A program made the position numbers and the translations under genes. From the NCBI GenBank assembly GCA_021777475.1, contig JAJYDM010000002.1, positions 1 to 64,000 on the forward strand: DNA of 64,000 bases, given 5' to 3'. Below the pieces are notes generated by a model. The model was not told where the DNA came from. It ran no database searches and worked only from the letters and a program-made list of their open reading frames with translations. This stretch comes from Actinomycetes bacterium (lineage in GTDB: Bacteria; Actinomycetota; Acidimicrobiia; Acidimicrobiales; Acidimicrobiaceae). The first letter of the stretch is position 1, and every line of letters begins with the position of its first letter. Below are positions 1 to 64,000 of the stretch, piece after piece.

Positions 1-355
1 GAATCAGAAAACCCGCAACTCATCTACCAGCACTTGCGTAAATCGGGCAGGTCGGAATTGACTAAATCCCAGTAATACTAAGAGGCTTTCCCCGAAACTT
101 GGGCTAGGCCCACTTTAAAGCAAGGCCGCCTACCTAGGACGGCAGGCATTTATTGTAGGAATCCTCAGCACACCCAATCGCAATTCATTCACAAGCCAAT
201 ATCAATCGATCCGACCTCGTCGGGCAATCCCGCCACACCAGCGCCCGGAATCCGCTTGAACCACAATTAGGCCGTGCCATTGGGCACGGCCTAATTGTTA
301 CCCTTTCGGAGTCAATAATGGTTCCAGTGCAAAAAGCTAGGTCAGTCCTTGCGCT
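1..355. other. Gene-free stretch before serC
   Basis: I see no convincing coding frame on either strand here and no tRNA. The only clear structure is the hairpin at 264-297, annotated separately. The rest could hold the 3' untranslated end of a gene lying outside the window. Confidence 0.5.
264..297. terminator. Strong hairpin, probable bidirectional terminator after serC
   Basis: A perfect 15-bp inverted repeat (arms 264-278 and 283-297, 4-base loop) with a GGCCGTGCC core and AT-rich outer ends. It lies 58 bp past the serC stop. The short T/A runs on each side fit an intrinsic terminator usable from both directions. The next gene is outside the window, so bidirectionality is inferred. Confidence 0.75.
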
Positions 356-1486
356 TCACTTGGCGATCTGTGCAACCACGTAATCAACGCACTTGGTGAG
401 TGCCTCGACGTCGCTTGGCTCGATCGCAGGGAACATAGCCACTCTCAACTGGTTTCTCCCCAACTTTCTGTATGGCTCGACGTCTAAAACGCCGTTGCTT
501 CGCAACACTTTTGCGACCAACGCCGCATCAACTTCGTCAGTGAAGTCGATGGTTCCGACAACATGCGATCGGTCAGCCGGATCCACAACGTATGGAGTGG
601 TGTACTCGGTCCGTTCTGCCCAATCGTAAAGGAACTTGGAAGACTGATCGCATCGAGATGCCGAAAATTCCAAGCCTCCGTTGTCCAACATCCACTCGAG
701 CTGTTGCACAAAAAGAAAGATTGTCGCGAGAGCCGGGGTGTTGTAAGTCTGATTCAATCGGGAGTTCTCGATTGAGATGGTCAGGTCAAAGGATGCCGGT
801 ATCCATCGCTTCGATTCGGCAATCCTTGCCACCCGCTCCAAGGCTGCCGGAGACATGAGAGCCACCCACAATCCGCCGTCAGAGGCAAACACTTTTTGAG
901 GAGCAAAGTAGTAAACGTCGAATTGTGACGGATCCACCCGTAGGCCACCGGCGGCTGAGGTCGCATCGACCGCCACCATTCCGCCTGCACCTTTCGGGCG
1001 TATGATCTCCATTGACACACCTGTCGAGGTTTCATTGTGGGTCAAGGCATAGAGATCAACTCCGGGATTCACCCTAATAGCCGGTCTGGTCCCCGGCTCA
1101 GACACAATGATCTCAGGCTCGTCGAGGAAAGGCGCATTCTTAGAAGCTGCAGCAAATTTCGAAGAAAACTCACCAAAACTCAGGTGCTGACTCTTCTTTT
1201 CGATAAGACCAAAGGTGGCTATGTCCCAAAAGTAAGTTGCTCCGCCATTGCCGAGAACGACTTCGTAACCCTCGGGAATGCTGAAAAGATCCTTCAGACC
1301 GCCCCGCAGGCGGCCCACCATGTCTTTGACAGTTGGTTGACGATGGCTGGTACCAAGATAAGTCTTGCTAACCTTCGCCAATTCCTCTACTGCTTCCGGA
1401 CGGACCTTTGACGGTCCGGAGCCGAATCTTCCGTCTCCGGGAAGAAGGCTGGAAGGGATTATGATTTCTGATGAGTTATTTGCCAC
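356..1486 (-). CDS. serC: Phosphoserine aminotransferase (SerC)
   Basis: PLP enzyme converting 3-phosphohydroxypyruvate to phosphoserine with glutamate, the second step of serine synthesis in the cytosol. With the GTG start chosen here the protein has 376 residues, the length I recall for mycobacterial SerC, and the N-terminal block [12 protein letters not shown] falls at about residues 18-29 as in that group. The PLP lysine is K198 in the APQK motif. The frame stays open to 1582, but that would overlap the divergent aminotransferase, and the extra residues look unlike SerC. No strong ribosome site precedes the GTG, so the start is moderately sure. serA lies nearby on the other strand. Confidence 0.93.
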
Positions 1487-1515
1487 GTATAGATTCTTAC
1501 ATTCCTGGAGCCCAA

Positions 1516-2739
1516 TTGGAAACTCAGCCGACAAAACAAAGAATATCCACTCGAATTGGAAATGTGGCCGAATCGGCAACATTGGCTATCGACGCAAGGG
1601 CGAAGGCACTCAAGGCACGGGGCGTCGACGTGGTTGGCTTTGGTGCCGGAGAGCCGGATTTTCCAACCCCACAGAGAATTGCTGAAGTTGCCGCGAAAGC
1701 CTGCCTAGATCCAATAAACCACCGATACACTCCTACGGCTGGTCTTCCAGAATTGCGCCAGGCCATTGCGTCCAAAACAAAACGGGACTCCGGGCTTGAA
1801 GTCTCAGCGTCACAAGTGCTTGTGACCAATGGAGGAAAACACGCGATTTTCAATACCTTTGCAACTCTCGTCGGGGAAGGCGATGAAGTGCTAATTCCAT
1901 CGCCATATTGGACCACCTACCCCGAGGCGGTAAAACTCGCAGGTGGTGTTCCTGTCGAAGTTCCAACGACACTTGAAAACGGCTTCAAAGTACAGGTCAG
2001 TGACCTCAACAAATACCTGACCCCTCGCACCAAGCTCTTTGTGCATGTCTCCCCGTCCAACCCCACCGGAGCCGTGTACAACCTGGCGGAGACAGAAGAA
2101 CTCGCCCGCTGGCTCATGGATAACGATCTGTGGGTCATGTCCGATGAAATTTACGAACACCTGGTCTACGACGACAACAAGGCGTGGTCGCTTCCTGTAA
2201 TTGAACCACGCCTGAGTGACAAATCAGTCATAGTCAACGGGGTCGCCAAGACCTATGCGATGACTGGCTGGAGGGTTGGCTGGATGATAGCACCGGAAGA
2301 CGTGATTGGAGCCGCGACCAACCTGCAGTCACAATCGACGTCCAACGTGTCGAACGTGGCGCAGAGAGCCGCGATAGAAGCGCTGGAAGGTCCGCTTGAG
2401 GATGTTGCCAGAATGAAGATCGCGTTCACACGAAGAAGAGCCCTAATTCACAAGCTCCTCAACGACATCCCAGGAGTTACCTGCCCAAAGCCTGAAGGAG
2501 CCTTTTACGCATATGCCAAGCTGGAGGGCCTCCTGAAGAGGGACTATGGAGGCGTGGTACCAACAACGACATCTGAACTCGCCGAAGTGATCCTGGATCA
2601 GGCACGAGTCGCAATTGTGCCTGGAGAGGCCTTTGGGACGCCCGGCTACGCCAGGTTCAGCTACGCGATGGGCGAAGACGATATCTCCAAGGGAATCGGC
2701 AGGATTGCGGATCTAGTCGCAAATTCAACCTCCGTCTAG
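1516..2739 (+). CDS. aspC: Aspartate aminotransferase-type class I PLP aminotransferase
   Basis: Fold-type I aminotransferase of the AspAT Ib group, exchanging amino groups between aspartate (or similar acids) and 2-oxoglutarate. Visible signs are [10 protein letters not shown] near the N-terminus, [19 protein letters not shown], and the PLP lysine K245 in [14 protein letters not shown]. An ATG at 1471 is in frame, but a TTG at 1516 has a GGAG site five bases upstream and starts just before the conserved [16 protein letters not shown] block, giving 407 residues. It is divergent from serC with only 29 bp between the two proposed start codons, and it precedes serA. Substrate is not certain from sequence alone. 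Confidence 0.88.
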
Positions 2740-2956
2740 AGGTTATGGCAGGATCAAGCATGGCGGATTGTCACCAAGGGATCTGACATCTTTTTCGGGC
2801 AAATTCGGAGCATAACCGAGAAGCCAGTGTTACAAATACATGTCCCGAAGTATGAAGATGTGAGATATCAACTAATGTCTTGGGCAGGACCTTGACTGCA
2901 AGATCCCAGAAGCCCCCACTCTGTTGCATATGGAAATTTAGCGAGGACTCTTCAAC

Positions 2957-4522
2957 ATGGCACGTATTTTGGTAACTGAAGAAATTGCCGAATCCGGTCT
3001 CGATCAACTCAGAAAAGCCGGTCACACCGTTGACGTAGCACTGAATCTCACACCCGAACAGCTAATTGCGACAATCCCAGGTGCGCATGCCCTGATAATT
3101 AGGTCCGCCACAAAGGTTATTCCCGCGGTTCTAGATGCCGCAACCGACCTAATTGTGGTGGGAAGGGCCGGAATTGGGCTTGACAACGTGGATGTTCCCT
3201 ACGCCACCAAAAAGGGCGTGATGGTTGTCAACGCACCACAATCCAATATCCTTTCCGCCGCCGAACAAGCTATGGCACTTCTCTTGGCACAGGCGCGGAA
3301 CGTCCCCCAGGCACACACCGCTCTCATAAACGGCAAGTGGGAACGCTCCAAATGGGAAGGCGTAGAGTTGTACGGAAAGACATTGGGGATAATTGGTCTC
3401 GGACGTGTTGGGGCCCTGGTTGCTCAACGGGCCCTGGCCTTCGGTATGCGCCTTATCGCCTATGATCCGTTCGTGTCAAAAGAGCGCGCCCGTCAGATGG
3501 GCGTCGAACTCCTTTCACTCGAAGAAGTCGTAGCACAGTCCGACTTCATCTCCATCCACCTGCCCAAGAGCAAAGAGACCACTGGACTCATCGGTGCCGA
3601 GATGCTGTCAAAAGCAAAGCCTGGCTTGCGAATCATCAACACCGCAAGAGGTGGAATTATTGATGAAAAAGCTCTTTACGATGCGATCAAAACAGGAAGA
3701 GTGCAAGGGGCCGGTCTTGATGTTTTCGAATCCGAGCCGTGCACGGACTCGCCGCTGTTTACCCTGCCATCCATGGTTGTCACTCCGCATCTTGGAGCAT
3801 CCACTTTCGAAGCCCAGGACAAAGCCGGGGTGCAGATCGCAGAGCAGGTGCAGCTGGCCCTCGCTGGTGACTTTGTCCCCTTTGCCGTCAACGTAAACGC
3901 AGCTGAAGCGAGTGAAACCGTAAAGCCTTTCCAAGGGCTGGCCGAGGCGTTGGGCCGCTTCACTGCCTCACTTAACCAATCGTTGCCGGAGCAGCTCAAC
4001 ATCGACTACCAGGGCGCAATAGCTGAGGACGACACTAGAATCCTGACCTTGTCCGTGTTAAAGGGCCTGTTCGGCACTGGAACCAACGAACCGGTTTCCT
4101 ATGTTAATGCTCCACAACTCGCCCAGGATCGCGGTCTTGTCATTAAAGAAAGCACCTCGACCACTGCGAAAGACTACGTGAACCTGATCACACTTAATTC
4201 AGGAAACCACTCGGTTTCCGGTACCCTCACGGGGCCAAAGTTGGAACCGCGAATAGTGATGATCGACGAGCACAAGGTCGAAGTTCCTCCTGCTGCAAAC
4301 ATGCTGATCGTCAGCAATGATGATACGCCTGGCAAAATTGGCATTGTAGCCACAATATTGGGCAACGCGGGGGTGTCGATTTCGTCAATGGCTGTGGGTC
4401 CGTCCGAGCATGGGAATACAGCTCTGATGGTGCTTACCGTCAACACCCAGCTCTCCCGTGAACTCCTGGACGAAATCGCATCTGCACCGGGCATCATCTA
4501 TGCCCATTTGGCTTCGTGCTGA
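2957..4522 (+). CDS. serA: D-3-phosphoglycerate dehydrogenase (SerA), long form with ACT domain
   Basis: Oxidises 3-phosphoglycerate to 3-phosphohydroxypyruvate with NAD+, the first step of serine synthesis. At 521 residues it is the long form with an intervening ASB domain and a C-terminal ACT domain (from about residue 449), as in mycobacteria, where serine is sensed. The NAD motif GLGRVG is at 147-152, followed by NTARGGIID, and the catalytic His is H278 in TPHLGAS. The ATG has a GAGGA site about nine bases upstream. A 217-bp gap separates it from the upstream aminotransferase, and it is followed closely by a DNA methyltransferase gene. Feedback inhibition by serine is inferred from the ACT domain. 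Confidence 0.95.
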   Translation: MARILVTEEIAESGLDQLRKAGHTVDVALNLTPEQLIATIPGAHALIIRSATKVIPAVLDAATDLIVVGRAGIGLDNVDVPYATKKGVMVVNAPQSNILSAAEQAMALLLAQARNVPQAHTALINGKWERSKWEGVELYGKTLGIIGLGRVGALVAQRALAFGMRLIAYDPFVSKERARQMGVELLSLEEVVAQSDFISIHLPKSKETTGLIGAEMLSKAKPGLRIINTARGGIIDEKALYDAIKTGRVQGAGLDVFESEPCTDSPLFTLPSMVVTPHLGASTFEAQDKAGVQIAEQVQLALAGDFVPFAVNVNAAEASETVKPFQGLAEALGRFTASLNQSLPEQLNIDYQGAIAEDDTRILTLSVLKGLFGTGTNEPVSYVNAPQLAQDRGLVIKESTSTTAKDYVNLITLNSGNHSVSGTLTGPKLEPRIVMIDEHKVEVPPAANMLIVSNDDTPGKIGIVATILGNAGVSISSMAVGPSEHGNTALMVLTVNTQLSRELLDEIASAPGIIYAHLASC

Positions 4523-4552
4523 CTCCACGAAGATGCTTCGTTCCTTGGGACA

Positions 4553-5434
4553 ATGAGTAGCTCGGAATCCTCACAGCTGCCAAACATCGACCTTTCCAAC
4601 TGCCGCGACCTAATAATAGGTGGAGACGCGGCGCAGGTCCTCGACCGACTCCCCGCAGGGGGGATAGATCTCATTTACGTAGACCCTCCTTTCAACACCG
4701 GGTCTACCCAGCGCCTGGCATCTATAAAAGCTGAACAGGACGCTTCGTCGTCAAGAACCGGTTTTGGGGGCCGCAAATACAAGACGACCTTGGTATCGTC
4801 CCACTCCTACAGAGACTCCTTCGATGACTACCTGGGCTTTCTAGTACCGTTGTTGGAGAAATCATTTCAGCTGCTTTCGTCCCGCGGATCGCTCTACGTA
4901 CATCTCGATTACCGTGAGGTCCACTACGTCAAAGTTGAACTTGACAAGATATTCGGCAGGACCAACTTCATGAACGAGATCATCTGGGCATACGACTTTG
5001 GTGGCAGGTCTAAACAGAGGTGGCCTGCCAAGCACGACACGATTCTTTTATATGCAAAAGAGTTCGGAAAACACATCTTCAACTACGAGGAGATCGAGCG
5101 CATACCCTATATGGCGCCCGGACTTGTCACCAAGGAAAAGGCGTCCAGAGGGAAGGTGCCAACCGATGTGTGGTGGCAGACTATCGTCCACACCACCGGC
5201 AGGGAGCGCACTGGTTACCCGACCCAGAAGCCCGAAGCGATACTAAAACGAATCGTCGAGGCATCCTCAACCGCCGGCTCGTGGGTACTCGACTTCTTTG
5301 CTGGAAGCGGCACGACTGCGTGCGTCTCCCAACAACTGGGACGCAGATTCATTGCCATTGACTCAAATCCTCAGGCTATAAATATCATCAAAAACAGGCT
5401 CGATATGACAAATGTCCAAGAAATTAGCTGCTAA
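4553..5434 (+). CDS. Orphan beta-class DNA (N4/N6-amino) methyltransferase
   Basis: Site-specific SAM-dependent DNA methyltransferase of 293 residues. The catalytic motif IV DPPF is at 44-47 and the SAM-binding motif DFFAGSGTT is at 247-255. The order IV, target-recognition region, motif I is that of the beta class (M.HinfI/CcrM-like). DPPF suggests adenine-N6 or cytosine-N4 methylation; the base and the site cannot be read from sequence. It starts 30 bp after serA and ends just before the leuA leader. No restriction endonuclease, specificity subunit or toxin is next to it, so it looks solitary, which suggests an epigenetic or regulatory role rather than restriction. Confidence 0.88.
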   Translation: MSSSESSQLPNIDLSNCRDLIIGGDAAQVLDRLPAGGIDLIYVDPPFNTGSTQRLASIKAEQDASSSRTGFGGRKYKTTLVSSHSYRDSFDDYLGFLVPLLEKSFQLLSSRGSLYVHLDYREVHYVKVELDKIFGRTNFMNEIIWAYDFGGRSKQRWPAKHDTILLYAKEFGKHIFNYEEIERIPYMAPGLVTKEKASRGKVPTDVWWQTIVHTTGRERTGYPTQKPEAILKRIVEASSTAGSWVLDFFAGSGTTACVSQQLGRRFIAIDSNPQAINIIKNRLDMTNVQEISC

Positions 5435-5447
5435 TCGCAATAATGAC

Positions 5448-5477
5448 TTGACGTATGGCGTGGAAATGCGCCATCAT
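5448..5477 (+). promoter_or_regulatory. Probable leuA leader promoter
   Basis: TTGACG at 5448-5453 and CATCAT at 5472-5477 are separated by 18 bp. A start site six bases later would fall on the GTG at 5484, which is in frame with the leader peptide, so the transcript could be leaderless. The -10 is a 4/6 match only. The parallel with the better ilvB promoter supports the call. Confidence 0.45.
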
Positions 5478-5522
5478 AGAGGCGTGCATATTGTCTTTGC
5501 AACCACTCTCCTTCTTGGATAG
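5466..5522 (+). CDS. leuA leader peptide with a Leu-Leu-Leu run
   Basis: A short ORF reads MRHHRGVHIVFATTLLLG, then TAG. Three consecutive leucine codons (CTC CTT CTT, 5508-5516) sit just before the stop, and two hairpins follow at once: 5523-5547, then an intrinsic terminator. This is the layout of a ribosome-mediated attenuator: scarce charged tRNA-Leu would stall the ribosome over the Leu codons and favour read-through into leuA. There is no good ribosome site before the ATG at 5466. An in-frame GTG at 5484 would give a 12-residue leaderless peptide, matching the 12-residue ilvB leader in this window. Function is inferred. Confidence 0.75.
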   Translation: MRHHRGVHIVFATTLLLG

Positions 5523-5547
5523 CTGCGAGCGTCACCAACGCTCGCAG
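5523..5547 (+). promoter_or_regulatory. leuA leader pause/anti-terminator hairpin
   Basis: A perfect 10-bp stem (5523-5532 with 5538-5547, 5-base loop) begins at the base after the leader-peptide stop codon. A ribosome stalled on the Leu codons would cover its left arm. I could not resolve the exact antiterminator pairing by eye. Confidence 0.65.
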
Positions 5548-5579
5548 AACCTCCTGTGCCTCTGGCCAGGAGGTTTTTT
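5548..5579 (+). terminator. leuA attenuator (intrinsic terminator)
   Basis: The stem AACCTCCTG / CAGGAGGTT (5548-5556 with 5567-5575), with a possible inner GCC/GGC pairing, is followed directly by a run of T to 5579. It lies 78 bp upstream of the leuA start and after the leader peptide. It therefore works as an attenuator, and perhaps also as the end of the upstream transcript. Confidence 0.8.
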
Positions 5580-5656
5580 GTTAGCCCGGATCCGGCTAAA
5601 AGAGAGAAAGTGCAGCCTGATGCACAGTGCGGCATAGAAAGGAAAAGGTAAGCCAG

Positions 5657-7201
5657 ATGGACGAAAAGTTAGTCATCTTCGACACAACCCTGCGAGATGG
5701 AGAGCAATCACCGGGAATCTCCCTTGATGTTGCCGAAAAGCTTGAGATCGCCGAGCAGCTTGCCAGACTTAATGTCGACTACATCGAGGCTGGCTTTCCC
5801 GTGGCCTCCCAAGGCGACTTTGACGCGGTGCAGGCAATCGCCCGGCAGGTTCATGGACCGGTAATCGCGACACTGTCCAGAACGCATTTGAGCGATGTCG
5901 ACCGATGCTGGGAAGCACTACGAGATGCCGAAAGGGCGCGCATCCACGTCTTCATCTCCACAAGTCCTTCCCACATGGAACACATGCTTAAAATGGATCG
6001 AAGCCAGGTGCTCACAGAAACTAGGCAAGGCGTCGAGAAGGCAAGATCGTACACCAATGACGTGGAGTTTTCACCTCAAGACGCAACCCGAACTCCGCTC
6101 GACTTCATGCTGGAGGTGCTGCAGACGGCGGTAAACGCCGGAGCAACCACGCTAAATATTCCTGATACCGTCGGTTACGGAATACCGTGGGATTTTGGAG
6201 CGCTGATTCAGTACGTGAAATCTCAGATTACTGGAAACTTTGTGATATCCACCCATTGCCATAACGACCTTGGATTGGCAACCGCCAACTCACTTGCCGG
6301 AGTTCAAGCCGGTGCCCGCCAAGTTGAGGTTTGCGTCAATGGCCTTGGCGAGCGGGCAGGCAACGCTTCCCTTGAAGAGGTCGTAATGGCGGTAAAAATT
6401 CGTCCAGACCAATTCCCAGGGCTCACCACACAGATACACACCGAGGAACTCGCGCGGACGTCACGCCTTGTCTCGCGGTTGACCGGGTATCCGGTCCAGT
6501 ACAACAAAGCAGTTGTCGGAAGAAATGCCTTCACCCATGAGTCCGGTATCCATCAGCATGGCGTTCTCGCTGACCGTGAGACATATGAGATAATCGATGC
6601 TCAAAGCGTTGGGCAGAAAGGATCTCAAATTGTTCTCGGTAAGCATTCGGGGAGACATGCATTCTCCGAGACATTGAAGAATATGGGCTTTGAAGTCCAC
6701 GGCGATGCCTTGAACCAGGCATTCTTCAGATTTAAAGAGCTTGCCGACCGTAAGATGGAGATTACTGAAGCGGACTTGGAGGCACTGGTTGCTGACGAGA
6801 TCAGTTCTGAAGCCAAGAACATATACAGCCTGGTTGAGTTGGAGGTGGTTGGTGGAACTGTTGGAACCCCAACGGCCCGGGTAGTCATCCAACAAGACGA
6901 CAAGAGACTTGAAGCCAAGGCCGACGGGAATGGAATGATCGACGCGGCAGGCAAGGCGATACAGAAAGCAACTGGAATCGCCACCAAGCTAATCGGCTTC
7001 ACGGTCTCCTCCGTAACAGGAGGTGAAGACGCCCAAGGCGAAGTTGTGGTCCAGCTAGAGTCTGGCGAATTTAAGGTTTCAGGGCGCGGCGTATCAACCG
7101 ACGTAGTGGAGGCTTCGACTCGGGCATATTTAAATGCCGTGAACCGTCTGGCAAGATCGATGACCCGCAAAGATACGCGCAATGTTGAGATAGGCCCGTA
7201 G
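5657..7201 (+). CDS. leuA: 2-isopropylmalate synthase (LeuA)
   Basis: Condenses acetyl-CoA with 2-oxoisovalerate, the committed step of leucine synthesis. The 514-residue protein has the HMGL-like catalytic barrel with D9 in DTTLRDGEQSPG, metal ligands H200 and H202 in HCHNDLG, and the RAGNASLEEVVMA region. A C-terminal LeuA regulatory domain (about 390-510) normally mediates leucine feedback inhibition. The ATG at 5657 is preferred over 5627 because an AAAGG site lies eight bases upstream and conserved sequence begins there. It is single in its transcript, controlled by the attenuator upstream, and ends at a hairpin facing a convergent gene. Confidence 0.96.
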   Translation: MDEKLVIFDTTLRDGEQSPGISLDVAEKLEIAEQLARLNVDYIEAGFPVASQGDFDAVQAIARQVHGPVIATLSRTHLSDVDRCWEALRDAERARIHVFISTSPSHMEHMLKMDRSQVLTETRQGVEKARSYTNDVEFSPQDATRTPLDFMLEVLQTAVNAGATTLNIPDTVGYGIPWDFGALIQYVKSQITGNFVISTHCHNDLGLATANSLAGVQAGARQVEVCVNGLGERAGNASLEEVVMAVKIRPDQFPGLTTQIHTEELARTSRLVSRLTGYPVQYNKAVVGRNAFTHESGIHQHGVLADRETYEIIDAQSVGQKGSQIVLGKHSGRHAFSETLKNMGFEVHGDALNQAFFRFKELADRKMEITEADLEALVADEISSEAKNIYSLVELEVVGGTVGTPTARVVIQQDDKRLEAKADGNGMIDAAGKAIQKATGIATKLIGFTVSSVTGGEDAQGEVVVQLESGEFKVSGRGVSTDVVEASTRAYLNAVNRLARSMTRKDTRNVEIGP

Positions 7202-7204
7202 ACT

Positions 7205-7236
7205 TCCAGCCACATCGCCTGGGCCGGGTGGCTGGA
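7205..7236. terminator. Possible bidirectional terminator between convergent genes
   Basis: TCCAGCCAC (7205-7213) and GTGGCTGGA (7228-7236) form a 9-bp stem in the gap between leuA and the convergent hypothetical gene. There is no long T run, so termination is uncertain. Confidence 0.5.
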
Positions 7237-7926
7237 TCATTCTTGCCGTCTGGCGTCTCGGCTTCCTACCTTCTCAAGTATCCTGCGAAGTTCAAGAAAT
7301 GTGGACAGCACGCTGTTGAGAACCCGTGTCGACTTCTTCACGTCCATTCCAAGATTGCCAAGTACCTCAGAAACAAAATCCCCAATGGAGTCGGCGTTTT
7401 CCATATCCCATAGCGCTTGCTCCAGGCTGAACACCAGAATGTCCCTCGTCAGCTCTTCGTCATCGCTGATGGAATTGTTCTGACCAAAAAGGGAGTGCTG
7501 GACTGAACTGAAAAGCACATCTAATGAAGCGTCGATCGGGTTGATAGTGTCGATCTCGAATTGAGTCGAAGTGATCCTCATACCTGGTTCTATGTAGCGG
7601 ACCTCGGCATTTACATCGTCATCCTCTTCGAGCAATCCATCGCCACACAATGCCTCCCAGCCGTCGGCCACGACCCTCCAGGAAGTGCCGCAGCAGTCGC
7701 AATCAAGCCAGCCCCCATGGTGGACGGCCTCAAGGGCCGGGAAACCATCGGCAATATACCACGGAGGGCAAGCTGGGCAGATATTTCTCTGTATGAGATC
7801 CTCAACGCTCATGGCATCAAGTTCATCAGCCCATCGACGCAGGCCTTCGAGGTCCACCCGGTGCTCTGTACATCTCATGAAAAAAATCTGATCGGAGCCT
7901 ACCTCTCCGAGCTCGGCAATCTTCAT
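7237..7926 (-). CDS. Uncharacterised protein with a Cys-rich putative zinc site
   Basis: I do not recognise this 229-residue protein. It has a CPACPPWY motif and then a CDCCGTSW motif about 35 residues later, a spacing that could bind zinc like a small ribbon. A strongly acidic stretch (LLEEDDDVNAEV) and a helical-looking C-terminal half follow. The ATG at 7926 has a GGGGAG site six bases upstream and is preferred over the in-frame GTG/TTG starts further out. There is no signal peptide or membrane segment. It follows an ABC transporter pair on the same strand but is separated from it by about 120 bp. Confidence 0.6.
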   Translation of the reverse strand: MKIAELGEVGSDQIFFMRCTEHRVDLEGLRRWADELDAMSVEDLIQRNICPACPPWYIADGFPALEAVHHGGWLDCDCCGTSWRVVADGWEALCGDGLLEEDDDVNAEVRYIEPGMRITSTQFEIDTINPIDASLDVLFSSVQHSLFGQNNSISDDEELTRDILVFSLEQALWDMENADSIGDFVSEVLGNLGMDVKKSTRVLNSVLSTFLELRRILEKVGSRDARRQE

Positions 7927-8045
7927 TATCGGCTCCCCGGTCCAACGAGCCCCAGGAACCAATCTGGTTCCATATTCTTAAGGTACATCCATTTGTCAGC
8001 ATATTCGAATCGTTTTTGCAAGATAAATGGTGGGATTTTTCGAGT

Positions 8046-8726
8046 CTACCCAACAAGTTTGTTGTACTGATCCTTCGAGGGCGCTCCCCGGTAGATGGCC
8101 TCGCCCTCTGAAAGGCCAACCATGGAGTTCGCAATCGCCAGAAATTCTTCCGAGTGAGTAGCCACAAGGACCGCAATACCAGTGTTTGCCTGCTCTTTTA
8201 TCTCCTGGATCAGAGAACTCTTCCCCTTCTGATCCAATCCAACAAAAGGCTCGTCAAAAATCAACAACTTGTGAGGCCGGATCAGCGCCATGGCAATTGC
8301 CACCTTTTGCCTAAGCCCGCGGGAAAAGCTGCTCGGAAGGTCGTCCTGGCGGTCAGCCAGCCCAAATACGGCAAGCAACTCTTTGGCCCTGGCCTCCCAA
8401 TCCGCCAGTCCATTTATTCTTGCCGAAAATTCAAGATGCTCAAGTGCGGTGATGTCGTCATAGAGTATTGGTGAATCGAGGGAAACTGAGGTCACGCTCC
8501 TGGCGTCGTCAGACCCGGCCTTTGCGCCAAGAATGGAAATCTCGCCGGTATCGTATCCGACAAGACCCGTCACCGCTCGCACCAGCGTCGTCTTGCCCGA
8601 TCCATTTGGTCCAACCAGGACCGTTATCTCTCCCTCTTTCACCCCGAAAGATACTTCTCTGAGGACTTCGTTCTTCTCATAAGTCTTCGACACCTTTTTT
8701 ACCTCGAGCACGGCACGAGATGCCAT
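8046..8726 (-). CDS. ABC transporter ATP-binding protein
   Basis: A 226-residue ABC ATPase with Walker A GPNGSGKTT at 39-47, the signature region SRGLRQKVAIAMAL and Walker B LLIFDEPFVGLD. The ATG has AAGGAG five bases upstream. It lies 13 bp after the permease gene on the same strand, so the two should form one transporter, probably an exporter because no binding-protein gene is present. The pair sits in one apparent transcript with ilvBNC. The substrate is unknown. Confidence 0.88.
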   Translation of the reverse strand: MASRAVLEVKKVSKTYEKNEVLREVSFGVKEGEITVLVGPNGSGKTTLVRAVTGLVGYDTGEISILGAKAGSDDARSVTSVSLDSPILYDDITALEHLEFSARINGLADWEARAKELLAVFGLADRQDDLPSSFSRGLRQKVAIAMALIRPHKLLIFDEPFVGLDQKGKSSLIQEIKEQANTGIAVLVATHSEEFLAIANSMVGLSEGEAIYRGAPSKDQYNKLVG

Positions 8727-8739
8727 TGCGACTCCTTAC

Positions 8740-10314
8740 CTAGCCATTGGTTAGTGAAAATTCATTACGGCGCCTAATCCACGTCCAGGCGGCGAGCGGA
8801 AAGACCAGGGAAAACGTCCCTGCTGATATCGCAGTTGTATCGACAAGAGCGCTGTTCAGGTCGTGCAGGTTATAGGCATTTACCATCGCCACAAATCCCG
8901 ACGCGACGATGATGAAGGGCAGTATCTCCAGTATCACCGATGTAATTGCGACCACCTCAGGCATCAGCGCGGGTACGCTCGATGTTCTCTGCTTACGCAA
9001 CACGGCCACAGCGGCACCAGCGGTCGATGCCGCTGCCAACGGAATAGCACTTATAAGACCCACATGAACTGCCAATGCAAACCCGCTGAAAATTGACGTT
9101 GCGAGGGTGCCGATTAGCACGAAGACAATCATTCCGATGAATGGTACGAGCAGCAGTCGCGACTCGACCTTTGCCATGGAAACCCCAATTCCAGAAATGG
9201 CATCTGGCCGGTCGGCAAGCTGTGAAAGCGGCTCAAGTAGATCAGTTGCGGCAACATAAAGGGCGACTATCGAGATGGCCAAGGGCAGAAACGATCCTGA
9301 CCACATTAGTCGCGCAGCGAATCCTGCAACTACGGCCAGAACGACGAAGCGCAACAGACGCTCAACAGGCCACCTGAAAAGCGATTCAAGAGACCTCTTT
9401 GAGATGACGGCAGTCAAACCCCGGCCCAGGGAGACTTTGGAAAGAATGGATCGCCCGCCCCTCGATCTTTCGCCTGAAAGCTGCCTTCTCAACAGTATGA
9501 CGGTGCGGATATCACGCATAGTTGCTGCAAATCTGAGCGTGCCAACCAATCGTGCCCTGAATTCGAGCATCTCCAGGGAGAGTCCCGCCGCAAGGTAGAG
9601 TCCCGTCACCAATAGCAGTACAGCGATTCCCACCATTGCAGCGGCCAGCAGCACATCCCTTTGACTAAAGAACAACTCTCCGAGCCATGTACCTGGAAAG
9701 TAAGCCGTGTTGCCGTAGACATCCAGGGCACTCCACAATACAACCAGTCCACCGGCAACCGACGCGACGAACTTGTTAACTCGTACCCCTGAGGCGATAT
9801 ATCCGCTCCCGAAGTAGGTCGTGACACCAATCAGCCCAACCAAAGCTCCCTCGACCACCAGACGTAGAGTTCCAGCACCGAGGGCCCGGTGAGCAATTCC
9901 CCCAACCAGTCCACCAACCAGAATTGCGGGAGGTATAGAAGAGCGTACTTGCGACAAGGCCCTGGATCGGAGAAAGTGCGATCTGGGTACGCCCGATAAA
10001 AGGATCATCCTGACATCGGCTCCCTGCAGCGCAAGCGGACCTCCCCTCGACCCCGACCTGAGTCCAATGAGGACTACCAGGCCAAGGGCCAGGCCAACAT
10101 AAGACGGTCCATACTTGACCACCTCGCGCTGAGCAGCGGACCCCAGCGGAGCAGATTGCAACAAGCCAACCAAAAGGGAGCCGCCCACCAATAGGGCAGC
10201 CCCAACCATATATGCCTTATAAATTGCGTTTATGAGGTCAATTTTCTCGACAAAGTGCTGCCGACGCGCCTTGGATAGATCTCTAAGCGCGCCGACACCG
10301 ATCGGTTGTGTCAT
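8740..10314 (-). CDS. ABC transporter permease, coupled to ilvC
   Basis: A 524-residue polytopic membrane protein with roughly ten or more hydrophobic segments, no signal peptide and low similarity to named permeases that I can recall. Its ATG overlaps the ilvC stop by one base (TGATG), a sign of translational coupling, and the ATPase follows after 13 bp. The gene order ilvB-ilvN-ilvC-permease-ATPase suggests the transporter is made together with branched-chain amino-acid enzymes. Export of an amino acid or a related metabolite is a guess from context only. Confidence 0.8.
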   Translation of the reverse strand: MTQPIGVGALRDLSKARRQHFVEKIDLINAIYKAYMVGAALLVGGSLLVGLLQSAPLGSAAQREVVKYGPSYVGLALGLVVLIGLRSGSRGGPLALQGADVRMILLSGVPRSHFLRSRALSQVRSSIPPAILVGGLVGGIAHRALGAGTLRLVVEGALVGLIGVTTYFGSGYIASGVRVNKFVASVAGGLVVLWSALDVYGNTAYFPGTWLGELFFSQRDVLLAAAMVGIAVLLLVTGLYLAAGLSLEMLEFRARLVGTLRFAATMRDIRTVILLRRQLSGERSRGGRSILSKVSLGRGLTAVISKRSLESLFRWPVERLLRFVVLAVVAGFAARLMWSGSFLPLAISIVALYVAATDLLEPLSQLADRPDAISGIGVSMAKVESRLLLVPFIGMIVFVLIGTLATSIFSGFALAVHVGLISAIPLAAASTAGAAVAVLRKQRTSSVPALMPEVVAITSVILEILPFIIVASGFVAMVNAYNLHDLNSALVDTTAISAGTFSLVFPLAAWTWIRRRNEFSLTNG

Positions 10315-11339
10315 CAGCCGCCTGAAACGTCTTTGAGACCTGGCCTGCCAGATTTCATAAAGGGCATCATTGCCCTCAGTTGAGCGCCTACCGCCTCAAT
10401 CGGATGTGCAGCCGCGGCCTTCCTCAGTTCGTTGAACTTGGGCTGACCATCCTTGTTCTCCTGAACCCAAACCTTGGCAAACTGACCATTTTGGATCTCA
10501 TCAAGCACTTTCTGCATTTCGGCCTTCACGCCGTCGTTGATTATGCGCGGCCCGGTAACCAGACCACCCCATTCAGCAGTCTCTGAAACCGAAAACCACA
10601 TACCCGAAAGACCGTTTTCATAGAGAAGATCCACGATCAACTTGAGTTCGTGCAAACACTCGAAATAAGCGGATTCCGGCTGGTAGCCATTACCCACCAG
10701 AGTCTCGTATCCGGCGGTTACCAATGCTGCCAGACCTCCGCACAAAACAACCTGCTCTCCAAAGAGATCCGTCTCAGTCTCTTCAGCGAAAGTCGTCTCA
10801 AGCACACCTGCACGGGTGGATCCTATCCCGTGGGCATAAGAAAGCGCCACCTGCTTTGCCTTGCCGGTGGCATCCTGAGCCACCGCAATCAAAGATGGAA
10901 TCCCTCCACCTTCGACATAGGTGCGGCGAACCAAATGCCCAGGCCCCTTTGGCGCGATCATAATCACATCCACATCGGGCGACGGCTTGATCTGCTCGTA
11001 ACGGATATTGAATCCGTGCGCAAATGCGAGTGCAGCCCCCTTTTTCAGGTTGGGCGCGATCTCTGTCTCATAGATTGCTGGCTGAGCGGTGTCAGGTGCC
11101 AGAATCATCACCAGGTCTGCCTGTTTCGTCGCATCTGCGACACTTGCCACCTTGAGCCCAGCATTTTGAGCCTTGGCCCTAGATGACGACCCTTCCTTGA
11201 GTCCAACGATCACATCTACACCAGAATCTGCCAGATTCATCGCGTGCGCATGCCCCTGCGAGCCATACCCTACGATTGCAACCGTTTTGCCATGCAAAAG
11301 TGAAGCGTCAGCATCCGCCTCGTAATACAATATGGCCAT
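10314..11339 (-). CDS. ilvC: Ketol-acid reductoisomerase (IlvC)
   Basis: Class I enzyme (341 residues) that isomerises and reduces 2-acetolactate and 2-aceto-2-hydroxybutyrate with NADPH and Mg2+ in valine/isoleucine synthesis. The N-terminal Rossmann fold shows [10 protein letters not shown], the phosphate-binding GSSSR loop favours NADPH, and the knotted C-terminal domain has [10 protein letters not shown]. The start lies one base past the ilvN stop. It overlaps the downstream permease gene by one base. Expressed from the ilvB leader promoter as ilvBNC. Confidence 0.96.
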
Positions 11340-11340
11340 T

Positions 11341-11925
11341 TCAGCCAGCCCTCCCGGTAGTGTTTTTCAATTTGTTTGATTGACGCTCAAGCTTAGCCAG
11401 AGCCACACGTCCTGTTCTCTGCAGCTCCACAATTCCAAAGCTGGACAAAAGCTCAGAAAAATCATCAAGCTTGCTTGGCTCGCCCGTTGCCAGGACAGTC
11501 AGCTTGTCGACACCCACATCGATAATCTTGCCGTCGAAAAGCGCGACAAGCTCCATGACATGACCACGCGAAGAGATATCGGCATTTACCGTCGCAACCA
11601 ACAACTCGCATTCAACTGAGTCTGCCGGGTCCAGTTCGGATATCTTTATAACATTTATCAGCTTGTGAAGCTGCTTCGTTATCTGCTCCAGAGGGGCCGA
11701 GTCCACATCGACCACGATGGTGATCCGTGAAAACCGGCTGTCGTCAGTTGGAGCGACCGCCAAAGAGAAGATGTTATAGCCTCTCCTCGAGAACAACTGT
11801 GCTATACGGGCAAGCACCCCCGCCCGGTTCTCCACAAGAACCGACAGCACATGGTGGTGAATAACACCTGCATTCTCGGACGCATCTATGTATGACCCGT
11901 TCCCGGGTATGTAAGAAATACTCAT
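11341..11925 (-). CDS. ilvN: Acetolactate synthase small subunit (IlvN/IlvH)
   Basis: Regulatory subunit of acetohydroxyacid synthase, 194 residues. An N-terminal ACT domain starts with [15 protein letters not shown] and the block [16 protein letters not shown], and the ALS_ss C-terminal domain follows. It normally activates the catalytic subunit and gives valine feedback control. The ATG overlaps the ilvB stop (ATGA, four bases), so translation is probably coupled. Confidence 0.95.
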
Positions 11926-13646
11926 ATGCCATTCAAACCTTCCGGGCCCAGAATAATGTTGTCATTGGTGACTCCTGCTGGAACCATAGGAAACACCTTC
12001 TCGCTTGAATCAGTTCGAAACTCGATCACAACCGGGCGGTCATTGATCTCGTTGGCCTTCTCAATCGCCGGCCCAACCTCTTCCGCATTCTCAACTCTGA
12101 ACGACGCGCATCCCATCGCTTCAGCCCACTTGACATAATCTGGCAAGTCGGGTGAAAGGTACACTTCGGAATATCGCTCGCCGTAGAACATCTCCTGCCA
12201 CTGCCGCACCATGCCCAAGTAGGAGTTGTTCAGAAGCGCCACCTTGATGGGAATCCGCTCCATGGACGCGGTCACAAGTTCCTGAGCGGTCATCTGGAAG
12301 CACCCGTCACCATCGATAGCCCAAACTGTGCGGTCCGGCTTTCCAACCTTCGCACCAATGGCAGCAGGTACCGCAAATCCCATTGTTCCCAAGCCACCTG
12401 AATTTATCCAGGTATATGGGTAGTTAAACTTCCAGTACTGAGACGCCCACATCTGGTGCTGGCCGACTCCGGACACCACAATTGTGTCGCTTGGAACAGC
12501 ATCGCGAAGCTTCTCGATCACATACTGGGGTTTGAGCACGCCGGAAAGAGCTGGCTGCTCGTACTTGAGAGGATACTTTTCCTGCCATTGCTTGACGGTC
12601 TTGACCCAGTCGCTGATGTCAGTGCGCTGCTGATACGCATCAGGATCGGCTTTGATGGCCCTGATGATGTCTTCGATTACGCTTCGGCAGTCGCCCACAA
12701 TTGGAACATCCGGACGCCTAAGCTTTCCAAGTTCGGCGGGATCGATGTCGACGTGAATAACCTTGGCACCTGGCGCAAATCCGTCGAGCTTACCGGTGAC
12801 CCTATCATCAAATCGGCTTCCCAGCGCGATCAAGAGATCCGACTTCTGCATGGCGGTCACCGCGGTGTAGTTCCCGTGCATTCCTGGCATTCCAAGACAA
12901 AGAGGATGATCGTCCGGGAAGGCGCCACGGGCCATCAGCGTTGTTACCACTGGGATTCCGGTGATCTCTACCAGCTCGGCTAGAGCTTCCGATCCTCGAG
13001 CGTTCAGCACACCTCCACCGACATAGAAAACAGGCTTGGCCGCCTCGAACAGCATCTTCACTGCCGCCGCAATCATCTTCGAATGGCCACGGGTATTTGG
13101 CTTATAGCCCGGCATATCCACCGAGGTCGGCCAGTACCAATCCATTTCGGCATTGGCAACGTCTTTAGGAAAATCAATCAGAACCGGCCCTGGACGTCCT
13201 GTAGTAGCCACGTGGAAAGCTTCCGCGACCACGTTGGGAATATCATTTGCATCGGTCACCAGCCAGTTGTGCTTAGTGACGCTCATGGTGATACCGGTTG
13301 TGTCAGCCTCTTGAAATGCATCAGATCCGATCAAATTCGTTGCCACCTGTCCGGTGATCACAACGATTGGCACGGAGTCCATGTAAGCATCGGCCAATGG
13401 AGTGACGATGTTTGTGGCAGCCGGACCCGAAGTGACCATGGCAACACCTGGTCTTCCGGTTGCATGAGCATATCCCTCGGCCATATGTCCCGCGCCTTGC
13501 TCATGCCTTACCAGTATGTGCCGAATAGGTGAGTCGATAATGGGGTCATAGACGGGCAGAATAGCACCACCCGGCAGGCCGAACATCACGTCGACGCCCT
13601 GCATTTCCAGACTCTTTATCAAAGCCTGAGCTCCAGTAAGCTTCAT
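11922..13646 (-). CDS. ilvB: Acetolactate synthase large (catalytic) subunit (IlvB)
   Basis: ThDP-dependent acetohydroxyacid synthase, 574 residues, the first common step of valine, leucine and isoleucine synthesis. It has the catalytic glutamate region [16 protein letters not shown], the FAD-binding middle domain, and the ThDP motif from GDGCF to [12 protein letters not shown]. The ATG follows a GGGGAG site. A terminator, a hairpin and a Leu/Val-rich leader peptide precede it, so attenuation by leucine and valine supply is likely. First gene of ilvBNC. Confidence 0.96.
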
Positions 13647-13666
13647 TTCTCACTCCCCGATAAACT

Positions 13667-13689
13667 AAAAAACCTCCCGATTGGGAGGC
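13667..13689 (-). terminator. ilvB attenuator (intrinsic terminator)
   Basis: On the minus strand CCTCCC / GGGAGG (13688-13683 with 13678-13673) with a 4-base loop is followed by six T. It ends about 20 bases before the ilvB start and comes right after the leader peptide and its hairpin. Confidence 0.8.
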
Positions 13690-13694
13690 AAACC

Positions 13695-13725
13695 AGCACA
13701 CGATGTTTTTGTCTCGCCGTGCGCT
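13695..13725 (-). promoter_or_regulatory. ilvB leader hairpin after the leader-peptide stop
   Basis: AGCGCACGG (13725-13717) pairs with CGTGTGCT (13702-13695) including one or two G-U pairs. The stem starts inside the leader-peptide stop codon, the same position as the first hairpin of the leuA leader. Confidence 0.6.
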
Positions 13726-13762
13726 ATTCGAAAACTACTACCACCAACAGACTGTTACTCAT
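13724..13762 (-). CDS. ilvB leader peptide (MSNSLLVVVVFE)
   Basis: A 12-residue ORF, MSNSLLVVVVFE then TAG, with two leucine codons followed by four valine codons. It sits between a good promoter and two hairpins before ilvB. Ribosome stalling at Leu/Val codons when charged tRNAs are short would couple ilvBNC expression to branched-chain amino-acid supply. No ribosome site precedes it; the promoter geometry places transcription start at or one base before its ATG. Attenuation is inferred, but the run of codons specific to the pathway products is direct evidence. Confidence 0.85.
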   Translation of the reverse strand: MSNSLLVVVVFE

Positions 13763-13770
13763 TGCAATTA

Positions 13771-13799
13771 ACAATAGGGCAAATCTTGCCGACTGCCAA
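13771..13799 (-). promoter_or_regulatory. ilvBNC promoter
   Basis: TTGGCA (-35, 13799-13794), a 17-bp spacer and TATTGT (-10, 13776-13771). The leader ATG begins eight bases after the -10, so the leader mRNA is probably leaderless. Confidence 0.7.
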
Positions 13800-13816
13800 A
13801 TGAATTTATCGACTTT

Positions 13817-13853
13817 TTGTGGAAAATGGTGATTTCGCCACCATTTTCCACAA
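13817..13853. terminator. 15-bp perfect inverted repeat after ilvD
   Basis: Arms 13817-13831 and 13839-13853 are perfectly complementary with a 7-base loop, between the ilvD stop and the ilvB promoter. It probably ends ilvD transcription and insulates ilvBNC. A clear T run is missing on the minus strand. Confidence 0.6.
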
Positions 13854-13875
13854 TTTCTAGCTCTACGGTGGGTCT

Positions 13876-15582
13876 CTACGGCTCAGTTACTGCACCTTTG
13901 TCGGCTCCGGTGACAAGTCTTGCGTACTTGGCCAACACACCGCGGGTATACCGTGCGGGCGGCAACCGCCACTCGGCACGGCGCCTTTCCAACTCGCTCT
14001 CGTCGACCATCAAGTCGATCCTGTTGGTGTCGACATCGATTATTATCCGGTCGCCGTCTTTGACAAAGGCAATCGGGCCCCCATCGACCGCCTCCGGGGC
14101 AACGTGACCAATACAAAAACCATGAGTGCCGCCAGAGAACCTGCCATCGGTAAGCAGCGCCGCATCCGAGCCACGCCCTGCACCCTTCATTGCCCCAGTT
14201 ACAGCCAGCATCTCCCGCATGCCGGGTCCGCCCTTTGGACCTTCATATCGGATCACCACAATATTGCCGGGCTGAATCTCGTCTGCCAAGATTGCCTCCA
14301 TTGCGGCGTCCTCGCCGTCAAACACTCGTGCAAGTCCGTCAAAGTATTGAGTGTCGATTCCCGCCACCTTGACCACCGCTCCTTTGGGTGCCATTGAACC
14401 CTTGAGGATCGCGATGCCACCCATGGGATTGATTGGGTTTGACAGTGGGTGAATAACTTCACCATCAGGAGCGGGTGGATTGACCTCAGCGAGATTCTCG
14501 GCCATAGACTTTCCGGTGACAGTGATGCAGTCGCCATTCAGCAGGCCGTGGTCAAGAAGGTGCTTCAACACCACCGCCACGCCACCAACTCTGTCGATAT
14601 CGTACATATGGTATCGCCCGTGGGGCTTGGTGTCGGCAAGGTGTGGAACCCTTGCGGCGATCCTGTTGAAGTCGTCGATGGTAAGGTCCACATCCGCCTC
14701 GTGAGCAATTGCAAGAAGGTGAAGCACTGCGTTTGTCGAGCCGCCCATTGCCATGACCACCGAGATCGCATTTTCAAACGCGGCCTTGGTCATAATGTCC
14801 CTAGCTGTAATGCCCTGCCTCAGCAGTTCGACGACCGCCTGGCCAGACCTGAATGCGTAATCGGTCATGCGATCATCCACAGCTGGTGTGGCGGCTGAGC
14901 CCGGCAGCGACATGCCCAGCGCTTCAGCCACAGAAGCCATCGTGTTGGCGGTGAACATGCCGGCGCAGCTTCCTATTGTCGGACAGGCGTGTGACTCGAT
15001 AAGAGACAGCTCCGCTTCAGTGAGAGCCCCAGTTCCAACAGCACCGACTGCCTCAAATACCGAAACGATGTCGAGAACCTGGTTATCAAGATGACCTGGC
15101 AAGATGCTTCCACCATAAAGAAATACAGCTGGAACGTTCAGGCGAGCCGCCGCCATAAGCATGCCCGGCAAAGACTTGTCACATCCCGCCAATGAAACAA
15201 GAGCGTCAAATCGCTCCGCGTGCATCATCGTCTCGACCGAATCCGCGATAACTTCCCGTGACACTAGCGAGGCTCGCATTCCCTCGTGACCCATGGAAAT
15301 GGCGTCCGACACGGCAATTGTCACGAATTCGAACGGAAAGCCGCCGGCAGACGTGACGCCATCCTTGGAAGTCTTGGCCAGCTTGTCCAAAGACATGTTG
15401 CAGGGAGTGACTTCGTTCCAAGAAGATGCAACTCCTATTTGTGGCTTCTCCCAATCTCCATCGGTCATCCCGACCGCCCTCAACATTGCTCTGGCGGGGG
15501 CTCGACGATAACCGTCGGTCACTTCAAAACTTCGCGGCTTTAACGGATTATGGGGAACATTCTCATGTGACTCATTTGACAT
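13876..15582 (-). CDS. ilvD: Dihydroxy-acid dehydratase (IlvD)
   Basis: Fe-S dehydratase of valine/isoleucine synthesis, 568 residues, converting 2,3-dihydroxy acids to 2-oxo acids. The three cluster cysteines are visible: C61 (TPCNMSL), C134 ([10 protein letters not shown]) and C206 (GSCAGMF). The C-terminal domain carries the [15 protein letters not shown] signature. It lies upstream of ilvBNC on the same strand, but 230 bp with a hairpin, promoter and attenuator lie between, so it has its own transcript. Confidence 0.96.
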
Positions 15583-15664
15583 AGCTAAAAGACTAAGTTA
15601 AAAACTTCTACTCCGCACATCTGGCATGAAAAAAAATACCTTCTTCAGACAATCCGCCAACCAG

Positions 15665-17137
15665 CTACGCCCTTTTGGAACGCAAAATCGAGGTGACCGC
15701 TTTGCCATCGGCCCTTCCTTTGGAGAGTTTCATTACCTGTCCGATGAAGAATCCTGACAGCTGATCCTCTCCCATGGAAAACCTTTCCCACTCCTTTGGT
15801 GAACCGCTTATGACCTGATCTACCAAACCCTCAAGAATTGACGCATCAAGTGCCTCGAACCCAAGTGACTTGGCAACTTCCTGCGGTCCGGACCCCGACT
15901 CCAGCATCTTTGACAGTACTGTCTTCGCTTGGGTGGCAGATAGCTTGCTCTCGAATTCCATCATCAACAAGTCACTAAAGTTGGCAACTGTCAGGTTGGA
16001 TAAGTTCCCAATATCCGATGCCACCTCGTTGGTCGCCCTCGCCAGAGCCAGCTTTGGATCCGCTCCACATTCAACCGCCGCCACGACCAGATCGTCCAAA
16101 CCTAACCCTACCGCAGTCACGATTTGGTCCAAAGTGGAACCAGCAGAAACGCTGGCAAATAGAGATGCCATTCTCTCCCGACGGGCCGCGGGCAGTAGTC
16201 CTATCCGGCCTTGAATCTCGGCTATCCACTCGTCTGATGGGCTCAATGGGACGAGGTCTGGCTCAGGGAAGTAGCGGTAGTCGTAAGCCTCCTCCTTGGA
16301 GCGCATGGCGGTAGTCACCCCCTGATCCTCGTTCCAGTGTCTGGTCTGTTGTATGACCCTCTCGCCCGAGTTGATCAGTTCAACCTGCCGCTGTGCCTCA
16401 TACTCAATGGCTCTGACGAGAGACCGGAGGGAGTTAAGGTTCTTTATCTCACATCTGGTCCCAAACTCCTCAGACCCGAGTCGCCTCACCGAGACATTGG
16501 CATCGACGCGTAACGATCCCTCCTCCATTTTTCCGTCAGAGGCGCCACTGGCCACTAAAATCGCGCGCAATTCGGAAACGTATTCGCGGGCCTCGTCAGC
16601 GGACCGCAAGTCTGGCGCCGAGACGATCTCGACAAGAGGAATGCCGGCTCTGTTGTAGTCGACCAGAGAGTGATCCGCCCCGTGGATGCGTCCTCCCCCA
16701 CCACCTACATGGGTTGACTTGCCGGTGTCCTCCTCGATATGCGCACGTTCAATTCGAACCATCTTCTTTGACAATGGCAGCTCAAGATAGCCATTCTCAT
16801 TGATTGCCCGCTCGTACTGGGATACCTGATAATCCTTGGGCATGTCCGGATAGAAATAATTCTTGCGATGGAAAATGGACTCGTCAACCTTGCAGTTGAG
16901 AGACAGCCCGATTCTCACCGCGAGCTCAACAGCACTCTCATTAATTACCGGCAGCGAACCCGGGAGGCCCAGGCAAACCGGACAGATGTTGGTGTTTGGC
17001 TCATGCCCGAAGGAGTTGGTGCAGCCACAGAAAAGCTTCGTCCTAGTTTTCAGCTCACAGTGCACTTCAAGGCCGATTACCATCTCCCAGCCGGGAATAA
17101 ATTCGTTTGCCGCTTCTGAGGGCATTGGTTTAGCCAC
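15665..17137 (-). CDS. gatB: Asp-tRNA(Asn)/Glu-tRNA(Gln) amidotransferase subunit B
   Basis: tRNA-binding and kinase subunit of GatCAB, 490 residues. The start of the catalytic domain reads VIGLEVHCELKTRTKLFCGC, followed by NTNICPVCLGLPGSLP with the zinc-site cysteines, and the C-terminal YqeY-like domain follows. It activates the tRNA-bound acid before amidation by GatA. A GTG start is used with AGGA about 11 bases upstream; an ATG four codons in is an alternative. Last gene of gatC-gatA-gatB, 41 bp after gatA. Confidence 0.96.
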   Translation of the reverse strand: MAKPMPSEAANEFIPGWEMVIGLEVHCELKTRTKLFCGCTNSFGHEPNTNICPVCLGLPGSLPVINESAVELAVRIGLSLNCKVDESIFHRKNYFYPDMPKDYQVSQYERAINENGYLELPLSKKMVRIERAHIEEDTGKSTHVGGGGGRIHGADHSLVDYNRAGIPLVEIVSAPDLRSADEAREYVSELRAILVASGASDGKMEEGSLRVDANVSVRRLGSEEFGTRCEIKNLNSLRSLVRAIEYEAQRQVELINSGERVIQQTRHWNEDQGVTTAMRSKEEAYDYRYFPEPDLVPLSPSDEWIAEIQGRIGLLPAARRERMASLFASVSAGSTLDQIVTAVGLGLDDLVVAAVECGADPKLALARATNEVASDIGNLSNLTVANFSDLLMMEFESKLSATQAKTVLSKMLESGSGPQEVAKSLGFEALDASILEGLVDQVISGSPKEWERFSMGEDQLSGFFIGQVMKLSKGRADGKAVTSILRSKRA

Positions 17138-17178
17138 GATTCAATCCATTCCTGTCTCGCTACTGCGCTTGGCCAGAT

Positions 17179-18642
17179 CTACTCCCAAAACAGCTTCCTT
17201 CTAATCAAGGGGGACCCCTTCTCAACGGCCCTGGCAACTCTTAACATGTTGACTTCACCGAGAGCCGGCGCAAGTATCTGGACTCCTATGGGCATCTCAT
17301 TTTCTCCAAGTCCATATGGCACACTCATTGCGGGATGACCAGCAAGGTTTGTAGGAATTGTACAGACATCTGAAAGATACATCGAGAGAGGATCGGCAGC
17401 CTTGGCCCCCAATTCGAAGGCAGTAGTAGGCGCCGTGGGCGACAGTAGAACGTCGAAACGCTCGTAGGCTTTTTGAAATGAATTGATTATCATCGTCCTG
17501 ACCTTTTGAGCTTTGCCGTAATATGCGTCATAGTATCCGGAAGAGAGTGCAAAAGTCCCCAGCATGATCCTTCTTTTGACCTCAGGCCCAAACCCCTTTG
17601 TCCTGGAAGAGATATAGGTCTCGTTCATATCCTGGCCAGCTACCCGCAGACCGTATCTGACACCGTCGTATCGCGCAAGGTTTGACGATGCCTCCGCCGG
17701 CGCGATCAGGTAGTACGCTGAAAGGCCGTAGCGTACCGCTGGAACCGAAACATATTCGACCTTGGCTCCCTGGGCGCTCAGACTGTTCGCCGCTTCGGCT
17801 ATCGCCGAGCCTACCATTGGGGCCACTCCGTCAATCAACTCCTCGATGATGCCTATGCGAAGACCTTCAACCCCGCCATCAATGTCCGAGAGGAGATCGG
17901 GTACGCCGCTCTCCAGGCTTGTCGAATCCCTGGGATCGTGACCGGCAATGACCTGCAGCATCAGAGCCGCGTCCTTGACGCTTCGTGCAAAGGGACCGAT
18001 CTGATCAAGCGAAGATGCGAAGGCGATCAGTCCGTATCTAGACACCATTCCATAGGTTGGCTTAACACCGACGATTCCACACAAGGCCGCTGGCTGGCGA
18101 ATCGAACCTCCGGTATCAGAGCCGAGGGCCAAAGGTGCGAACCTGGCCGCTACAGCTGCGGCAGAACCGCCTGACGAACCCCCCGGTACCCTGTTCAGAT
18201 CATAAGGATTCCTGGTAGGCCCAAAGGAGGAGTTCTCCGTTGATGATCCCATGGCGAACTCATCAAGGTTCGTCTTCCCCAACACCACCCCTCCGGCACG
18301 GGTGATCTTTTCTACCACAGTAGCAGTGTACGGCGGCCTCCATCCCTTAAGAATCTGAGACGCACACGTGGTTGCAAACCCGCGGGTAACCAGATTGTCC
18401 TTGAGCGCCACTGGGACGCCGGCTAATTCGCCCGGATCTTCACCCTTTGCGACCTTAGCGTCCACCGCTTTCGCCGAAGCAATCGCCGCGTCATCGGTTA
18501 TCTGTAGAAATGAGTTAAGAACTGGGTCTTGCAGCCTGACCAGCGCCAGATGCTCTTCAGCCACCTCCTGAGCCGAAATCTGCTTTGATCTAACCAGCTT
18601 GGCAATCTCAGCGGCACCCAGGCCGACGGTTGACGGCGTCAT
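17179..18642 (-). CDS. gatA: Asp-tRNA(Asn)/Glu-tRNA(Gln) amidotransferase subunit A
   Basis: Amidase-signature glutaminase subunit, 487 residues, that releases ammonia from glutamine for tRNA-dependent Asn/Gln formation. The Ser-cisSer-Lys triad is readable as K81, S156 and S180 within VALKDN, GGSSGGSAA and DTGGSIRQPA. The ATG overlaps the gatC stop (ATGA). The complex is needed because many actinobacteria lack GlnRS. Confidence 0.97.
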   Translation of the reverse strand: MTPSTVGLGAAEIAKLVRSKQISAQEVAEEHLALVRLQDPVLNSFLQITDDAAIASAKAVDAKVAKGEDPGELAGVPVALKDNLVTRGFATTCASQILKGWRPPYTATVVEKITRAGGVVLGKTNLDEFAMGSSTENSSFGPTRNPYDLNRVPGGSSGGSAAAVAARFAPLALGSDTGGSIRQPAALCGIVGVKPTYGMVSRYGLIAFASSLDQIGPFARSVKDAALMLQVIAGHDPRDSTSLESGVPDLLSDIDGGVEGLRIGIIEELIDGVAPMVGSAIAEAANSLSAQGAKVEYVSVPAVRYGLSAYYLIAPAEASSNLARYDGVRYGLRVAGQDMNETYISSRTKGFGPEVKRRIMLGTFALSSGYYDAYYGKAQKVRTMIINSFQKAYERFDVLLSPTAPTTAFELGAKAADPLSMYLSDVCTIPTNLAGHPAMSVPYGLGENEMPIGVQILAPALGEVNMLRVARAVEKGSPLIRRKLFWE

Positions 18643-18941
18643 GGTGCTTCTCCGAGGATCCTGGGCACCATGAATCGGCCTTCTTCGGCAGCGGGTGCCT
18701 GAGACATAACCTCGTCGCGATCCAACGACGGGGTTTCGACGTCACGGCGAAAAACGTTCCTTAGCTCAAGCGGGTGCGCGGTAGGCGATAGATCGGCAGT
18801 GTCCAGGGCCATAATGTCTCGGGCGTGGTCGAGAATCGCTGCCAGCTGACCTGTGTACATCAGCTCCTCCTCCTCGCTCAACGCGAGCTTGGCAAGATTC
18901 GCCACATGTTTAACTTCTTTTCGGGAGATACTGTCTGACAT
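18639..18941 (-). CDS. gatC: Asp-tRNA(Asn)/Glu-tRNA(Gln) amidotransferase subunit C
   Basis: Small stabilising subunit, 100 residues from the ATG at 18941; a TTG three codons upstream is the other candidate. Typical features are VKHVANLAKLALSEEE at the N-terminus and the C-terminal REDVETPSLDRDEVM-like region (here RRDVETPSLDRDEVM). It overlaps gatA by four bases. Confidence 0.94.
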   Translation of the reverse strand: MSDSISRKEVKHVANLAKLALSEEEELMYTGQLAAILDHARDIMALDTADLSPTAHPLELRNVFRRDVETPSLDRDEVMSQAPAAEEGRFMVPRILGEAP

Positions 18942-19013
18942 GCAATCCAATCTTATCTGAAGGAATACGGCAGCCTAGCAGAAGCCTTCGCATGTTTCGA
19001 GAGCGGACTCGCT

Positions 19014-19766
19014 TCAGAGCGATCCATCACCACTGCTTAGAAAAGCCAGTGATAGCTCATTTATCAGATCGGCATCGAAGTCAAGTGTGGCTACGTGAAA
19101 GCTCCGTTCCAGCCAAACCCTGGTCAACTTGGCCGAAACAAGTGAATCCGCCAAAAAGTCTCCTGACCCGACTGGAACGACATGATCCCGCTTGGACGAA
19201 AATAGCAGTATCTGATTCTTGACCACATATAGGTGGTCGGCGATCTCCGGCAAGGCCTCAAACATGGAAAGTGCGGCACTTATTGGCGTCTGAGTGTAGC
19301 CGAGTTCAGGAGAATCAGGCTTGGCGATATCAGAGGAGATCCCGGGTGCGGTCGTGAATCCACTCTCAAGGATCGACCTTAGCAGTGTGGTGAAGCTGGC
19401 CGCGGGCGATTCAACCAGTGGATTGACCAACACCGCTCTTCCAAATCCATTGAAACTTTCCAGCAGCTTCAGTACGATCGCGCCTCCCATCGATAGGCCG
19501 AACAAGTCCACCCTGGCACATTTGGTGAGCAGCGCCAAGGCCACATCAACGGCAGCTGAATACCAGTCGTCAAAGCGTTTGTCGAGCAAATCCTCCACCG
19601 CGGTTCCGTGTCCAGGCAGAAGAGGAACCGCAACGCTGAGACCAGCAGCTTCAAGATATTTTGCCGTTCCCAAGATCGATTGTGGCGATCCAGTAAAACC
19701 GTGAATCATCAGTACGGCATGCCGGCCCTCCAAGGGCTCGCTAAAATATGCGTCCATTTCTCCCAA
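19014..19766 (-). CDS. Alpha/beta-hydrolase, carboxylesterase/monoacylglycerol lipase type
   Basis: A cytoplasmic alpha/beta-hydrolase of 250 residues resembling Est30-type carboxylesterases. The oxyanion region is MIHGFTGSP, the nucleophile is S92 in GLSMGG, and D194 and H224 complete the triad. The TTG start has AGGAG six bases upstream and is preferred to an ATG three codons later, whose spacing to GGGAG is too short. It stands alone, divergent from the SCP2 gene. Substrate unknown; short acyl esters are likely. Confidence 0.82.
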   Translation of the reverse strand: MGEMDAYFSEPLEGRHAVLMIHGFTGSPQSILGTAKYLEAAGLSVAVPLLPGHGTAVEDLLDKRFDDWYSAAVDVALALLTKCARVDLFGLSMGGAIVLKLLESFNGFGRAVLVNPLVESPAASFTTLLRSILESGFTTAPGISSDIAKPDSPELGYTQTPISAALSMFEALPEIADHLYVVKNQILLFSSKRDHVVPVGSGDFLADSLVSAKLTRVWLERSFHVATLDFDADLINELSLAFLSSGDGSL

Positions 19767-19978
19767 TCGACTTCTCCTAAGCTTGTTGAAGTGGGGTTAT
19801 GGATAGACTATCTAGCTGATACTATCGCTGACGGACTTGCCCGTCGCGGCAAAACCAAGGATCGCGAATGAGCTTTCCTGCCCTTGGCCCATGCCTGCAC
19901 GCATAGGCAGTCCGGGCAATTCGATTTATACCAAGAATGACTAGCATCAAAAGCGATAACTACAGAGAAAGTCAAGAC

Positions 19979-20389
19979 ATGGAAAAGTTTCAATTCCTTA
20001 GTCCCGAATGGATCGGAAAGGCTAGGCAAATCCGAGAAGCCCACCGAGACAGCGAAACCAGTTTCTCCGTCACCGTGCGAATGAACCAGCTTGTGACAGA
20101 CTTGCCGTTTGGCTCAAACGAATTGAGAACCTTCGTCGACACCTCCAAAGGACTTCTCGACATCGAGCTTGGCGAACTTGACAATCCTGATGTCTCTGTT
20201 GTAATAGATTACCAAACAGCAAGGGCGATCTTCGTGGACCTCGATTCGCAGGCAGCGATACAGGCCTTCATGGCAGGCAAGATCAAAGTCACCGGCGATT
20301 TGACCAAACTCATGGCGCTGCAAGGTACCATCGTACCAAGTGAGTCAGGAATGAACATCGCCAAGGAGATAAAGGAAATGACCGCCTAG
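19979..20389 (+). CDS. SCP2 sterol-carrier-domain protein
   Basis: A single-domain SCP2-like lipid-binding protein, 136 residues from this ATG. The block FLSPEWIGKARQI opens the domain, and FMAGKIKVTGDLTKLMALQ near the C-terminus is the typical SCP2 end. An ATG at 19937 gives 14 more residues, but homology and a GAGAAAG site favour 19979. It may bind acyl-CoA or hydrophobic ligands. It ends 10 bp from the convergent kinase gene. Confidence 0.78.
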   Translation: MEKFQFLSPEWIGKARQIREAHRDSETSFSVTVRMNQLVTDLPFGSNELRTFVDTSKGLLDIELGELDNPDVSVVIDYQTARAIFVDLDSQAAIQAFMAGKIKVTGDLTKLMALQGTIVPSESGMNIAKEIKEMTA

Positions 20390-20399
20390 AAACTTTGAA

Positions 20400-22391
20400 C
20401 TAGCCGGTCACAATGGAAACCGATGAACCCGCCTGAACTCGCGATCCAGCCCTGGGATTTGTCGCCACGACGGTATTGGATCCAAAGTAGGCGTATACAG
20501 ATCCAACGGTAAGCCCTCCTTGGTTCAAGGCGGCCTCGGCCTGGGTTAGTGTATCACCAATAACGTTTGGCACAATGACGATCTGTGGCCCTTTGGAAAC
20601 CACAAACGAGACGACGGATCCGCGCGGAACCAGCGAGCCGGCTGCTTGGGATTGAGAGATCACAGTACCCGCCGCAACCGTGGTCGAATACGCCTGAGTC
20701 TCCGAAGCCACAAGTATCAAAGCTTTGAGCTGTGCATCCGCCGTCTGAGCAGTCTCACCCACAAGGTTTGGCACTTTTCTCGGTGCTGGCCCCTGACTCA
20801 CTGTGAGAGTAACCTTGGTTCCAACATTAAAGGTGCCTGTAGATGGAGAGGCCGATATCACCTGTCCCACCGGGACAGTCTCTGAGTAGCTCTGTTGCAC
20901 CACCGGAACAAGACCTATCGCCTTCAATGCGTTTTCAGCAGCTGTGGAGGCGAGACCCGCCAACGATGGGATTTCCACAGGTGCCGGGCCTTTGGAAACA
21001 ACGATATTCACCGGCTTCCCCCTGGAAACCGAAGTTCCGCTCTTGGGCGTTTCAGAGACAACGAGCCCGTCCTTGATTGTCGGGGAGTACACGTATGACA
21101 CGTTCCCCACCTTGAGGTGAGCGGAGTCAATGGTACTCTCCGCAGTCTTGAGCGAGTCACCAACCACTATTGGAACCTTAACTGCCACCAGAGCGGAGTA
21201 GAGCCTGGACGGAATCCCCTCCAGCGAAAGCACCGCAATCAGGACCGCGAGTATCGCCAAAACAACGCCAATCCAAAAAGACCGCTTCCTGTGCAATGGA
21301 ACCAAACTTGATCGCCGCTTAGGGAGTAAGTCTGAGTCGGATACAACATGATCAGCTGCATCACTCGATGATTCGAAGACCCCAGCCGTCAGCGGAAGGG
21401 CCGATTTGATGTCAGTCTGTGTTTCCGGAGGGCTGTCTGACTCAGCACTAGGCGAAACCTCCCTGGAACCAGAAATCGGGATATCCCCCACCGCGGTGAG
21501 ATCTCCGCTCTCATCAGCAACCATAGGAGCAGGACCTCGCACAGATAGATGCGTTGGCGGATCCAACAACCTTACAAGCTTCTCAAGCTGAGAGACGAGA
21601 TCCGTTGACGAGATCCTCTCCTGGGAGGATAGTTTGAGGCACGACTCTATGATCGGCTTAAGTGATCCGGTCTCCTCGGGGATGCTCACATCGCCATGAA
21701 CACGCGCCATCAACAAAGACACCGTGGTATCGCCCGTAAAAGGCAGATATCCGAGAAGAGCTTCGTGGATCACAAGACCCAATGAATACACGTCCGAGCT
21801 GCGGTCACTCTCTCTTGCCAGTGCCTGCTCCGGAGAGGCATACCTTGCCGTACCCATCAAGGTTCCAATAGGTTCAGTCCATGCCGCCTCCGAAAGTGCG
21901 CGAGCAAGACCAAAATCGGCAATTCGGATCCTGGCTTCATCATCAAAGAGCAGGTTGGCCGGCTTGATATCGCGATGGATGTATCCACGCCCGTGGGCAT
22001 ATGAGAGACCTTGGGCTACCTGAAGCATTAGAGAGGCTGCCTGAGACTCTGACAAGAGTTCTCCGGCATTGAGGTACTCGCGTAGCGATCCGCCAGCGAG
22101 ATACTCCAGGACTAGATACGGTGTGCTCTCCGACTCGCCCCAATCGAAAACTCTCATGATATTCGGATGGTTCAGGCTCGCCGCGGACTTTGCCTCGGAC
22201 TGAAACCTTTTCAAGAAAAACGTGTCGCCTGCGAGTGAAGAATGGAGTAACTTGATTGCAACTTTACGCCCCAAAGAAAGATCTTGTGCGAGATAGACGT
22301 CGCCTGAGGCCCCTTGGCCAATCGCGGCCACAAGTGTGTAGCGGCCATGCAGAATTTTCCCGATATTCTCTTGGAGCCGAGCTGTGTACAC
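20400..22391 (-). CDS. pknB: PASTA-domain Ser/Thr protein kinase (PknB/StkP type)
   Basis: Membrane kinase of 663 residues. The N-terminal kinase domain has the glycine loop GQGASGDV (25-32), Lys46, HRD with D141 and DFG at 159-161. A low-complexity linker is followed by one membrane segment (about 371-389) and four extracellular PASTA repeats (about 402-663) that in this family sense muropeptides or lipid II. The GTG start has GGAGAGG about nine bases upstream. Unlike the usual pknB it is not in a cell-shape cluster but next to ligA, so it may be an additional paralogue. Confidence 0.93.
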   Translation of the reverse strand: MYTARLQENIGKILHGRYTLVAAIGQGASGDVYLAQDLSLGRKVAIKLLHSSLAGDTFFLKRFQSEAKSAASLNHPNIMRVFDWGESESTPYLVLEYLAGGSLREYLNAGELLSESQAASLMLQVAQGLSYAHGRGYIHRDIKPANLLFDDEARIRIADFGLARALSEAAWTEPIGTLMGTARYASPEQALARESDRSSDVYSLGLVIHEALLGYLPFTGDTTVSLLMARVHGDVSIPEETGSLKPIIESCLKLSSQERISSTDLVSQLEKLVRLLDPPTHLSVRGPAPMVADESGDLTAVGDIPISGSREVSPSAESDSPPETQTDIKSALPLTAGVFESSSDAADHVVSDSDLLPKRRSSLVPLHRKRSFWIGVVLAILAVLIAVLSLEGIPSRLYSALVAVKVPIVVGDSLKTAESTIDSAHLKVGNVSYVYSPTIKDGLVVSETPKSGTSVSRGKPVNIVVSKGPAPVEIPSLAGLASTAAENALKAIGLVPVVQQSYSETVPVGQVISASPSTGTFNVGTKVTLTVSQGPAPRKVPNLVGETAQTADAQLKALILVASETQAYSTTVAAGTVISQSQAAGSLVPRGSVVSFVVSKGPQIVIVPNVIGDTLTQAEAALNQGGLTVGSVYAYFGSNTVVATNPRAGSRVQAGSSVSIVTG

Positions 22392-22545
22392 TAAAAAGCC
22401 TCTCCAGACAAAGCGAACATTCCGAGCAGTCGCAAAACCATCGACCGACCTACCCCAATTTCAGGCAGCTCCTGTCCAACATATCCCAATCTCCAGACCA
22501 TCTGGGCACGATCACTCATTTGGCATTGCTTGATGAACGTCTGGT

Positions 22546-24606
<2,061 letters not shown>

Positions 24607-25638
24607 CTAACAAGCTATCGCTGATCCAACTACCACATCGCCCCGGTAAAACGCAAGTGTCTGTCCTGGTGCCACTTTACGATGCGGCTCCTCGAACTTC
24701 AGGCAATCCTGGAAAAACATGGCTCTGGAGGCACGGCCATGCGCAGAACCCTGGACCGCAATCATTTCTCCATCCACAAGGGGACTATGGGAAAAAGTCA
24801 GGGACCTAATAGCCATTGAATCCACCAACAGATCCGATTGACGGCCAAGATAGACCTTCCGTGCCTGCAAATTGACCTCAACCGCATAGCGCGCGGAACC
24901 GTCACCCAGGGTTCCAAAGCCCTTCCGTTGGCCAACAGTCACAAGTTCCACCGCATCGACGGATCCAACAATCCGTCCAGATGCCTTGTCGCACAGATCC
25001 CCAGGATGAAGGTCGATTCGAGATCTAAGAAAGCCGTCTCTGCCGGAAGTGGAGGTGATAAAACACACCTCCTGCGAGTCCGGCTTCATTGCTGTCCGAA
25101 GCGACATATCCCCGGCAATCTCACGCACTCTGCCCTTTGTTATCTCCCCCACCGGGAGCAGCACGTATTCCAGCTGTTCCCCCGTGAGCATGGACAAAAC
25201 ATATGACTGATCCTTTGCAAGATCCTCACCACGAGCCAGGTGGGACAGGCCATTTTCCTTTACAATGCGGGCGTGGTGGCCGGTTGCGATATAGTCAAAA
25301 CCAAGAGTCCTGGCCCGTTCGATAAAGGTGTGAAACTTTAGATGCCTATTGCACTCGACGCAGGGATTCGGCGTCAAACCCCGCCTGTGAGAGTCCACAT
25401 AGAAGTCGACCACCTTTTCATGAAACTCCTCTGTGAAGTTGAATACATGGTGATCTATCCCGATCTGAGCGGCGACTCTTCGGGCATCCTCGACATCAGA
25501 GACTGAACAGCATCCAGAATCGGATGAACCGCCCCAGAGCTTCATAGTCGCACCGACAACCTCGTAACCCTGTTCCGCCAATAGCACGGCTGCAACCGAG
25601 GAGTCCACTCCTCCCGACATTGCAACCAATACTCTCAT
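24607..25638 (-). CDS. mnmA: tRNA-specific 2-thiouridylase (MnmA)
   Basis: Adds sulfur at U34 of Lys/Glu/Gln tRNAs. The PP-loop MSGGVDSSVA is at the N-terminus, the first catalytic cysteine is in NPCVECN and the second in SQEVCFIT. The ATG at 25638 has GGGGAG four bases upstream and starts right at MRVLVAMSGG; an ATG four codons upstream lacks a ribosome site. 343 residues. Confidence 0.96.
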   Translation of the reverse strand: MRVLVAMSGGVDSSVAAVLLAEQGYEVVGATMKLWGGSSDSGCCSVSDVEDARRVAAQIGIDHHVFNFTEEFHEKVVDFYVDSHRRGLTPNPCVECNRHLKFHTFIERARTLGFDYIATGHHARIVKENGLSHLARGEDLAKDQSYVLSMLTGEQLEYVLLPVGEITKGRVREIAGDMSLRTAMKPDSQEVCFITSTSGRDGFLRSRIDLHPGDLCDKASGRIVGSVDAVELVTVGQRKGFGTLGDGSARYAVEVNLQARKVYLGRQSDLLVDSMAIRSLTFSHSPLVDGEMIAVQGSAHGRASRAMFFQDCLKFEEPHRKVAPGQTLAFYRGDVVVGSAIAC

Positions 25639-25676
25639 CTGACTCCCCATGGATAGAACAGGACTTTCTACACAGC

Positions 25677-26543
25677 CTAATTTGACCTATACATATAATG
25701 CGTAGCACGTTCTTCAATCACGGGAACAACCAGACTAGGCAAGTCGCTGATCAAGCCGTCCACACCGAAGCCCAGAAGCTTTTCCATTTCGGTCCTGTCG
25801 TTGATGGTCCAGACGTGAACTGCCTTGCCTGCAGCATGTGCGACTTCAATAAACTGAGGTATCGCCAGCTCAATCTCTCCGTAGAATCTGGGTATTTGAA
25901 ACGCCACGTATGGGGAACGCATTGCCAAATCCATGGCGGCCTTTCGTCCAGAAACCAGAGTGAAGTAGAACTCGCTTATCTCTCCAGGAGCTGCGGAGGT
26001 GCAAATCGTGCGGTTACTCTGTCTAAGCCTCCATATGGCGGAATCCAAAAAGGAGCTGACAATCACACGGTCTGCCGCCTCGTGCTCCAAAATCAGTCTG
26101 GCCAGCTGCTCCTCATATGGCTCCACTGATGGCGAGGTGGATTTAATATCGAAATTTAGGATACAGTCCGGAAAGCTCTCGAGCACCTCATCCACCCTTG
26201 CCAGCCTGGTCATCTTTCCGGTATTTGCACCATCTCGATAGACATAGTCCTCCTGGGGCCTCGAACGGATAACGCTTGCATTTGACCCTGGCACGAACCA
26301 GTATCCCGCATTGAGATCTTCGATTTCGCTCCACGTAAGCTTGGAAACTCTACCTCTGCCATTTGTGGTTGTGTCGACCACGTCATCATGACAGCAGGTG
26401 AGCACACCATCCGCTGTCGAGTGGACATCAAGTTCTAATCCAGATACCCCAATCCGGCAAGCATTCTCCAACGCTCCAATTGTGCTGGAAGGCGCCTCAT
26501 AGGAGCCTCCACGGTGGGCATAAGAGATCACGCGTCTGTCCAT
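25677..26543 (-). CDS. Glycerophosphodiester phosphodiesterase
   Basis: Cytoplasmic GDPD-family enzyme that hydrolyses glycerophosphodiesters to glycerol-3-phosphate and an alcohol. It shows ISYAHRGG, then GLELDVHSTADG, CCHDD and the late VHVWTIND block, all typical. 288 residues from the ATG; TTG/GTG starts up to eight codons further out are possible. No signal peptide. It precedes mnmA on the same strand with a 38-bp gap. Confidence 0.9.
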   Translation of the reverse strand: MDRRVISYAHRGGSYEAPSSTIGALENACRIGVSGLELDVHSTADGVLTCCHDDVVDTTTNGRGRVSKLTWSEIEDLNAGYWFVPGSNASVIRSRPQEDYVYRDGANTGKMTRLARVDEVLESFPDCILNFDIKSTSPSVEPYEEQLARLILEHEAADRVIVSSFLDSAIWRLRQSNRTICTSAAPGEISEFYFTLVSGRKAAMDLAMRSPYVAFQIPRFYGEIELAIPQFIEVAHAAGKAVHVWTINDRTEMEKLLGFGVDGLISDLPSLVVPVIEERATHYMYRSN

Positions 26544-26597
26544 CCATGTACTATCCACGAAAGCCAAAACTAGCCTGTCCGCTAAAGTTATTCAGAC

Positions 26598-27194
26598 ATG
26601 ATTGACCATGTTTTTAACGATCTAATCAATGCAATGCATCAAAGCCTTGAGTCTGCCATGCTTGAGCAGCTCCCCAACCAGGAGCATTTGCTGCTCGATG
26701 TTCTTCTTGGCGACATACACTACGAAAATTCATACGCACTTCCCGGCGAAGTCAATCCACCAAACCTGAGAGTCGATATAAATCTGGAGTGGCCCGTCTG
26801 GAGCCAGAGCATCTACCGCTCCTGGCTACTCGGAGAGAGCGACCCTGAATCGTTAGAAGTTGACGTGGAATTGGTAATTCGCGCAGTCAACATGACTGAG
26901 CCTGCCCCGACAGCGGATTTATTGTCATCCCTCGACGAGAGAACCTCCCCGATTTTCGCGTTCCTGCTGGAGCGATCTTCCGTGGTCTCCAGCCAAAGCA
27001 ATCTGGGCGGAGGGGTAGAAAACGAGTTCGAATTGGAGATAGGTTTCGACGGGAGCCTAATATTGGAAGAGAACTCCATTACAGCGAAGGAAGAACTTCG
27101 AAACCTTCTTGCGCCACTTGGCCCTTGGATCGCATCTATGCTGGTCCGTCTGAGTGATCAGCCGATAAAATACTTCCCCGACGACCCAGACTAG
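26598..27194 (+). CDS. Uncharacterised acidic protein
   Basis: I do not recognise this 198-residue protein. It is acidic, has no signal peptide or membrane segment, and alternates hydrophobic and acidic residues in a way that suggests beta strands in the middle (about 45-105) and amphipathic helices at both ends. It is divergent from the GDPD gene and convergent with the PfkB kinase gene, so it is probably a single-gene transcript. Confidence 0.6.
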   Translation: MIDHVFNDLINAMHQSLESAMLEQLPNQEHLLLDVLLGDIHYENSYALPGEVNPPNLRVDINLEWPVWSQSIYRSWLLGESDPESLEVDVELVIRAVNMTEPAPTADLLSSLDERTSPIFAFLLERSSVVSSQSNLGGGVENEFELEIGFDGSLILEENSITAKEELRNLLAPLGPWIASMLVRLSDQPIKYFPDDPD

Positions 27195-27216
27195 CCTGGC
27201 AACCCGTCTCGTTTAC

Positions 27217-28221
27217 TCAGACCATGCCGCCAATCAGAAGCTGCAAGTCAGTGTTGGGCCGGGCTCCAAAGTGAGAGACGACTTCGGCCGAGCATGTCAC
27301 CCCAAATAGCGCACACTTCTCGACCTCTTTGTGATCAAGGCTCAGCACTCCATGGAGATAACCGGCAGCAAAAAGGTCGCCAGCTCCCGTGGTGTCGACA
27401 ACGGCATCCACCTCGCATGCCGGTACGTAGAATCGTCCCGACTCGCCATATGCAATGGCACCAGCGGCTCCAAGCGTCACCGCCCCCTTCAGCGACTTCA
27501 ACCGAAGCGAATCGACGATCTTCTCCACGTCATCCATGCCGGTGAGGATCTGGGCCTCCTCCCGGTTGGCAAAAAGAATCGATACCGGGCCGTTCACCAG
27601 TTCCAGAAATTCATCACGGTGCCTTGAAACACAAAACGGATCAGAGAGAGAAAGAGCAATTCGAACGTCGTTCTCGATAGCAACATCGATCGCGGCATGT
27701 ATCTGCGCCTTGGTTGTCTCGAGGTCATAAAGGTAGCCCTCAATGTAGAGCAACTGCGAATCGGCAATAACGGATCTGGAGTTCTCGTCAAGGCGGAGAT
27801 GCGAAGCCGCCCCTAACCATGTAGCCATAGTCCTCTCGCCATCGGGTGTCACCATGACCAGACAGCGCCCGGTGCCAAGATCGTTCCTTTCATAGGGCCG
27901 AACCACCCGTACTCCGAAAGCCTCGAGGTCCGACACATACTGGTTCCCAAATTCGTCCATGTCGGTCCGGGCAATGAGAGCTACTCTGTGACCAAGCGAC
28001 GCCATCCCTACGAGAGTGTTCGCAGCCGAACCGCCACCTCTCACTTCAACTTCACCGAGCACACGTATGACCGATCCCGCCATGTCGGGACCTACAAGTT
28101 GCATCGAACCCTTCCGGATGCCCAACCCTTCGACATAGCCCTCCGGAACCTCGCAGAACATGTCCACGATGGCACTCCCAAGTGCCACCACTTCATACGA
28201 ACGGCCCGACTTATTCCGCAT
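27217..28221 (-). CDS. PfkB-family carbohydrate/adenosine kinase
   Basis: Ribokinase-fold kinase of 334 residues from the ATG at 28221. The N-terminal GGGSAANTLVGMASLG is the substrate-lid region, and VVDTTGAGDLFAAGYLHG with the catalytic Asp is the second PfkB signature. Adenosine-kinase-like sugar kinases have the same layout, but the substrate cannot be fixed from sequence. The frame is open 30 codons further upstream, but those residues are unlike the family and would crowd the divergent pepN promoter. Confidence 0.85.
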   Translation of the reverse strand: MRNKSGRSYEVVALGSAIVDMFCEVPEGYVEGLGIRKGSMQLVGPDMAGSVIRVLGEVEVRGGGSAANTLVGMASLGHRVALIARTDMDEFGNQYVSDLEAFGVRVVRPYERNDLGTGRCLVMVTPDGERTMATWLGAASHLRLDENSRSVIADSQLLYIEGYLYDLETTKAQIHAAIDVAIENDVRIALSLSDPFCVSRHRDEFLELVNGPVSILFANREEAQILTGMDDVEKIVDSLRLKSLKGAVTLGAAGAIAYGESGRFYVPACEVDAVVDTTGAGDLFAAGYLHGVLSLDHKEVEKCALFGVTCSAEVVSHFGARPNTDLQLLIGGMV

Positions 28222-28293
28222 CCGCACACACCCATTCTCAATCAATCGAGTCCGAAGGACCATCCGATCCAAAAAAAGATATTTGGCAATCCG

Positions 28294-28299
28294 TATAAT
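28294..28299 (+). promoter_or_regulatory. Probable -10 element of pepN
   Basis: A perfect TATAAT, 42 bp upstream of the GTG start of the aminopeptidase and inside the divergent intergenic region. No -35 is visible at the right distance. Confidence 0.4.
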
Positions 28300-28341
28300 C
28301 GTGGCTTCCAATTTCGGTCGGAATCAACTACGGTAACCACT

Positions 28342-30897
28342 GTGGATACTTCAACGAACTACAGACTGCCAAGAAATATAGTACCCAACAAGTACGAAAT
28401 TCGGCTTAGACCAGACTTCCAAACCTTCAGCTTCGAAGGCCGCGTATCGATTCAGGTTTCCGTGACCGAGTCCACCAACTCGATTGTCCTAAACGCCGCG
28501 GAACTTGAAATCGGCAAAGCCACAATTGCGCAAGCCGGAAAAACGCTCAGCTGCACCATCAATCTCGATACCGCACTGGAACGAGCCACCTTGACTGCTG
28601 ATGGAACGTTGAATCCGGGAGAGGCCCGGCTGGAGATCGATTTCAAGGGCACGCTCAATGACCAGCTGTCTGGATTCTACAGAAGCAAGTTCGTTGACGA
28701 CCAAGGCCAGGATTCATTCATCGCGACTACGCAGTTCGAGGCCACCGACGCCAGGAAAGCGTTCCCCTGCTTCGACGAACCCGACCTGAAGGCTGTATTC
28801 AGTGTCGAACTGGATGCGCCAGTCAACTACCTTGCCATATCGAACGCACCAGAAAAGAACACAGTCGACCTGGGGGACGGATACAAGAGAGTCACCTTCG
28901 CGGACACCATCGCCATGTCCACCTATCTCGTTGCCTTCATCGTTGGTCCCCTGGAGGCGTCGGAGCCATACCTGAGTGGGGAGACTCCAATCCGAATCAT
29001 CTCAAAGCCTGGCCAGAGCCATCTTCAAAACTTTGCCAAAGAGGTTGCGGCGCACGCACTGGAGTTCTTCACCAACTGGTTTTCCATTCCCTATCCAGGT
29101 CAGAAGCTAGATCTGATCGCCATACCCGACTTTGCCTTTGGTGCAATGGAGAATCTTGGAGCAGTTACTTTTAGAGAGACACTGCTGCTTGTCGATCCGG
29201 AAAAGTCGTCAAGACCGGAACTTGAAAGAATTGTCGACGTCATCAGCCACGAGATTGCCCACATGTGGTTTGGTGACCTTGTGACGATGAAGTGGTGGAA
29301 TGGACTTTGGCTGAATGAGGCCTTTGCCACGTTCATGGAGCTTCTGGCCACCGACCACTTCAATCCAAGCTGGAATCGCTGGGTTTCGTTCGGACTTTCC
29401 AAGGGTGCCGCATTCGCGACAGACGGACTCCACAACACCAGACCAATCGAATTCAACGTGGTTAAGCCCTCTGATGCCGAAGGCATGTTCGATGTGCTCA
29501 CCTACGAAAAAGGGGCCAGCGTGCTCCGAATGCTAGAGCGCTACCTGAGTCCCGATATATTCAGGGCTGGGATCACCAACTATCTCAACTCGCACAAGTT
29601 CGCAAACGCCGAGACAACAGACCTTTGGAATGCGCTGGAGAAGGCCAGCAGTGAACCAATCGCTCAGACAATGGTTGACTGGGTATTCCAGGGAGGATAT
29701 CCCATCATCCGCCTGACATCAAATGGGACCGACGTCACCATTACCCAGGAACCATTCTCATATTTGTCAGACCCTTCAAAAGCGGGAGTCAGAGGTGGGC
29801 AGTCCGAGATCGGATCCGCCTGGAAAGTGCCGATGAACATCAGGATTGGAAACACGGAACGCAAGTTTCTCCTCGATGCCGAACCGGTCTCAATCTCCCT
29901 AGAAAACCCCGATGACCTTGTGATTGCCAATGCAGGTGGCTGGGGATTCTTCCGGGTTAGCTATGACCGCAACCTCCTTGGCAGAGTTCTTAGCAATTTT
30001 TCTCGACTGACCGATCTTGAAAAGTTCAACCTTGCCAGCGACATTTGGGCTCAAACCATCTCATTACGAACAAACGTCGGCTCCTTCTTCGAGCTAGTGG
30101 AAGCGATCAAAGGTGAATCTGATCCCAACCTCTGGCAAGTCATTATTTCTGCGTTTTCGCTGATCGATCTCATGGCACCCAAAGAAATGCGGGACAACGT
30201 CGCAGAAAGATGCAGAATTGCCTTAGCACCTATTCTGGAAAAGGTCGGATTCGAGGCCGAAGAAGGGGAAGCCGAAGGCACCTCAAAACTGCGCTCGGCT
30301 GTGATAGAAGCGATGGGCACCATTGGACACGATGCGGAAACGATAGCGGATTGCAAAGATCTGTTCGTAAAAGAGATGTCCATCGAGTCCAATATTGATC
30401 CCGATATCGTCTCGGCAGTTTTGGGAGTGGTGGCAGCTAACGGCGATGAGGCTGAGTTCGCCTTCATTCTGGATCGATACAGGCATCCGTCAACTCCCCA
30501 AGAGGAGAACCGATACCTGATGGCGCTGACTAGATTCGAACACCCGGAGTTGATCAAGAAGGTCCTTTCCATGACTCTTTCAGAGATCCGTAGTCAGAAC
30601 GGACCGTTCGTCATCGCAAACTTATTGACAGGTCGCGAATCCGGACCGCTGGCATGGCACTTCATTGCCCAGAACTGGGATACCCTGCTTGAGCGGTTCC
30701 CGGACAACACGATTCCAAGGATGCTCTCCGGAATAACTGGATTGGTGTCTGATGACTCGTACTATCTGGAGCGGGAGATACGGAGTTTTTTTGAAACCCA
30801 TACCATTCCAACCGGAGAAAAGAGCCTAGGACAGACGTTGGAGCGATATGCGGTGAACTTGGCATTCAGAAGGACGCTGCTGGACTCCGAACTCTAG
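28342..30897 (+). CDS. pepN: Aminopeptidase N-type M1 metallopeptidase
   Basis: Zinc aminopeptidase of 851 residues that removes N-terminal amino acids in the cytosol. The exopeptidase motif GAMENLG starts at 267, and the zinc site H303-E304-x-x-H307 with E326 in the NEAF motif is complete. An ERAP1-like C-terminal domain follows. A much longer reading frame opens at 27988, but it runs through the divergent kinase gene; the GTG at 28342 starts just before the family N-terminal strand (YRLPRNIVPNKYEIRLRP). Its stop shares one base with the next gene's GTG (TAGTG). Confidence 0.95.
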   Translation: MDTSTNYRLPRNIVPNKYEIRLRPDFQTFSFEGRVSIQVSVTESTNSIVLNAAELEIGKATIAQAGKTLSCTINLDTALERATLTADGTLNPGEARLEIDFKGTLNDQLSGFYRSKFVDDQGQDSFIATTQFEATDARKAFPCFDEPDLKAVFSVELDAPVNYLAISNAPEKNTVDLGDGYKRVTFADTIAMSTYLVAFIVGPLEASEPYLSGETPIRIISKPGQSHLQNFAKEVAAHALEFFTNWFSIPYPGQKLDLIAIPDFAFGAMENLGAVTFRETLLLVDPEKSSRPELERIVDVISHEIAHMWFGDLVTMKWWNGLWLNEAFATFMELLATDHFNPSWNRWVSFGLSKGAAFATDGLHNTRPIEFNVVKPSDAEGMFDVLTYEKGASVLRMLERYLSPDIFRAGITNYLNSHKFANAETTDLWNALEKASSEPIAQTMVDWVFQGGYPIIRLTSNGTDVTITQEPFSYLSDPSKAGVRGGQSEIGSAWKVPMNIRIGNTERKFLLDAEPVSISLENPDDLVIANAGGWGFFRVSYDRNLLGRVLSNFSRLTDLEKFNLASDIWAQTISLRTNVGSFFELVEAIKGESDPNLWQVIISAFSLIDLMAPKEMRDNVAERCRIALAPILEKVGFEAEEGEAEGTSKLRSAVIEAMGTIGHDAETIADCKDLFVKEMSIESNIDPDIVSAVLGVVAANGDEAEFAFILDRYRHPSTPQEENRYLMALTRFEHPELIKKVLSMTLSEIRSQNGPFVIANLLTGRESGPLAWHFIAQNWDTLLERFPDNTIPRMLSGITGLVSDDSYYLEREIRSFFETHTIPTGEKSLGQTLERYAVNLAFRRTLLDSEL

Positions 30898-31568
30898 TGG
30901 CCACATCCCACCCGGTCAAAATTCCAAAAGAACTTGCTGGGCTCCTTGCCGACAAACAGGAGCTGATTAGAGCCACCAAAGGATTCATGCCGCCAGACGA
31001 GGGAAAGGCTTTGGCCCTGGCCCTTTATGAATGCGACCTCCCTTATGACGTTCCGGCAGTTGAGATTGGCTCGTACACAGGGCTTTCAACCATTTACCTT
31101 GGTACCGTTGCCAAACGGCAAATGAGATCCCTGGTATCGGTTGACCATCACCGTGGCTCCCAAGAGAACCAGGCGGGATGGGAGTATCATGATCCAACCC
31201 TGGTTGATCCCGTTTCAGGAAAAATGGACACCCTCTACCTGTTCCGACGAACAGTCGAGCTTGCACGACTTGCTGAAACTGTGATCATTGCAGTTGCAGA
31301 TTCACAGAAGTTTGCCAATGCCTTCTCCGTCGAAATAGGTTTTCTCTTCATAGACGGAGGACACGGAATCGCGGAGGCAACTGGCGACTATGAAAGCTGG
31401 GTTCCCAAGATCACCCAAGGGGGCCACCTTGCCATCCATGACGTTTTCACCGACGCTTCCCTCGGCGGACAGGCTCCATTTCTCCTCTACCAAAGAGCCC
31501 TTGGTGAGGGATTCCGCGAGACCATGTCCCAGGGAAGCCTTCGCGTTATGAGAAAAGACTCAAAATAG
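30897..31568 (+). CDS. Class I SAM-dependent methyltransferase (Methyltransf_24/CmcI-like)
   Basis: A 223-residue Rossmann methyltransferase with AVEIGSYTGLST as the SAM motif, SVDHHRGS as the acidic-strand region and FLFIDGGHG plus HLAIHDVF further on, like cephalosporin-hydroxylase-type CmcI enzymes. It starts on the last base of the pepN stop, so translation may be coupled. Its 3' end overlaps by 23 bp the convergent toroid gene, whose operon also carries a methyltransferase and a GT4. The substrate is unknown. Confidence 0.8.
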   Translation: MATSHPVKIPKELAGLLADKQELIRATKGFMPPDEGKALALALYECDLPYDVPAVEIGSYTGLSTIYLGTVAKRQMRSLVSVDHHRGSQENQAGWEYHDPTLVDPVSGKMDTLYLFRRTVELARLAETVIIAVADSQKFANAFSVEIGFLFIDGGHGIAEATGDYESWVPKITQGGHLAIHDVFTDASLGGQAPFLLYQRALGEGFRETMSQGSLRVMRKDSK

Positions 31569-32565
31569 TCGAACCGATACTTTTCCGCGCTTTGACTGAA
31601 AGTATGAAACTCGAAATGATCACTGCCGCCACCGAATAGGAAGACTGTTCGAGATGAGGAAACGAGGCACCGGTTGGTCCTACCATGCCTGTAAGGTAGC
31701 CGCCATTCGTTCCACGAAAGCGCTCAAGAGCTAAATACACATCCTGCGCCAAGGGTTCCTCCCCGGCAATGTGCAGGGCCATCGCCGTCTCGGCAGTCTC
31801 CGCCGCTGTGAACCAATCATTTCCCAGGATGCAGCGGATACCCCAGTCCGGCAGATAGAAGCGACTGAGAAAACCTTCTGTAAGACGGCATGCGTCGTTG
31901 ACGCCACCAAGAACGGGGTAGTAATGGTCCATCGCCCAGCCCGCGGTGTCCGAATAGGGCCCCACAGCGGCCGAAACCGAACTGTTAAGTGCTGCGCTCG
32001 CTTCTTCATAACGGAGCCCGTCCCCAATTCCAAACCGCCTGGCAAGTTCCGCTGCAACCATGAGTGAATCGCATATAGAGGACGAGGCCGCAATGAGCGA
32101 AGTTGGATGGCCATTCCCGTCTGGATCGACAGCCCACGGGATCGAACCATCATCCCTTTGATAGGTTATGACGTGGTCAAGTCCCCGCAGAGCCATCTCC
32201 ACATACGGCTCAATCACCCGCCTGTCACCGATCAACCGGTCCAGCACCGCAACCAGGACCACCGGGTAGCTACAGGTGTTGGTGTCCCTTCTGGGCTCCG
32301 CGACTCCTCTCGAAAGGTAGAAGTGGCACCAGGAACCGTCGCCGTTCTGCATCTCAAAGAGCCATTTGGCCCCGGCCAGAGCTTCGTCCAGCCTGCCGCC
32401 AAGTGCAAGGGCCATCGCTGCCTCGGCGTGATTCCAAGGATCAGCCCTTCCTCCCTTGAACCAGGGGATCATCCCAGACCTCAATTGCAGTGAGACCAGA
32501 AAGGAAAGTGAAGTCTCGAGCGCCGCTCTTTCAAGCAGCGACTCGCATGACTTACTCGACCGCAC
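31546..32565 (-). CDS. Alpha/alpha-toroid (prenyltransferase/squalene-oxidase-repeat) protein
   Basis: A 339-residue protein of repeated helical hairpins with motifs such as NGDGSWCHFY, RDDGSIPWAVD and NDWFTAAETAETAMALH, the pattern annotated as prenyltransferase/squalene-oxidase repeat. It lacks the DCTAE or DXDD motifs of real triterpene or diterpene cyclases, so a binding or glycan-processing role (the toroid is also a glycosidase fold) is as likely. The GTG at 32565 has AAAGGG five bases upstream and overlaps the preceding methyltransferase by 14 bp. Last gene of the GT4-methyltransferase-toroid group. Confidence 0.75.
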   Translation of the reverse strand: MRSSKSCESLLERAALETSLSFLVSLQLRSGMIPWFKGGRADPWNHAEAAMALALGGRLDEALAGAKWLFEMQNGDGSWCHFYLSRGVAEPRRDTNTCSYPVVLVAVLDRLIGDRRVIEPYVEMALRGLDHVITYQRDDGSIPWAVDPDGNGHPTSLIAASSSICDSLMVAAELARRFGIGDGLRYEEASAALNSSVSAAVGPYSDTAGWAMDHYYPVLGGVNDACRLTEGFLSRFYLPDWGIRCILGNDWFTAAETAETAMALHIAGEEPLAQDVYLALERFRGTNGGYLTGMVGPTGASFPHLEQSSYSVAAVIISSFILSVKARKSIGSTILSLFS

Positions 32566-33271
32566 TTGAACCCTTTCTGGCATACAAGACGAGGCTCTTG
32601 CCTCCAAGCGGATTCAACACTCTCTCCAGGAGTTTGATAAAGCGTGGCTTCCTGGTGATGTCCCAAACCAGGAAGCGGTGGTAAAGCCTGTAGCTCCTTG
32701 ACTTGGTATTGTTGACTCCCACCAGACACCTGATCAGCCAGTATGGCGTATGCAATGCATGTGCGTGATGAAGCGAGTAAACGCCAAGACCAGCCTCCTT
32801 CGCCAACCTGATCACCTCGGACCGCCGGTAAATGCGAATATGGCCGCCCGGAACGTTGTGATATTCCGAAGAGACCAACCAGTACAGCGACTCTGGAAGG
32901 AAGCGCGGCACAGTAACGCAAACGGTTCCGCCCGGCGTCATCACCCTGGCAATCTCCGCCATCGCTGCCTTATCATCCGGAATGTGCTCGAAGACCTCGG
33001 ATGCAATAACAACGTCAAATGTGGAATCGGCAAACGGGAGCTGCAGCCCGGATGCCTGCACGGCAAAACCGTAGCCACATCCTGGATTGTCTGCCGCCAG
33101 AGCTTCGAAAAATGCCGGTGCGCTTTCGATCTCCTCTAGCGCTATGTCCACTGCCACCACCTTTGCCCCTTGAGTCACCGCCCAGAACGCGTGCCGGCCT
33201 GCTCCTGCTCCAAAGTCGAGGACTTTCTTTGCATAAATGTCGCCCAGCTTCGACGGTCTAACGCTAAGCAT
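32552..33271 (-). CDS. Class I SAM-dependent methyltransferase
   Basis: A 239-residue methyltransferase with VLDFGAGAGRHAFWAV as motif I, VVAVDIALEEI as motif II and FDVVIASEVFEHIPDD in the Methyltransf_11 style. The tail (YWLIRCLVGVNNTKSRSY and following) resembles a class I recall beside GT4 and toroid genes in other actinobacteria. It follows GT4 by 28 bp and overlaps the toroid gene. Probable role: methylation of a glycosylated lipid or small molecule made by the cluster (inference). Confidence 0.82.
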   Translation of the reverse strand: MLSVRPSKLGDIYAKKVLDFGAGAGRHAFWAVTQGAKVVAVDIALEEIESAPAFFEALAADNPGCGYGFAVQASGLQLPFADSTFDVVIASEVFEHIPDDKAAMAEIARVMTPGGTVCVTVPRFLPESLYWLVSSEYHNVPGGHIRIYRRSEVIRLAKEAGLGVYSLHHAHALHTPYWLIRCLVGVNNTKSRSYRLYHRFLVWDITRKPRFIKLLERVLNPLGGKSLVLYARKGSSAVE

Positions 33272-33299
33272 TGGCCAAAGCCGTCGTCGGGTACAAGAT

Positions 33300-34577
33300 C
33301 TAATCCTCGCCGCGCGCTGACAAGAGATCGAAATAATTTTGCTCTGTAGCTCTCGCTGTAGCCTCCCAGGTGAACTTGCTCATGACCCGTTCCATTGCGT
33401 TCCTCCCGAGTTCGTCACGCAGAATTGAAGAGTCAAGAGCTTGCAGTATCTTCTTGGCGAGATCGAGATAGTCTCCAGCGCGGGCCATGAGTACCGTCTC
33501 TCCATCTGTACCGGTCACCTCCGGCAAAGCACCGCCATCCGTGGCGACCAACGGCACACCACATGCCATGGCTTCAACGGCTGGCAGCGAAAATCCCTCA
33601 TATAGGGACGGGACAACCGCCACCTCGGCCCGGTTGTAAAGACGAACCATTTCGTCTTGTGCGACCACCCCGGCAAATTTAACGTACGCATCCAAACCAA
33701 GTTCAAACACCCTGGAGGGCAGGTTCGACCCCTTGTTTGGGTTTCCAATGATTACCAGGTGCGACTTGGGCTCGACGTTCTTAACCTCCGCCATCGCCTC
33801 CACCAGCACCTGAAGTCCCTTAAGCGGAACGTCCGCGCTGGCGGTGGTCACGATCAAGCCAGGCTCTCTCCTTATAGCTGGATTCGGCTTGAAAACCGAG
33901 GTGTCTACACCAATTGGTACAACCCTCGAACGCTCCAGAGCCACGTTCATGTATTTGAAGAGATCAGTCCGCGAAGTTTCCGAGACCGTCAAGACTCTTT
34001 CCATCCGACTGGCCACCTCGGACTGCATCTTCACAAAGCCATACCACCGGTAAGCACCGATCTTTGACTTCAGCCCCCGCCCATGTTCAATAGCAAGAGC
34101 CCGGTCGACTGTAATGGGATGATGGATCGATCCTATTACTGGCAAGCCCTTCTGCGCTAACCTCAGAATTGACCAGGACAAGGACTGGTTGTCGTGTATC
34201 AAATCGAAATCTCCAAGACGCGACTCCAGCGCGCGCTCCAGACGCCAGCCGAACGTCCTCGGTTCTGGAAAGCCGCCACTGCACATGAGCGCAAACTCCG
34301 CGACATCGATTAGCGAACCGAACTCCTCAATCTTTGGAATTCTAAACGGATCCTCCGCCCGGTAAAGATCCAACGATGCCAACTTATTGAGCACCACCGA
34401 TTCAGGATCCAGGTCAGGGTATGGCTGCCCGGAATACACCTCCACCGTGTGACCGCGTTTGGCCAGTTCATGAGAAAGGTGCTTAGTGTATACACCCTGA
34501 CCACCCGAGTATGGATTTCCACGGTAAACGCAAAAAGCAATACGAAGAGGTCTCAAATCACCTGTGCGCTTATTCAA
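33300..34577 (-). CDS. Glycosyltransferase family 4 (GT-B fold)
   Basis: A 425-residue retaining glycosyltransferase. The N-terminal domain shows FCVYRGNPYSGGQGVYTKHL, and the donor-binding domain has the EX7E motif in SLYEGFSLPAVEAMACG and the following VATDGGALPEV. Soluble or peripheral, no membrane segment. The TTG start sits one base past the transporter stop, so it is probably cotranslated with the NRAMP-like gene. Acceptor unknown. Confidence 0.88.
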   Translation of the reverse strand: MNKRTGDLRPLRIAFCVYRGNPYSGGQGVYTKHLSHELAKRGHTVEVYSGQPYPDLDPESVVLNKLASLDLYRAEDPFRIPKIEEFGSLIDVAEFALMCSGGFPEPRTFGWRLERALESRLGDFDLIHDNQSLSWSILRLAQKGLPVIGSIHHPITVDRALAIEHGRGLKSKIGAYRWYGFVKMQSEVASRMERVLTVSETSRTDLFKYMNVALERSRVVPIGVDTSVFKPNPAIRREPGLIVTTASADVPLKGLQVLVEAMAEVKNVEPKSHLVIIGNPNKGSNLPSRVFELGLDAYVKFAGVVAQDEMVRLYNRAEVAVVPSLYEGFSLPAVEAMACGVPLVATDGGALPEVTGTDGETVLMARAGDYLDLAKKILQALDSSILRDELGRNAMERVMSKFTWEATARATEQNYFDLLSARGED

Positions 34578-34578
34578 G

Positions 34579-35883
34579 CTAAAGCCATCCGATTACCGTT
34601 TGCACCATAAGCACCGCCGATAGCCCCGCGATCGCAATCACTGAGATGGCCGCAACTTTCCTGAAAATTCGTCCATTCACCGCATCACCAAGAACACTTC
34701 GCCTGTTTGAGAGAACCACGATAAATGTGAGAATAATTGGGGTAAGCAGACCCTGCAGCACCTGGGTGAATATCAGAAGCGTGATGAGGTTAACCGGAAC
34801 TAGCGAAACTGCAGCGCCAAGAAGCACCTGGGCAGAAAATAGTCCCAAGAAAAGAGGCGCCTGTCGAAACTTCCTCGAAACCGATCTCTCAACGCCAAGA
34901 GCCTCCGCAACGGCGTACGACGTCGATAGAGGAACCACAGCACCCGCCAAAGCGGACGCACCAAGCAAACCGATGGCAAAAAGAATCACTGCATGGGAAC
35001 CAGCGACAGGTGCAAGCGCCAGTGCCGCTTGTTTCGCCGAGCTCAGTGGTCCGGTGCCTCCAATGGCAGCCGCCGTGGCAATGATAATGAAAATCGATAT
35101 TATGTCGGCGAAAATTGCACCGCCAACAGCATCTGCACGCTCAAGCGGATACTCCTCCGGGGAGATGCCCCGGTCAACCACTCCCGCCGCGGCATAGACC
35201 TGCATATAAGGCGAGATCGTTGTTCCAATCAACGCAACCCCAAGAAATATAAAACTGTTTGAAACGATAAAATGCGGGAAGATGGTTTGTGCAGCCACCT
35301 TGTGCCAATTGGGATGCCCAAGTACTGCAGCCACCGGGTAGGCAAAAAAAGCCAATGACATTATTAGGAAGATCCGCTCCGCATAGCGGTACGAGCCGAA
35401 CACCACCAAGCCCCAGATAAACAACGCCGACATGGGGATCGACACGTAACGCGAAACCCCGAACAGCTGGAAAGCGGCGCCAATGCCGGCAAACTCCGAA
35501 ACGACAAGACCTGTATTCGAGGCCGTCAATGCAACCATAGCCAATCCGGTCAGCCTGACTGAGAACTCCTCGCGGATCAAAGCAGCTAGACCCTTGCCGC
35601 TGTAAACCCCGAGCCTCGTCGACATCTCCTGAACCACAACCAGCCCGACCGTAACCAGTACCATGAAAAACAATGTCCGGTAGCCAAACTGAGATCCAGC
35701 CGACGAATATGTTGCAATGCCACCGGCGTCATTACCCGCGTTGGCGGCGATCAGACCGGGGCCGGCTGCGGCTAGGTATACCCAGAACGGCCGCTTCCTC
35801 TTAGACGTGGAAACGCCGAAATGCACGCCGAAATGCCTACGTCCATTTTGATTGACTTTGCGCTTCGGCGCGGCTGAACTCAC
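34579..35883 (-). CDS. NRAMP-family divalent cation transporter with non-canonical metal site
   Basis: An 11- to 12-helix NRAMP-fold transporter, 434 residues, with a basic N-terminal tail of about 30 residues. In helix 1 the canonical DPGN is DAGG (residues 52-55): the Asp is kept, the Asn is lost. In helix 6 the canonical MPH(N) is SPY(M), so the Met and His are missing. These are the residues that select Mn2+/Fe2+ in classical NRAMPs, so a different ion, plausibly Mg2+ as in NRAMP-related magnesium transporters, is likely. It follows by 46 bp a soluble MgtE_N/CBS protein, which supports magnesium. Confidence 0.82.
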   Translation of the reverse strand: MSSAAPKRKVNQNGRRHFGVHFGVSTSKRKRPFWVYLAAAGPGLIAANAGNDAGGIATYSSAGSQFGYRTLFFMVLVTVGLVVVQEMSTRLGVYSGKGLAALIREEFSVRLTGLAMVALTASNTGLVVSEFAGIGAAFQLFGVSRYVSIPMSALFIWGLVVFGSYRYAERIFLIMSLAFFAYPVAAVLGHPNWHKVAAQTIFPHFIVSNSFIFLGVALIGTTISPYMQVYAAAGVVDRGISPEEYPLERADAVGGAIFADIISIFIIIATAAAIGGTGPLSSAKQAALALAPVAGSHAVILFAIGLLGASALAGAVVPLSTSYAVAEALGVERSVSRKFRQAPLFLGLFSAQVLLGAAVSLVPVNLITLLIFTQVLQGLLTPIILTFIVVLSNRRSVLGDAVNGRIFRKVAAISVIAIAGLSAVLMVQTVIGWL

Positions 35884-35929
35884 AATGAAACCTCATCACC
35901 AGCTGACTCAATACTTCGCAACTAATTGG

Positions 35930-37264
35930 TTAGGAAAGCAAACGCGGGAAATGGAACCGTCCCCGCTCCGGAGATAGAGCATCGATAATGTCATCGGCCA
36001 GTATTCTGCCAATTGGCCTTTGATCCACCGCAACGACAATTGAAAAACGGCGGGAGCCGATGAGCTTTTCCGCCACTTCGCCAAGAGGTGTTGCGGGCTC
36101 CACGACGACCGGATCCTCAGATATCAACGCAGAAACTGGCACCACGCTATCAGCCAACGCCAACTCGTAAAGGGATACCTCGCCAAGCAGTATGCCCTCG
36201 AAGTCGACCACAAGCACGCCGTCTATCTCGTCCTTGTGATCGCGATGGGACTCCAAAAGGACCTTTACCTCGCCTACGGAGTCATTTGGCAGAACTTTGA
36301 CCAACATGGTCGTCATTACACCGCCTGCCGTATCGGCCTCAAATTCGAGCAAGTTTCCCAGCGCCCGGGCGGCTTCCGGTGCCATCAGCTCAAGAATCTC
36401 TTCCCGCTCGTCTTCATCAAGATCTCTCAAGGCCTCAACCGCCTCGTCGGGTTCCATGTACGACACAATGTCTGCGGCAACCTCCGGCTCCGACTCTCTG
36501 AGCAGAGCCTCGCGTTCGGCGGACTCCATCTCCTCTATGGCATCTGCCGCCGTCTCAATATCCAAAGCCGATAGCAATCCTTGGCGCTCGGTTCGGCCAA
36601 GATCCTCAAGAAGATCGGCAAGTTCGCTAGGCCGCAACCTCTTTATCGCCTGTTGCGAACTGCGCAGCCTGACAGCTCCAGTGTGCTCATCGAATGGAGC
36701 GACGGCGGCCCAGTCGAGAACCTTCTCCGGTGTTGCCGTTGAACGAAATCTTGCCGGGCCAAATCTTCGCAGCAATGAGTACATACTCACATCGACGCCG
36801 ACCAGCCTGAGGCGGCCCAGGGCATGAGCCAGGAACAAATCTGCAGCTCTTAGAACCTGCACACCGTCGACATCGACAAGCTGATGGTCAAGAATCTCTT
36901 TACCAAGTAGGACTTCTCCAGGACGTTGAGAAAAGTCCCTAAGATCCAATGTGGAGGAGGAAAGAACCACCGAGTCCCGGGAAAATGTCTCCACCCTATC
37001 GATGTCAACAAACGCGATTCTACGCCCGATCTTCACCAAGATTCCAGTGACCGGCGGATAGTCGGCGTCCTGGGACCACCGAACGACGACATCGACAAGT
37101 GTGCCGATTTCGGATCCGTTTTCGTTTATCACTCGTTTACCAGTATTGCCCGCCAAGGAAATGATCGACTCTCTGATACTCTTTATCGTCAGAAGTCGCT
37201 GAGATCTTGACTGTCGCATGCTTCGGATCCTGCGTGGATCCAACAGAATTGGCCTTCGCGCCAT
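35930..37264 (-). CDS. Stand-alone MgtE N-domain + CBS protein with PRC-barrel N-terminus (no channel domain)
   Basis: A soluble 444-residue protein. Residues 1-180 contain PRC-barrel-like strands (GSEIGTLVDVVVRW). About 205-300 is an acidic helical superhelix typical of the MgtE N domain (PSELADLLEDL, AADAIEEM, EAVEALRDLDEDERE). A CBS pair follows from TAGGVMTT. The five membrane helices of MgtE are absent and no membrane segment is visible. In MgtE the N and CBS domains bind Mg2+ and gate the pore; here they may gate or regulate the NRAMP protein encoded next. AAGGAGG lies about eight bases before the ATG. Confidence 0.85.
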   Translation of the reverse strand: MARRPILLDPRRIRSMRQSRSQRLLTIKSIRESIISLAGNTGKRVINENGSEIGTLVDVVVRWSQDADYPPVTGILVKIGRRIAFVDIDRVETFSRDSVVLSSSTLDLRDFSQRPGEVLLGKEILDHQLVDVDGVQVLRAADLFLAHALGRLRLVGVDVSMYSLLRRFGPARFRSTATPEKVLDWAAVAPFDEHTGAVRLRSSQQAIKRLRPSELADLLEDLGRTERQGLLSALDIETAADAIEEMESAEREALLRESEPEVAADIVSYMEPDEAVEALRDLDEDEREEILELMAPEAARALGNLLEFEADTAGGVMTTMLVKVLPNDSVGEVKVLLESHRDHKDEIDGVLVVDFEGILLGEVSLYELALADSVVPVSALISEDPVVVEPATPLGEVAEKLIGSRRFSIVVAVDQRPIGRILADDIIDALSPERGRFHFPRLLS

Positions 37265-37344
37265 AGGACTGTCCTCCTTTCACGTGGAGAAACGCCCTAG
37301 GAGATCAACCGCAAATTCTGATTCCCAAGCCAGCTGCTCTTAAA
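37265..37344 (-). promoter_or_regulatory. Leader between the small ORF and the MgtE_N gene; possible SD-occluding hairpin
   Basis: The AAGGAGG ribosome site can pair with TCTCC just upstream (minus strand, 37290-37286 with 37277-37272), and also with CTCCT further up, so it could be masked. This is a weak fold drawn by eye. I looked for M-box sequence conservation and found none. Confidence 0.3.
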
Positions 37345-37431
37345 TCAAAAAATCGTTATTGGCGGTGAAATCCGGAGGGACGTCATGAACGAATAGTTGA
37401 AGTCGGTACTGTGAGGTTCACTAGGCTTCAT
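37345..37431 (-). CDS. 28-codon leader ORF with perfect Shine-Dalgarno, before the MgtE_N/NRAMP genes
   Basis: ATG at 37431 is preceded by AGGAGGTGA (nine bases from AGGAGG to ATG), one of the best ribosome sites in the window. The product begins MKPSEPHSTDF and ends SPPITIF, with prolines and acidic residues early, then TGA. Pro/acidic leader peptides destabilise ribosomes at low Mg2+ in known mgt leaders, so this ORF may sense Mg2+ and control the downstream genes. Its end is 80 bp from the next ATG. Translation is well supported; the function is inference. Confidence 0.55.
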   Translation of the reverse strand: MKPSEPHSTDFNYSFMTSLRISPPITIF

Positions 37432-37551
37432 GGTCAATCACCTCCTAAGCTCGGCCAATACTACGCAGCGTTAACTGCCAACAACAGAATAGCTGACGAT
37501 TGGGGCAAAGGGCGGCAAAAAAGTGCAGATTAGCTCGATAAATTTGCGAAT

Positions 37552-38286
37552 TTACCGACTGGTAAAGTCAAACGGCGTGCCCGGCTTTATCCCAAAGACG
37601 ACGCCCGCCTCGGCCACCACAATCTCGGATCCCACTTCGAGGAACCCAGCTTCTTCAAAAAGTTGCGTCCATGCCCGCTGCGATATCGGCTTCTCTTGAA
37701 CCCTGGCCAGATAACGCGCCGTGTTCTTGACGATTCGCCACCATCCACCTGGCCCTTTACGCAACATTATGGAAATCTTTGAAACGATTATATCGCGGTC
37801 CTGCCTGGTGCCACCACGCCCAAACATCATGTCGCCAAACACCATGCGTCCGCCAGGTCTCAACCAACGAAAAGCCTGCCTGACCACCAACTTTTTCTGA
37901 TCGTCGCTCAGGTGGTGGAGCGCGTAGTTGGAGACGATCAGATCAAAACTCTCATCAACGAAATGGAGTTCCTGGATTGACGCCGTCTGAGTGTCAACAT
38001 TGGAGAGGCCCGATTCATTCAATTTATCTTGCAAGAGCCCTATCATGCGCGGAGATATATCAACAGCCAGCACCGACTTGACGCCTTTTGAGATCGGAAG
38101 CGACAACTGTCCGCTCCCACATCCAAGGTCAAGGACCTCATCCTCTTTGACTAGGTTTGCCTTGGCGATAACCGCGTCGACAACTCTGCCCAGCCCTGGA
38201 TTCTCCGCATGGTCCCAGGACTCAGCCCTCTTGCTCCACACAGACCTCTGAACCGCCAGACCAAGCTTCTCAATTGCAGATGACAA
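37552..38286 (-). CDS. Class I SAM-dependent methyltransferase (ubiE/Methyltransf_11 type)
   Basis: A 244-residue methyltransferase with VLDLGCGSGQLSLPI as motif I, LAVDISPRMI as motif II, FDLIVSNYALHHL as motif IV and LRPGGRMVFGDMM after it. The C-terminal part has no recognisable specificity domain. It lies upstream of the MgtE_N operon on the same strand but 120 bp away from the leader ORF. Substrate unknown. Confidence 0.82.
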   Translation of the reverse strand: MSSAIEKLGLAVQRSVWSKRAESWDHAENPGLGRVVDAVIAKANLVKEDEVLDLGCGSGQLSLPISKGVKSVLAVDISPRMIGLLQDKLNESGLSNVDTQTASIQELHFVDESFDLIVSNYALHHLSDDQKKLVVRQAFRWLRPGGRMVFGDMMFGRGGTRQDRDIIVSKISIMLRKGPGGWWRIVKNTARYLARVQEKPISQRAWTQLFEEAGFLEVGSEIVVAEAGVVFGIKPGTPFDFTSR

Positions 38287-38731
38287 TACCCTTTGCTCCC
38301 ACTCGCTACCAAAGACTCAATCGGAACGGTTCATAGCCCATCCACACATCGCAAATTGACCAGGCCAAAGAAACCAGCCATCTGAACAGCCTTGACGGGC
38401 GCACTCAATTGCCCATCACGGCCAAATCTCACTCATCTTACGTCATGTGGCATACCGAACAACCAAATAACAAGATATCGGGTAATTATCAGAATCAGAT
38501 AAGAGTCTGCCCGTGCCAGATCTTCACCGATACTGGACCTCGACCTGAAAACCTTGGTCCAGATGTGCTGATCACTGCACTACTTCCTCCAACGAACGCC
38601 CTGCGGCTTTAGATTCGTGTTAAGCAATGCCAGAGAGGCGTGACCACTTGGGACTTAGATTCCACATTTCGAACCAGCAAAACCCAGGCCTGTGCAATTG
38701 CAGGTCGGACAGCCGATTCCCTCCATTCCGC
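38287..38731. other. 445-bp gene-free gap
   Basis: No convincing coding frame. CTGGACC and GGTCCAG near 38535-38562 could form a 7-bp stem with a 16-base loop. Otherwise it probably holds the promoter of the downstream minus-strand methyltransferase and the 3' end of the MFS gene. Confidence 0.5.
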
Positions 38732-40060
38732 TCAGTCGAAGAGTGGCTTCAGAGTCAACGGTGGCTCCAAATTAGGCGATCCAGCGACAGAACCCCCGTG
38801 CAACGGATCAAATTCACGATCAACGCCCTGAGCTTCAGCCAGTCGTGCCGCCCTCCGTTTAGCGGCATTGATGACCCCATAGATCCCAGCTAACAGAGAG
38901 GCGATCCCGCCTACAGCAACTGAATACCGCGCACCGCTATGCTGACCGATAAAACCGACAATCGGAGCGCCAATAGGTGTTGAACCCTGAAACGCGATCG
39001 TAAACAACGACATGACTCGCCCCCGCATTGCCGGGTCTGAATTCAGCTGCAGCGCAGCATTGGCAATCGAAACACACAGCATCGACGCAGCACCCATGGG
39101 AATCATCGCAATCATCGCTGCTGGCGAATTCGGCATCAAAGCAACCAACAGTATTAAGACTCCAAAGCCCAGTGCTGCATATGCAAGACGCTTAATACTG
39201 GTCTGGGGAAACGTCGCCGCAAGGAGACCGCCTGCCACTGCCCCGACACCCATGAACGACATGAACGCGGCATAGGTACCGGCCCCCTTATGAAAGGTCG
39301 AACTAGCAAAGAGAGGCAGGGAGACTTGAAACTCGAAAGCAAACGTACCCACGAGCACCATTATCAGCAGTGGGACCCTGAGCCGGCGGGTGGACCAGAC
39401 ATACCTGAATCCTTCTCTCAGCTGACCTCTTGACCGGACCACCTTTTCCGACGAATGAAGTTCAGCCGGCCTCATCGAAAGCAATGCGACAATTACCGCG
39501 ATAAAAGAGACTGCGTTGGCAAGAAAGAGCGAGCCAGTGCCAAGTGTGTATATCACGACGCCTGCAATGCCTGGTCCAATGATACGGGCGGAGTTCATCA
39601 CCACCGCGTTAAGACTCACTGCATTCGCAACGCTTTTCTTTTCGACCATTTCGCTGACGAAGGACTGCCGAGCGGGATTGTCCACGGAATTAGTTACACC
39701 CAGCCAGGCCGAGATGATGTAGATCATCCACATTTGGATAGATCCCATTTCGGTCAAAATACCTAAAACAAGCGAAGCCAGGGCGAGCGAGCTCTGGGTT
39801 GCCACAATCAATTTGCGTTTATTGACCCTGTCCGCAACCAGTCCGCCTACGACCCCCAGCAATAAAACTGGCAAAAACTGGGCGGCCATTACAGCACCCA
39901 GATCGACTCCAGAACCAGTGAGCTTCAGCACCAGCCATGAAAGTCCGACGGTTTGCATCCAGGTGCCGGACACTGAAATCAGCTGCCCGGACATGTAGAG
40001 ACGATAGTTGCGGTTCCTCAGGGAATCAAAAGTCCCCCGTCTGGTCTTCTTTGCGCTCAT
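38732..40060 (-). CDS. MFS transporter (EntS/MFS_3-like exporter)
   Basis: A 442-residue, 12-helix major-facilitator protein. The N-terminus has LRNRNYRLYMSGQLISVSGTWMQ and the loop 2-3 motif GGLVADRVNKRKL, common in the MFS_3 group of siderophore or drug exporters. The ATG at 40060 is preferred; a TTG five codons upstream is possible. It is followed upstream, 135 bp away on the same strand, by a second MFS exporter. Confidence 0.85.
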   Translation of the reverse strand: MSAKKTRRGTFDSLRNRNYRLYMSGQLISVSGTWMQTVGLSWLVLKLTGSGVDLGAVMAAQFLPVLLLGVVGGLVADRVNKRKLIVATQSSLALASLVLGILTEMGSIQMWMIYIISAWLGVTNSVDNPARQSFVSEMVEKKSVANAVSLNAVVMNSARIIGPGIAGVVIYTLGTGSLFLANAVSFIAVIVALLSMRPAELHSSEKVVRSRGQLREGFRYVWSTRRLRVPLLIMVLVGTFAFEFQVSLPLFASSTFHKGAGTYAAFMSFMGVGAVAGGLLAATFPQTSIKRLAYAALGFGVLILLVALMPNSPAAMIAMIPMGAASMLCVSIANAALQLNSDPAMRGRVMSLFTIAFQGSTPIGAPIVGFIGQHSGARYSVAVGGIASLLAGIYGVINAAKRRAARLAEAQGVDREFDPLHGGSVAGSPNLEPPLTLKPLFD

Positions 40061-40195
40061 CAGACCCCACCTCAAAGATCATTCCCCCAGCTCCACCAAC
40101 CCGATACGGACGATGAACAGAAAAAACGCCAGAAAGCTACCCTGAGAGTTTCCGCCGGCAGCTTTTCACGTCCGCTTCGAGTCCCCCATAGGAGG

Positions 40196-41824
<1,629 letters not shown>

Positions 41825-41907
41825 CTATCAAAATAAGAAATGATTCCCACTCAAAACCTTTTTATTTATAAAACTAATTTATCAGATGATTGACACGGGG
41901 GCGCGAA

Positions 41908-42642
41908 ATGTGTGGAAGATTTGTTCAAATTGACGCGACAATCGCCAGGTTGCAAACACTTACCGACTTCCAAATACAGCCTGACACATATGCTCCTCAC
42001 CGCCACCGTCTAGAGAGTTTTAATGTTTCTCCCCAGAGAGTTGTTGTGATAATCAGGGACTTCAATGGCGAGCTCGAACTCGACGAGATGCTCTGGGGCA
42101 TAAGACCAAAATGGGCAAGGGAAAGCTCCCGCTACCTGATCAACGCGCGATCGGAAAGCCTGACGGAAAAACCTACCTTTAAAAATCTTTTGAACCAAAA
42201 GGTTGTCATTCCGACGGAAGGATTCTACGAATGGAAAAAGAACGCCAGAATCGATGCGGTCACAAAGACGGAAAAAATGCCGTTCTACTTCCACACAGCC
42301 GATGGCAGTCCACTTCTCATGGCAGGGATATTTCAAAGGTCCGTCGACCACGTGACCGGCGAAATGGTCGACTCTTTTGTGATTCTGACAACGAGGGCAA
42401 ACACGATGATGTCTCTATATCATGACAGAATGCCGGTGATCGTTCCGCCGGCCCAGGTACCGGAATGGCTTATGGAGGAAACCACCCCGGCGCTCCTGGA
42501 GCGAATTACACGACCACCAGGAAATGAAGTGTTGATCACCCACCAAGTCAGTAACCGTGTCAATTCATCAAGAACGGATGGACCGGACTTGATCAAAGAA
42601 GTCAACGGTCCTGAATCATCAGAACCGACACTTTTCACCTGA
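41908..42642 (+). CDS. SRAP-domain abasic-site protein (YedK/HMCES family)
   Basis: Forms a covalent thiazolidine crosslink with abasic sites in single-stranded DNA, protecting them during replication. The protein starts MCGRF, so that Cys2 becomes the N-terminal nucleophile after Met removal; this fixes the ATG at 41908. Also visible are NARSES, GFYEWKK with the catalytic Glu, and the late YHDRMPVIV His. 244 residues. It ends eight bases from the convergent dxs stop. Confidence 0.94.
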   Translation: MCGRFVQIDATIARLQTLTDFQIQPDTYAPHRHRLESFNVSPQRVVVIIRDFNGELELDEMLWGIRPKWARESSRYLINARSESLTEKPTFKNLLNQKVVIPTEGFYEWKKNARIDAVTKTEKMPFYFHTADGSPLLMAGIFQRSVDHVTGEMVDSFVILTTRANTMMSLYHDRMPVIVPPAQVPEWLMEETTPALLERITRPPGNEVLITHQVSNRVNSSRTDGPDLIKEVNGPESSEPTLFT

Positions 42643-42650
42643 ACACTTGG

Positions 42651-44537
42651 CTAAACATCCGCCAGACTTCTGGTTACCAAATTGGCTATGCCCTCCGCAT
42701 CAAGGCCAACCGAGGCAAGTATGTCGTCCGCCTTGCCCTGAGCGATATAGCTCACTGGAATGCCAAGCTCTCTGAAACGGGCCGAATCCCAGCCGTTGAC
42801 TGTCTCGAGATGGTACCTCAGATGAGTTCCATAGCCACCAGGAACAAATCCGTCCTCGATACTCATCACGATGCGATGTGAGGCAAGATCCCGCAAAAAT
42901 GCCTCGTTGAACGAAGTGAGAATTCGCGGATCCCAAACCGATACCGATACTCCCGATTCAGCCAGAACCTCTGCGGCGTGAATCGCCGGAACCACCATTT
43001 TGCCAACTGCAACGAGAGCGACCTCGCTGCCACTTACCAGACATCTTGGCTGCATCTCCTTGGATGTGGGAATCCAAAGCCGCTCCGGACCGGGAGTTTT
43101 GGGGAATCTGATCATCGACGGACCCTGAAGCGTAAGGGCGTACTCCAACATCGGATTTAGATCCTCAAGACAGCTCGGGGCTAGAACCGTCATACCTGGT
43201 ATAGCCAAAAATTCAATTAAATCCAAAACACCATGATGCGAAGGACCGTCGTCGCCAGTAATCCCTGCGCGATCCAGAACGAAAACAACCGGCAGACGAT
43301 GCAGACCCACGTCAAGATTTACCTGGTCAAAAGCACGGGCAATGAATGTGGAATAGATGGCAACCACGGGCTTGAGATTTCCCATTGCCATTCCTGCCGC
43401 AGCTGTAACGGCATGAGCCTCGGCAATCCCCACGTCAAAAAACCTCTCTGGGTACCTCTCCTGAAACCCCAACAAACCTGTCGGCCCCGGCATTGCCGCG
43501 GTAATGGCGACAATCTCGGGAGAATTTTCCGCTAAATCCAACAGCGCCTTCGAAAACGTCTCGGTATAGGATCCGTACTCAACCTCCGCCAGCAATTCTG
43601 GCTGGGCTACCTTGAGGTCGTGAAGGCGTTGCACCTCGTCGTCTTCGGCCGGCCCGTAGCCACGACCTTTTTGAGTAAGAACGTGCACGACAATAGGACC
43701 GTCCCAATTTTCCGCATTGGCAAATGCGTACTCCATGGCGGCGATATCATGTCCCTCGATCGGACCTGTGTAACGAACGCCAAGCGATTCGAAGAAGACC
43801 CTAGGCTCGATCACCTCGCGAAGAGCGGAAGTGATACCGGCGATACCAGAAACTGCAAGCCCGCCAACTGCTGGCAATTCCGCGATCATCTGCCTAATCT
43901 TTGTCCTGGCCTGCATATACGAAGGATTCAATCTAAGTCGCGTCAGCCCTGTGGACAGCTTCGACACAGTTGGCGCGTACGAGCGGCCATTGTCGTTCCA
44001 AATAATAACAACCCTTTTGCCTGCATGGCCGATGTTGTTTAGGGCCTCGTATGCCAACCCCCCTGTCAGTGCACCGTCGCCGACGATCGCCACAACCGTT
44101 CTCGGACCGTCCCCGGCATCGGAACCGGCTGTGGGTTCATACCCAAGTTCCAATGCAGTCGAAATTCCGTAGGCATATGAGAGAGCAGTCGACGCATGGG
44201 AATTCTCGATCCAGTCATGCGGTGACTCCCGCCGGGAAGGGTAGCCCGAGAGACCACCACCTTTGCGCAGACCCGAAAAATCTGCCATCCTTCCAGTAAG
44301 CAGCTTATGGACATACGCCTGGTGACCCGTATCAAATAGGAGTACGTCCCGCGGAGAGTTGAAAACTCTATGTAACGCCACTGTTATTTCAACAATTCCA
44401 AGGTTGGATCCGAGATGGCCACCGGTCTCAGTTACCGTATCAACGATGAACTGACGAACCTCGCTGCACAACTCTTCTAGGTCAGCGCTGTTGAGCGACC
44501 GTAAGTCTTTGGGGCCCTTGATCTTTTCTAGGATCAT
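42651..44537 (-). CDS. dxs: 1-deoxy-D-xylulose-5-phosphate synthase (Dxs)
   Basis: ThDP enzyme that joins pyruvate and glyceraldehyde-3-phosphate, the first step of the MEP isoprenoid pathway. The 628-residue protein starts MILEKIKGPKDLR, with ETGGHLGSNLG, the ThDP motif from GDGALTGGLAYEALNN, and the transketolase C-terminal half with GDDGPSHHGVLD. It lies 2 kb from a polyprenyl synthase gene on the same strand, with one large membrane-protein gene between. Confidence 0.96.
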   Translation of the reverse strand: MILEKIKGPKDLRSLNSADLEELCSEVRQFIVDTVTETGGHLGSNLGIVEITVALHRVFNSPRDVLLFDTGHQAYVHKLLTGRMADFSGLRKGGGLSGYPSRRESPHDWIENSHASTALSYAYGISTALELGYEPTAGSDAGDGPRTVVAIVGDGALTGGLAYEALNNIGHAGKRVVIIWNDNGRSYAPTVSKLSTGLTRLRLNPSYMQARTKIRQMIAELPAVGGLAVSGIAGITSALREVIEPRVFFESLGVRYTGPIEGHDIAAMEYAFANAENWDGPIVVHVLTQKGRGYGPAEDDEVQRLHDLKVAQPELLAEVEYGSYTETFSKALLDLAENSPEIVAITAAMPGPTGLLGFQERYPERFFDVGIAEAHAVTAAAGMAMGNLKPVVAIYSTFIARAFDQVNLDVGLHRLPVVFVLDRAGITGDDGPSHHGVLDLIEFLAIPGMTVLAPSCLEDLNPMLEYALTLQGPSMIRFPKTPGPERLWIPTSKEMQPRCLVSGSEVALVAVGKMVVPAIHAAEVLAESGVSVSVWDPRILTSFNEAFLRDLASHRIVMSIEDGFVPGGYGTHLRYHLETVNGWDSARFRELGIPVSYIAQGKADDILASVGLDAEGIANLVTRSLADV

Positions 44538-44671
44538 CTATGCCAATTTCCTTTGCGCACGCTGCACCCAATCCAAGCCCAGAGCACAACATGCCGACGG
44601 TGCAGTAGAGCAAGTATCAAAGTCCAACAAATTCTCCACTAATTAAAATATCCCACTTTACGAATCTGTGG

Positions 44672-46339
44672 TTAGCTGCAGGGGCCGCTCGTATGGCCGA
44701 GAAGAACTGACGCGACCCTGCCGAACGTCAAACCAAATACCAGCCTATGTGTTCCAGGTTTACTTATCTTCCAAGTTGTCATGCCGCGGGCATTCGCGCA
44801 TATCTTTCCACCACTTACGTTGAAATATGGACTGTAGAAGAGACTGAGGGTGTAACTGCCCGACTTGGGCGCAACAAACGACAGGGAGTCAAAACCGATC
44901 TTTGCTGGAAGATAAGCACCTCCAGGGGATCTGACCACGGTCGGAGAACCTGGGACAAGATAGATTTTGCTCTCACCAACATGGGCCAAGAGCTTGAGTC
45001 CAGAAGTTCCTGACGCGATTAGATTAGCCTCCGCACTCGCGGAAAAGTCGTAAGGCCCCGGAGGAAGCACCACAAGGGATGCCCCAGAACCCTCCAGCCA
45101 ATTCAGGTAACTTTTCCTCGAAAGGGGCGGTGAACCATAGAGCAATGCATTCTGAGGAAAATCGTCTTGTCGGAACCAGCCGCGAACTATAGGAAAGCCC
45201 ATTTTCGGCAGATAGTAGTCACCCTGGTGATTGGCTGTGTCAACCAACTCCACCCTGCTACCTGGCACAAGGCTGCGGGAAAGCACCGGCCGGAGTTTTT
45301 CCCAAAAACTGGCATTTGAGGTCTGGTAAATCGAGACTGACATTATCTGAGAAAGGGGCATGAGATTCCAAATCAGAGCTAACGCTAACAAAGCGAAAAC
45401 AGGTGCACGGAGCCGGAAATCCCTAAGACTCACCAGTGCAACCAAAACGGGAAATGAGAAGTCGACAATCCGCGCTGCATTGGAACCCAGGTTCGATCTC
45501 ATAAAGAATGCCGCGACATTGATCAGCCCGTACCCAACAATGAGAACCCGCAATCCGGTACTGTAGCGCCGACCCTTTGGCACCAGGAAAAGACAGATTG
45601 CGCAGAACAGTTCCACTTCGATTAGGTCGCTAACCCAATATGGATAGAAGCCATGGTCGGGAAACGCTCTGATCGACAACAGCTGAATCAAGGCCAAAGC
45701 CGCAACCACCCAGAGGTAGTAGTTTGACAAGAGCCGCCTGATGAAGATGCGCCAAGCACCATCTGCAGCCCCGAGTGAGTTTGTAACTTCTGCAGCCACA
45801 ACGACGAGGATCAAGGCAATCAGCGCAAGCGGGCTCGAAAGGAGAACGAGAACCGTGCCGACGGCAAAGAGAAATCTTCTCCTTGCACTGTACACAAGGA
45901 GCGTCAGAAGCATGAAGGTCATTCCCAAAAGAAATGGCCATGCTCCTGTTAAGGTCATGAACGGCACTACCATAAGCGAGAGGCGCCGGTAACCTGGGAA
46001 AGACCCAGGAAAATAGCGGTCTGTCAGCACGCTGATAATGGCAACGGACAACGCGACACTCACGGCTGCGACGACTTTCAGACCCAGCAAATAAGCGAGG
46101 ACGTAAAAGGCAAAGGAATAGTTTACAAAACTATATCGACCCAGATACCAGCTGTTATCCCACAGAACAAACCCGTGACTATTGAAGATTTCCTGCAAAT
46201 GAGAGTGGGCTGCCTGATCAACAGCCGCCGGTCCAAAGGTGACAAGCAACGCCGCAAGAATCAGCGCGGCGCCTGAATAGGCGACAGCAGTTTGGACCGA
46301 CCTGTCAAACCTGGTTTCAAGACCAAGCAGCTGCAACAT
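44672..46339 (-). CDS. Large multi-pass membrane protein of unknown function
   Basis: A 555-residue protein with about ten hydrophobic helices in the first 330 residues and a soluble C-terminal half rich in beta strands. The loop after helix 1 reads VLWDNSWYLGRYSFVNYS, which resembles a loop in conserved actinobacterial membrane proteins of GT-C-like shape. It lies between dxs and a polyprenyl synthase, so use of a polyprenyl-phosphate sugar donor is possible, but this is inference. It lies in a gap-separated series with both neighbours. Confidence 0.7.
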   Translation of the reverse strand: MLQLLGLETRFDRSVQTAVAYSGAALILAALLVTFGPAAVDQAAHSHLQEIFNSHGFVLWDNSWYLGRYSFVNYSFAFYVLAYLLGLKVVAAVSVALSVAIISVLTDRYFPGSFPGYRRLSLMVVPFMTLTGAWPFLLGMTFMLLTLLVYSARRRFLFAVGTVLVLLSSPLALIALILVVVAAEVTNSLGAADGAWRIFIRRLLSNYYLWVVAALALIQLLSIRAFPDHGFYPYWVSDLIEVELFCAICLFLVPKGRRYSTGLRVLIVGYGLINVAAFFMRSNLGSNAARIVDFSFPVLVALVSLRDFRLRAPVFALLALALIWNLMPLSQIMSVSIYQTSNASFWEKLRPVLSRSLVPGSRVELVDTANHQGDYYLPKMGFPIVRGWFRQDDFPQNALLYGSPPLSRKSYLNWLEGSGASLVVLPPGPYDFSASAEANLIASGTSGLKLLAHVGESKIYLVPGSPTVVRSPGGAYLPAKIGFDSLSFVAPKSGSYTLSLFYSPYFNVSGGKICANARGMTTWKISKPGTHRLVFGLTFGRVASVLLGHTSGPCS

Positions 46340-46459
46340 CCCCTCCGCACCAAGCCCCTGCCAGAGTGGCTAGTTGCCAGCTCCACTTGGCAATCTTAAC
46401 CGGGCTGGAAAACCATATATCGCCAGAACTGGCCAGGTATCTCGACTGGGATAGGCAAG

Positions 46460-47545
46460 TCAAAGCTCTCTGTTCGCCACGTACTCTGCAAGCTCCTCAA
46501 GTTCTCGTATCGCACTTTCATTCAATCCAGAATTTCCAATTGCCTCGATAGCTTCAGCGCATAGTCGGTCGACTAAGAGCTCGACCTCCTTCCTGGCACC
46601 GGTCGATGTCAGTATCTCTTGGAACCTGGCGATCTCATCTGCGCAAAGATCTTCCGCTCCAAACCGCTCCCTAAGAAATTCTGCATCGGAACCCTGCGCT
46701 CTCTCAAACGCAACCGCGGCAAGCACTGTTGGCTTGCCTTCCCTAAAGTCTTCTCCAACTGGCTTTCCAATGACCGACTGGTCGCCGAAAGTGCCCAATA
46801 GGTCGTCGCGCAACTGAAAGGCCTCCCCTAATGGCACACCGTACCTAGACATACTGGGGCCAAACTCATCAAATTTGCCCAAGAGCGCCACCCCAAGATG
46901 AAGCGGCCGCTCCACGGTGTACTTGCCAGACTTGAAAAGACTTATCCGACGAGCCTGCTCCATGGAAATCCTCGGCTGGGCATTTCCATTAGCCGTGCCA
47001 ATTAGATCCAAATACTGCCCTATATTGACCTCTAATCTCAGCTCAGTAAAAATTTTTTGCGCCTGGACAGGGGCTCCAATAAGCATCTTGTCGGCATACA
47101 CAAACGCCATGTCGCCAAGCAAGATCGCGACGCCCTCACCGAACCTCCTCGACTCGCCTCCCCAGAAAATTCCTTCGTGCTTGTCTTGAAATCGCTTATG
47201 AATGGCAACAAGTCCACGCCTCGTCAGCGACGCATCCATGATGTCGTCGTGGATGATAGCAAACGAGTGAAGGAGTTCGAGAGCGCAGCCCGCATTCAAG
47301 ATCTCTTCAGAGTCAGGGTCGCCGCCTGCTCCAACATAGGCCCAATAAGAAAACGCAGGACGCAATCGTTTGCCTCCAGCGAGGACCATCTCTTTCAAAA
47401 ACGTAAGGGGCTCGCCAAGGTCAGGGTCGAGCACACTCCATCGCGCAATCTCGTCGCTGAGGAGTTCATCCATACGGAACCCAATCTTCTTGGCAAGAAT
47501 GTCAAGAGAGTCGGGGGCTTTTTGTCTAACAAATTTTTCAGTCAA
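46460..47545 (-). CDS. Polyprenyl (geranylgeranyl/farnesyl-type) diphosphate synthase
   Basis: Isoprenyl diphosphate synthase of 361 residues that elongates prenyl chains from IPP. The first aspartate-rich motif is DDIMD at 100-104 and the second is DDLLG at 248-252, the actinobacterial form lacking the last Asp. GGKRLRPAF is the IPP site. The TTG start has AAGG six bases upstream. Chain length cannot be called from sequence. It shares the strand with dxs and is divergent from tldD. Confidence 0.92.
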   Translation of the reverse strand: MTEKFVRQKAPDSLDILAKKIGFRMDELLSDEIARWSVLDPDLGEPLTFLKEMVLAGGKRLRPAFSYWAYVGAGGDPDSEEILNAGCALELLHSFAIIHDDIMDASLTRRGLVAIHKRFQDKHEGIFWGGESRRFGEGVAILLGDMAFVYADKMLIGAPVQAQKIFTELRLEVNIGQYLDLIGTANGNAQPRISMEQARRISLFKSGKYTVERPLHLGVALLGKFDEFGPSMSRYGVPLGEAFQLRDDLLGTFGDQSVIGKPVGEDFREGKPTVLAAVAFERAQGSDAEFLRERFGAEDLCADEIARFQEILTSTGARKEVELLVDRLCAEAIEAIGNSGLNESAIRELEELAEYVANREL

Positions 47546-47764
47546 GAATTGCCTTGCTCCATTTAAAGTAACTAGGCCAAATCAGCAGGGATGGTCTCAC
47601 TAAATCATCTTTCTACCTACATCCTATTGGCGCCCAAGCCTTTATAGCAGGCGTTAGCCAAGACATCACCTTACACAAGTCCCCTTTCAAAGTTCCATGT
47701 CCTCGATTGAACCGAGCTAGCCAATAGAGTGGAATAAGTCGCCAGTCGTGGCAAAGGAGCAAAC

Positions 47765-49156
47765 TTGATCTCACAAGAGATAGTCCAAAAGGTGTTGGCA
47801 TCCGCCGTTTCCCGAGGTGGCGAGTTCGCCGAGATCTTCGTCGAGGATAAAAAGTCGTCATCGGCGGCATTTGATGATGGAAAAGTTGAAGAGCTCACTT
47901 CCGGGGTCTCAATAGGTGCGGGCATCAGAGTCATCGTCGGAGAAACAACCGGTTTTGCCCATACCGCAGACTTGAGCGAAGCCGGACTCTTAAGCGCCGC
48001 CGAGGCCGCCCGAAGCGTGGCAATGGTTTCAGGTTCAGGAACCAAAGCGGTTGCTTTGAGTGCACCGAATGAGCACACGCTTTCAGGAGACATATTAGTT
48101 CCCAGCCAAGTCGGCAAGAAAAGCAAGATTGAGCTCTTGGAATACATGAACCAGATTGCCAGATCGACGTCGGGGTCGATAAAGCAGGTTTCAGCTGGCT
48201 ATGGAGACTCCTATAGAAGAATCCTGGTTGCCAATACCGACGGCGTTTTTGCTACAGATGAGCAGGTAAGAACCCGTATAGCCGTCTCGGTTGTGGCGTT
48301 CGGCGACACCGGGATGCAGACAGGATATGAGACTGCCGCCTTCACCATGGGGTTTGAAATGTTTGAGGACGTCAACATCGAAGAGCTCGCCACCCTTGCA
48401 GCCGAGCGAGCCGTACGAAAGCTCTCGGCGCGACCCGCTCCATCTGGGACACTCCCAGTCGTGCTTCAGGGAGGATCAGGCGGAATCCTGTTCCATGAAG
48501 CCTGCGGTCATGGGTTAGAGGCAGACCACATTATAAAGGACTCCTCCGTCTACAAGGGAAAAGTCGGAGAGCTGGTGGCTTCCCCTTTGATCACGCTGGT
48601 TGACGACGGAACCGTAAGCAAACAATGGGGCACCGCGCTGATCGACGACGAGGGCAGGCCATCCCAAAGAAATGTGCTGATTGAAAATGGGGTTTTAACT
48701 GATTACATGTGGGACGGACTTAGAGCTAAAAAATTGAATCGCGCCTCGACTGGCAATGGACGGCGCCAGAGTTATCAGCACCTGCCAATGGTTCGAATGA
48801 CCAACACCTACCTTGTCGAAGGCAAGGAGAGGCCTGACACCATCATTGAGAACACCAAACATGGGGTCTATGTTGCCCGTCTGGGTGGAGGACAGGTAAA
48901 CACCGCGACCGGGGACTTCGTGTTTGGAATGACTGAGGCCTATCTAATAGAAAACGGTGAGATAACTGAACCGCTCCGGGACGCAAACCTGATCGGGAAT
49001 GGACCGGAAGTTCTGAAAAATATAGACGCCGTAGCCAATGACTTCTCCATAACCCCGGGTACATGTGGTAAGGATGGCCAGAGCGTTCCCGTTGGATGCG
49101 GTCAGGCAACTGTAAGAATAACGGGAGTGACGATCGGAGGAACTGCGAATGGATGA
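47765..49156 (+). CDS. tldD: TldD metallopeptidase subunit
   Basis: One half of the TldD/TldE heterodimeric protease that trims unfolded peptides and, in some bacteria, cleaves modified peptides or the CcdA antitoxin. The zinc motif HEACGHGLEAD is present, so this is the catalytic partner. 463 residues; the TTG start has AAGGAG six bases upstream. It overlaps tldE by eight bases. Confidence 0.94.
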   Translation: MISQEIVQKVLASAVSRGGEFAEIFVEDKKSSSAAFDDGKVEELTSGVSIGAGIRVIVGETTGFAHTADLSEAGLLSAAEAARSVAMVSGSGTKAVALSAPNEHTLSGDILVPSQVGKKSKIELLEYMNQIARSTSGSIKQVSAGYGDSYRRILVANTDGVFATDEQVRTRIAVSVVAFGDTGMQTGYETAAFTMGFEMFEDVNIEELATLAAERAVRKLSARPAPSGTLPVVLQGGSGGILFHEACGHGLEADHIIKDSSVYKGKVGELVASPLITLVDDGTVSKQWGTALIDDEGRPSQRNVLIENGVLTDYMWDGLRAKKLNRASTGNGRRQSYQHLPMVRMTNTYLVEGKERPDTIIENTKHGVYVARLGGGQVNTATGDFVFGMTEAYLIENGEITEPLRDANLIGNGPEVLKNIDAVANDFSITPGTCGKDGQSVPVGCGQATVRITGVTIGGTANG

Positions 49157-50492
49157 TCTGGAAATCGTCGCCGAGAAAATCGCGAGCCAGGCGAAACCTG
49201 GAGAGGAGATTGAGGCCTTCGTAGCTTGGGATGAAGAAACCTCGATACGTGTCTACAACGGTGCCATTGAACAACTCTCGAAGTCTCAGTCGAGCGGAGT
49301 TGGAATTCGAATCGTCAACAACCACCGCCAAGGCTTTGCCTGGGCTGGAACGCTAGACCCCTCTTCTATTGATTTCGCACTGGCAGAAGCGCGAGACAAC
49401 GCGTCTTTCGCCACCGAAGATGAGTATCTCGGCCTTGGCGTGCCAGACAACATAGCGCCGAAGACACTTGACCTCTGGCGAGACGAACTCTCATCGCACA
49501 CCACCGAAGAAAAGGTCTCACTGGCATTGGAACTCGAAGCAACCCTGAAGAACTCTGACAAAAGAATTAAAAGTGTGGAGTCGGCCAATTACGGTGACGC
49601 CAGTTCGATTGCCGCAGTCGTGACCAACACCGGAATGCGGGCAAGCTACCGTCAGACCTTTAGCTTCATCACGGCGCATGCGATCGCGGTAGAAAATGAA
49701 GAGACCCAGACTGGCGGTGGCTATTCGGTAGGTCGGACAATTTCTGAACTCGAATTGAACAAGGCGGCATCTGATGCCTCGATGCGGGCCACTCGGCTAC
49801 TTGGTGCGAGCAAACCAACGTCTGCCCGCATGACGGTCCTGTTCGACCCACAAGTAACGACCACTTTGCTTGGGATCATCTCGGGCACACTGTCAGGTGA
49901 GGCCGTCATTAAGGGCAGATCGCTGTTCGCTGGCCGACTCAATGAGCAGGTTGCCTCGCAAATAGTCTCACTCGTAGATGACCCTACAAATCCATCGGCT
50001 TTTGGAGCCTCCGTCTACGATGCCGAAGGTTACGCGTCAAGAGCCAACAATCTCATAGTTGAGGGGGTATTGCAGGGGTTCCTATACGATACCTACTCCG
50101 CAAAGCGCGCCGGCCTCATCACGACTGCATCAGCAGTCCGAGGAGGCTTCAGTTCAACACCAGGAGTCGGCGCCAGGGCACTTTATTTGACCCCAGGAAC
50201 AAAAAGCCAGTCAGAACTCATAACCTCCATCGACAACGGAGTGCTTGTGCAGTCGATCAGTGGTGTCCACTCAGGAGTAAATCCTATTTCCGGTGACTTT
50301 TCAGTTGGAGCTGAAGGCCTTCTTATTAGGTCTGGGAGATTGGCCCAGCCAGTAAAAGAGTTCACAATCGCCTCGTCATTGCAAAGAATGCTCCAGGAGG
50401 TGGTCGCGGTGGGGAACGACGTCGACTGGATCCCCTCTGTCGCAGCTGGTGTGAGCCTGGTCGTCGAGGGAATCTCCGTAAGTGGCGTCTGA
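49149..50492 (+). CDS. pmbA: TldE/PmbA metallopeptidase partner subunit
   Basis: Second subunit of the TldD/TldE protease, 447 residues. It has the family fold (IRVYNGAIEQLSKSQSSGVGIRI and the GANPISGDFSVGAEG-like end, here GVNPISGDFSVGAEG) but no HExxxH, as expected for TldE. Coupled to tldD by an eight-base overlap, and followed by a PHP-domain gene that overlaps its 3' end by 11 bases. Confidence 0.94.
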   Translation: MDDLEIVAEKIASQAKPGEEIEAFVAWDEETSIRVYNGAIEQLSKSQSSGVGIRIVNNHRQGFAWAGTLDPSSIDFALAEARDNASFATEDEYLGLGVPDNIAPKTLDLWRDELSSHTTEEKVSLALELEATLKNSDKRIKSVESANYGDASSIAAVVTNTGMRASYRQTFSFITAHAIAVENEETQTGGGYSVGRTISELELNKAASDASMRATRLLGASKPTSARMTVLFDPQVTTTLLGIISGTLSGEAVIKGRSLFAGRLNEQVASQIVSLVDDPTNPSAFGASVYDAEGYASRANNLIVEGVLQGFLYDTYSAKRAGLITTASAVRGGFSSTPGVGARALYLTPGTKSQSELITSIDNGVLVQSISGVHSGVNPISGDFSVGAEGLLIRSGRLAQPVKEFTIASSLQRMLQEVVAVGNDVDWIPSVAAGVSLVVEGISVSGV

Positions 50493-51231
50493 GAAAAAAC
50501 CGAATGCGGCAAATGAACCATGGGCATTCGACAAACCCGAAGCTGTTTTGGGTAAAGCAGTGGTTGACTGCCACACCCACACCCACTTTTCGGGCGATTC
50601 CAACACTTCAATAGACCAATATGTAACGGAGTTCGAAAAATCCGGGCTGACCCACGTATTCGTGACCGACCATCAGAGCATCGCCGCCTTTCCGCTTCTG
50701 GAGGAGCGTCTTGGCTCAAGGGTAATTTGCGGGCAGGAGCAAAGGGTAGCTGAAGGTGAAGTTATAGGGCTATTTCTCACCCATAAGATTCCACCAGGTC
50801 TCACCCTTGCAGACGCATCAAAGGCCATAAGAGACCAGGGAGGCATTGTATATTTATGTCACCCTATGGACTCAAAACGGTTTTCGGTTGATCTCGAGAC
50901 TCTCGTGTCGTCCGCCGAAAACAGATGTTTGGATGCGATCGAACTCTACAATTCGAAATCCGCATCGATAAACCGTCAACTCATTGAAATAGCCCGTAAA
51001 TTTGAGATTCCCATGCTCGGCGGTTCAGACTCCCATGTAGCCAGTGCAATCGGCTCCTCAGGCGCCGTAATGCCATGGTTCGACTCAGCTCCAGACTTTC
51101 TAGCCGCGGTCAAACATGCGACTCCCTTCGGCCGACGATGCGATCCGCGCAAATCATGGCCGCTTCAAGTTGTTCCAACAACGTCAAATCAAGATTCGGA
51201 ACTCGCCGCTGGACGAGAGTCCGTCTTGTAA
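50482..51231 (+). CDS. PHP-domain metal-dependent phosphoesterase
   Basis: A 249-residue PHP protein with the metal-binding motifs DCHTHTHFSGDS, VTDHQS, LCHPMD and GGSDSHV in the right order. It is similar in layout to small stand-alone PHP phosphoesterases such as YciV-type enzymes. The GTG start lies within the last codons of pmbA, so expression is coupled to tldD/tldE. Its 3' end overlaps the convergent FmdB-like gene by 43 bp. The substrate is unknown. Confidence 0.88.
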   Translation: MASEKKPNAANEPWAFDKPEAVLGKAVVDCHTHTHFSGDSNTSIDQYVTEFEKSGLTHVFVTDHQSIAAFPLLEERLGSRVICGQEQRVAEGEVIGLFLTHKIPPGLTLADASKAIRDQGGIVYLCHPMDSKRFSVDLETLVSSAENRCLDAIELYNSKSASINRQLIEIARKFEIPMLGGSDSHVASAIGSSGAVMPWFDSAPDFLAAVKHATPFGRRCDPRKSWPLQVVPTTSNQDSELAAGRESVL

Positions 51232-51386
51232 AACCCGGAACCTTTAAATTGGATCCCGACGGAGCCAAATACCTTCTTTACTTTGCCTCCACACACCTCA
51301 CAACTTGCAAGGGGCTCATCTGAAAACGACTGAAAGACGTCAAAACGTCTTTCACAACTCTTACAAACGTATTCGTAGGTTGGCAC
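51189..51386 (-). CDS. FmdB-family zinc-ribbon protein
   Basis: A 65-residue protein beginning MPTYEYVCKSC with two CxxC knuckles, C8/C11 and C29/C32, typical of the FmdB/CxxC_CXXC_SSSS family of putative regulators. The tail is Ser/Ala-rich. The GTG start has GGAGG six to seven bases upstream. A perfect CIRCE repeat lies 27 bp upstream, so it should be heat-shock controlled through HrcA. The gene's 3' end overlaps the convergent PHP gene. Confidence 0.88.
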   Translation of the reverse strand: MPTYEYVCKSCERRFDVFQSFSDEPLASCEVCGGKVKKVFGSVGIQFKGSGFYKTDSRPAASSES

Positions 51387-51413
51387 CTACTTCCTCCAGG
51401 TTCATATGCTCTA

Positions 51414-51440
51414 TTAGCACTCGACTATCCTGAGTGCTAA
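51414..51440. promoter_or_regulatory. Perfect CIRCE element (HrcA operator)
   Basis: TTAGCACTC (51414-51422), nine bases, then GAGTGCTAA (51432-51440): the exact CIRCE consensus. It lies 27 bp upstream of the FmdB-like GTG, and TATTAT at its upstream edge on the minus strand is a plausible -10, so the repressor would block start of transcription. galU starts 190 bp away on the other side. Confidence 0.93.
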
Positions 51441-51630
51441 TAATACCACAGCTTGAAAAACTACTATCTTTTACCTGGTCAACAAGTTGTCATAAACAAT
51501 GTATGACACGGGAAGCGGCAGTTGGAATACAATGAACTTCAAGTTGCCAGGTGACGCTCAAATGACTGCCCTCCGGATTTTGCCGGACCAGGGCAGATCG
51601 GACAGCGAACAAAGCCGATAAGGAGTACGC

Positions 51631-52602
51631 GTGCATCATTTGCCCAGAAAGGCCGTAGTACCCGCCGCAGGACTTGGCACTCGGCTCCTGCCAGCAACTA
51701 AGGCACAGCCGAAGGAAATGCTTCCTCTCGTTGACCGCCCCGCGATCCAATACATTATCGAAGAGGCCGTATCCGCTGGCCTGGACGACATTCTCGTCAT
51801 TACCGGAAAATCGAAGTGGTCAATCGAAGACCATTTCGACAAGTCATTTGAACTAGAGAAACACCTAGAGTCAAGCGGAAAAATTGAAGAGCTGGACCTG
51901 GTCAGATCTATTTCAGACCTGGCCGAACTTCATTACGTCCGCCAAGGAGAACCCCTTGGATTGGGACACGCCGTTTCCATGGCAAAGCAACACATTTCTG
52001 GCGAACCTTTTGCCGTTTTACTTGCAGACGACATCATGATTTCTGATCATCCACTGCTCTCGGGCATGATGCAGCTATACGGGGAGCAGCAGTGCTCTGT
52101 ATTGGCACTTATGGAAGTACCTTCGCAAGACATCTCGCTATACGGTTGTGTTTCCTACGAACCCACCGAGAATGCAGAAATAGTACGCGTAACTGGAATA
52201 GTCGAAAAACCCGACCCGGATGAAGCCCCTTCGAATTTTGCGGTAATCGGCCGTTATATCTTCACGCCTGAAATATTCGACTGCCTCGACAAGACAAAGC
52301 CGGGAAGAAACGGCGAAATTCAGTTGACTGACGCGATCTCCCTACTCCTTAAGCAACAGCCAATTTTCGGTTATGTTGTTAAAGACGGGCGTTTCGACGT
52401 TGGCACCAAGATCGACTACCTAACGGCAATCGTGGAGTTAGCACTTGTGAGAGACGACCTTGGCCCGCAGTTCCTCGCTATTCTCACGGAAATCGTCAGC
52501 CGTTTCGAAGACAAACCTTCCGCGAGGACTCCCCGGGAACGCATGAGCCACGCTATGAGCGAGATCATGCGAAAATTGGAACACAAGCCAAAGTCAAAGT
52601 AG
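51631..52602 (+). CDS. galU: UTP--glucose-1-phosphate uridylyltransferase (GalU)
   Basis: Makes UDP-glucose from UTP and glucose-1-phosphate for glycan and cell-envelope synthesis. The 323-residue protein shows AVVPAAGLGTRLLPATKA with KEMLPLVDRPAIQYI, then the metal-binding DD in LLADDIMISD and VEKPDPDEAPS. The GTG start has AAGGAG five bases upstream. It is followed 52 bp later by moeA, the arrangement seen in many actinobacteria. Confidence 0.95.
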   Translation: MHHLPRKAVVPAAGLGTRLLPATKAQPKEMLPLVDRPAIQYIIEEAVSAGLDDILVITGKSKWSIEDHFDKSFELEKHLESSGKIEELDLVRSISDLAELHYVRQGEPLGLGHAVSMAKQHISGEPFAVLLADDIMISDHPLLSGMMQLYGEQQCSVLALMEVPSQDISLYGCVSYEPTENAEIVRVTGIVEKPDPDEAPSNFAVIGRYIFTPEIFDCLDKTKPGRNGEIQLTDAISLLLKQQPIFGYVVKDGRFDVGTKIDYLTAIVELALVRDDLGPQFLAILTEIVSRFEDKPSARTPRERMSHAMSEIMRKLEHKPKSK

Positions 52603-52653
52603 CTCCACCATCTTGATATGTTGGACAAAACTCCAGAAGCAGGAACGTTACCA

Positions 52654-53874
52654 ATGATTGAATTGAACCAAGCACAAGAAATTGTTCTGCAAACGATCAA
52701 CCCCCTCCCGCCGAAGTCCATCCCCTTGGCCGAATGTGACGGACTGCTCACAAGCTGTGCGATACATGCGGCGGAAGAAATACCTCCATTCGACAACACG
52801 GCAGTTGATGGTTTTGCCCTAAGTTCCAGTGCCATCGAATCCGGTATCAAGGAGTTTGAGATCCTTGGCACCATAGCTGCCGGAGACACAGGTGACATTC
52901 CTGTTTCCGGATCAGCAACAGTCAGAATAATGACCGGCGCACCAATGCCTCCAGGGTCAGACTGTGTACTCATGGTCGAAGACTCCGTCGTAACTGAAAG
53001 GAATGGCAGGACTTACCTGTCGTTCGACAAGAAACCTTCCAGATTCGATAACGTCCGGGATGCGGGCAGTGATATTTCCAAAGGACAACTGCTATTCCCT
53101 TCTAACACGCAGCTATTCGCTGGACATCTTGGAGTGCTGGCGAGCCTCGGAATCTACGAGGTAAGCGTCTTTCCTCGGGCCCGTGTGGGTATCCTTTCAA
53201 CCGGGAGCGAACTCACAATCGATCCGGGGCCTCTCAAACCGGGCCAGATCCGCGATTCAAACCGCCCCACACTTTCCAGTCTCGTCAGAGAAATGGGGGC
53301 AATACCAATTGACCTGGGAATCATACCTGATAATCCAGAGAGCCTCAGACAGGGCTTTTCTGAAGCTGCTTCCTCCTGTGATGTGGTGCTTTCGTCGGGT
53401 GGAGTCAGCGTGGGGGATTTTGACTACACCAAGGAAATCCTAGATGAACTCTCAAATGGCACAATGTCCTGGATGCAAATTGCTATAAGACCCGCCAAAC
53501 CGTTTGCTTTCGGCCACATCGGCACCACTCCCATGTTCGGCCTACCTGGAAATCCGGTTTCGTCAGCCGTGTCATTCGAGCTACTGGCACGTCCAGCAAT
53601 TCGCAAGATGATGGGCCATCAGCAGCTGTTCAGGAACACCGTTTCCGCAGTCGCTAGGACCAACCTCCATAGACGTCCTGATGGCAAGATCCATTTCATG
53701 AGGGTTTCTGCGCAACTCGAACTGGACGGCATGGTCTACATTCAGCCACAGTCCGGACAGTCCAGCCATCTTCTCTACTCAATGGCAAATTCCAATGCCC
53801 TTGCAGTAGTACCGAATGGGATAGGCTGCAAAGCCGGCGACCATGTCGACACCCTAATCCTTCGTGAACTATGA
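52654..53874 (+). CDS. moeA: Molybdopterin molybdenumtransferase MoeA (gephyrin-like)
   Basis: Inserts molybdate into adenylated molybdopterin; some actinobacterial MoeA paralogues (Glp) act in cell division instead. PPFDNTAVDGFAL, MTGAPMPPGSDCVLMVED and SSGGVSVGDFDYTKE are present, and the GNPVSSAVSFE block is complete. The ATG at 52654 has AGGAA and begins the usual IELNQAQE; an ATG at 52618 lacks a ribosome site. 406 residues. The galU-moeA order with a SepX/GlpR-like gene nearby hints at the division role. Confidence 0.93.
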   Translation: MIELNQAQEIVLQTINPLPPKSIPLAECDGLLTSCAIHAAEEIPPFDNTAVDGFALSSSAIESGIKEFEILGTIAAGDTGDIPVSGSATVRIMTGAPMPPGSDCVLMVEDSVVTERNGRTYLSFDKKPSRFDNVRDAGSDISKGQLLFPSNTQLFAGHLGVLASLGIYEVSVFPRARVGILSTGSELTIDPGPLKPGQIRDSNRPTLSSLVREMGAIPIDLGIIPDNPESLRQGFSEAASSCDVVLSSGGVSVGDFDYTKEILDELSNGTMSWMQIAIRPAKPFAFGHIGTTPMFGLPGNPVSSAVSFELLARPAIRKMMGHQQLFRNTVSAVARTNLHRRPDGKIHFMRVSAQLELDGMVYIQPQSGQSSHLLYSMANSNALAVVPNGIGCKAGDHVDTLILREL

Positions 53875-53966
53875 GTGGTTCGACCCTTGCGAAGTAACTA
53901 CCCCCTCTTTGTGATAGGCCTGATGCCGGCTGCAGTACCCACACTCTATCAAAGTAGGCTTTAATC

Positions 53967-54983
53967 GTGACGCCAAAAAGCTTTGTTCCCCTGATCGATC
54001 CTTTTGATCGACGGGTAAGAGATCTAAGGATCTCAATCACCGATAGATGCAACTTCAGATGCACATATTGCATGCCTGAGGAAGGACTCAAGTGGTTGGA
54101 TCGTGCTGAAATCCTCTCCTTCGAAGAGATTACGAGATTGGCAAGAATCTTTGTTGAGAACTTCGACTTCGACGGCATCCGTTTGACGGGTGGTGAACCA
54201 ACGGTCCGCGCCGACCTGCCATTGCTAGTGGAAAAACTTTCGGGTCTCATTGTGCCGTCCACTGACAAACCGGTCGACCTGGCGATGACAACTAACGGCT
54301 CGGCGCTGAGGCTAATTGCCAAGGATCTTAAAGAAGCCGGCCTAACTAGATTGAATATTTCCCTTGATTCTCTCGACCCTCAGATTTTCCACCAGATGAC
54401 GAGGCGCAACCATCTTGACAAGGTCATGGACGGCATTAATGCAGCCCGTGAGGTCGGTTTCCACCACGTCAAGCTCAACATAGTCATGATCCGCGGCACC
54501 AACGACCATGAAATTGTCGACTTTGCCACATTCGGACGAGAAAATGGAATGCAGCCCCGTTTTATCGAATTCATGCCGCTTGACGCTGATGGTGCTTGGA
54601 CTATGGAAAAAGTTGTCCCCGCAGATGAGATCGTTGAAAGAATCAATGATGTCTATCCTCTGGAACCAATCCTTCACGGTCCAGAACCCGCACAGCGTTT
54701 CGCATACAAAGATGGTATGGGTGAGGTAGGAGTAATTCCCTCCGTAACAAAGCCATTTTGCGGAAATTGTGATCGAGTCCGACTGACCGCGGAAGGCAAA
54801 TTCATGACATGCCTTTTTGCCATCGATGACTTCGACCTTAGAAAGACACTCAGATCAGGTGGAAGTGACCGCGATCTTATCCGACAGATCCAAGCCGCGG
54901 TTGGCACAAAGTGGGCAGGACACAGTATTGGAAACGTCAATTTTATTAGACCGCCCAGGTCAATGAGTCAAATAGGCGGCTAG
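53967..54983 (+). CDS. moaA: GTP 3',8-cyclase (MoaA)
   Basis: Radical-SAM enzyme that starts molybdenum cofactor synthesis from GTP. The 338-residue protein has the radical-SAM cysteines C28, C32 and C35 in SITDRCNFRCTYCMPEEG, the second cluster site FCGNCDRVRLTAEGKFMTC, and the terminal GG needed for activity (SQIGG). A GTG start. It lies 92 bp after moeA and 82 bp before moaC, probably in one transcript. Confidence 0.96.
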   Translation: MTPKSFVPLIDPFDRRVRDLRISITDRCNFRCTYCMPEEGLKWLDRAEILSFEEITRLARIFVENFDFDGIRLTGGEPTVRADLPLLVEKLSGLIVPSTDKPVDLAMTTNGSALRLIAKDLKEAGLTRLNISLDSLDPQIFHQMTRRNHLDKVMDGINAAREVGFHHVKLNIVMIRGTNDHEIVDFATFGRENGMQPRFIEFMPLDADGAWTMEKVVPADEIVERINDVYPLEPILHGPEPAQRFAYKDGMGEVGVIPSVTKPFCGNCDRVRLTAEGKFMTCLFAIDDFDLRKTLRSGGSDRDLIRQIQAAVGTKWAGHSIGNVNFIRPPRSMSQIGG

Positions 54984-55065
54984 CCGAAGGTGCCTGGACT
55001 TTTGTCCACAGGAGTAATGACTGCAGGATTTGGAACAACCCAAAGAAAGGCCTTGGATTTAACAT

Positions 55066-55572
55066 ATGTCAGACCGTAGCCTCACCCACATTGACCCGCT
55101 TGGACGTGCACGGATGGTCGATGTCACCCCCAAGGATCCCACACACCGCAGAGCGACTGCCAGATGCAAGGTCTTCATGATGCCGGAGACCACCGCCAAA
55201 GTCGCAAACAACGCGATAACCAAAGGTGACGTACTGGGTGCGGCCAGAATCGCCGGCATTCAGGCCGCCAAGAGAACTCCCGACCTCATTCCACTATGCC
55301 ATCCACTCTTAGTAGGATCAATCTACATTAATTTCACTATCGGTGACGACTTCGTTGAGATCGAAAGCCAGGTTGAAACTGTGGACCGCACGGGCGTTGA
55401 GATGGAAGCCCTCACAGCATGCTCAGTGGCAGCTCTCACTGTGTACGATATGTGCAAGTCAGCGGACAGAACCATGGTGATCGGTGACTTGGCGCTCTGG
55501 GAAAAGGTAGGTGGTCGATCCGGACTTTGGAAGCGGCCCGGAGCCGACAGCCTTACTGAACTAAACCTATAA
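55066..55572 (+). CDS. moaC: Cyclic pyranopterin monophosphate synthase (MoaC)
   Basis: Second enzyme of molybdopterin synthesis, acting on the MoaA product. It shows MVDVTPKDPTHRRATA, GDVLGAARIAGIQAAKRTPDLIPLCHPL and the TVDRTGVEMEALTACSVAALTVYDMCK block with the active-site Lys/His. 168 residues. No moaB/moaE/moaD is in the window. Confidence 0.96.
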   Translation: MSDRSLTHIDPLGRARMVDVTPKDPTHRRATARCKVFMMPETTAKVANNAITKGDVLGAARIAGIQAAKRTPDLIPLCHPLLVGSIYINFTIGDDFVEIESQVETVDRTGVEMEALTACSVAALTVYDMCKSADRTMVIGDLALWEKVGGRSGLWKRPGADSLTELNL

Positions 55573-55702
55573 CCTTCCACAAATTCCAGTTTTCGCCTCA
55601 TTTAATAAACAATTGTGGCAATAATTGGGCTAATACCAAGCACGCCCAAAATTGGCTTGATATATTTGTAATTACACATTTGTATTTAAGGAATCGTTAC
55701 TA

Positions 55703-56197
55703 ATGCTTCTGGCGATTGTTGCATCAATGTGGGCTGCGGTGATTACCATTCCACTAGTTGTGAGATGGAGGGATTCCCGTCACATTACATCAGTTGGAAG
55801 CTTTTCGAGATCGCTTGGCGTTCTAGGACATCAGTGCTCAACTTCTACAACTGCAATTCCTGGCAGGCAGGCTGTCCGTAAATCTTCCTGGACAATCCTC
55901 ACGAAATTCGGCCGAGTTGAGCCGGAGGTTCTGCTGCAGGATCAATATAGTTTCGCTACCTCTCAACCGAGCAGAGTGGTTCATTACAAGACAAGGGTCT
56001 CTCGCCTCGCCCATCAGCAAATGATTAGACGACGTAAAAACATTTTATTTTCGCTCCTGGGAAGTAGTTTGATGCTTTTCGTCTTAAATCTTTTATTGGG
56101 ATCAAGAGTCGTTGAACTGCTGACCCTGTTGACCTTCCTTGCTTTGATCTCCTACATTGGGCTGCTGGTTCAGTTCAAAAAAGCAGCTTTCAACTAA
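55703..56197 (+). CDS. SepX/GlpR-like small membrane protein
   Basis: A 164-residue protein with one N-terminal helix (LLAIVASMWAAVITIPLVV), a WRDSR..SVGSFSRSLGVLG segment, a cytoplasmic linker, then a basic stretch RRRKN and two adjacent C-terminal helices ending QFKKA. I recall this three-helix plan in actinobacterial SepX and in GlpR, the membrane receptor of the MoeA-like Glp of corynebacteria, which together place FtsZ. Its position 1.8 kb after moeA in a galU-moeA-moaA-moaC series fits that. AAGG lies ten bases before the ATG. Function inferred. Confidence 0.6.
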   Translation: MLLAIVASMWAAVITIPLVVRWRDSRHITSVGSFSRSLGVLGHQCSTSTTAIPGRQAVRKSSWTILTKFGRVEPEVLLQDQYSFATSQPSRVVHYKTRVSRLAHQQMIRRRKNILFSLLGSSLMLFVLNLLLGSRVVELLTLLTFLALISYIGLLVQFKKAAFN

Positions 56198-56257
56198 AAC
56201 GTTCAACCAAATGGGGACTCCCGAGACCGGCTTGGCGGGTAAGATCGAATTTTGCCC

Positions 56258-56333
56258 GGGGGTGTAGCTCAGCTGGTAGAGCGCTACGTTCGCAACGTAG
56301 AAGTCGGCGGTTCGAGTCCGCTCACCTCCACCA
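56258..56333 (+). tRNA. tRNA-Ala (anticodon CGC)
   Basis: Full cloverleaf of 76 bases: acceptor 56258-56264 with 56323-56329, D arm, anticodon stem 84-88/96-100 with loop TTCGCAA (CGC), T arm with TTCGAGT, discriminator A and encoded CCA. The G3-U70 wobble, the main alanine identity element, is present. It marks one border of the island, since a direct repeat starts inside its CCA end. Confidence 0.97.
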
Positions 56334-56368
56334 AAGTATCCGTATGAGAACCCTGCACCTTGTCGGTG
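56329..56368. repeat. Direct repeat copy 1 (possible att site)
   Basis: Begins CACCAAAGTAT within the tRNA CCA end. It matches 59701-59740 at 31 of 40 positions, 28 of the first 33. Confidence 0.75.
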
Positions 56369-56424
56369 CCCCCGGTTCCAGCCTCAGAACCGCCCATCGG
56401 CGTGACTGGATGGGCAGTTTTCTC

Positions 56425-56712
56425 TTACTCAAGATCATGATGCACCCGGGCAGGAACAAAACGTGAGAGCAGATGGTCGAATGGCTGGTTGTAATCCACT
56501 CGGACGCGCCACTCGCGGGTCTCGTCATCTTCGTCCATGTAGATCTTGGCGAAAAATGCCTGGTTAAACAGTCGCCTGTGTGGTCGTTTGCCCGCAGGTA
56601 GGCCCCGTGACAGTCTCGGGCCAGATCCAGGGTGTCAGCCAACACCGAACGCGCCTGTTCGAGGTCGGCATCGTCGGCCTTGAGTTGTTCTTGAATTCGT
56701 TGGAGCTAACCC
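56425..56712 (-). pseudogene. C-terminal remnant of a large serine recombinase, frameshifted
   Basis: The minus strand reads ADDADLEQARSVLADTL, then LARDCHGAYLRANDHT, then shifts frame and continues RRLFNQAFFAKIY, RVRVDYNQPFDHLLSRF and VPARVHHDLE to a TAA at 56427-56425. The two pieces join in the conserved end of large serine recombinases (NDH-RRLFNQAFF). One base is missing near 56578. The 5' part is gone. Likely the mobility gene of the island, now dead. Confidence 0.7.
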
Positions 56713-56832
56713 GCAATACTCAGTTCTCGGGATCCTTCACTGATATCACGAGTGGCGCTAAATTTCCGGGGGAGTTGGCTGGGCTTTGGCACTTCGCGCG
56801 AGATACTGCGGATTTCTATGAAAGGGGGATTC

Positions 56833-57681
56833 ATGAGAAATATTAATCTCCGACAGCATGCCCGTCATTTTTTCGCCGGTGACCTCGAAGCCAAGGCTTC
56901 CACACTCTTGGTCTGTCTCAGCGCTGCGCCTGCATCAGCTCAGGGAGTTGTCGGCGGATTTACTTCCGGGAGTTGGAATGGTTCCACTTCTTGAAGTTCA
57001 TATTATAACTACGGAATCGTCCAAGCTGGAGGTATGAATTCCAGTAGTGATTGTTCGTACCCTCAAGATGAAAATACGAACTTTACCGGTGCTGCAAGTG
57101 CACTCAACAACGCAGGGCTACCTGTGTCGGCATTTCTATTTCTCACCAGCAACTATTTCTCCACTACCGTTTGCGGAAATTCCACTTCGCCCATGCAATG
57201 GGGGGAAATCCAGGGCAGCCTCTTTGCGACAATCTTGGGTAATTACAGTGGTCCATTGACCAGGGTACTCGCGGACGTGGAAACTGGTCTAGGTGCAGAC
57301 TGGACCCTTGACACTCAGGCCAATAATCAGCAAGTCATAGACGGCATCAACTACGAGCTGTGCAACGCGTTCTCGTATTGCAGCGACGGGGTTTACAGCA
57401 GTATCAGTGACTAGCAGACGACTATTGGGAGCAATGTTGCACCTTATCTGGATACCAGTCATTTTTGGCTTGCCTCGTTGGGGCCGAATCAGTCGCAGTT
57501 AAACTCACAGGAAGACTATTTCACGACTGGCCCAGGTGGGTATTCGATATTTTCCTGGCAATATGCCACTACCGCCTGCCAAATATCCTATAACTCGGCG
57601 CAGACAGAAGCGTCTAACGCGAGTCCGCAGATTCCTCAGTTTGACAAATGGACCAATACAAATCCTGCACTTGTGTGTTGA
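56833..57681 (+). pseudogene. Secreted protein with two in-frame stop codons (GH25-like?)
   Basis: One reading frame of 282 codons with no shift is interrupted by TGA at 56992-56994 (codon 54) and TAG at 57412-57414 (codon 194). It starts with AGGGGG six bases before the ATG and a signal peptide ending near PASAQG. The middle has TRVLADVETGLGADW and the end has HFWLASLG and FSWQYATT, a layout like GH25-type lysozymes. Sequence reads smoothly through both stops, so these are point mutations or sites of readthrough. The final stop is also TGA, which argues against TGA recoding. Confidence 0.65.
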
Positions 57682-57725
57682 CCGTCAACGGAAACTATGG
57701 ATACTCTTTTGAGAGGTGAAGGACA

Positions 57726-58286
57726 ATGAAACTATTTACAAAATTGGCAGTTGGTATCGGACTAGTACTTGCATCGGCGACTGGAGTGGAAATGGGCATA
57801 AGTGGTGCGGCCCATGCGGGAGTTTCTCATAGGTCAGGAACACCACTAACATCTCCAGCGCAGAAGTCACCCCCACCTGCTTCTTCGTCTGTGCCACCAT
57901 CTGGCACCGTTGCTAATACGGCGTCACAGGCATTTGGGCTTTCATTGGGATACTTCTTTGGCCACGGGGGTACACTCGCGGTGCACAAGGTCAGCGAAAT
58001 TCGTTACGTCGAGACTACAGTGTCGACAGCTATGCGTATCGTCCGTCCAAACGGTAACCCCAGCAGTTACGAGAACACAAGTCCCGCTTGGTTGATTGTA
58101 GCGAACGGAGCCTTTCAACCGGGATCAATCGGTTGTCAGTGTACCCCCCCGACTTACAAAGAAATGGCAATGATCGTTGTCAAAGGGCAACCGGGAGTAG
58201 TTTCTGGTTACTCCAATTCATTCAACCTGAGCAGGTTGGCATCCTTGGTGTCTTTGCCGTCCTCCCAGTGGCCACAGTACCAGTGA
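57726..58286 (+). CDS. Secreted protein of unknown function
   Basis: A 186-residue protein with a clear signal peptide (KLFTKLAVGIGLVLASATG), possible cleavage after AAHA, then a Pro/Ser-rich linker. The rest has no motif I know; two cysteines in GCQCTPP may form a disulfide. GAGAGGTGAAGGA precedes the ATG. It lies 44 bp after the pseudogene end and may have been in the same transcript, for example as a partner of a cell-wall hydrolase. Confidence 0.7.
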   Translation: MKLFTKLAVGIGLVLASATGVEMGISGAAHAGVSHRSGTPLTSPAQKSPPPASSSVPPSGTVANTASQAFGLSLGYFFGHGGTLAVHKVSEIRYVETTVSTAMRIVRPNGNPSSYENTSPAWLIVANGAFQPGSIGCQCTPPTYKEMAMIVVKGQPGVVSGYSNSFNLSRLASLVSLPSSQWPQYQ

Positions 58287-58461
58287 CATCGGGAGTTCAG
58301 CTGATTCGGCAGATCGAGATCAGCGAACGTGGGCGCACCCGCGGGTAGGCCCAATTACCTCACGGTGTCCGGAGGCACCGATATTCGGGGTCGGGAGTGG
58401 CCGGCCCGCCGATCCCAGTCCCGGGGCGAGCCGCTTCTACTCGCTCCCAGTTGACCTCGAC

Positions 58462-58749
58462 CTAACGATTGAACGCTGCCAACGGCTCATCCAGTGACCC
58501 GCCCAAGGGGGTCAGCTCGTACAGCGTTGCCGTCTTGATGCGCTCCGTGCCGAGGCGCCCGACGATCAGTCCGTCGCGCTCTGTCTTCTGCGGCGCCTCG
58601 GTCAACACGTTGTGGGCGATACCGTCGAGGGCGTCGTGCAGGTCCTGGTAGCGGCATCCGCCATCGGTAAGTTCACCGAGTACGGCCAATGTCGGGCGCC
58701 CCGCGAGCAGATGGACGAGACCGTCTGCGTGTCGCAGGTTGTTGGTCAT
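58462..58749 (-). CDS. HxlR-family winged-helix regulator
   Basis: A 95-residue HTH protein. RPTLAVLGELTDGGCRYQDL and GIAHNVLTEAPQKTERDGLI match the winged helix of HxlR regulators, and LYELTPLGGSL is the typical end of the wing. It lacks a sensor domain, as usual. Codon use is GC-rich compared with the core genes of the window, and it lies inside the island. Target unknown. Confidence 0.75.
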   Translation of the reverse strand: MTNNLRHADGLVHLLAGRPTLAVLGELTDGGCRYQDLHDALDGIAHNVLTEAPQKTERDGLIVGRLGTERIKTATLYELTPLGGSLDEPLAAFNR

Positions 58750-58860
58750 GTTGTCACCGGCGTCCGAATCACATCGAGCGGACGCTAAGCGGCAACCGAG
58801 TGAAGGTGTGTGTTCGATGCCCGGGTTTGCGACCCGATATCAGTGCCCCTCCACACCGGC

Positions 58861-59361
58861 CTACTTCAGGGGTGCGTTTTCGAAGCGTTGGCGGACGGCA
58901 TCGACGCTCATGTCGACAGCACCGGCGATCGTCTGCCAGTCGGACCCTAGCTCCCGCAAGCGGTTGATCCACCCAGCCAACTCGCCTTCGACCCGGTTGG
59001 CGCTGCGAACGAGTGCCGGAAGCAGCGCCAGGATGTCTTCGCTGGAACGGTCGTAGTACTGGGACCGTCGTCGGGAGGACTCCTCCGGGATGGACTCGGC
59101 GATGGCATCGATAATCGTCGCGGACAATTCAATGCACTCGTTGCAGATGTACACACCGGGACCGGCGACGAGCCTCTGTACTGCGCTGTCAGGCTTGCCA
59201 CAGAACGAGCACGACGCGATCACGTCGGTGGTGGGGGTAGGAGTGGATGGCACGGGGTTCTCCTGTTGTTGGCGGAGGCTCCGTAGGGCGGTCGCGTAGG
59301 GTTCGCCAGTCTGAGCAGCACGCGACCTGACCCGACGCTTGAGATGCTTCTTCGTCGTCAT
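58861..59361 (-). CDS. ClpX-type zinc-finger (ClpX_C4) small protein
   Basis: 166 residues from the ATG at 59361. A basic N-terminus ([16 protein letters not shown]) is followed by a C4 zinc finger with C51, C54, C73 and C76 (CSFCGK to YICNECIEL), as in the ClpX N-domain, but there is no AAA+ ATPase. The C-terminal part has a helix-turn-helix-like end ([19 protein letters not shown]). The frame opens 76 codons earlier, but that region looks random. GC-rich and inside the island. Confidence 0.78.
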
Positions 59362-59700
59362 CCGGTCTCGCACACTCCGATCGGTGTCCCCAGCTACACC
59401 CTCGGAACGGGTGATGGATAACGACCCGAGGACATGATCCCCTTTCCCTCCAGATGCCAGCTTGCTGGGACAGCCGACGGAGGGCGGCGCGGAACTCGCC
59501 ACTCGCCATCGTAGCCGATCAGGCCGAGCCGAGTCAAGCAGCGCGGCGAGGACTCCACCACGCTTACGACACACACGCCCGCCTGCCACCTCGATCCCGG
59601 CCGGCGTCGACGATCCCGCAGGACGCTCGGCTCAGCCAGCTACGAGCCCCTTCACGCATTCCCGTAGTTCAGACAAGTTTGGATAAGACATCGTCTTCTG

Positions 59701-59740
59701 CACCAAAGTATTCGTATGTGAAACCTGTGCCTTAGTGATG
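59701..59740. repeat. Direct repeat copy 2 (possible att site)
   Basis: Matches the copy at 56329-56368 at 31 of 40 positions, same orientation. It marks the right border where GC-rich sequence ends. Confidence 0.75.
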
Positions 59741-59984
59741 TCCGAATTCTAAAACGATAGAACCGTCATGACTCCGTTCGCGGGTGTTCTTGACTTGAGG
59801 TATTGGACAGGCCACAAGGCGCTTTCCCTCCGAACCCACGTCGCCTGAATTGCCGATTCAAAAGGATCGGAATTCGACGGTTTCGTTGGGAATCCCAGTT
59901 GACGCGCTTGGTTCCACGCTCGAACTCAAATGAAACGCCACTTGACATGATCCTGGAGGAGCGTCGAGGTTACCTTTGTTGACC

Positions 59985-59998
59985 CCCAACCGGTTGGG
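59985..59998. promoter_or_regulatory. Perfect 14-bp palindrome CCCAACCGGTTGGG, possible operator
   Basis: A fully symmetric site 75 bp upstream of the dehydrogenase start. It looks like a TetR-type operator. No TetR gene is nearby. Confidence 0.45.
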
Positions 59999-60072
59999 AT
60001 TTGGGCCAAGACTTGTCGCGACAATGAGGATAGTGTTGTAGATAGTCACTCTCGTAATGAGGAGTTCACATC

Positions 60073-60939
60073 ATGTCTCAATCAACCATTGCTGTTGTGG
60101 GATCCGGTACCATGGGCGGAGGCATCGCCCATCAAATGGCACTCTCCGGTTTTAACGTTAAACTGGCCGACGTAAACGAATCAGCTTTAGAAGAGGCCGT
60201 CAAACGCATGACCTCTTGGATGGCGCTTAACGTCAGAAAAGGCGCGATGACCCAGCTGGAAGCAGACGATACCTTGGGCCGGGTAAAGATTACGACGAAC
60301 CTGAAGGATCTGTCCGATTGTTCGTTTGCGTTAGAGGCGGTCTTTGAAAATCTTGAAGTAAAAGAAGGCATCTTTTCCCAGCTTGATAAAATCCTCCCTC
60401 CCGATGCGATCATTGCAACAAATACCTCCTCGATGTCGATCACAGCCCTGGCTGAATACACCGGGCGTCAGAAGAAGGTTGTCGGAATGCACTTCTTCAA
60501 CCCTCCGCAGATAATGAAACTGGTAGAGGTTGTCCGGGGATTCAAGACCGATGACGACACGATAAAACAGACGATGGAGCTTTCACGCGCGCTCGGAAAA
60601 GAGCCGATCGAAATCAAGCGGGACACTCCGGGATTTATAGTCAACAGACTCCTCATTCCGCAGCTTCTGGAAGCTGTCCGACTCGTCGAAGAAGGTGTTG
60701 CCACCCCCGAAGACGTGGACAAGGCGATCAGGCTGGGTCTTAACAGCCCTATGGGACCATTCGAGTTGCAGGACTACACCGGCGTGGACATTGGCCTGAA
60801 CGTGGTCGACCATTTCTATGAAGAGTTCCGCAACGACAGGTGGGCTGCACCCCTATCCCTGCGAGCCCTGGTGAGAGCTGGACGCCTTGGCAGAAAAACA
60901 GGGGCAGGCTGGTACGACTACCCGCCAAAGGACAAATAG
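60073..60939 (+). CDS. 3-hydroxybutyryl/3-hydroxyacyl-CoA dehydrogenase
   Basis: NAD(P)-dependent oxidoreductase of 288 residues interconverting 3-hydroxyacyl-CoA and 3-oxoacyl-CoA in fatty-acid or butyrate-type metabolism. VVGSGTMGGGIAHQMA is the Rossmann loop, TNTSSMSITALA and GMHFFNPPQIMKLVEVVRG contain the catalytic Ser and His, and the C-terminal LQDYTGVDIGLNV domain is complete. GAGGAG lies nine bases before the ATG. It stands alone just outside the island. Confidence 0.94.
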   Translation: MSQSTIAVVGSGTMGGGIAHQMALSGFNVKLADVNESALEEAVKRMTSWMALNVRKGAMTQLEADDTLGRVKITTNLKDLSDCSFALEAVFENLEVKEGIFSQLDKILPPDAIIATNTSSMSITALAEYTGRQKKVVGMHFFNPPQIMKLVEVVRGFKTDDDTIKQTMELSRALGKEPIEIKRDTPGFIVNRLLIPQLLEAVRLVEEGVATPEDVDKAIRLGLNSPMGPFELQDYTGVDIGLNVVDHFYEEFRNDRWAAPLSLRALVRAGRLGRKTGAGWYDYPPKDK

Positions 60940-61249
60940 TCCTGGAAATAACGAACGAATTGGAGACTTCTCCCAACACGTTGGAGTATCAGTACACAAT
61001 CGAACCCTTCATCCCATAGCCCACGGTTTGGACTTTTAAAGATACCCAGATAAAAGGGACGCTATTCTTTGCTCGTCGCGATGAACAGGTCACCTTCTGG
61101 TTGCAGCAAGAGGAGACATTGGGAGCCGTCCCAACGAATCATTGCCGTTTTACACACCGGGACCTCGGCCAGGCGTCACTGCGTAAATCCGCCTGACCAG
61201 AGAACAAAGTGGTTTCCACCTTAAGATAGCCAGATGATAGGCTACAGCC
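60940..61249. other. 310-bp gene-free gap
   Basis: No coding frame is supported. GGCCAGGCG (61167-61175) and CGCCTGACC (61190-61198) can form an 8/9-bp stem with a 14-base loop, a possible terminator for the dehydrogenase gene. Confidence 0.4.
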
Positions 61250-61510
61250 ATGCGAACCTCACCTCTAATTGGGAAAAAGACGTGGTTCGGCCCGCGAAAA
61301 GTCGGCTGGGGTCTCAGCCCCCGCTCCACTGCTGGATGGATTTCCACATTCATTACGATCGGTGCATCAATATTTACAGCCAGGATGTGGCCAAATCGAC
61401 CGCTCATCAGGTTACTGCCAGTTGCGACCTACATGATAGTTTCATTATTAAAGGGGACATCGCCAGGCGGACCCAGAGCAAGACGCAAACTGGCCAGCCA
61501 AACCGCCTAA
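61250..61510 (+). CDS. Small membrane protein
   Basis: An 86-residue protein with a KTWFGPRKVGWG and WISTFITIGASIF start, one or two hydrophobic helices, and a basic tail ending in Arg/Lys. The WFGP-x3-GWG motif followed by a helix is a pattern I recall from small uncharacterised actinobacterial membrane proteins. ATAGGC precedes the ATG. It is alone, between a dehydrogenase and the convergent HTH regulator. Confidence 0.6.
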   Translation: MRTSPLIGKKTWFGPRKVGWGLSPRSTAGWISTFITIGASIFTARMWPNRPLIRLLPVATYMIVSLLKGTSPGGPRARRKLASQTA

Positions 61511-61669
61511 CTTGGAAATGGCGACGGAATTCAAACTCACACCGCCAGCCACTAAGACTAGCCCTAACGTGACTCGCCCAAAAGGCGGCAACGAGGATCG
61601 TCCTTAAACTCTTTGATGCGCCCGTGCCCTACAAACATCCCTCCCACTCACCGATCCCCAAGGTATCCG

Positions 61670-62215
61670 TTAATCATGCGGTTTCAAATTGTCTGCCCCA
61701 GGTAGGAGGATAGTGGTCAAGATCCTGCGCTTTCTTTCCGGATTCTCCTGTTTCTCAAGGGCGATCCTCACAACCTCTGAGATGTCACGGAGAAACTCCA
61801 TGTATTCTGGATCACTCAACCACAACGCTGCAACTCGATATCCCGCACCGTCCCGCACTGGATCCGCGTCTGGCCGCGACATATAGCGGTCAAAGTCTGT
61901 GAATACGCCGGCTAGGAAAGCCAGGAAGGCCTGTCTTTGGTCGTCCGGAGCCATATTTCTGATCTCCTTGGGATCAATTTGCGTGGCAGCTAGTCTCAGA
62001 CTGTATATCCGCTCCCTCACTCCCCGCACCCGCCGTTCGGTTACGACCTTAAGCACCCCGGCATCGACCAACTTGGCCACATGTCGGTAAAGACTTGCTG
62101 GAGGCACATCAGATAGTTCCATCTGAAGAGCTGTTGAACTAAGCGTGCGATCACCCAAAAAAGACTGAATTATTCGAAACCGAATTGGGTGAAGCAGCAA
62201 ATCAGCACTAGTCAT
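61670..62215 (-). CDS. HTH transcriptional regulator (ArsR-like with C-terminal domain)
   Basis: A 181-residue DNA-binding protein. LLLHPIRFRIIQSFLGDRTLSSTAL and PPASLYRHVAKLVDAGVLKVV form the winged helix, and a helical C-terminal part (about 80-175) probably dimerises or binds a ligand. It is divergent from the PLDc_N/ABC operon, and the shared 68-bp gap has two perfect inverted repeats, so it most likely represses that operon and itself. The ATG at 62215 has no ribosome site; a TTG two codons upstream is possible. Confidence 0.8.
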   Translation of the reverse strand: MTSADLLLHPIRFRIIQSFLGDRTLSSTALQMELSDVPPASLYRHVAKLVDAGVLKVVTERRVRGVRERIYSLRLAATQIDPKEIRNMAPDDQRQAFLAFLAGVFTDFDRYMSRPDADPVRDGAGYRVAALWLSDPEYMEFLRDISEVVRIALEKQENPERKRRILTTILLPGADNLKPHD

Positions 62216-62234
62216 AATCAACAGAATACAGTAG

Positions 62235-62252
62235 ATTATCAGTTATGATAAT
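62235..62252. promoter_or_regulatory. Inverted repeat ATTATCA-4-TGATAAT, possible operator
   Basis: A perfect 7-bp inverted repeat in the divergent region between the HTH regulator and the ABC operon. Confidence 0.55.
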
Positions 62253-62253
62253 G

Positions 62254-62269
62254 TTCTCATTAATGAGAA
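62254..62269. promoter_or_regulatory. Perfect 16-bp palindrome TTCTCATTAATGAGAA, possible operator
   Basis: Starts two bases after the previous repeat ends. The pair suggests two dimer sites of the divergent regulator. Confidence 0.55.
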
Positions 62270-62289
62270 GGTAGGCAGGAGGGTTTGCA

Positions 62290-62640
62290 TTGGCAGAACT
62301 GTCCATCGAAGCCGACGAGCTGATCGTCCATCTCAGCCCTTTGGAGAAAGCGGAAGCAGTTCATGCTGATCTCCGATTCCCAACCACCTCGATCACTGAT
62401 GTCACGGTACTCGACAACGCCATACAGTCGGTACATGGCCTGCGAGCACCCGGTGCGGGAATTCCCGGCTATCTCGCAGTGGGAACTTTCAGAGGTCCCA
62501 CCTCAAAGATGTTCGCCGCCATTCACCGCAGCGCGCCAAGAGGCGTCAAGATTGACCTTGAAGGAGAGAGCTACGATACTCTGGTAATAGGCTGCGAAGA
62601 TCCGGAAGCCACCGCACAGATGATCCGCAGACCGAGTTGA
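62290..62640 (+). CDS. Small uncharacterised protein (PH-like?)
   Basis: A 116-residue soluble protein rich in beta strands (LRFPTTSITDVTVLD, YLAVGTFRG), possibly a bacterial PH-like domain; I do not recognise it with certainty. The TTG start has AGGAGGG six bases upstream. Its TGA overlaps the next TTG start. First gene of the operon. Confidence 0.6.
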   Translation: MAELSIEADELIVHLSPLEKAEAVHADLRFPTTSITDVTVLDNAIQSVHGLRAPGAGIPGYLAVGTFRGPTSKMFAAIHRSAPRGVKIDLEGESYDTLVIGCEDPEATAQMIRRPS

Positions 62641-62825
62641 AATCCAATTTGGCGGCACTCCTTCCCGTCTTCTTGCTGTTTGGAGCCTTTTTAGTCTTTT
62701 GCCTCGTGGATATCTTTCGGATTAGAGACGTGCGCTACCTACCACGTTGGGCATGGGCATTCATCTGTGTCGCATCCGTTCCACTTGGAGGAATCATCTA
62801 CCTTTTGATCGGTAGAGTCCCATGA
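62637..62825 (+). CDS. PLDc_N-domain small membrane protein (YxlE-like)
   Basis: A 62-residue protein with two helices and the PLDc_N layout: LVDIFRIRDVRYLPRWAWAF then GGIIYLLIGR. In the Bacillus sigY operon a similar protein (YxlE) precedes ABC genes and dampens the sigma factor. The TTG start overlaps the previous stop, and its own stop overlaps the next ATG, so the four genes are tightly coupled. Confidence 0.8.
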   Translation: MKSNLAALLPVFLLFGAFLVFCLVDIFRIRDVRYLPRWAWAFICVASVPLGGIIYLLIGRVP

Positions 62826-63739
62826 ATGCAATCTCCACAACAAACCTCGGCAAAAGATACAGATCCCAGTACGCCCTAAAAGGGATCGACCTTGAAATCC
62901 CCCGAGGGAGCATTTATGGGCTACTCGGCCCGAACGGCGCCGGAAAGACGACTGCGCTGGAAATAATCGCCGGTTTGCGCCACCCGAGTTTTGGGCAGGT
63001 GCAAATTCAGGGCCGAGCCGGTTACACGGCATATTGTCCCGATGTCGCTGAGTTTGAACCCTGGCTTAGTCCAGCAGAGGTTCTTGAAGTCTCGGCTGGT
63101 CTGCTTGGACGCCCAAAGCCCATGGACAAAATAAATGACATGCTGGCAATGGTTGGCCTCAAGGACACTGAAGCGAGGCATGTAAGTGGCTTCTCCAGGG
63201 GAATGCTTGCCAGGCTCGGATTAGGTGCAGCACTTATCTGCGACCCCGAAATCCTGCTTCTTGACGAACCCGTTGCCGCCCTCGATCCGCTCGGACAACA
63301 CGAGATCATGGATCTTCTGACCAATTTGAGAAGTTCAGTCACCATAGTAATTTCCAGCCATGATCTGACAGAAATAGAACAAAGATGCGACACCGTGGGA
63401 GTCCTCAATGCTGGGGAACTTATCCATCAAGGTCCCCTTTCACAACTGCTCAAATCCCATGCCCAACATATTTGGTACCTGGAAGTCCGTCCACCGGCCA
63501 CAGAATTGGTCGCCAGACTCGCTACGGTGCCGTGGGCATCTGCAGTGAGCGAGGTATCGCCCGGAGTCGTTGAAATTCACTATCTCAACTCAGAGGAAGC
63601 CGAGAGAAAGTTGCCCGTGCTTCTGGCCAACTCTGGGTCACAGCTCATCTCACTTACACAAGCCAAGCCCACTCTTGAAGAGGTCTTCCTCTCCATTACG
63701 AAAAACAACATCGAATCAGCCGAACAAGGTGAAGCCTAA
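62822..63739 (+). CDS. ABC transporter ATP-binding protein (export type)
   Basis: A 305-residue ABC ATPase with Walker A GPNGAGKTT at 36-44, a signature in SGFSRGMLARLGLG, Walker B ILLLDEPVAALDP, and an H-loop SSHDLTE. The C-terminal extension of about 90 residues is typical of drug or antibiotic exporters. It overlaps both neighbours, so it pairs with the permease that follows. Confidence 0.92.
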   Translation: MNAISTTNLGKRYRSQYALKGIDLEIPRGSIYGLLGPNGAGKTTALEIIAGLRHPSFGQVQIQGRAGYTAYCPDVAEFEPWLSPAEVLEVSAGLLGRPKPMDKINDMLAMVGLKDTEARHVSGFSRGMLARLGLGAALICDPEILLLDEPVAALDPLGQHEIMDLLTNLRSSVTIVISSHDLTEIEQRCDTVGVLNAGELIHQGPLSQLLKSHAQHIWYLEVRPPATELVARLATVPWASAVSEVSPGVVEIHYLNSEEAERKLPVLLANSGSQLISLTQAKPTLEEVFLSITKNNIESAEQGEA

Positions 63740-64000
63740 TGGGGATGTGGCGCCTTGAAATCTTGAGAATTTGGAGAACACGACGCATTATTGCGCTCAC
63801 GGCCGTATTTTTGATTATTGGCATCGGAGATCCGCTACTCGTCCACTTTCTTTCGAAACTGATCGCCAACAGCAGCAAAAACGGCGTCATAGTTGTCGCG
63901 CCTACCCCCACACCGGCATCCTCGATTGCATCATTCGGGAGCAGCGTTGCCCAGCTCGGAACCCTAGTGACCGTGGTTGTCGGGGCCGCAACCTTAGCAA
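63739..64000 (+). CDS. ABC transporter permease, N-terminal part
   Basis: The frame starts at an ATG overlapping the ATPase stop by one base and runs off the window. It reads MWRLEILRIWRTRRIIALT and then a first hydrophobic helix, as in ABC-2-type export permeases. The remaining helices are not in the window. Confidence 0.75.
   Translation, partial: MGMWRLEILRIWRTRRIIALTAVFLIIGIGDPLLVHFLSKLIANSSKNGVIVVAPTPTPASSIASFGSSVAQLGTLVTVVVGAATLA

Follow-up and report, generated by a model that had tools for sequence, protein, structure and literature searches.

A conserved candidate ribosome-mediated attenuator with GTA-biased valine codons before ilvBNC in Acidimicrobiia

The window analysed here is a stretch of 64,000 nucleotides from a member of the Acidimicrobiaceae. 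Its minus strand carries an operon for the synthesis of branched-chain amino acids (BCAA). Above curated cut-offs, the products of the operon are the large subunit of acetolactate synthase (ilvB, PRK07789/TIGR00118), its small subunit (ilvN, PRK11895/TIGR00119) and ketol-acid reductoisomerase (ilvC, PRK05479/TIGR00465). On the same strand, the region 13799-13644, which leads into the operon, holds in this order a promoter, a short open reading frame (ORF), a hairpin (P1), an intrinsic terminator (T) and the start of ilvB. The ilvD gene lies upstream of the leader on the same strand. The features are as follows.

10314 to 13646, minus strand: the ilvB-ilvN-ilvC operon (ilvB 13646-11922, ilvN 11925-11341, ilvC 11339-10314)
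13644 to 13658, minus strand: start codon of ilvB (ATG 13646-13644) and its Shine-Dalgarno sequence (GGGGAG 13658-13653)
13667 to 13689, minus strand: intrinsic terminator T, GCCTCCC-AATC-GGGAGGT and a T-run, kept in all same-genus relatives with sequence
13694 to 13726, minus strand: P1 hairpin, TAGCGCACGG ... CGTGTGCTGG, its 5' arm beginning in the stop codon TAG (13726-13724)
13724 to 13762, minus strand: leader-peptide ORF MSNSLLVVVVFE with its stop codon, predicted to be leaderless; conserved in the genus, with a BCAA run and in-frame GTA order-wide
13771 to 13799, minus strand: promoter of the leader and ilvBNC transcript, with -35 TTGGCA (13799-13794), a 17-nt spacer and -10 TATTGT (13776-13771)
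13814 to 13851, minus strand: a separate hairpin and A-run 3' of ilvD, GTGGAAAATGGTG...CACCATTTTCCAC AAAAA, which precedes the leader promoter and is conserved in the genus alignment

At the other end of the operon, the ORFs at 7240-7962 and 8743-10314 (both minus strand) have no NCBIfam or Pfam match. The second of them may be a permease cotranscribed with ilvBNC, since it overlaps the end of ilvC and an ABC ATPase (8049-8726) comes next.

An earlier note, made from the letters of the window, had proposed an attenuator before ilvBNC. The proposal stands: the promoter, the 12-codon ORF, P1, T and ilvB follow one another, the arrangement is conserved, and P1 and T covary. From the T-run to the ilvB ATG there are 20 nt, a gap that leaves no room for another promoter between T and ilvB. 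The leader reads ATG AGT AAC AGT CTG TTG GTG GTA GTA GTT TTC GAA TAG (12 codons and a stop), and its candidate control codons are the Leu2-Val4 run CTG TTG GTG GTA GTA GTT, GTA GTA included. The note had held that the leader contains codons only for the products of the pathway; the run is indeed all Leu and Val, but the leader also encodes Ser, Asn, Phe and Glu. It had also taken the promoter to fix the start of the transcript at the leader ATG. The pair TTGGCA-17-TATTGT is present and the ATG (13762) lies 8 nt downstream of the -10; from this position we predict a start 0-3 nt before the ATG. The description of a hairpin touching the stop codon, followed by a terminator, was accurate: P1 begins in TAG and is separated from T by a spacer of 4 nt.

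The fold of the RNA from leader to ilvB beats 199 of 200 dinucleotide shuffles (z -2.5). When the 64-kb window was scanned for ORFs of 8-20 codons with at least four consecutive I/L/V residues followed by a strict hairpin and T-run, the ilvB leader ORF was the sole match (with two start codons); eight Markov-1 random windows gave none. In the whole 2.28-Mb assembly only four sites show the terminator pattern CTCC-N-GGAG-N-T5, and the leaders of ilvB and leuA account for two of them. At these two genes the core of the terminator, CCTCC/GGAGG, is near-invariant, more than pairing demands (alignment A1, columns 68-73 and 78-84), and is identical to an SD/anti-SD pair.

Conservation of the Leu/Val run among relatives had been set beforehand as a test on which the proposal could fail. 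We found ilvB in 57 of the 60 relatives searched. All seven same-genus relatives with upstream sequence have the leader, P1 and T; the two hairpins align base by base, and the run is kept in every one, as LLVVVV(I/F)E or LLVVVIE. Across the order, related BCAA runs (LLVVIT, ILVVVT, LVVLLR, VVLVLI and others) precede ilvB together with P1 and T. A covariance model, R1, built from 47 order-wide sequences matches the regions upstream of ilvB in 53 of 55 relatives at E<1e-5, members of the building set matching by construction. The remaining two, L040 (G009) and L041 (G046), are weak matches in which the switch has possibly decayed or diverged. The leader of L041, MISAVRRVLH, has few BCAA codons. 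R1 also recovered true cases (for example, L016, L036 and L042) that had been overlooked while leaders were still defined by a strict pattern for the terminator. Phylum-wide, R1 finds matches in 53 of 296 genomes; of those examined, most lie before ilvB, and leuB or a gene resembling citramalate synthase follows most of the others; one match (L245) has no identified neighbour from the BCAA pathway. A search of a plasmid collection with the leader DNA returned no match. Judged by these alignments and searches, the ilvB leader element is real and conserved across its order.

Covariation supports the structure itself. In P1 and T together, both partners have changed in 11 of 14 pairs. Not one of 500 shuffles did as well, and slid structures scored far lower. 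P1 alone has double changes in all six of its modelled pairs.

How does translation of so short an ORF begin? Of the 48 leaders with a scoring promoter, 39 have a best promoter whose -10 ends 7-11 nt upstream of the leader start; shuffles predict 2.4. Shine-Dalgarno-like sequences precede the ilvB start in 45 of 51 cases. Before the leader ORF they occur in 8 of 58, against 6.4 by chance, so that in these 58 leaders the enterobacterial trp type is not matched in this respect. Promoter position and the chance level of Shine-Dalgarno sequences together point to leaderless translation of the leader ORF.

The leader is also constrained in its choice of valine codon. In 58 non-redundant leaders, picked by BCAA run and terminator rather than by codon, in-frame GTA is present in every one. 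It accounts for 106 of 143 leader Val codons (74%), compared with 5% in ilvB of the same loci. From same-genome ilvB usage 14 would be expected, and the highest count in 20,000 simulations was 30. The bias is confined to the reading frame (106 GTA in frame versus 8 in the other frames), and because the codons beside GTA vary, the constraint is on the codon and not on a longer motif. The genome encodes tRNA-Val with the anticodons TAC, CAC and GAC; decoding of GUA should therefore rely on the UAC isoacceptor. The selective-charging theory predicts that the synonymous codon most sensitive to supply serves as the control codon (PMC1183508), and published work lists GUA among the control codons of the ilvBNC leader in Corynebacterium glutamicum (PMC11857589) and marks it as the regulatory codon in that of Mycobacterium tuberculosis ilvB1 (PMC13236596). 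Some families outside the class have GTC or GTT in place of GTA. In family f42, from another class (L227, L241, L242, L244), the P1-T layout before ilvB is kept and the Val codons are GTC, GTT and GTG, not GTA, so the GTA preference is lineage-specific.

The same design recurs at other operons of the pathway.

5448 to 5580, plus strand: leuA element, with promoter TTGACG/CATCAT, a leader from GTG 5484 (MHIVFATTLLLG, stop codon 5520-5522), P1 (5523-5547) and an abutting terminator (5548-5579)
G000:C130 about 3480-3620, outside the window (L262, L265): third element, before leuB-ilvE-cimA, with promoter TTGACA/TAAAAT, a leader, P1 and a terminator

The ilvB layout had been described as a copy of the leuA leader, and the leuA homologues agree: of the 30 examined, 29 are preceded by a leader of the LLL type, with P1 at its stop codon and a terminator that abuts P1. 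The earlier note had counted two copies. The ilvB and leuA elements do match, but the genome holds a third, before leuB-ilvE-cimA (ilvE named by sequence and position, not by family search). Its leader in the source genome ends ..NVTIS (GTA ACT ATT TCT TGA), and its terminator, ACCGGCCAC..GTGGGCGGT, differs in sequence from that of ilvB. Eighteen relatives also have this element, with leaders such as ..NVIIIL, ..VVIIS and ..RVIII; GTA is present in 18 of 19 leuB leaders, and ATT makes up 34 of their 40 Ile codons. In other Acidimicrobiia, leaders with Ile runs (..SIIIIR, ..AIIIC, ..AIIIIR), P1 and T stand directly before citramalate synthase (L235, L236, L237). The runs are LLL at leuA, VVVV at ilvB and V-II(I) at leuB-ilvE-cimA. 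At each operon the run fits the end product, Leu at leuA, Val at ilvB, Val-Ile at leuB-ilvE-cimA and Ile at citramalate synthase. The shared layout of the leuA leader, with its Leu codons, and the third element with its Val-Ile run support the lineage-wide scheme of BCAA regulation that had been suggested. No obvious leader was seen on reading the region upstream of leuC. The genome-wide scan for leaders used R1 and the terminator pattern; R1 misses the leuB element in the source genome, and further divergent leaders may therefore exist.

To place a translating ribosome on the leader we assumed a standard footprint, reaching from -15 to +12 relative to the A site. With this footprint, the in silico probability of P1 is 0.95 when the A site holds GTA and 0.00 when it holds the stop codon. 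When the first GTA is in the A site, the leading edge of the modelled ribosome lies a median of 1 nt from the 5' base of P1; at the stop codon the same ribosome covers 96% of P1's 5' arm. In the model, then, the position of P1 is the geometry of a stall-sensing hairpin. Three features that define an attenuator are found here: a conserved ORF with end-product codons, a terminator before the first gene and a P1 fold that, in silico and with the assumed footprint, depends on the position of the ribosome.

T behaves differently from P1. Its core pairs with probability 0.95-1.00 in all three simulated ribosome states, and folding of the leuA leaders likewise leaves T unchanged between states. Because T folds in every simulated state, thermodynamics alone predicts no switch. 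We looked for conserved pairing with T's 5' arm in ribosome-masked, pseudoknot-free folds in which the 3' arm of T was not yet made, and found none. In these stalled folds no base of the T 5' arm is paired upstream in 51 of 58 leaders; in the other 7 some are. Pairing of leader codons with the GGAGG of T, checked by eye, is not conserved. By these pseudoknot-free folds, a classical mutually exclusive antiterminator sharing bases with T is not found. What stays short is the distance between the two hairpins. It is 0-4 nt for 52 of the 58 ilvB leaders and 0-5 nt for each of the 29 leuA and each of the 19 leuB leaders. The distance from T to ilvB, counted from T's 5' side, ranges from 38 to 246 nt.

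Attenuator leaders of enterobacteria have a Shine-Dalgarno sequence and overlapping 2:3 and 3:4 hairpins. The element described here shares with the trp, his, leu and ilv attenuators of that group a run of control codons, a hairpin near the stop codon, a terminator before the first gene and biased synonymous control codons (PMC1183508); it differs in that the leader is predicted to be leaderless and the hairpins abut.

Closer parallels lie among the actinobacteria. Beyond what the earlier note had seen are the GTA bias, the absent mutually exclusive antiterminator, the abutment of P1 and T, and the fact that the ilvB element is of a kind already known at ilvB in this phylum (PMC11857589, PMC13236596, PMC8079986, PMC1262725). 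It belongs with the leaderless ilvB attenuators of actinobacteria, and ribosome-mediated attenuation has already been shown at ilvB in Corynebacterium and M. tuberculosis. Like ilvBNC of C. glutamicum, it has a leader with BCAA codons (control codons CUU and GUA there) and a terminator-adjacent hairpin before the same operon (PMC11857589). There, the leader has 15 amino acids and is reported to form an anti-antiterminator, H1, and GCC belongs to both the AT hairpin and T; here, most leaders have 10-16 amino acids, and P1 starts in the stop codon and usually has no base in common with T. With the Corynebacterium ilvB-II motif (PMC10272879) the comparison was one of described layout. The window has no Rfam match. 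M. tuberculosis ilvB1 likewise has control codons ('LVVI', GUA included) and a terminator before ilvB (PMC13236596), but a mutually exclusive anti-terminator and terminator are drawn there, whereas the T described here folds, by prediction, whatever the state of the ribosome. Leaderless BCAA leaders of 12-15 amino acids before ilvB and leuA are also described for Streptomyces lividans (ilvL, leuL1 and leuL2; PMC8079986) and among the actinobacterial ilvB leaders of Seliverstov 2005 (PMC1262725); unlike the elements here, one leucine leader of Streptomyces is without a typical terminator. Actinobacterial leuA has been described with a LEU pseudoknot; in Acidimicrobiia leuA has the ilvB-type P1-T layout instead. 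Among the papers searched, none joins Acidimicrobiia with attenuation and a leader peptide.

We conclude that the element very probably controls ilvBNC by ribosome-mediated transcription attenuation and senses the charging of tRNA-Val (and tRNA-Leu), above all of the GUA-reading tRNA-Val. Transcription would begin at the leader ATG or slightly ahead of it, and the leader would be translated without a Shine-Dalgarno sequence. With ample charged tRNA, the ribosome would reach the stop codon and mask the 5' arm of P1; T would then fold and RNA polymerase would halt 20 nt ahead of ilvB. Under scarcity of charged tRNA-Val, the ribosome would stall once GTA enters the A site, and its leading edge would not quite reach P1. 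That hairpin could then fold flush against T, T would fail and ilvBNC would be transcribed. That scarcity leads to read-through is proposed by analogy with ilvB of C. glutamicum and M. tuberculosis, where, in the latter, stalling gives read-through in reporter experiments. In C. glutamicum transcription of ilvBNC begins 1 nt upstream of the leader ATG and a Val-to-Ala change abolishes the response, according to PMC11857589, which cites Morbach 2000 for this; in M. tuberculosis expression is low and drug-independent once 'AAAA' replaces 'LVVI' (PMC13236596). Counting against the reading, changes to leader codons are said to be without effect at S. coelicolor ilvB, in work cited in PMC1262725.

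Two other explanations can be set aside: that T does no more than end the ilvD unit or a small RNA, beside a non-regulatory ORF, is highly improbable, for although ilvD lies just upstream on the same strand, it has its own hairpin (13851-13814) before the conserved promoter, T is only 20 nt from ilvB and the leader codons are under strong in-frame selection; and a T-box, ppGpp riboswitch or protein-binding leader, such as control ilv or leu genes in other bacteria, is hardly to be credited, no Rfam 15 family reaching its gathering score and nothing credible appearing up to E=10.

How could a stalled ribosome stop T from forming if T competes with nothing? Our tentative proposal, which we consider quite possible, is that P1 acts by abutting T and sterically prevents its basal pairs from closing, and not by mutually exclusive pairing. 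A helix flush with the base of T should hinder the closing of its last pairs. These pairs are reported to be essential for termination, and a ribosome 5 bp away lowers termination from about 90% to <10%, with no such drop at 28 bp (PMC4824070). One result from C. glutamicum counts against abutment alone: changing the leader ATG to AGG lowers expression by 80% (PMC11857589), whereas abutment alone predicts read-through without translation.

It is also possible, if somewhat doubtful, that the same attenuator works by classical mutual exclusion, an extended or kinetic P1, or a pseudoknot, taking bases of T's 5' arm. This has been proposed for the boundary GCC of C. glutamicum, where the AT and T hairpins are adjacent and have GCC in common (PMC11857589), and in the model drawn for M. 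tuberculosis the hairpins exclude each other (PMC13236596). The seven leaders with some upstream pairing of the T 5' arm agree with it; the 51 stalled folds in which that arm is free, the near-complete pairing of T in all states and the unchanged T of leuA do not. An unlikely reading makes P1 mainly a pause hairpin that holds polymerase at T, like trp 1:2, the difference between starved and fed cells coming from ribosome-polymerase coupling. The 3' base of P1 lies about 10-12 nt before the apex of T (a spacer of 0-4 nt and an arm of 7-11 nt), which fits hairpin-stabilised pausing, and proximity of a ribosome does alter termination (PMC4824070). Such pausing, however, needs an extra step for starvation to raise read-through, and the distance from stop codon to T puts T outside the shadow of the ribosome in fed cells.

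With these findings, ribosome-mediated attenuation of BCAA operons reaches a class that is largely uncultured and whose leaders are predicted to be leaderless, and about 105 natural variants at three operons become available. The variants expose constraints beyond the reach of single-species work: the near-fixed GUA (74% versus 5%) and the 0-5-nt spacing of hairpins that share no bases. The first tests, in nature, what selective-charging theory says about the choice of control codons (PMC1183508); the second suggests an alternative to mutually exclusive pairing. For specialists, the interest lies in the fixation of GTA, the three-operon scheme and the geometry of abutting hairpins. Taken as a whole, and with some doubt, BCAA synthesis in Acidimicrobiia may be under a set of leaderless attenuators, with Leu codons at leuA, Val at ilvBNC and Val-Ile at leuB-ilvE-cimA, that would use steric, pairing-independent antitermination and would be tuned by a rare, near-fixed GUA codon.

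Follow-up and report, generated by a model that had tools for sequence, protein, structure and literature searches.

Which metal does a transporter of the SLC11/NRAMP fold carry when its gene follows one for the Mg2+-sensing domains of MgtE, and does the detached sensor control it? This question is raised by a locus in an Acidimicrobiaceae genome (2.28 Mb, 139 contigs, 96% complete), of which we analysed a stretch of 64,000 nucleotides, here called the window. The original prediction saw in two minus-strand open reading frames (ORFs) an NRAMP-related Mg2+ transporter and a detached MgtE gate, and both ORFs are present at the positions given for them:

35930..37264, minus strand: sensor gene, ORF of 444 aa, with PRC-like front, MgtE_N domain and CBS pair, without transmembrane part
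34579..35883, minus strand: NRMT-type SLC11/NRAMP transporter gene, ORF of 434 aa, Pfam Nramp E 3.5e-75
35719..35730, minus strand: TM1 metal site DAGG (D52, G55), aligned to EleNRMT D55 and G58
35212..35223, minus strand: TM6 metal site TTIS (T221, S224), T221 aligned to EleNRMT T224

The sensor gene lies 5' of the transporter gene on the same strand, at an intergenic distance of 46 bp. The closest named locus is L099 of an Acidimicrobiaceae MAG (Actinomycetota), the two transporters being 89% identical. A GT4 glycosyltransferase gene (33300-34577, minus strand) starts one base past the end of the NRMT gene; this position is kept throughout the genus and in several relatives, and the two genes are probably co-transcribed. 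The window further encodes a 353-aa protein (31546-32607, minus strand) with no Pfam or NCBIfam match, which is conserved in L099, L100 and L101, where its gene is found downstream of the same gene cluster.

Among solved structures, the window transporter is best matched by EleNRMT of Eggerthella lenta (PDB 7qia, 333 bits over 407 residues), whereas structures of Mn2+ NRAMPs reach at most 66 bits. By its sequence it is a member of the NRMTs, the Mg2+-transporting clade of SLC11/NRAMP. NRMTs have been defined by the signature DxxG-TxxA/T, and D55, T224 and Q379 of EleNRMT are functionally important (Ramanadane et al., PMC8806188). SLC11 fold and homology, the DxxG of TM1 and the first Thr of TM6 are all found in the window transporter. 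The NRMT functional residues D52, G55, T221, Q374 and E130 are retained, Q374 being aligned to EleNRMT Q379, so that D55, G58, T224 and Q379 of EleNRMT are all conserved. The DAGG and SPY motifs of the original prediction are present (TM1 GNDAGG, TM6 GTTISPYMQ). Its statement that the ligands for Mn and Fe are lost holds for the Asn, the Met and the TM6 histidines, whose positions are occupied by Tyr and Ala, but not for the Asp ligand, which is kept as D52. S224 replaces the Met of Mn NRAMPs and the Ala or Thr of most NRMTs (Ala in EleNRMT); the Met is thus exchanged, but the literal published A/T consensus is not followed. Among 126 aligned NRMTs, the TM1 Asp is found in 123 and the Gly in 125, and at the fourth position of the TM6 motif 78 have Ala, 37 Thr and 11 Ser. 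Ser is therefore a natural variant, common to the genus members and the two family relatives examined. These residues suggest that the window NRMT would transport Mg2+ without proton coupling. A second NRMT subfamily, with APWQ in TM6, was observed in L189, L190, L024 and L103; a sensor is nearby in these too, in L024 and L190 on the opposite strand to the NRMT gene.

The upstream gene encodes the following domains:

36665..37165, minus strand: PRC-barrel-like region, residues about 34-200, E 0.026 here, beta-rich in the model
36332..36637, minus strand: MgtE intracellular N domain (PF03448), the sole one found in the genome
35966..36331, minus strand: CBS pair, with D425 and D428 (aligned to D247 and D250 of Thermus thermophilus MgtE)

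Profiles (MgtE_N E 2e-20, CBS E 1e-10, pore absent) and the structural model agree with the predicted MgtE N and CBS domains without a pore. The AlphaFold model has a mean pLDDT of 84.6, its top Foldseek matches are MgtE cytosolic domains (2oux, E 3e-19), and against 2yvy the TM-score is 0.83 on target length. The predicted PRC front stands less firmly: in the window sensor the match (E 0.026) is below the Pfam gathering cut-off, although it is clear in relatives (6e-14, 6e-12) and the region is beta-rich in the model. The MgtE pore (PF01769) with its pore Asp and the acidic plug helix are absent from the sensor protein, the pore also from the genome; the window sensor is therefore not an MgtE but just its sensor part. 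With the MgtE channel of T. thermophilus (PDB 2yvx/2yvy) it shares the N domain, the CBS pair and most Mg2+-sensing acids. In an alignment based on the Mg2+ sites described in PMC5882242, E59 corresponds to D241, D91 to D273, D95 to E277, D247 to D425 and D250 to D428; the acids of sites Mg4, Mg6 and Mg7 and one of two acids of Mg5 are thus retained. The window sensor differs from the channel by the added PRC-like front, by Arg in place of D226 (Mg5) and by the absence of the plug-helix acids (Mg2, Mg3). ATP-site residues of MgtE are mostly not retained. Such a pattern would be expected if the sensor had ceased to pull on a plug helix of its own.

The original prediction took the pairing to be uncharacterised. 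It is not new: in 2014 Shin et al. (PMC4072509) gave NrmT its name and demonstrated that it transports Mg2+. They also noted that the majority of NrmT genes adjoin one encoding the N-terminal cytoplasmic domain of MgtE, and proposed cytoplasmic feedback. They tested one pair, that of Acidobacterium capsulatum: its transporter gave full rescue of a Mn2+ defect but just partial rescue of a Mg2+ defect, and the sensor gene was without effect. A literature search of mostly open-access papers found no later work on the NRMT/sensor pair. As in Ca_c0685 (Clostridium acetobutylicum) and ACP2976-2977 (A. capsulatum) of that report, the NRMT gene of the window adjoins a gene for the MgtE cytoplasmic domain; in contrast to them, the window operon lacks an M-box, its NRMT has TxxS in place of TxxA/T, and an upstream open reading frame (uORF) encodes an EPHST leader.

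The count of co-occurrence that the original prediction had proposed as a check shows that adjacency is far from rare. A sensor lies within about 5 kb in 63 of 80 named NRMT loci (Actinomycetota, Acidobacteriota, Bacillota, Thermodesulfobacteriota, Chloroflexota and others), and in 246 genomes of the phylum a sensor lies within 3 kb of 49/64 high-scoring NRMTs versus 0/70 lower-scoring NRAMPs; these percentages lean upwards, since the NRMT profile was built from NRMTs with an adjacent sensor as seeds and the 80 loci were the closest to the query, but neither explains so large a contrast with other NRAMPs. The sensor is upstream on the same strand in 61/80 loci, with a median gap of 13 nt and frequent 4-nt overlaps, and this recurrent order excludes chance. 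Seventeen loci have no sensor nearby; in five of these the sequence available upstream is shorter than 2 kb. Among the NRMT loci examined, none had the NRMT and the sensor naturally fused. In L046 (7086-7676) and L057 (7209-7799), the NRMT gene is followed by one for a separate protein of ~196 aa, which matches the sensor's PRC part.

The sensor module is also found in other contexts. In two actinobacterial genomes PRC-MgtE_N-CBS is fused to a full MgtA-type pump of 1317 aa in total (L059:1277-5230 and L061:1277-5230; TIGR01524 1077 and 1099 bits, cut-off 610.75). Other sensors carry a five-helix MgtE-like tail. NRMT adjoins these in 20 of 31 cases, among them L042, L043, L048, L050, L053, L054, L058, L147 and L150 (the model of the L150 sensor was not used, its TM part having a pLDDT of about 50). 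In all 34 aligned rows of tailed sensors, from 31 different loci, the pore Asp column is lost, and in 33 of them the Asn of the GN motif is lost as well. Sensors with one transmembrane helix, unlike the soluble window sensor, occur at L026, L028, L033 and L040, next to NRMTs with the TM6 motif of EleNRMT. In a tree of sensors, the MgtA fusion groups with the tailed forms in one clade (support 92) within mostly soluble forms, the one-helix forms are nested in the five-helix forms (support 99), and the window sensor falls in a clade of soluble, NRMT-adjacent sensors. A reduction from five helices to one inside the tailed clade would thus be well nested. A stepwise origin of the soluble sensors from tailed ones is unsupported, the tailed forms being one clade and the root unsure. 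The sensor-MgtA fusion and the tailed clade with lost pore residues are new here. Finally, L064, L072 and L079 have a stand-alone PRC-MgtE_N-CBS gene without NRMT. A gene for a DUF1003 membrane protein follows it in L072 and L079 (two loci checked); DUF1003 is a possible further partner of the sensor. A Mrp-like ATPase gene is found near it in L064 and L079.

These contexts bear on whether the sensor acts on the transporter at all. It could instead be a Mg2+ buffer or chaperone, or the regulator of another target, co-transcribed with the NRMT gene for convenience. Stand-alone sensors beside DUF1003 and Mrp-like genes would fit this, as would the missing effect of co-expression in A. capsulatum and the loss of D226 and of the plug-helix acids; the latter three also count against a gate, together with the fact that NRMTs transport Mg2+ without the sensor, the poorly retained ATP-site residues, the 17 NRMT loci lacking a nearby sensor and the failure to find NRMT and sensor fused. 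We nevertheless consider a sensor that does not gate unlikely, because the adjacency is tight, repeated and confined to NRMT as opposed to other NRAMPs, and because the same module is fused to another Mg2+ pump. The MgtA fusion is the best available evidence that the module may act on Mg2+ transporters other than MgtE, and it lends support to a throttling gate. We infer that the sensor gates the window NRMT.

As for the metal, an M-box riboswitch was found upstream of 10/10 tested NRMT loci of Bacillota and Geobacteraceae. In one locus of a Pelosinus MAG (L163:3043-3532), two tandem M-box riboswitches precede a single sensor-NRMT operon. The source genome of the window has one NRAMP and one MgtE_N, and neither CorA, nor an MgtE pore, nor a P-type ATPase above the MgtA cut-off was found in it. 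MgtA was considered as an alternative importer and rejected, the best P-type ATPases of this genome being Ca2+-like and H+-type; genus member G247 does have MgtA above cut-off. CorA is absent from 12/12 family genomes examined (the window's own and 11 relatives). In ten of these there is a close orthologue of the NRMT (69-97% identity), in the remaining two only a more distant NRMT-like gene, the one in L189 with the NRMT signature and an adjoining sensor. In the 246 genomes of the phylum, both CorA and an MgtE pore are missing from 15/63 genomes with NRMT versus 8/183 without it (Fisher 3e-5, uncorrected for kinship). No relatives were found on viral contigs.

That the pair imports Mn2+, alone or together with Mg2+, the sensor reporting Mn2+ or total divalent cations, has in its favour the stronger rescue of the Mn2+ defect by A. 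capsulatum NrmT, the transport of Mn2+ by EleNRMT in vitro (PMC8806188) and the absence of another NRAMP from the window genome. M-box control of many homologous operons, a family without CorA and MgtE, the phylum-wide depletion of these importers, the fusion of the same sensor to MgtA and the loss of the TM6 Met ligand speak against it, and we hold Mn2+ import to be improbable. The adjacency beyond chance and the CorA- and MgtE-depleted genomes support the central idea of the original prediction, an NRAMP-related Mg2+ transporter accompanied by a detached MgtE N-CBS sensor.

The M-box (RF00380) had no match in the window nor in the actinobacterial NRMT loci L099, L105 and L110. Upstream of the sensor gene we found the following elements, which are the most unexpected part of the locus:

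37438..37446, minus strand: Shine-Dalgarno sequence AGGAGGTGA of the leader uORF, its GGAG invariant in 16 aligned leaders
37345..37431, minus strand: leader uORF MKPSEPHSTDFNYSFMTSLRISPPITIF, its EPPST/EPHST motif conserved in about 12 lineages
37265..37298, minus strand: hairpin including the Shine-Dalgarno sequence of the sensor gene, predicted by folding of the leader

A conserved EPHST/EPPST leader before a sensor gene is apparently unreported. Elsewhere the peptide begins with MNLDEPPST, MNSSEPPST, MPASEPPST, MKSGEPPST, MQAGEPPST, MQQGEPPSS, MHTHEPPSS or MQNKGEPPS, and in further loci with MTGDIPHS, MPAGDIPHS or MLGDPSST. Among small ORFs preceded by a Shine-Dalgarno sequence in 1.62 Mb, 36 matched the motif, several being alternative starts or copies of one locus, so that the distinct lineages number about 12-13; 34 are located 203-485 nt before a sensor domain; of the remaining two, that in L190 precedes NRMT and the other is unrelated. 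Because the loci themselves supplied the motif, these counts test how specific it is, not its discovery. The motif was absent from 19/19 upstream regions of CorA, MgtA and MgtE genes. In the 1.02 Mb (about 45%) of the window's own genome that was scanned, the peptide motif was matched once more (L255, MALSAMEPSS) and the DNA once in degenerate form, neither match having the full element. The leader uORF was not found in L100, L102, L105-L107, L110, L113 and L117.

Within the genus, the start codon and silent third positions are the only sites at which the first nine leader codons vary, and later codons drift. The leader folds better than shuffled sequences (z -2.7), and seven genus members retain the hairpin over the sensor Shine-Dalgarno sequence, one base pair being changed on both sides as slight covariation. 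The serine codon is AGT in 16/16 aligned leaders, GC-rich ones included, so that a constraint at the RNA level is also likely. Nucleotides fixed beyond the need of the peptide could even mean that the conserved leader acts as a structured regulatory RNA and not as a translated peptide. This seems somewhat unlikely in view of the strong Shine-Dalgarno sequence, a start at near-fixed spacing and an open frame with a stop in all lineages; moreover, Pro3 and His7 show third-position changes, and Rfam gave no match of note in the window leader or, up to E 1, in seven leader loci. As a translated leader, it has the features of the MgtL type: a short predicted uORF lies before a Mg2+ transporter operon, follows a Shine-Dalgarno sequence and has acidic and Pro codons near its start. 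E. coli MgtL, with EPDP, works by ribosome drop-off at low Mg2+ (PMC11282234), and in Salmonella mgtQ the ribosome-binding site of mgtB is freed through Asp2 and Glu5 (PMC8092293). The window leader resembles these enterobacterial uORFs in its shortness, its codons and its place before a Mg2+ transporter gene; it differs by an unrelated sequence, a different phylum and a different transporter.

Taken together, we propose with moderate confidence that the two genes serve Mg2+ import by an NRMT that is throttled by a detached MgtE gate, with the leader probably setting synthesis. By analogy with EleNRMT, the transporter would carry partly hydrated Mg2+ inwards through its expanded TM1/TM6 site without proton coupling. 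The PRC-MgtE_N-CBS protein would be a cytoplasmic Mg2+ gauge derived from the regulatory domain of MgtE. Internal Mg2+ would fill the N and CBS sites and compact the sensor, which may then throttle NRMT in trans and not via a plug helix of its own; the PRC-like domains are a candidate contact surface for NRMT. Translation of the leader uORF is expected, from the MgtL and mgtQ examples, to respond to low Mg2+ and to alter access to the ribosome-binding site of the sensor gene.

In a wider sense, PRC-MgtE_N-CBS may be a transferable gate, applied to the MgtE pore, to NRMT in trans and to MgtA by fusion, and in Acidimicrobiia-like actinobacteria the NRMT operon may be controlled in addition by a Mg2+-sensing leader peptide that works through destabilisation of the ribosome and evolved separately from enterobacterial MgtL. 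This broader proposal is tentative. The MgtA fusion and the relatives with dead pores are independent evidence of a module that would work on Mg2+ transporters besides its own pore, and the fused sensor-MgtA form makes gating testable within one polypeptide. In the leader group, the operons tested are without an M-box. If the proposal is true, the EPPST leader would represent a second translation-based switch for Mg2+, of independent evolutionary origin.

Follow-up and report, generated by a model that had tools for sequence, protein, structure and literature searches.

Known leaders of Mg2+ transport genes

Ribosome-based sensing of Mg2+ by leader peptides is already known from enterobacteria. 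In the published excerpts available, the mgtA and corA leaders are described as an upstream ORF (uORF) set in a stem that hides its own Shine-Dalgarno (SD) sequence, together with a rut region, and transporter output is inverse to uORF translation (PMC11282234, PMC11552253, PMC8092293). In MgtL, ribosomes are lost at acidic and proline codons when Mg2+ is low (PMC11282234, PMC11552253, PMC8092293). The destabilising motifs given in the excerpts contain a pair of acidic residues, either neighbouring or one apart, for example EPDP (PMC11282234).

Compared with these accounts, the leader ORF described below is similar to MgtL and CorL of Salmonella and E. coli in being a short, SD-led uORF that stands before a Mg2+ transporter, has its SD in a predicted stem and is accompanied by a pyrimidine-rich, rut-like stretch. 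As in MgtL, acidic and proline residues fall in the first codons, and CorA is also among the genes found behind the leader. Unlike MgtL as excerpted, it lacks the EPDP double-acid motif, most leaders having a single core acidic residue. It differs from both in its fixed AGT (AGN) codon, its place mainly before NRMT operons and its occurrence in Actinomycetota and Chloroflexota.

Other described leaders share further parts of this arrangement. mgtQ, found before mgtB in Salmonella, is likewise a short ORF behind AGGAGG whose first codons include acidic ones, and the ribosome-binding site of the transporter gene is held in a stem-loop with alternative pairings; however, mgtQ has 8 codons, lies between mgtC and mgtB, and no fixed AGN codon is reported in the excerpted account (PMC8092293). 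In an actinobacterium, the pe20 Mbox leader of Mycobacterium tuberculosis has the same layout of SD1, an anti-SD inside uORF1 and SD2, again in connection with Mg2+, and Rho is involved. Unlike the present locus, the pe20 leader is driven by an Mbox aptamer, which is absent here, and the excerpt describes its uORF1 as poorly conserved (PMC12810186). The same downstream gene pair, NrmT/MgtE_N, is under Mg2+ control in C. acetobutylicum, where the excerpted work describes an M-box riboswitch, an aptamer RNA, in place of the leader peptide proposed here (PMC4072509). No description of the present leader was found in the open-licence literature searched.

The leader ORF and its operon

In the window (the whole stretch of 64,000 nucleotides analysed), a 28-codon ORF, MKPSEPHSTDFNYSFMTSLRISPPITIF, is found on the minus strand at 37345..37431, with its ATG at 37431 and its TGA ending at 37345. 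It is preceded by an SD sequence (SD1), AGGAGGTGA, read from the sequence at 37438..37446 (minus strand). An earlier sequence-only reading had drawn attention to this ORF and its strong SD before MgtE/NRAMP genes; the coordinates and the minus strand were verified, as was the gap of 80 nt between the leader stop and the ATG of the MgtE_N-CBS gene. The same reading called the leader 'Pro/acidic', a label which is apt only in part. The peptide does contain E5, D10 and four Pro, and its early acidic and Pro codons (E5-P6 in the window) are conserved family-wide as an acidic-Pro core. The most constrained feature, absent from that account, is the AGT codon (37410-37408) within core codons 4-9, S-E-P-H-S(AGT)-T (37405..37422, minus strand).

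No Rfam family matched the window leader region or 12 related loci at the gathering threshold, and the sole match at E<=10 was at chance level and outside the leader region. The M-box (RF00380), yybP-ykoY and other known RNAs were rejected as the identity of the leader because none gave an Rfam covariance match. Neither a sigma-70 promoter nor an intrinsic terminator was matched at the window leader.

Downstream of the leader, an MgtE_N-CBS protein of 444 aa without a transporter domain is encoded at 35930..37264 (minus strand; Pfam PF03448, PF00571), with its own ribosome site (SD2, AGGAGG) read from the sequence at 37273..37278 (minus strand). The operon also encodes an NRMT-type Nramp transporter of 434 aa (34579..35883, minus strand; Pfam PF01566), whose best solved match is 7qia (EleNRMT, a Mg2+ transporter) with 333 bits, the next solved Nramp scoring 66 bits. 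The binding-site signature of NRMTs consists of Gly in helix 1 and Thr and Ala in helix 6, replacing Asn, Ala and Met. In the window protein the Gly and Thr of NRMTs are present and the Met is absent, with Ser where NRMTs have Ala. The genome that contains the window, 96% complete, yielded neither CorA nor an MgtE transporter domain, and the NRMT operon may therefore be its main Mg2+ importer.

The Ser in place of Ala would suit an explanation in which the leader senses another ribosome-slowing cue (Mn2+, the supply of AGU-reading tRNA, EF-P or ribosome-directed antibiotics) and the transporter is one output among others. A rare AGN codon as the most constrained feature points the same way, as does the excerpted finding that an A. 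capsulatum NrmT without a riboswitch carried Mn2+ rather than Mg2+ (PMC4072509). Such a cue is nevertheless rather improbable, given that EleNRMT, the closest relative of solved structure, carries Mg2+ and that the motif recurs before other transporters, as set out below.

Conservation across Actinomycetota

Eight of nine genomes of the genus gave a match to the locus, seven of them being close orthologues (G006 has a distant match only and G003 none). All seven close orthologues carry the leader ORF, which starts with ATG in four and GTG in three, is 28 codons long in six and 33 in one, and contains KPSEPHST[DE]F throughout; GGAGGTGA within SD1 is invariant in the seven sequences. The sequence-only reading had named loss of the ORF or its start among relatives as one refuting result; in the genus, 7/7 close orthologues retain the ORF together with its SD and start. 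Judged from the sequences, conservation of the leader ORF in the genus exceeds chance.

Beyond the genus, the leader was found at 9 of 12 further orthologues in the family (L048-L059, 50-56% identity; absent in L057-L059), at 16 of 22 in the order (L072-L093; absent in L072, L075, L082, L084, L085 and L088) and at all three in the phylum (L095-L097). In the named collection, L021 has the leader and L019, L020, L022 and L047 do not; the Kitasatospora loci L019 and L020 had been considered as carriers and were rejected, as no convincing leader was found. Across Actinomycetota the leader precedes 36 of 49 close orthologues and is absent in 13, with L018 and L055, which have the same sequence, counted once. 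None of six distant paralogues (L060-L065, 38-40% identity) has a leader. The survey leaves out L008, L066-L069 and L094. A strict KPSEPHST pattern was tried and found too narrow, matching only 2 of 298 genomes. L075 has a degenerate leader some 180 nt upstream of the MgtE_N-CBS gene, with CTG in the start position; it reads SAGQGPSS, retaining the AGT codon and losing the acidic residue.

In most loci the leader lies 43-156 nt before mgtE_N. Simple translational coupling, or an upstream ORF without any regulation, would also show such a short gap and strong SDs. On neither view is it explained why one codon never changes or why the leader is linked separately to four kinds of transporter, and we regard both views as very improbable.

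A conserved core with a fixed AGT codon

Across genera only the core persists, namely acidic-Pro-(Pro/His/Ser)-Ser-(Thr/Ser/Pro), a few codons after the start. Total leader length varies between 17 and 35 aa, and the remainder of the peptide is unrelated between genera. All 47 distinct leaders, with 27 different N-termini among them, spell the core Ser as AGT, a codon that on average serves for 7.8% of Ser in the downstream genes. The filter that defined these leaders required Ser, not AGT; the leaders are mutually related, and no probability is claimed for the 47/47. A test for an acidic residue followed by Pro-AG[TAG] was applied to 615 other short ORFs behind an SD in these loci, and only 3 passed it.

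Other core codons vary mostly at the third position: the Glu codon is found as GAA (36) or GAG (5), one Pro codon as CCC (35), CCT (9) or CCG (1), and another as CCA (20), CCG (11), CCC (3) or CCT (2). Whole codons have also been inserted, as in GD-I-PHSP and SPDQPPST. Both kinds of change are as would be expected if the core is translated. Within the genus, changes in codons 14-28 do not favour the third position, so constraint as peptide is limited to the core, and amino-acid constraint along the whole peptide was rejected as unsupported for these codons.

These data bear on two further explanations. In the first, the locus would be an RNA element only, a Mg2+- or protein-binding hairpin (a novel riboswitch) in which the ORF is incidental. 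The AGT found in every leader and the strong nucleotide-level conservation of codons 3-13 in the genus would be natural for such an element. However, the start codon varies among ATG, GTG and TTG only, the distance from start to core changes only in multiples of three, and the core varies at third positions and by whole codons; these observations, with the absence of any Rfam match, make a purely RNA-based element unlikely. In the second, the product of the ORF would be a small protein with a function of its own, exerted in trans on the transporter. The ORF looks translated and its N-terminus is conserved, but only 5-6 residues are conserved in a peptide otherwise so variable in length and sequence, and it is a codon that is fixed, not merely a residue. 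A trans-acting protein is accordingly highly doubtful.

RNA folding and proposed mechanism

In the RNAalifold consensus of the seven same-genus sequences, SD1 and the start codon pair with an anti-SD in codons 16-20 of the leader ORF, TGACGTCCCTCC (37374..37385, minus strand), which forms the 3' strand of the predicted SD1 hairpin (37374..37445, minus strand) and leaves the core codons apical. SD2 lies in a separate predicted hairpin (37265..37298, minus strand), in agreement with the earlier suggestion that bases further upstream are able to pair with the ribosome site of the MgtE_N gene. In three other groups, too, the consensus fold buries SD1 and places the core in the apical region, making four groups in total. 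This apical position of the motif would again suit the RNA element considered above.

The earlier call for a folding check is borne out by these consensus hairpins at both ribosome sites, but not by the single window sequence, whose fold is unremarkable (z -1.10; 26 of 200 shuffles as good). Covariation was considered as proof of the hairpins and rejected as too weak: it is weak for the SD1 hairpin, the SD2 hairpin has two double-changed pairs, not above shuffles, and in the genus 2 of 39 pairs are double-changed, with 108 of 500 shuffles as high. Over the 47 leaders the SD1/anti-SD duplex has a mean z of -1.34, with 12 of 47 in the best 5%, and is strongest in one genus.

Base composition was found to be skewed as well. 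Past the core, the body of the leader ORF has a mean C of 0.414 and a mean G of 0.239, with C exceeding G in 24 of 26 distinct leaders; the downstream genes, taken for comparison, have 0.313 and 0.324, with C exceeding G in 10 of 26. A C-rich, G-poor stretch is a hallmark of Rho loading, and the composition of the body would suit a Rho-loading stretch, an anti-SD, or both.

From these features, the ORF is probably a cis-acting leader peptide which makes the Mg2+-transport operon Mg2+-responsive and works like enterobacterial MgtL/CorL. Membership of that group is not claimed, since the two-acid motif is absent and a fixed rare codon is added. Ribosomes would already be engaged at SD1 before the 3' strand of its hairpin has been transcribed. 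With adequate Mg2+, neither the acidic-Pro codons nor the rare AGU would stop them, and by translating the ORF to its end they would hold the SD1 hairpin open; the C-rich anti-SD/rut-like stretch would then be free for Rho, for pairing with SD2, or for both, and the operon would be off. With low Mg2+, pausing or loss of ribosomes at codons 5-8 would let the SD1 hairpin close over the C-rich stretch, and mgtE_N and nrmt would be transcribed and translated. The direction of this switch, on at low Mg2+, is assigned from transporter function. We infer Mg2+ dependence, ribosome drop-off and a role of Rho by analogy with the enterobacterial leaders.

A related leader in Chloroflexota

In Chloroflexota, a leader was found at 18 of 19 orthologous loci (33-38% identity). 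It consists of GGAGG followed by an in-frame GTG-GA[GAC]-NNN-GGA-CCN-AG[T/A/G] (V-E/D-x-G-P-S/R); in the exception, L045, there is a one-base shift. At codon 6, 13 loci have AGT, four AGA, one AGG and none AGC, and as the pattern itself demanded AG, only the third base of this codon is a test. In the downstream genes AGT accounts for 4 of 241 Ser codons, and AGA/AGG for 19 of 575 Arg codons. The Chloroflexota leader may be either homologous to the actinobacterial one or convergent. In most of these leaders (L025-L043) a GC-rich hairpin (GGCGC...GCGCC) lies about 5 nt past codon 6, where a pausing ribosome would meet it.

Association with other Mg2+ transporter families

A first, looser blind pattern was rejected as a specific detector, as it matched at least 177 of 298 genomes and controls matched similarly. 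The specificity figures therefore rest on a stricter pattern, blind to genes, which gave 23 matches in 213 genomes of the order and 21 in 392 of the phylum (2 shared); reversed-pattern controls gave 4 and 3. At 22 of the 42 distinct matches a Mg2+ transporter (MgtE_N-CBS/NRMT, a second NRMT family, MgtE or CorA) lies within 1.7 kb downstream. In every one of the 22 the motif is in frame with a start at SD spacing, a further point against an RNA element with an incidental ORF, and only 3 of the remaining 20 are in frame (L175, L189 and L197). Out-of-frame matches such as ATGGCAACCGGAACCGTCAAGT (L172, L173 and similar) presumably resemble the starts of cold-shock genes.

Among the transporters reached in this way are two full-length MgtE genes (L164 with 117 and L165 with 116 bits to PF01769), preceded by MRSEPPSRRPRGA..., and a single CorA gene (L166; PF01544, 226 bits), preceded by MSGEPPSRRPRS. 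By the filter used, no such leader was found at ten other CorA genes scanned in six genomes, and for this reason the link between leader and Mg2+ transporter, as read from these loci, is specific but patchy. The substrate common to MgtE and CorA is Mg2+, which speaks further against another ribosome-slowing cue. Since the same short motif independently precedes NRMT operons, a second NRMT family, MgtE and CorA, its association with Mg2+ is well supported. This part of the earlier proposal of a Mg2+-sensing leader stands; the stalling or drop-off that it invoked is a putative mechanism, with one core acidic residue here against the EPDP of MgtL.

A broader reading, which we hold tentatively as possible but short of probable, is that of an ancient, portable, ribosome-read Mg2+ cassette. 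It would consist of an acidic residue, Pro-Pro or Gly-Pro, and a rare AGN codon in about the first 5-9 codons, attached separately to NRMT, the second NRMT family, MgtE and CorA. The AGN codon is AGU in Actinomycetota and AGU, AGA or AGG, never AGC, in Chloroflexota. Nascent chain and codon would act together, and the cassette would be unlike MgtL in needing a specific codon; the fixed AGN codon gives a one-base handle on this joint action. If such leaders also govern NRMT, MgtE and CorA in Actinomycetota and Chloroflexota, gauging of Mg2+ via translation would be general. The leader could then serve, as the M-box did, as a genome-searchable mark of Mg2+ (not Mn2+) specificity for Nramp relatives.

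The second NRMT family was reached via two in-frame matches among those listed for the looser pattern. It belongs to Pfam Nramp, and its best solved match is again 7qia. In a search of 42 family genomes, the leader was found at 12 of 28 loci (L130-L157), including 7 of 7 in one genus, where it reads MRSEPPST... or MQSEPPST...; no recognisable leader was found at the other 16, one of which has only 91 nt of upstream sequence. This survey leaves out L158 and L159.

Two minor observations concern the same genes. In several family genomes (e.g. G033:C90:13303-16369) the second NRMT gene and a distant MgtE_N-CBS paralogue often converge, lying tail to tail. In three genomes only, another upstream ORF, with 43-44 aa and the ending DCSPRHVLxG..., has a stop that overlaps the start of the second NRMT gene (L129 in G011, L131 in G019 and L132 in G034).
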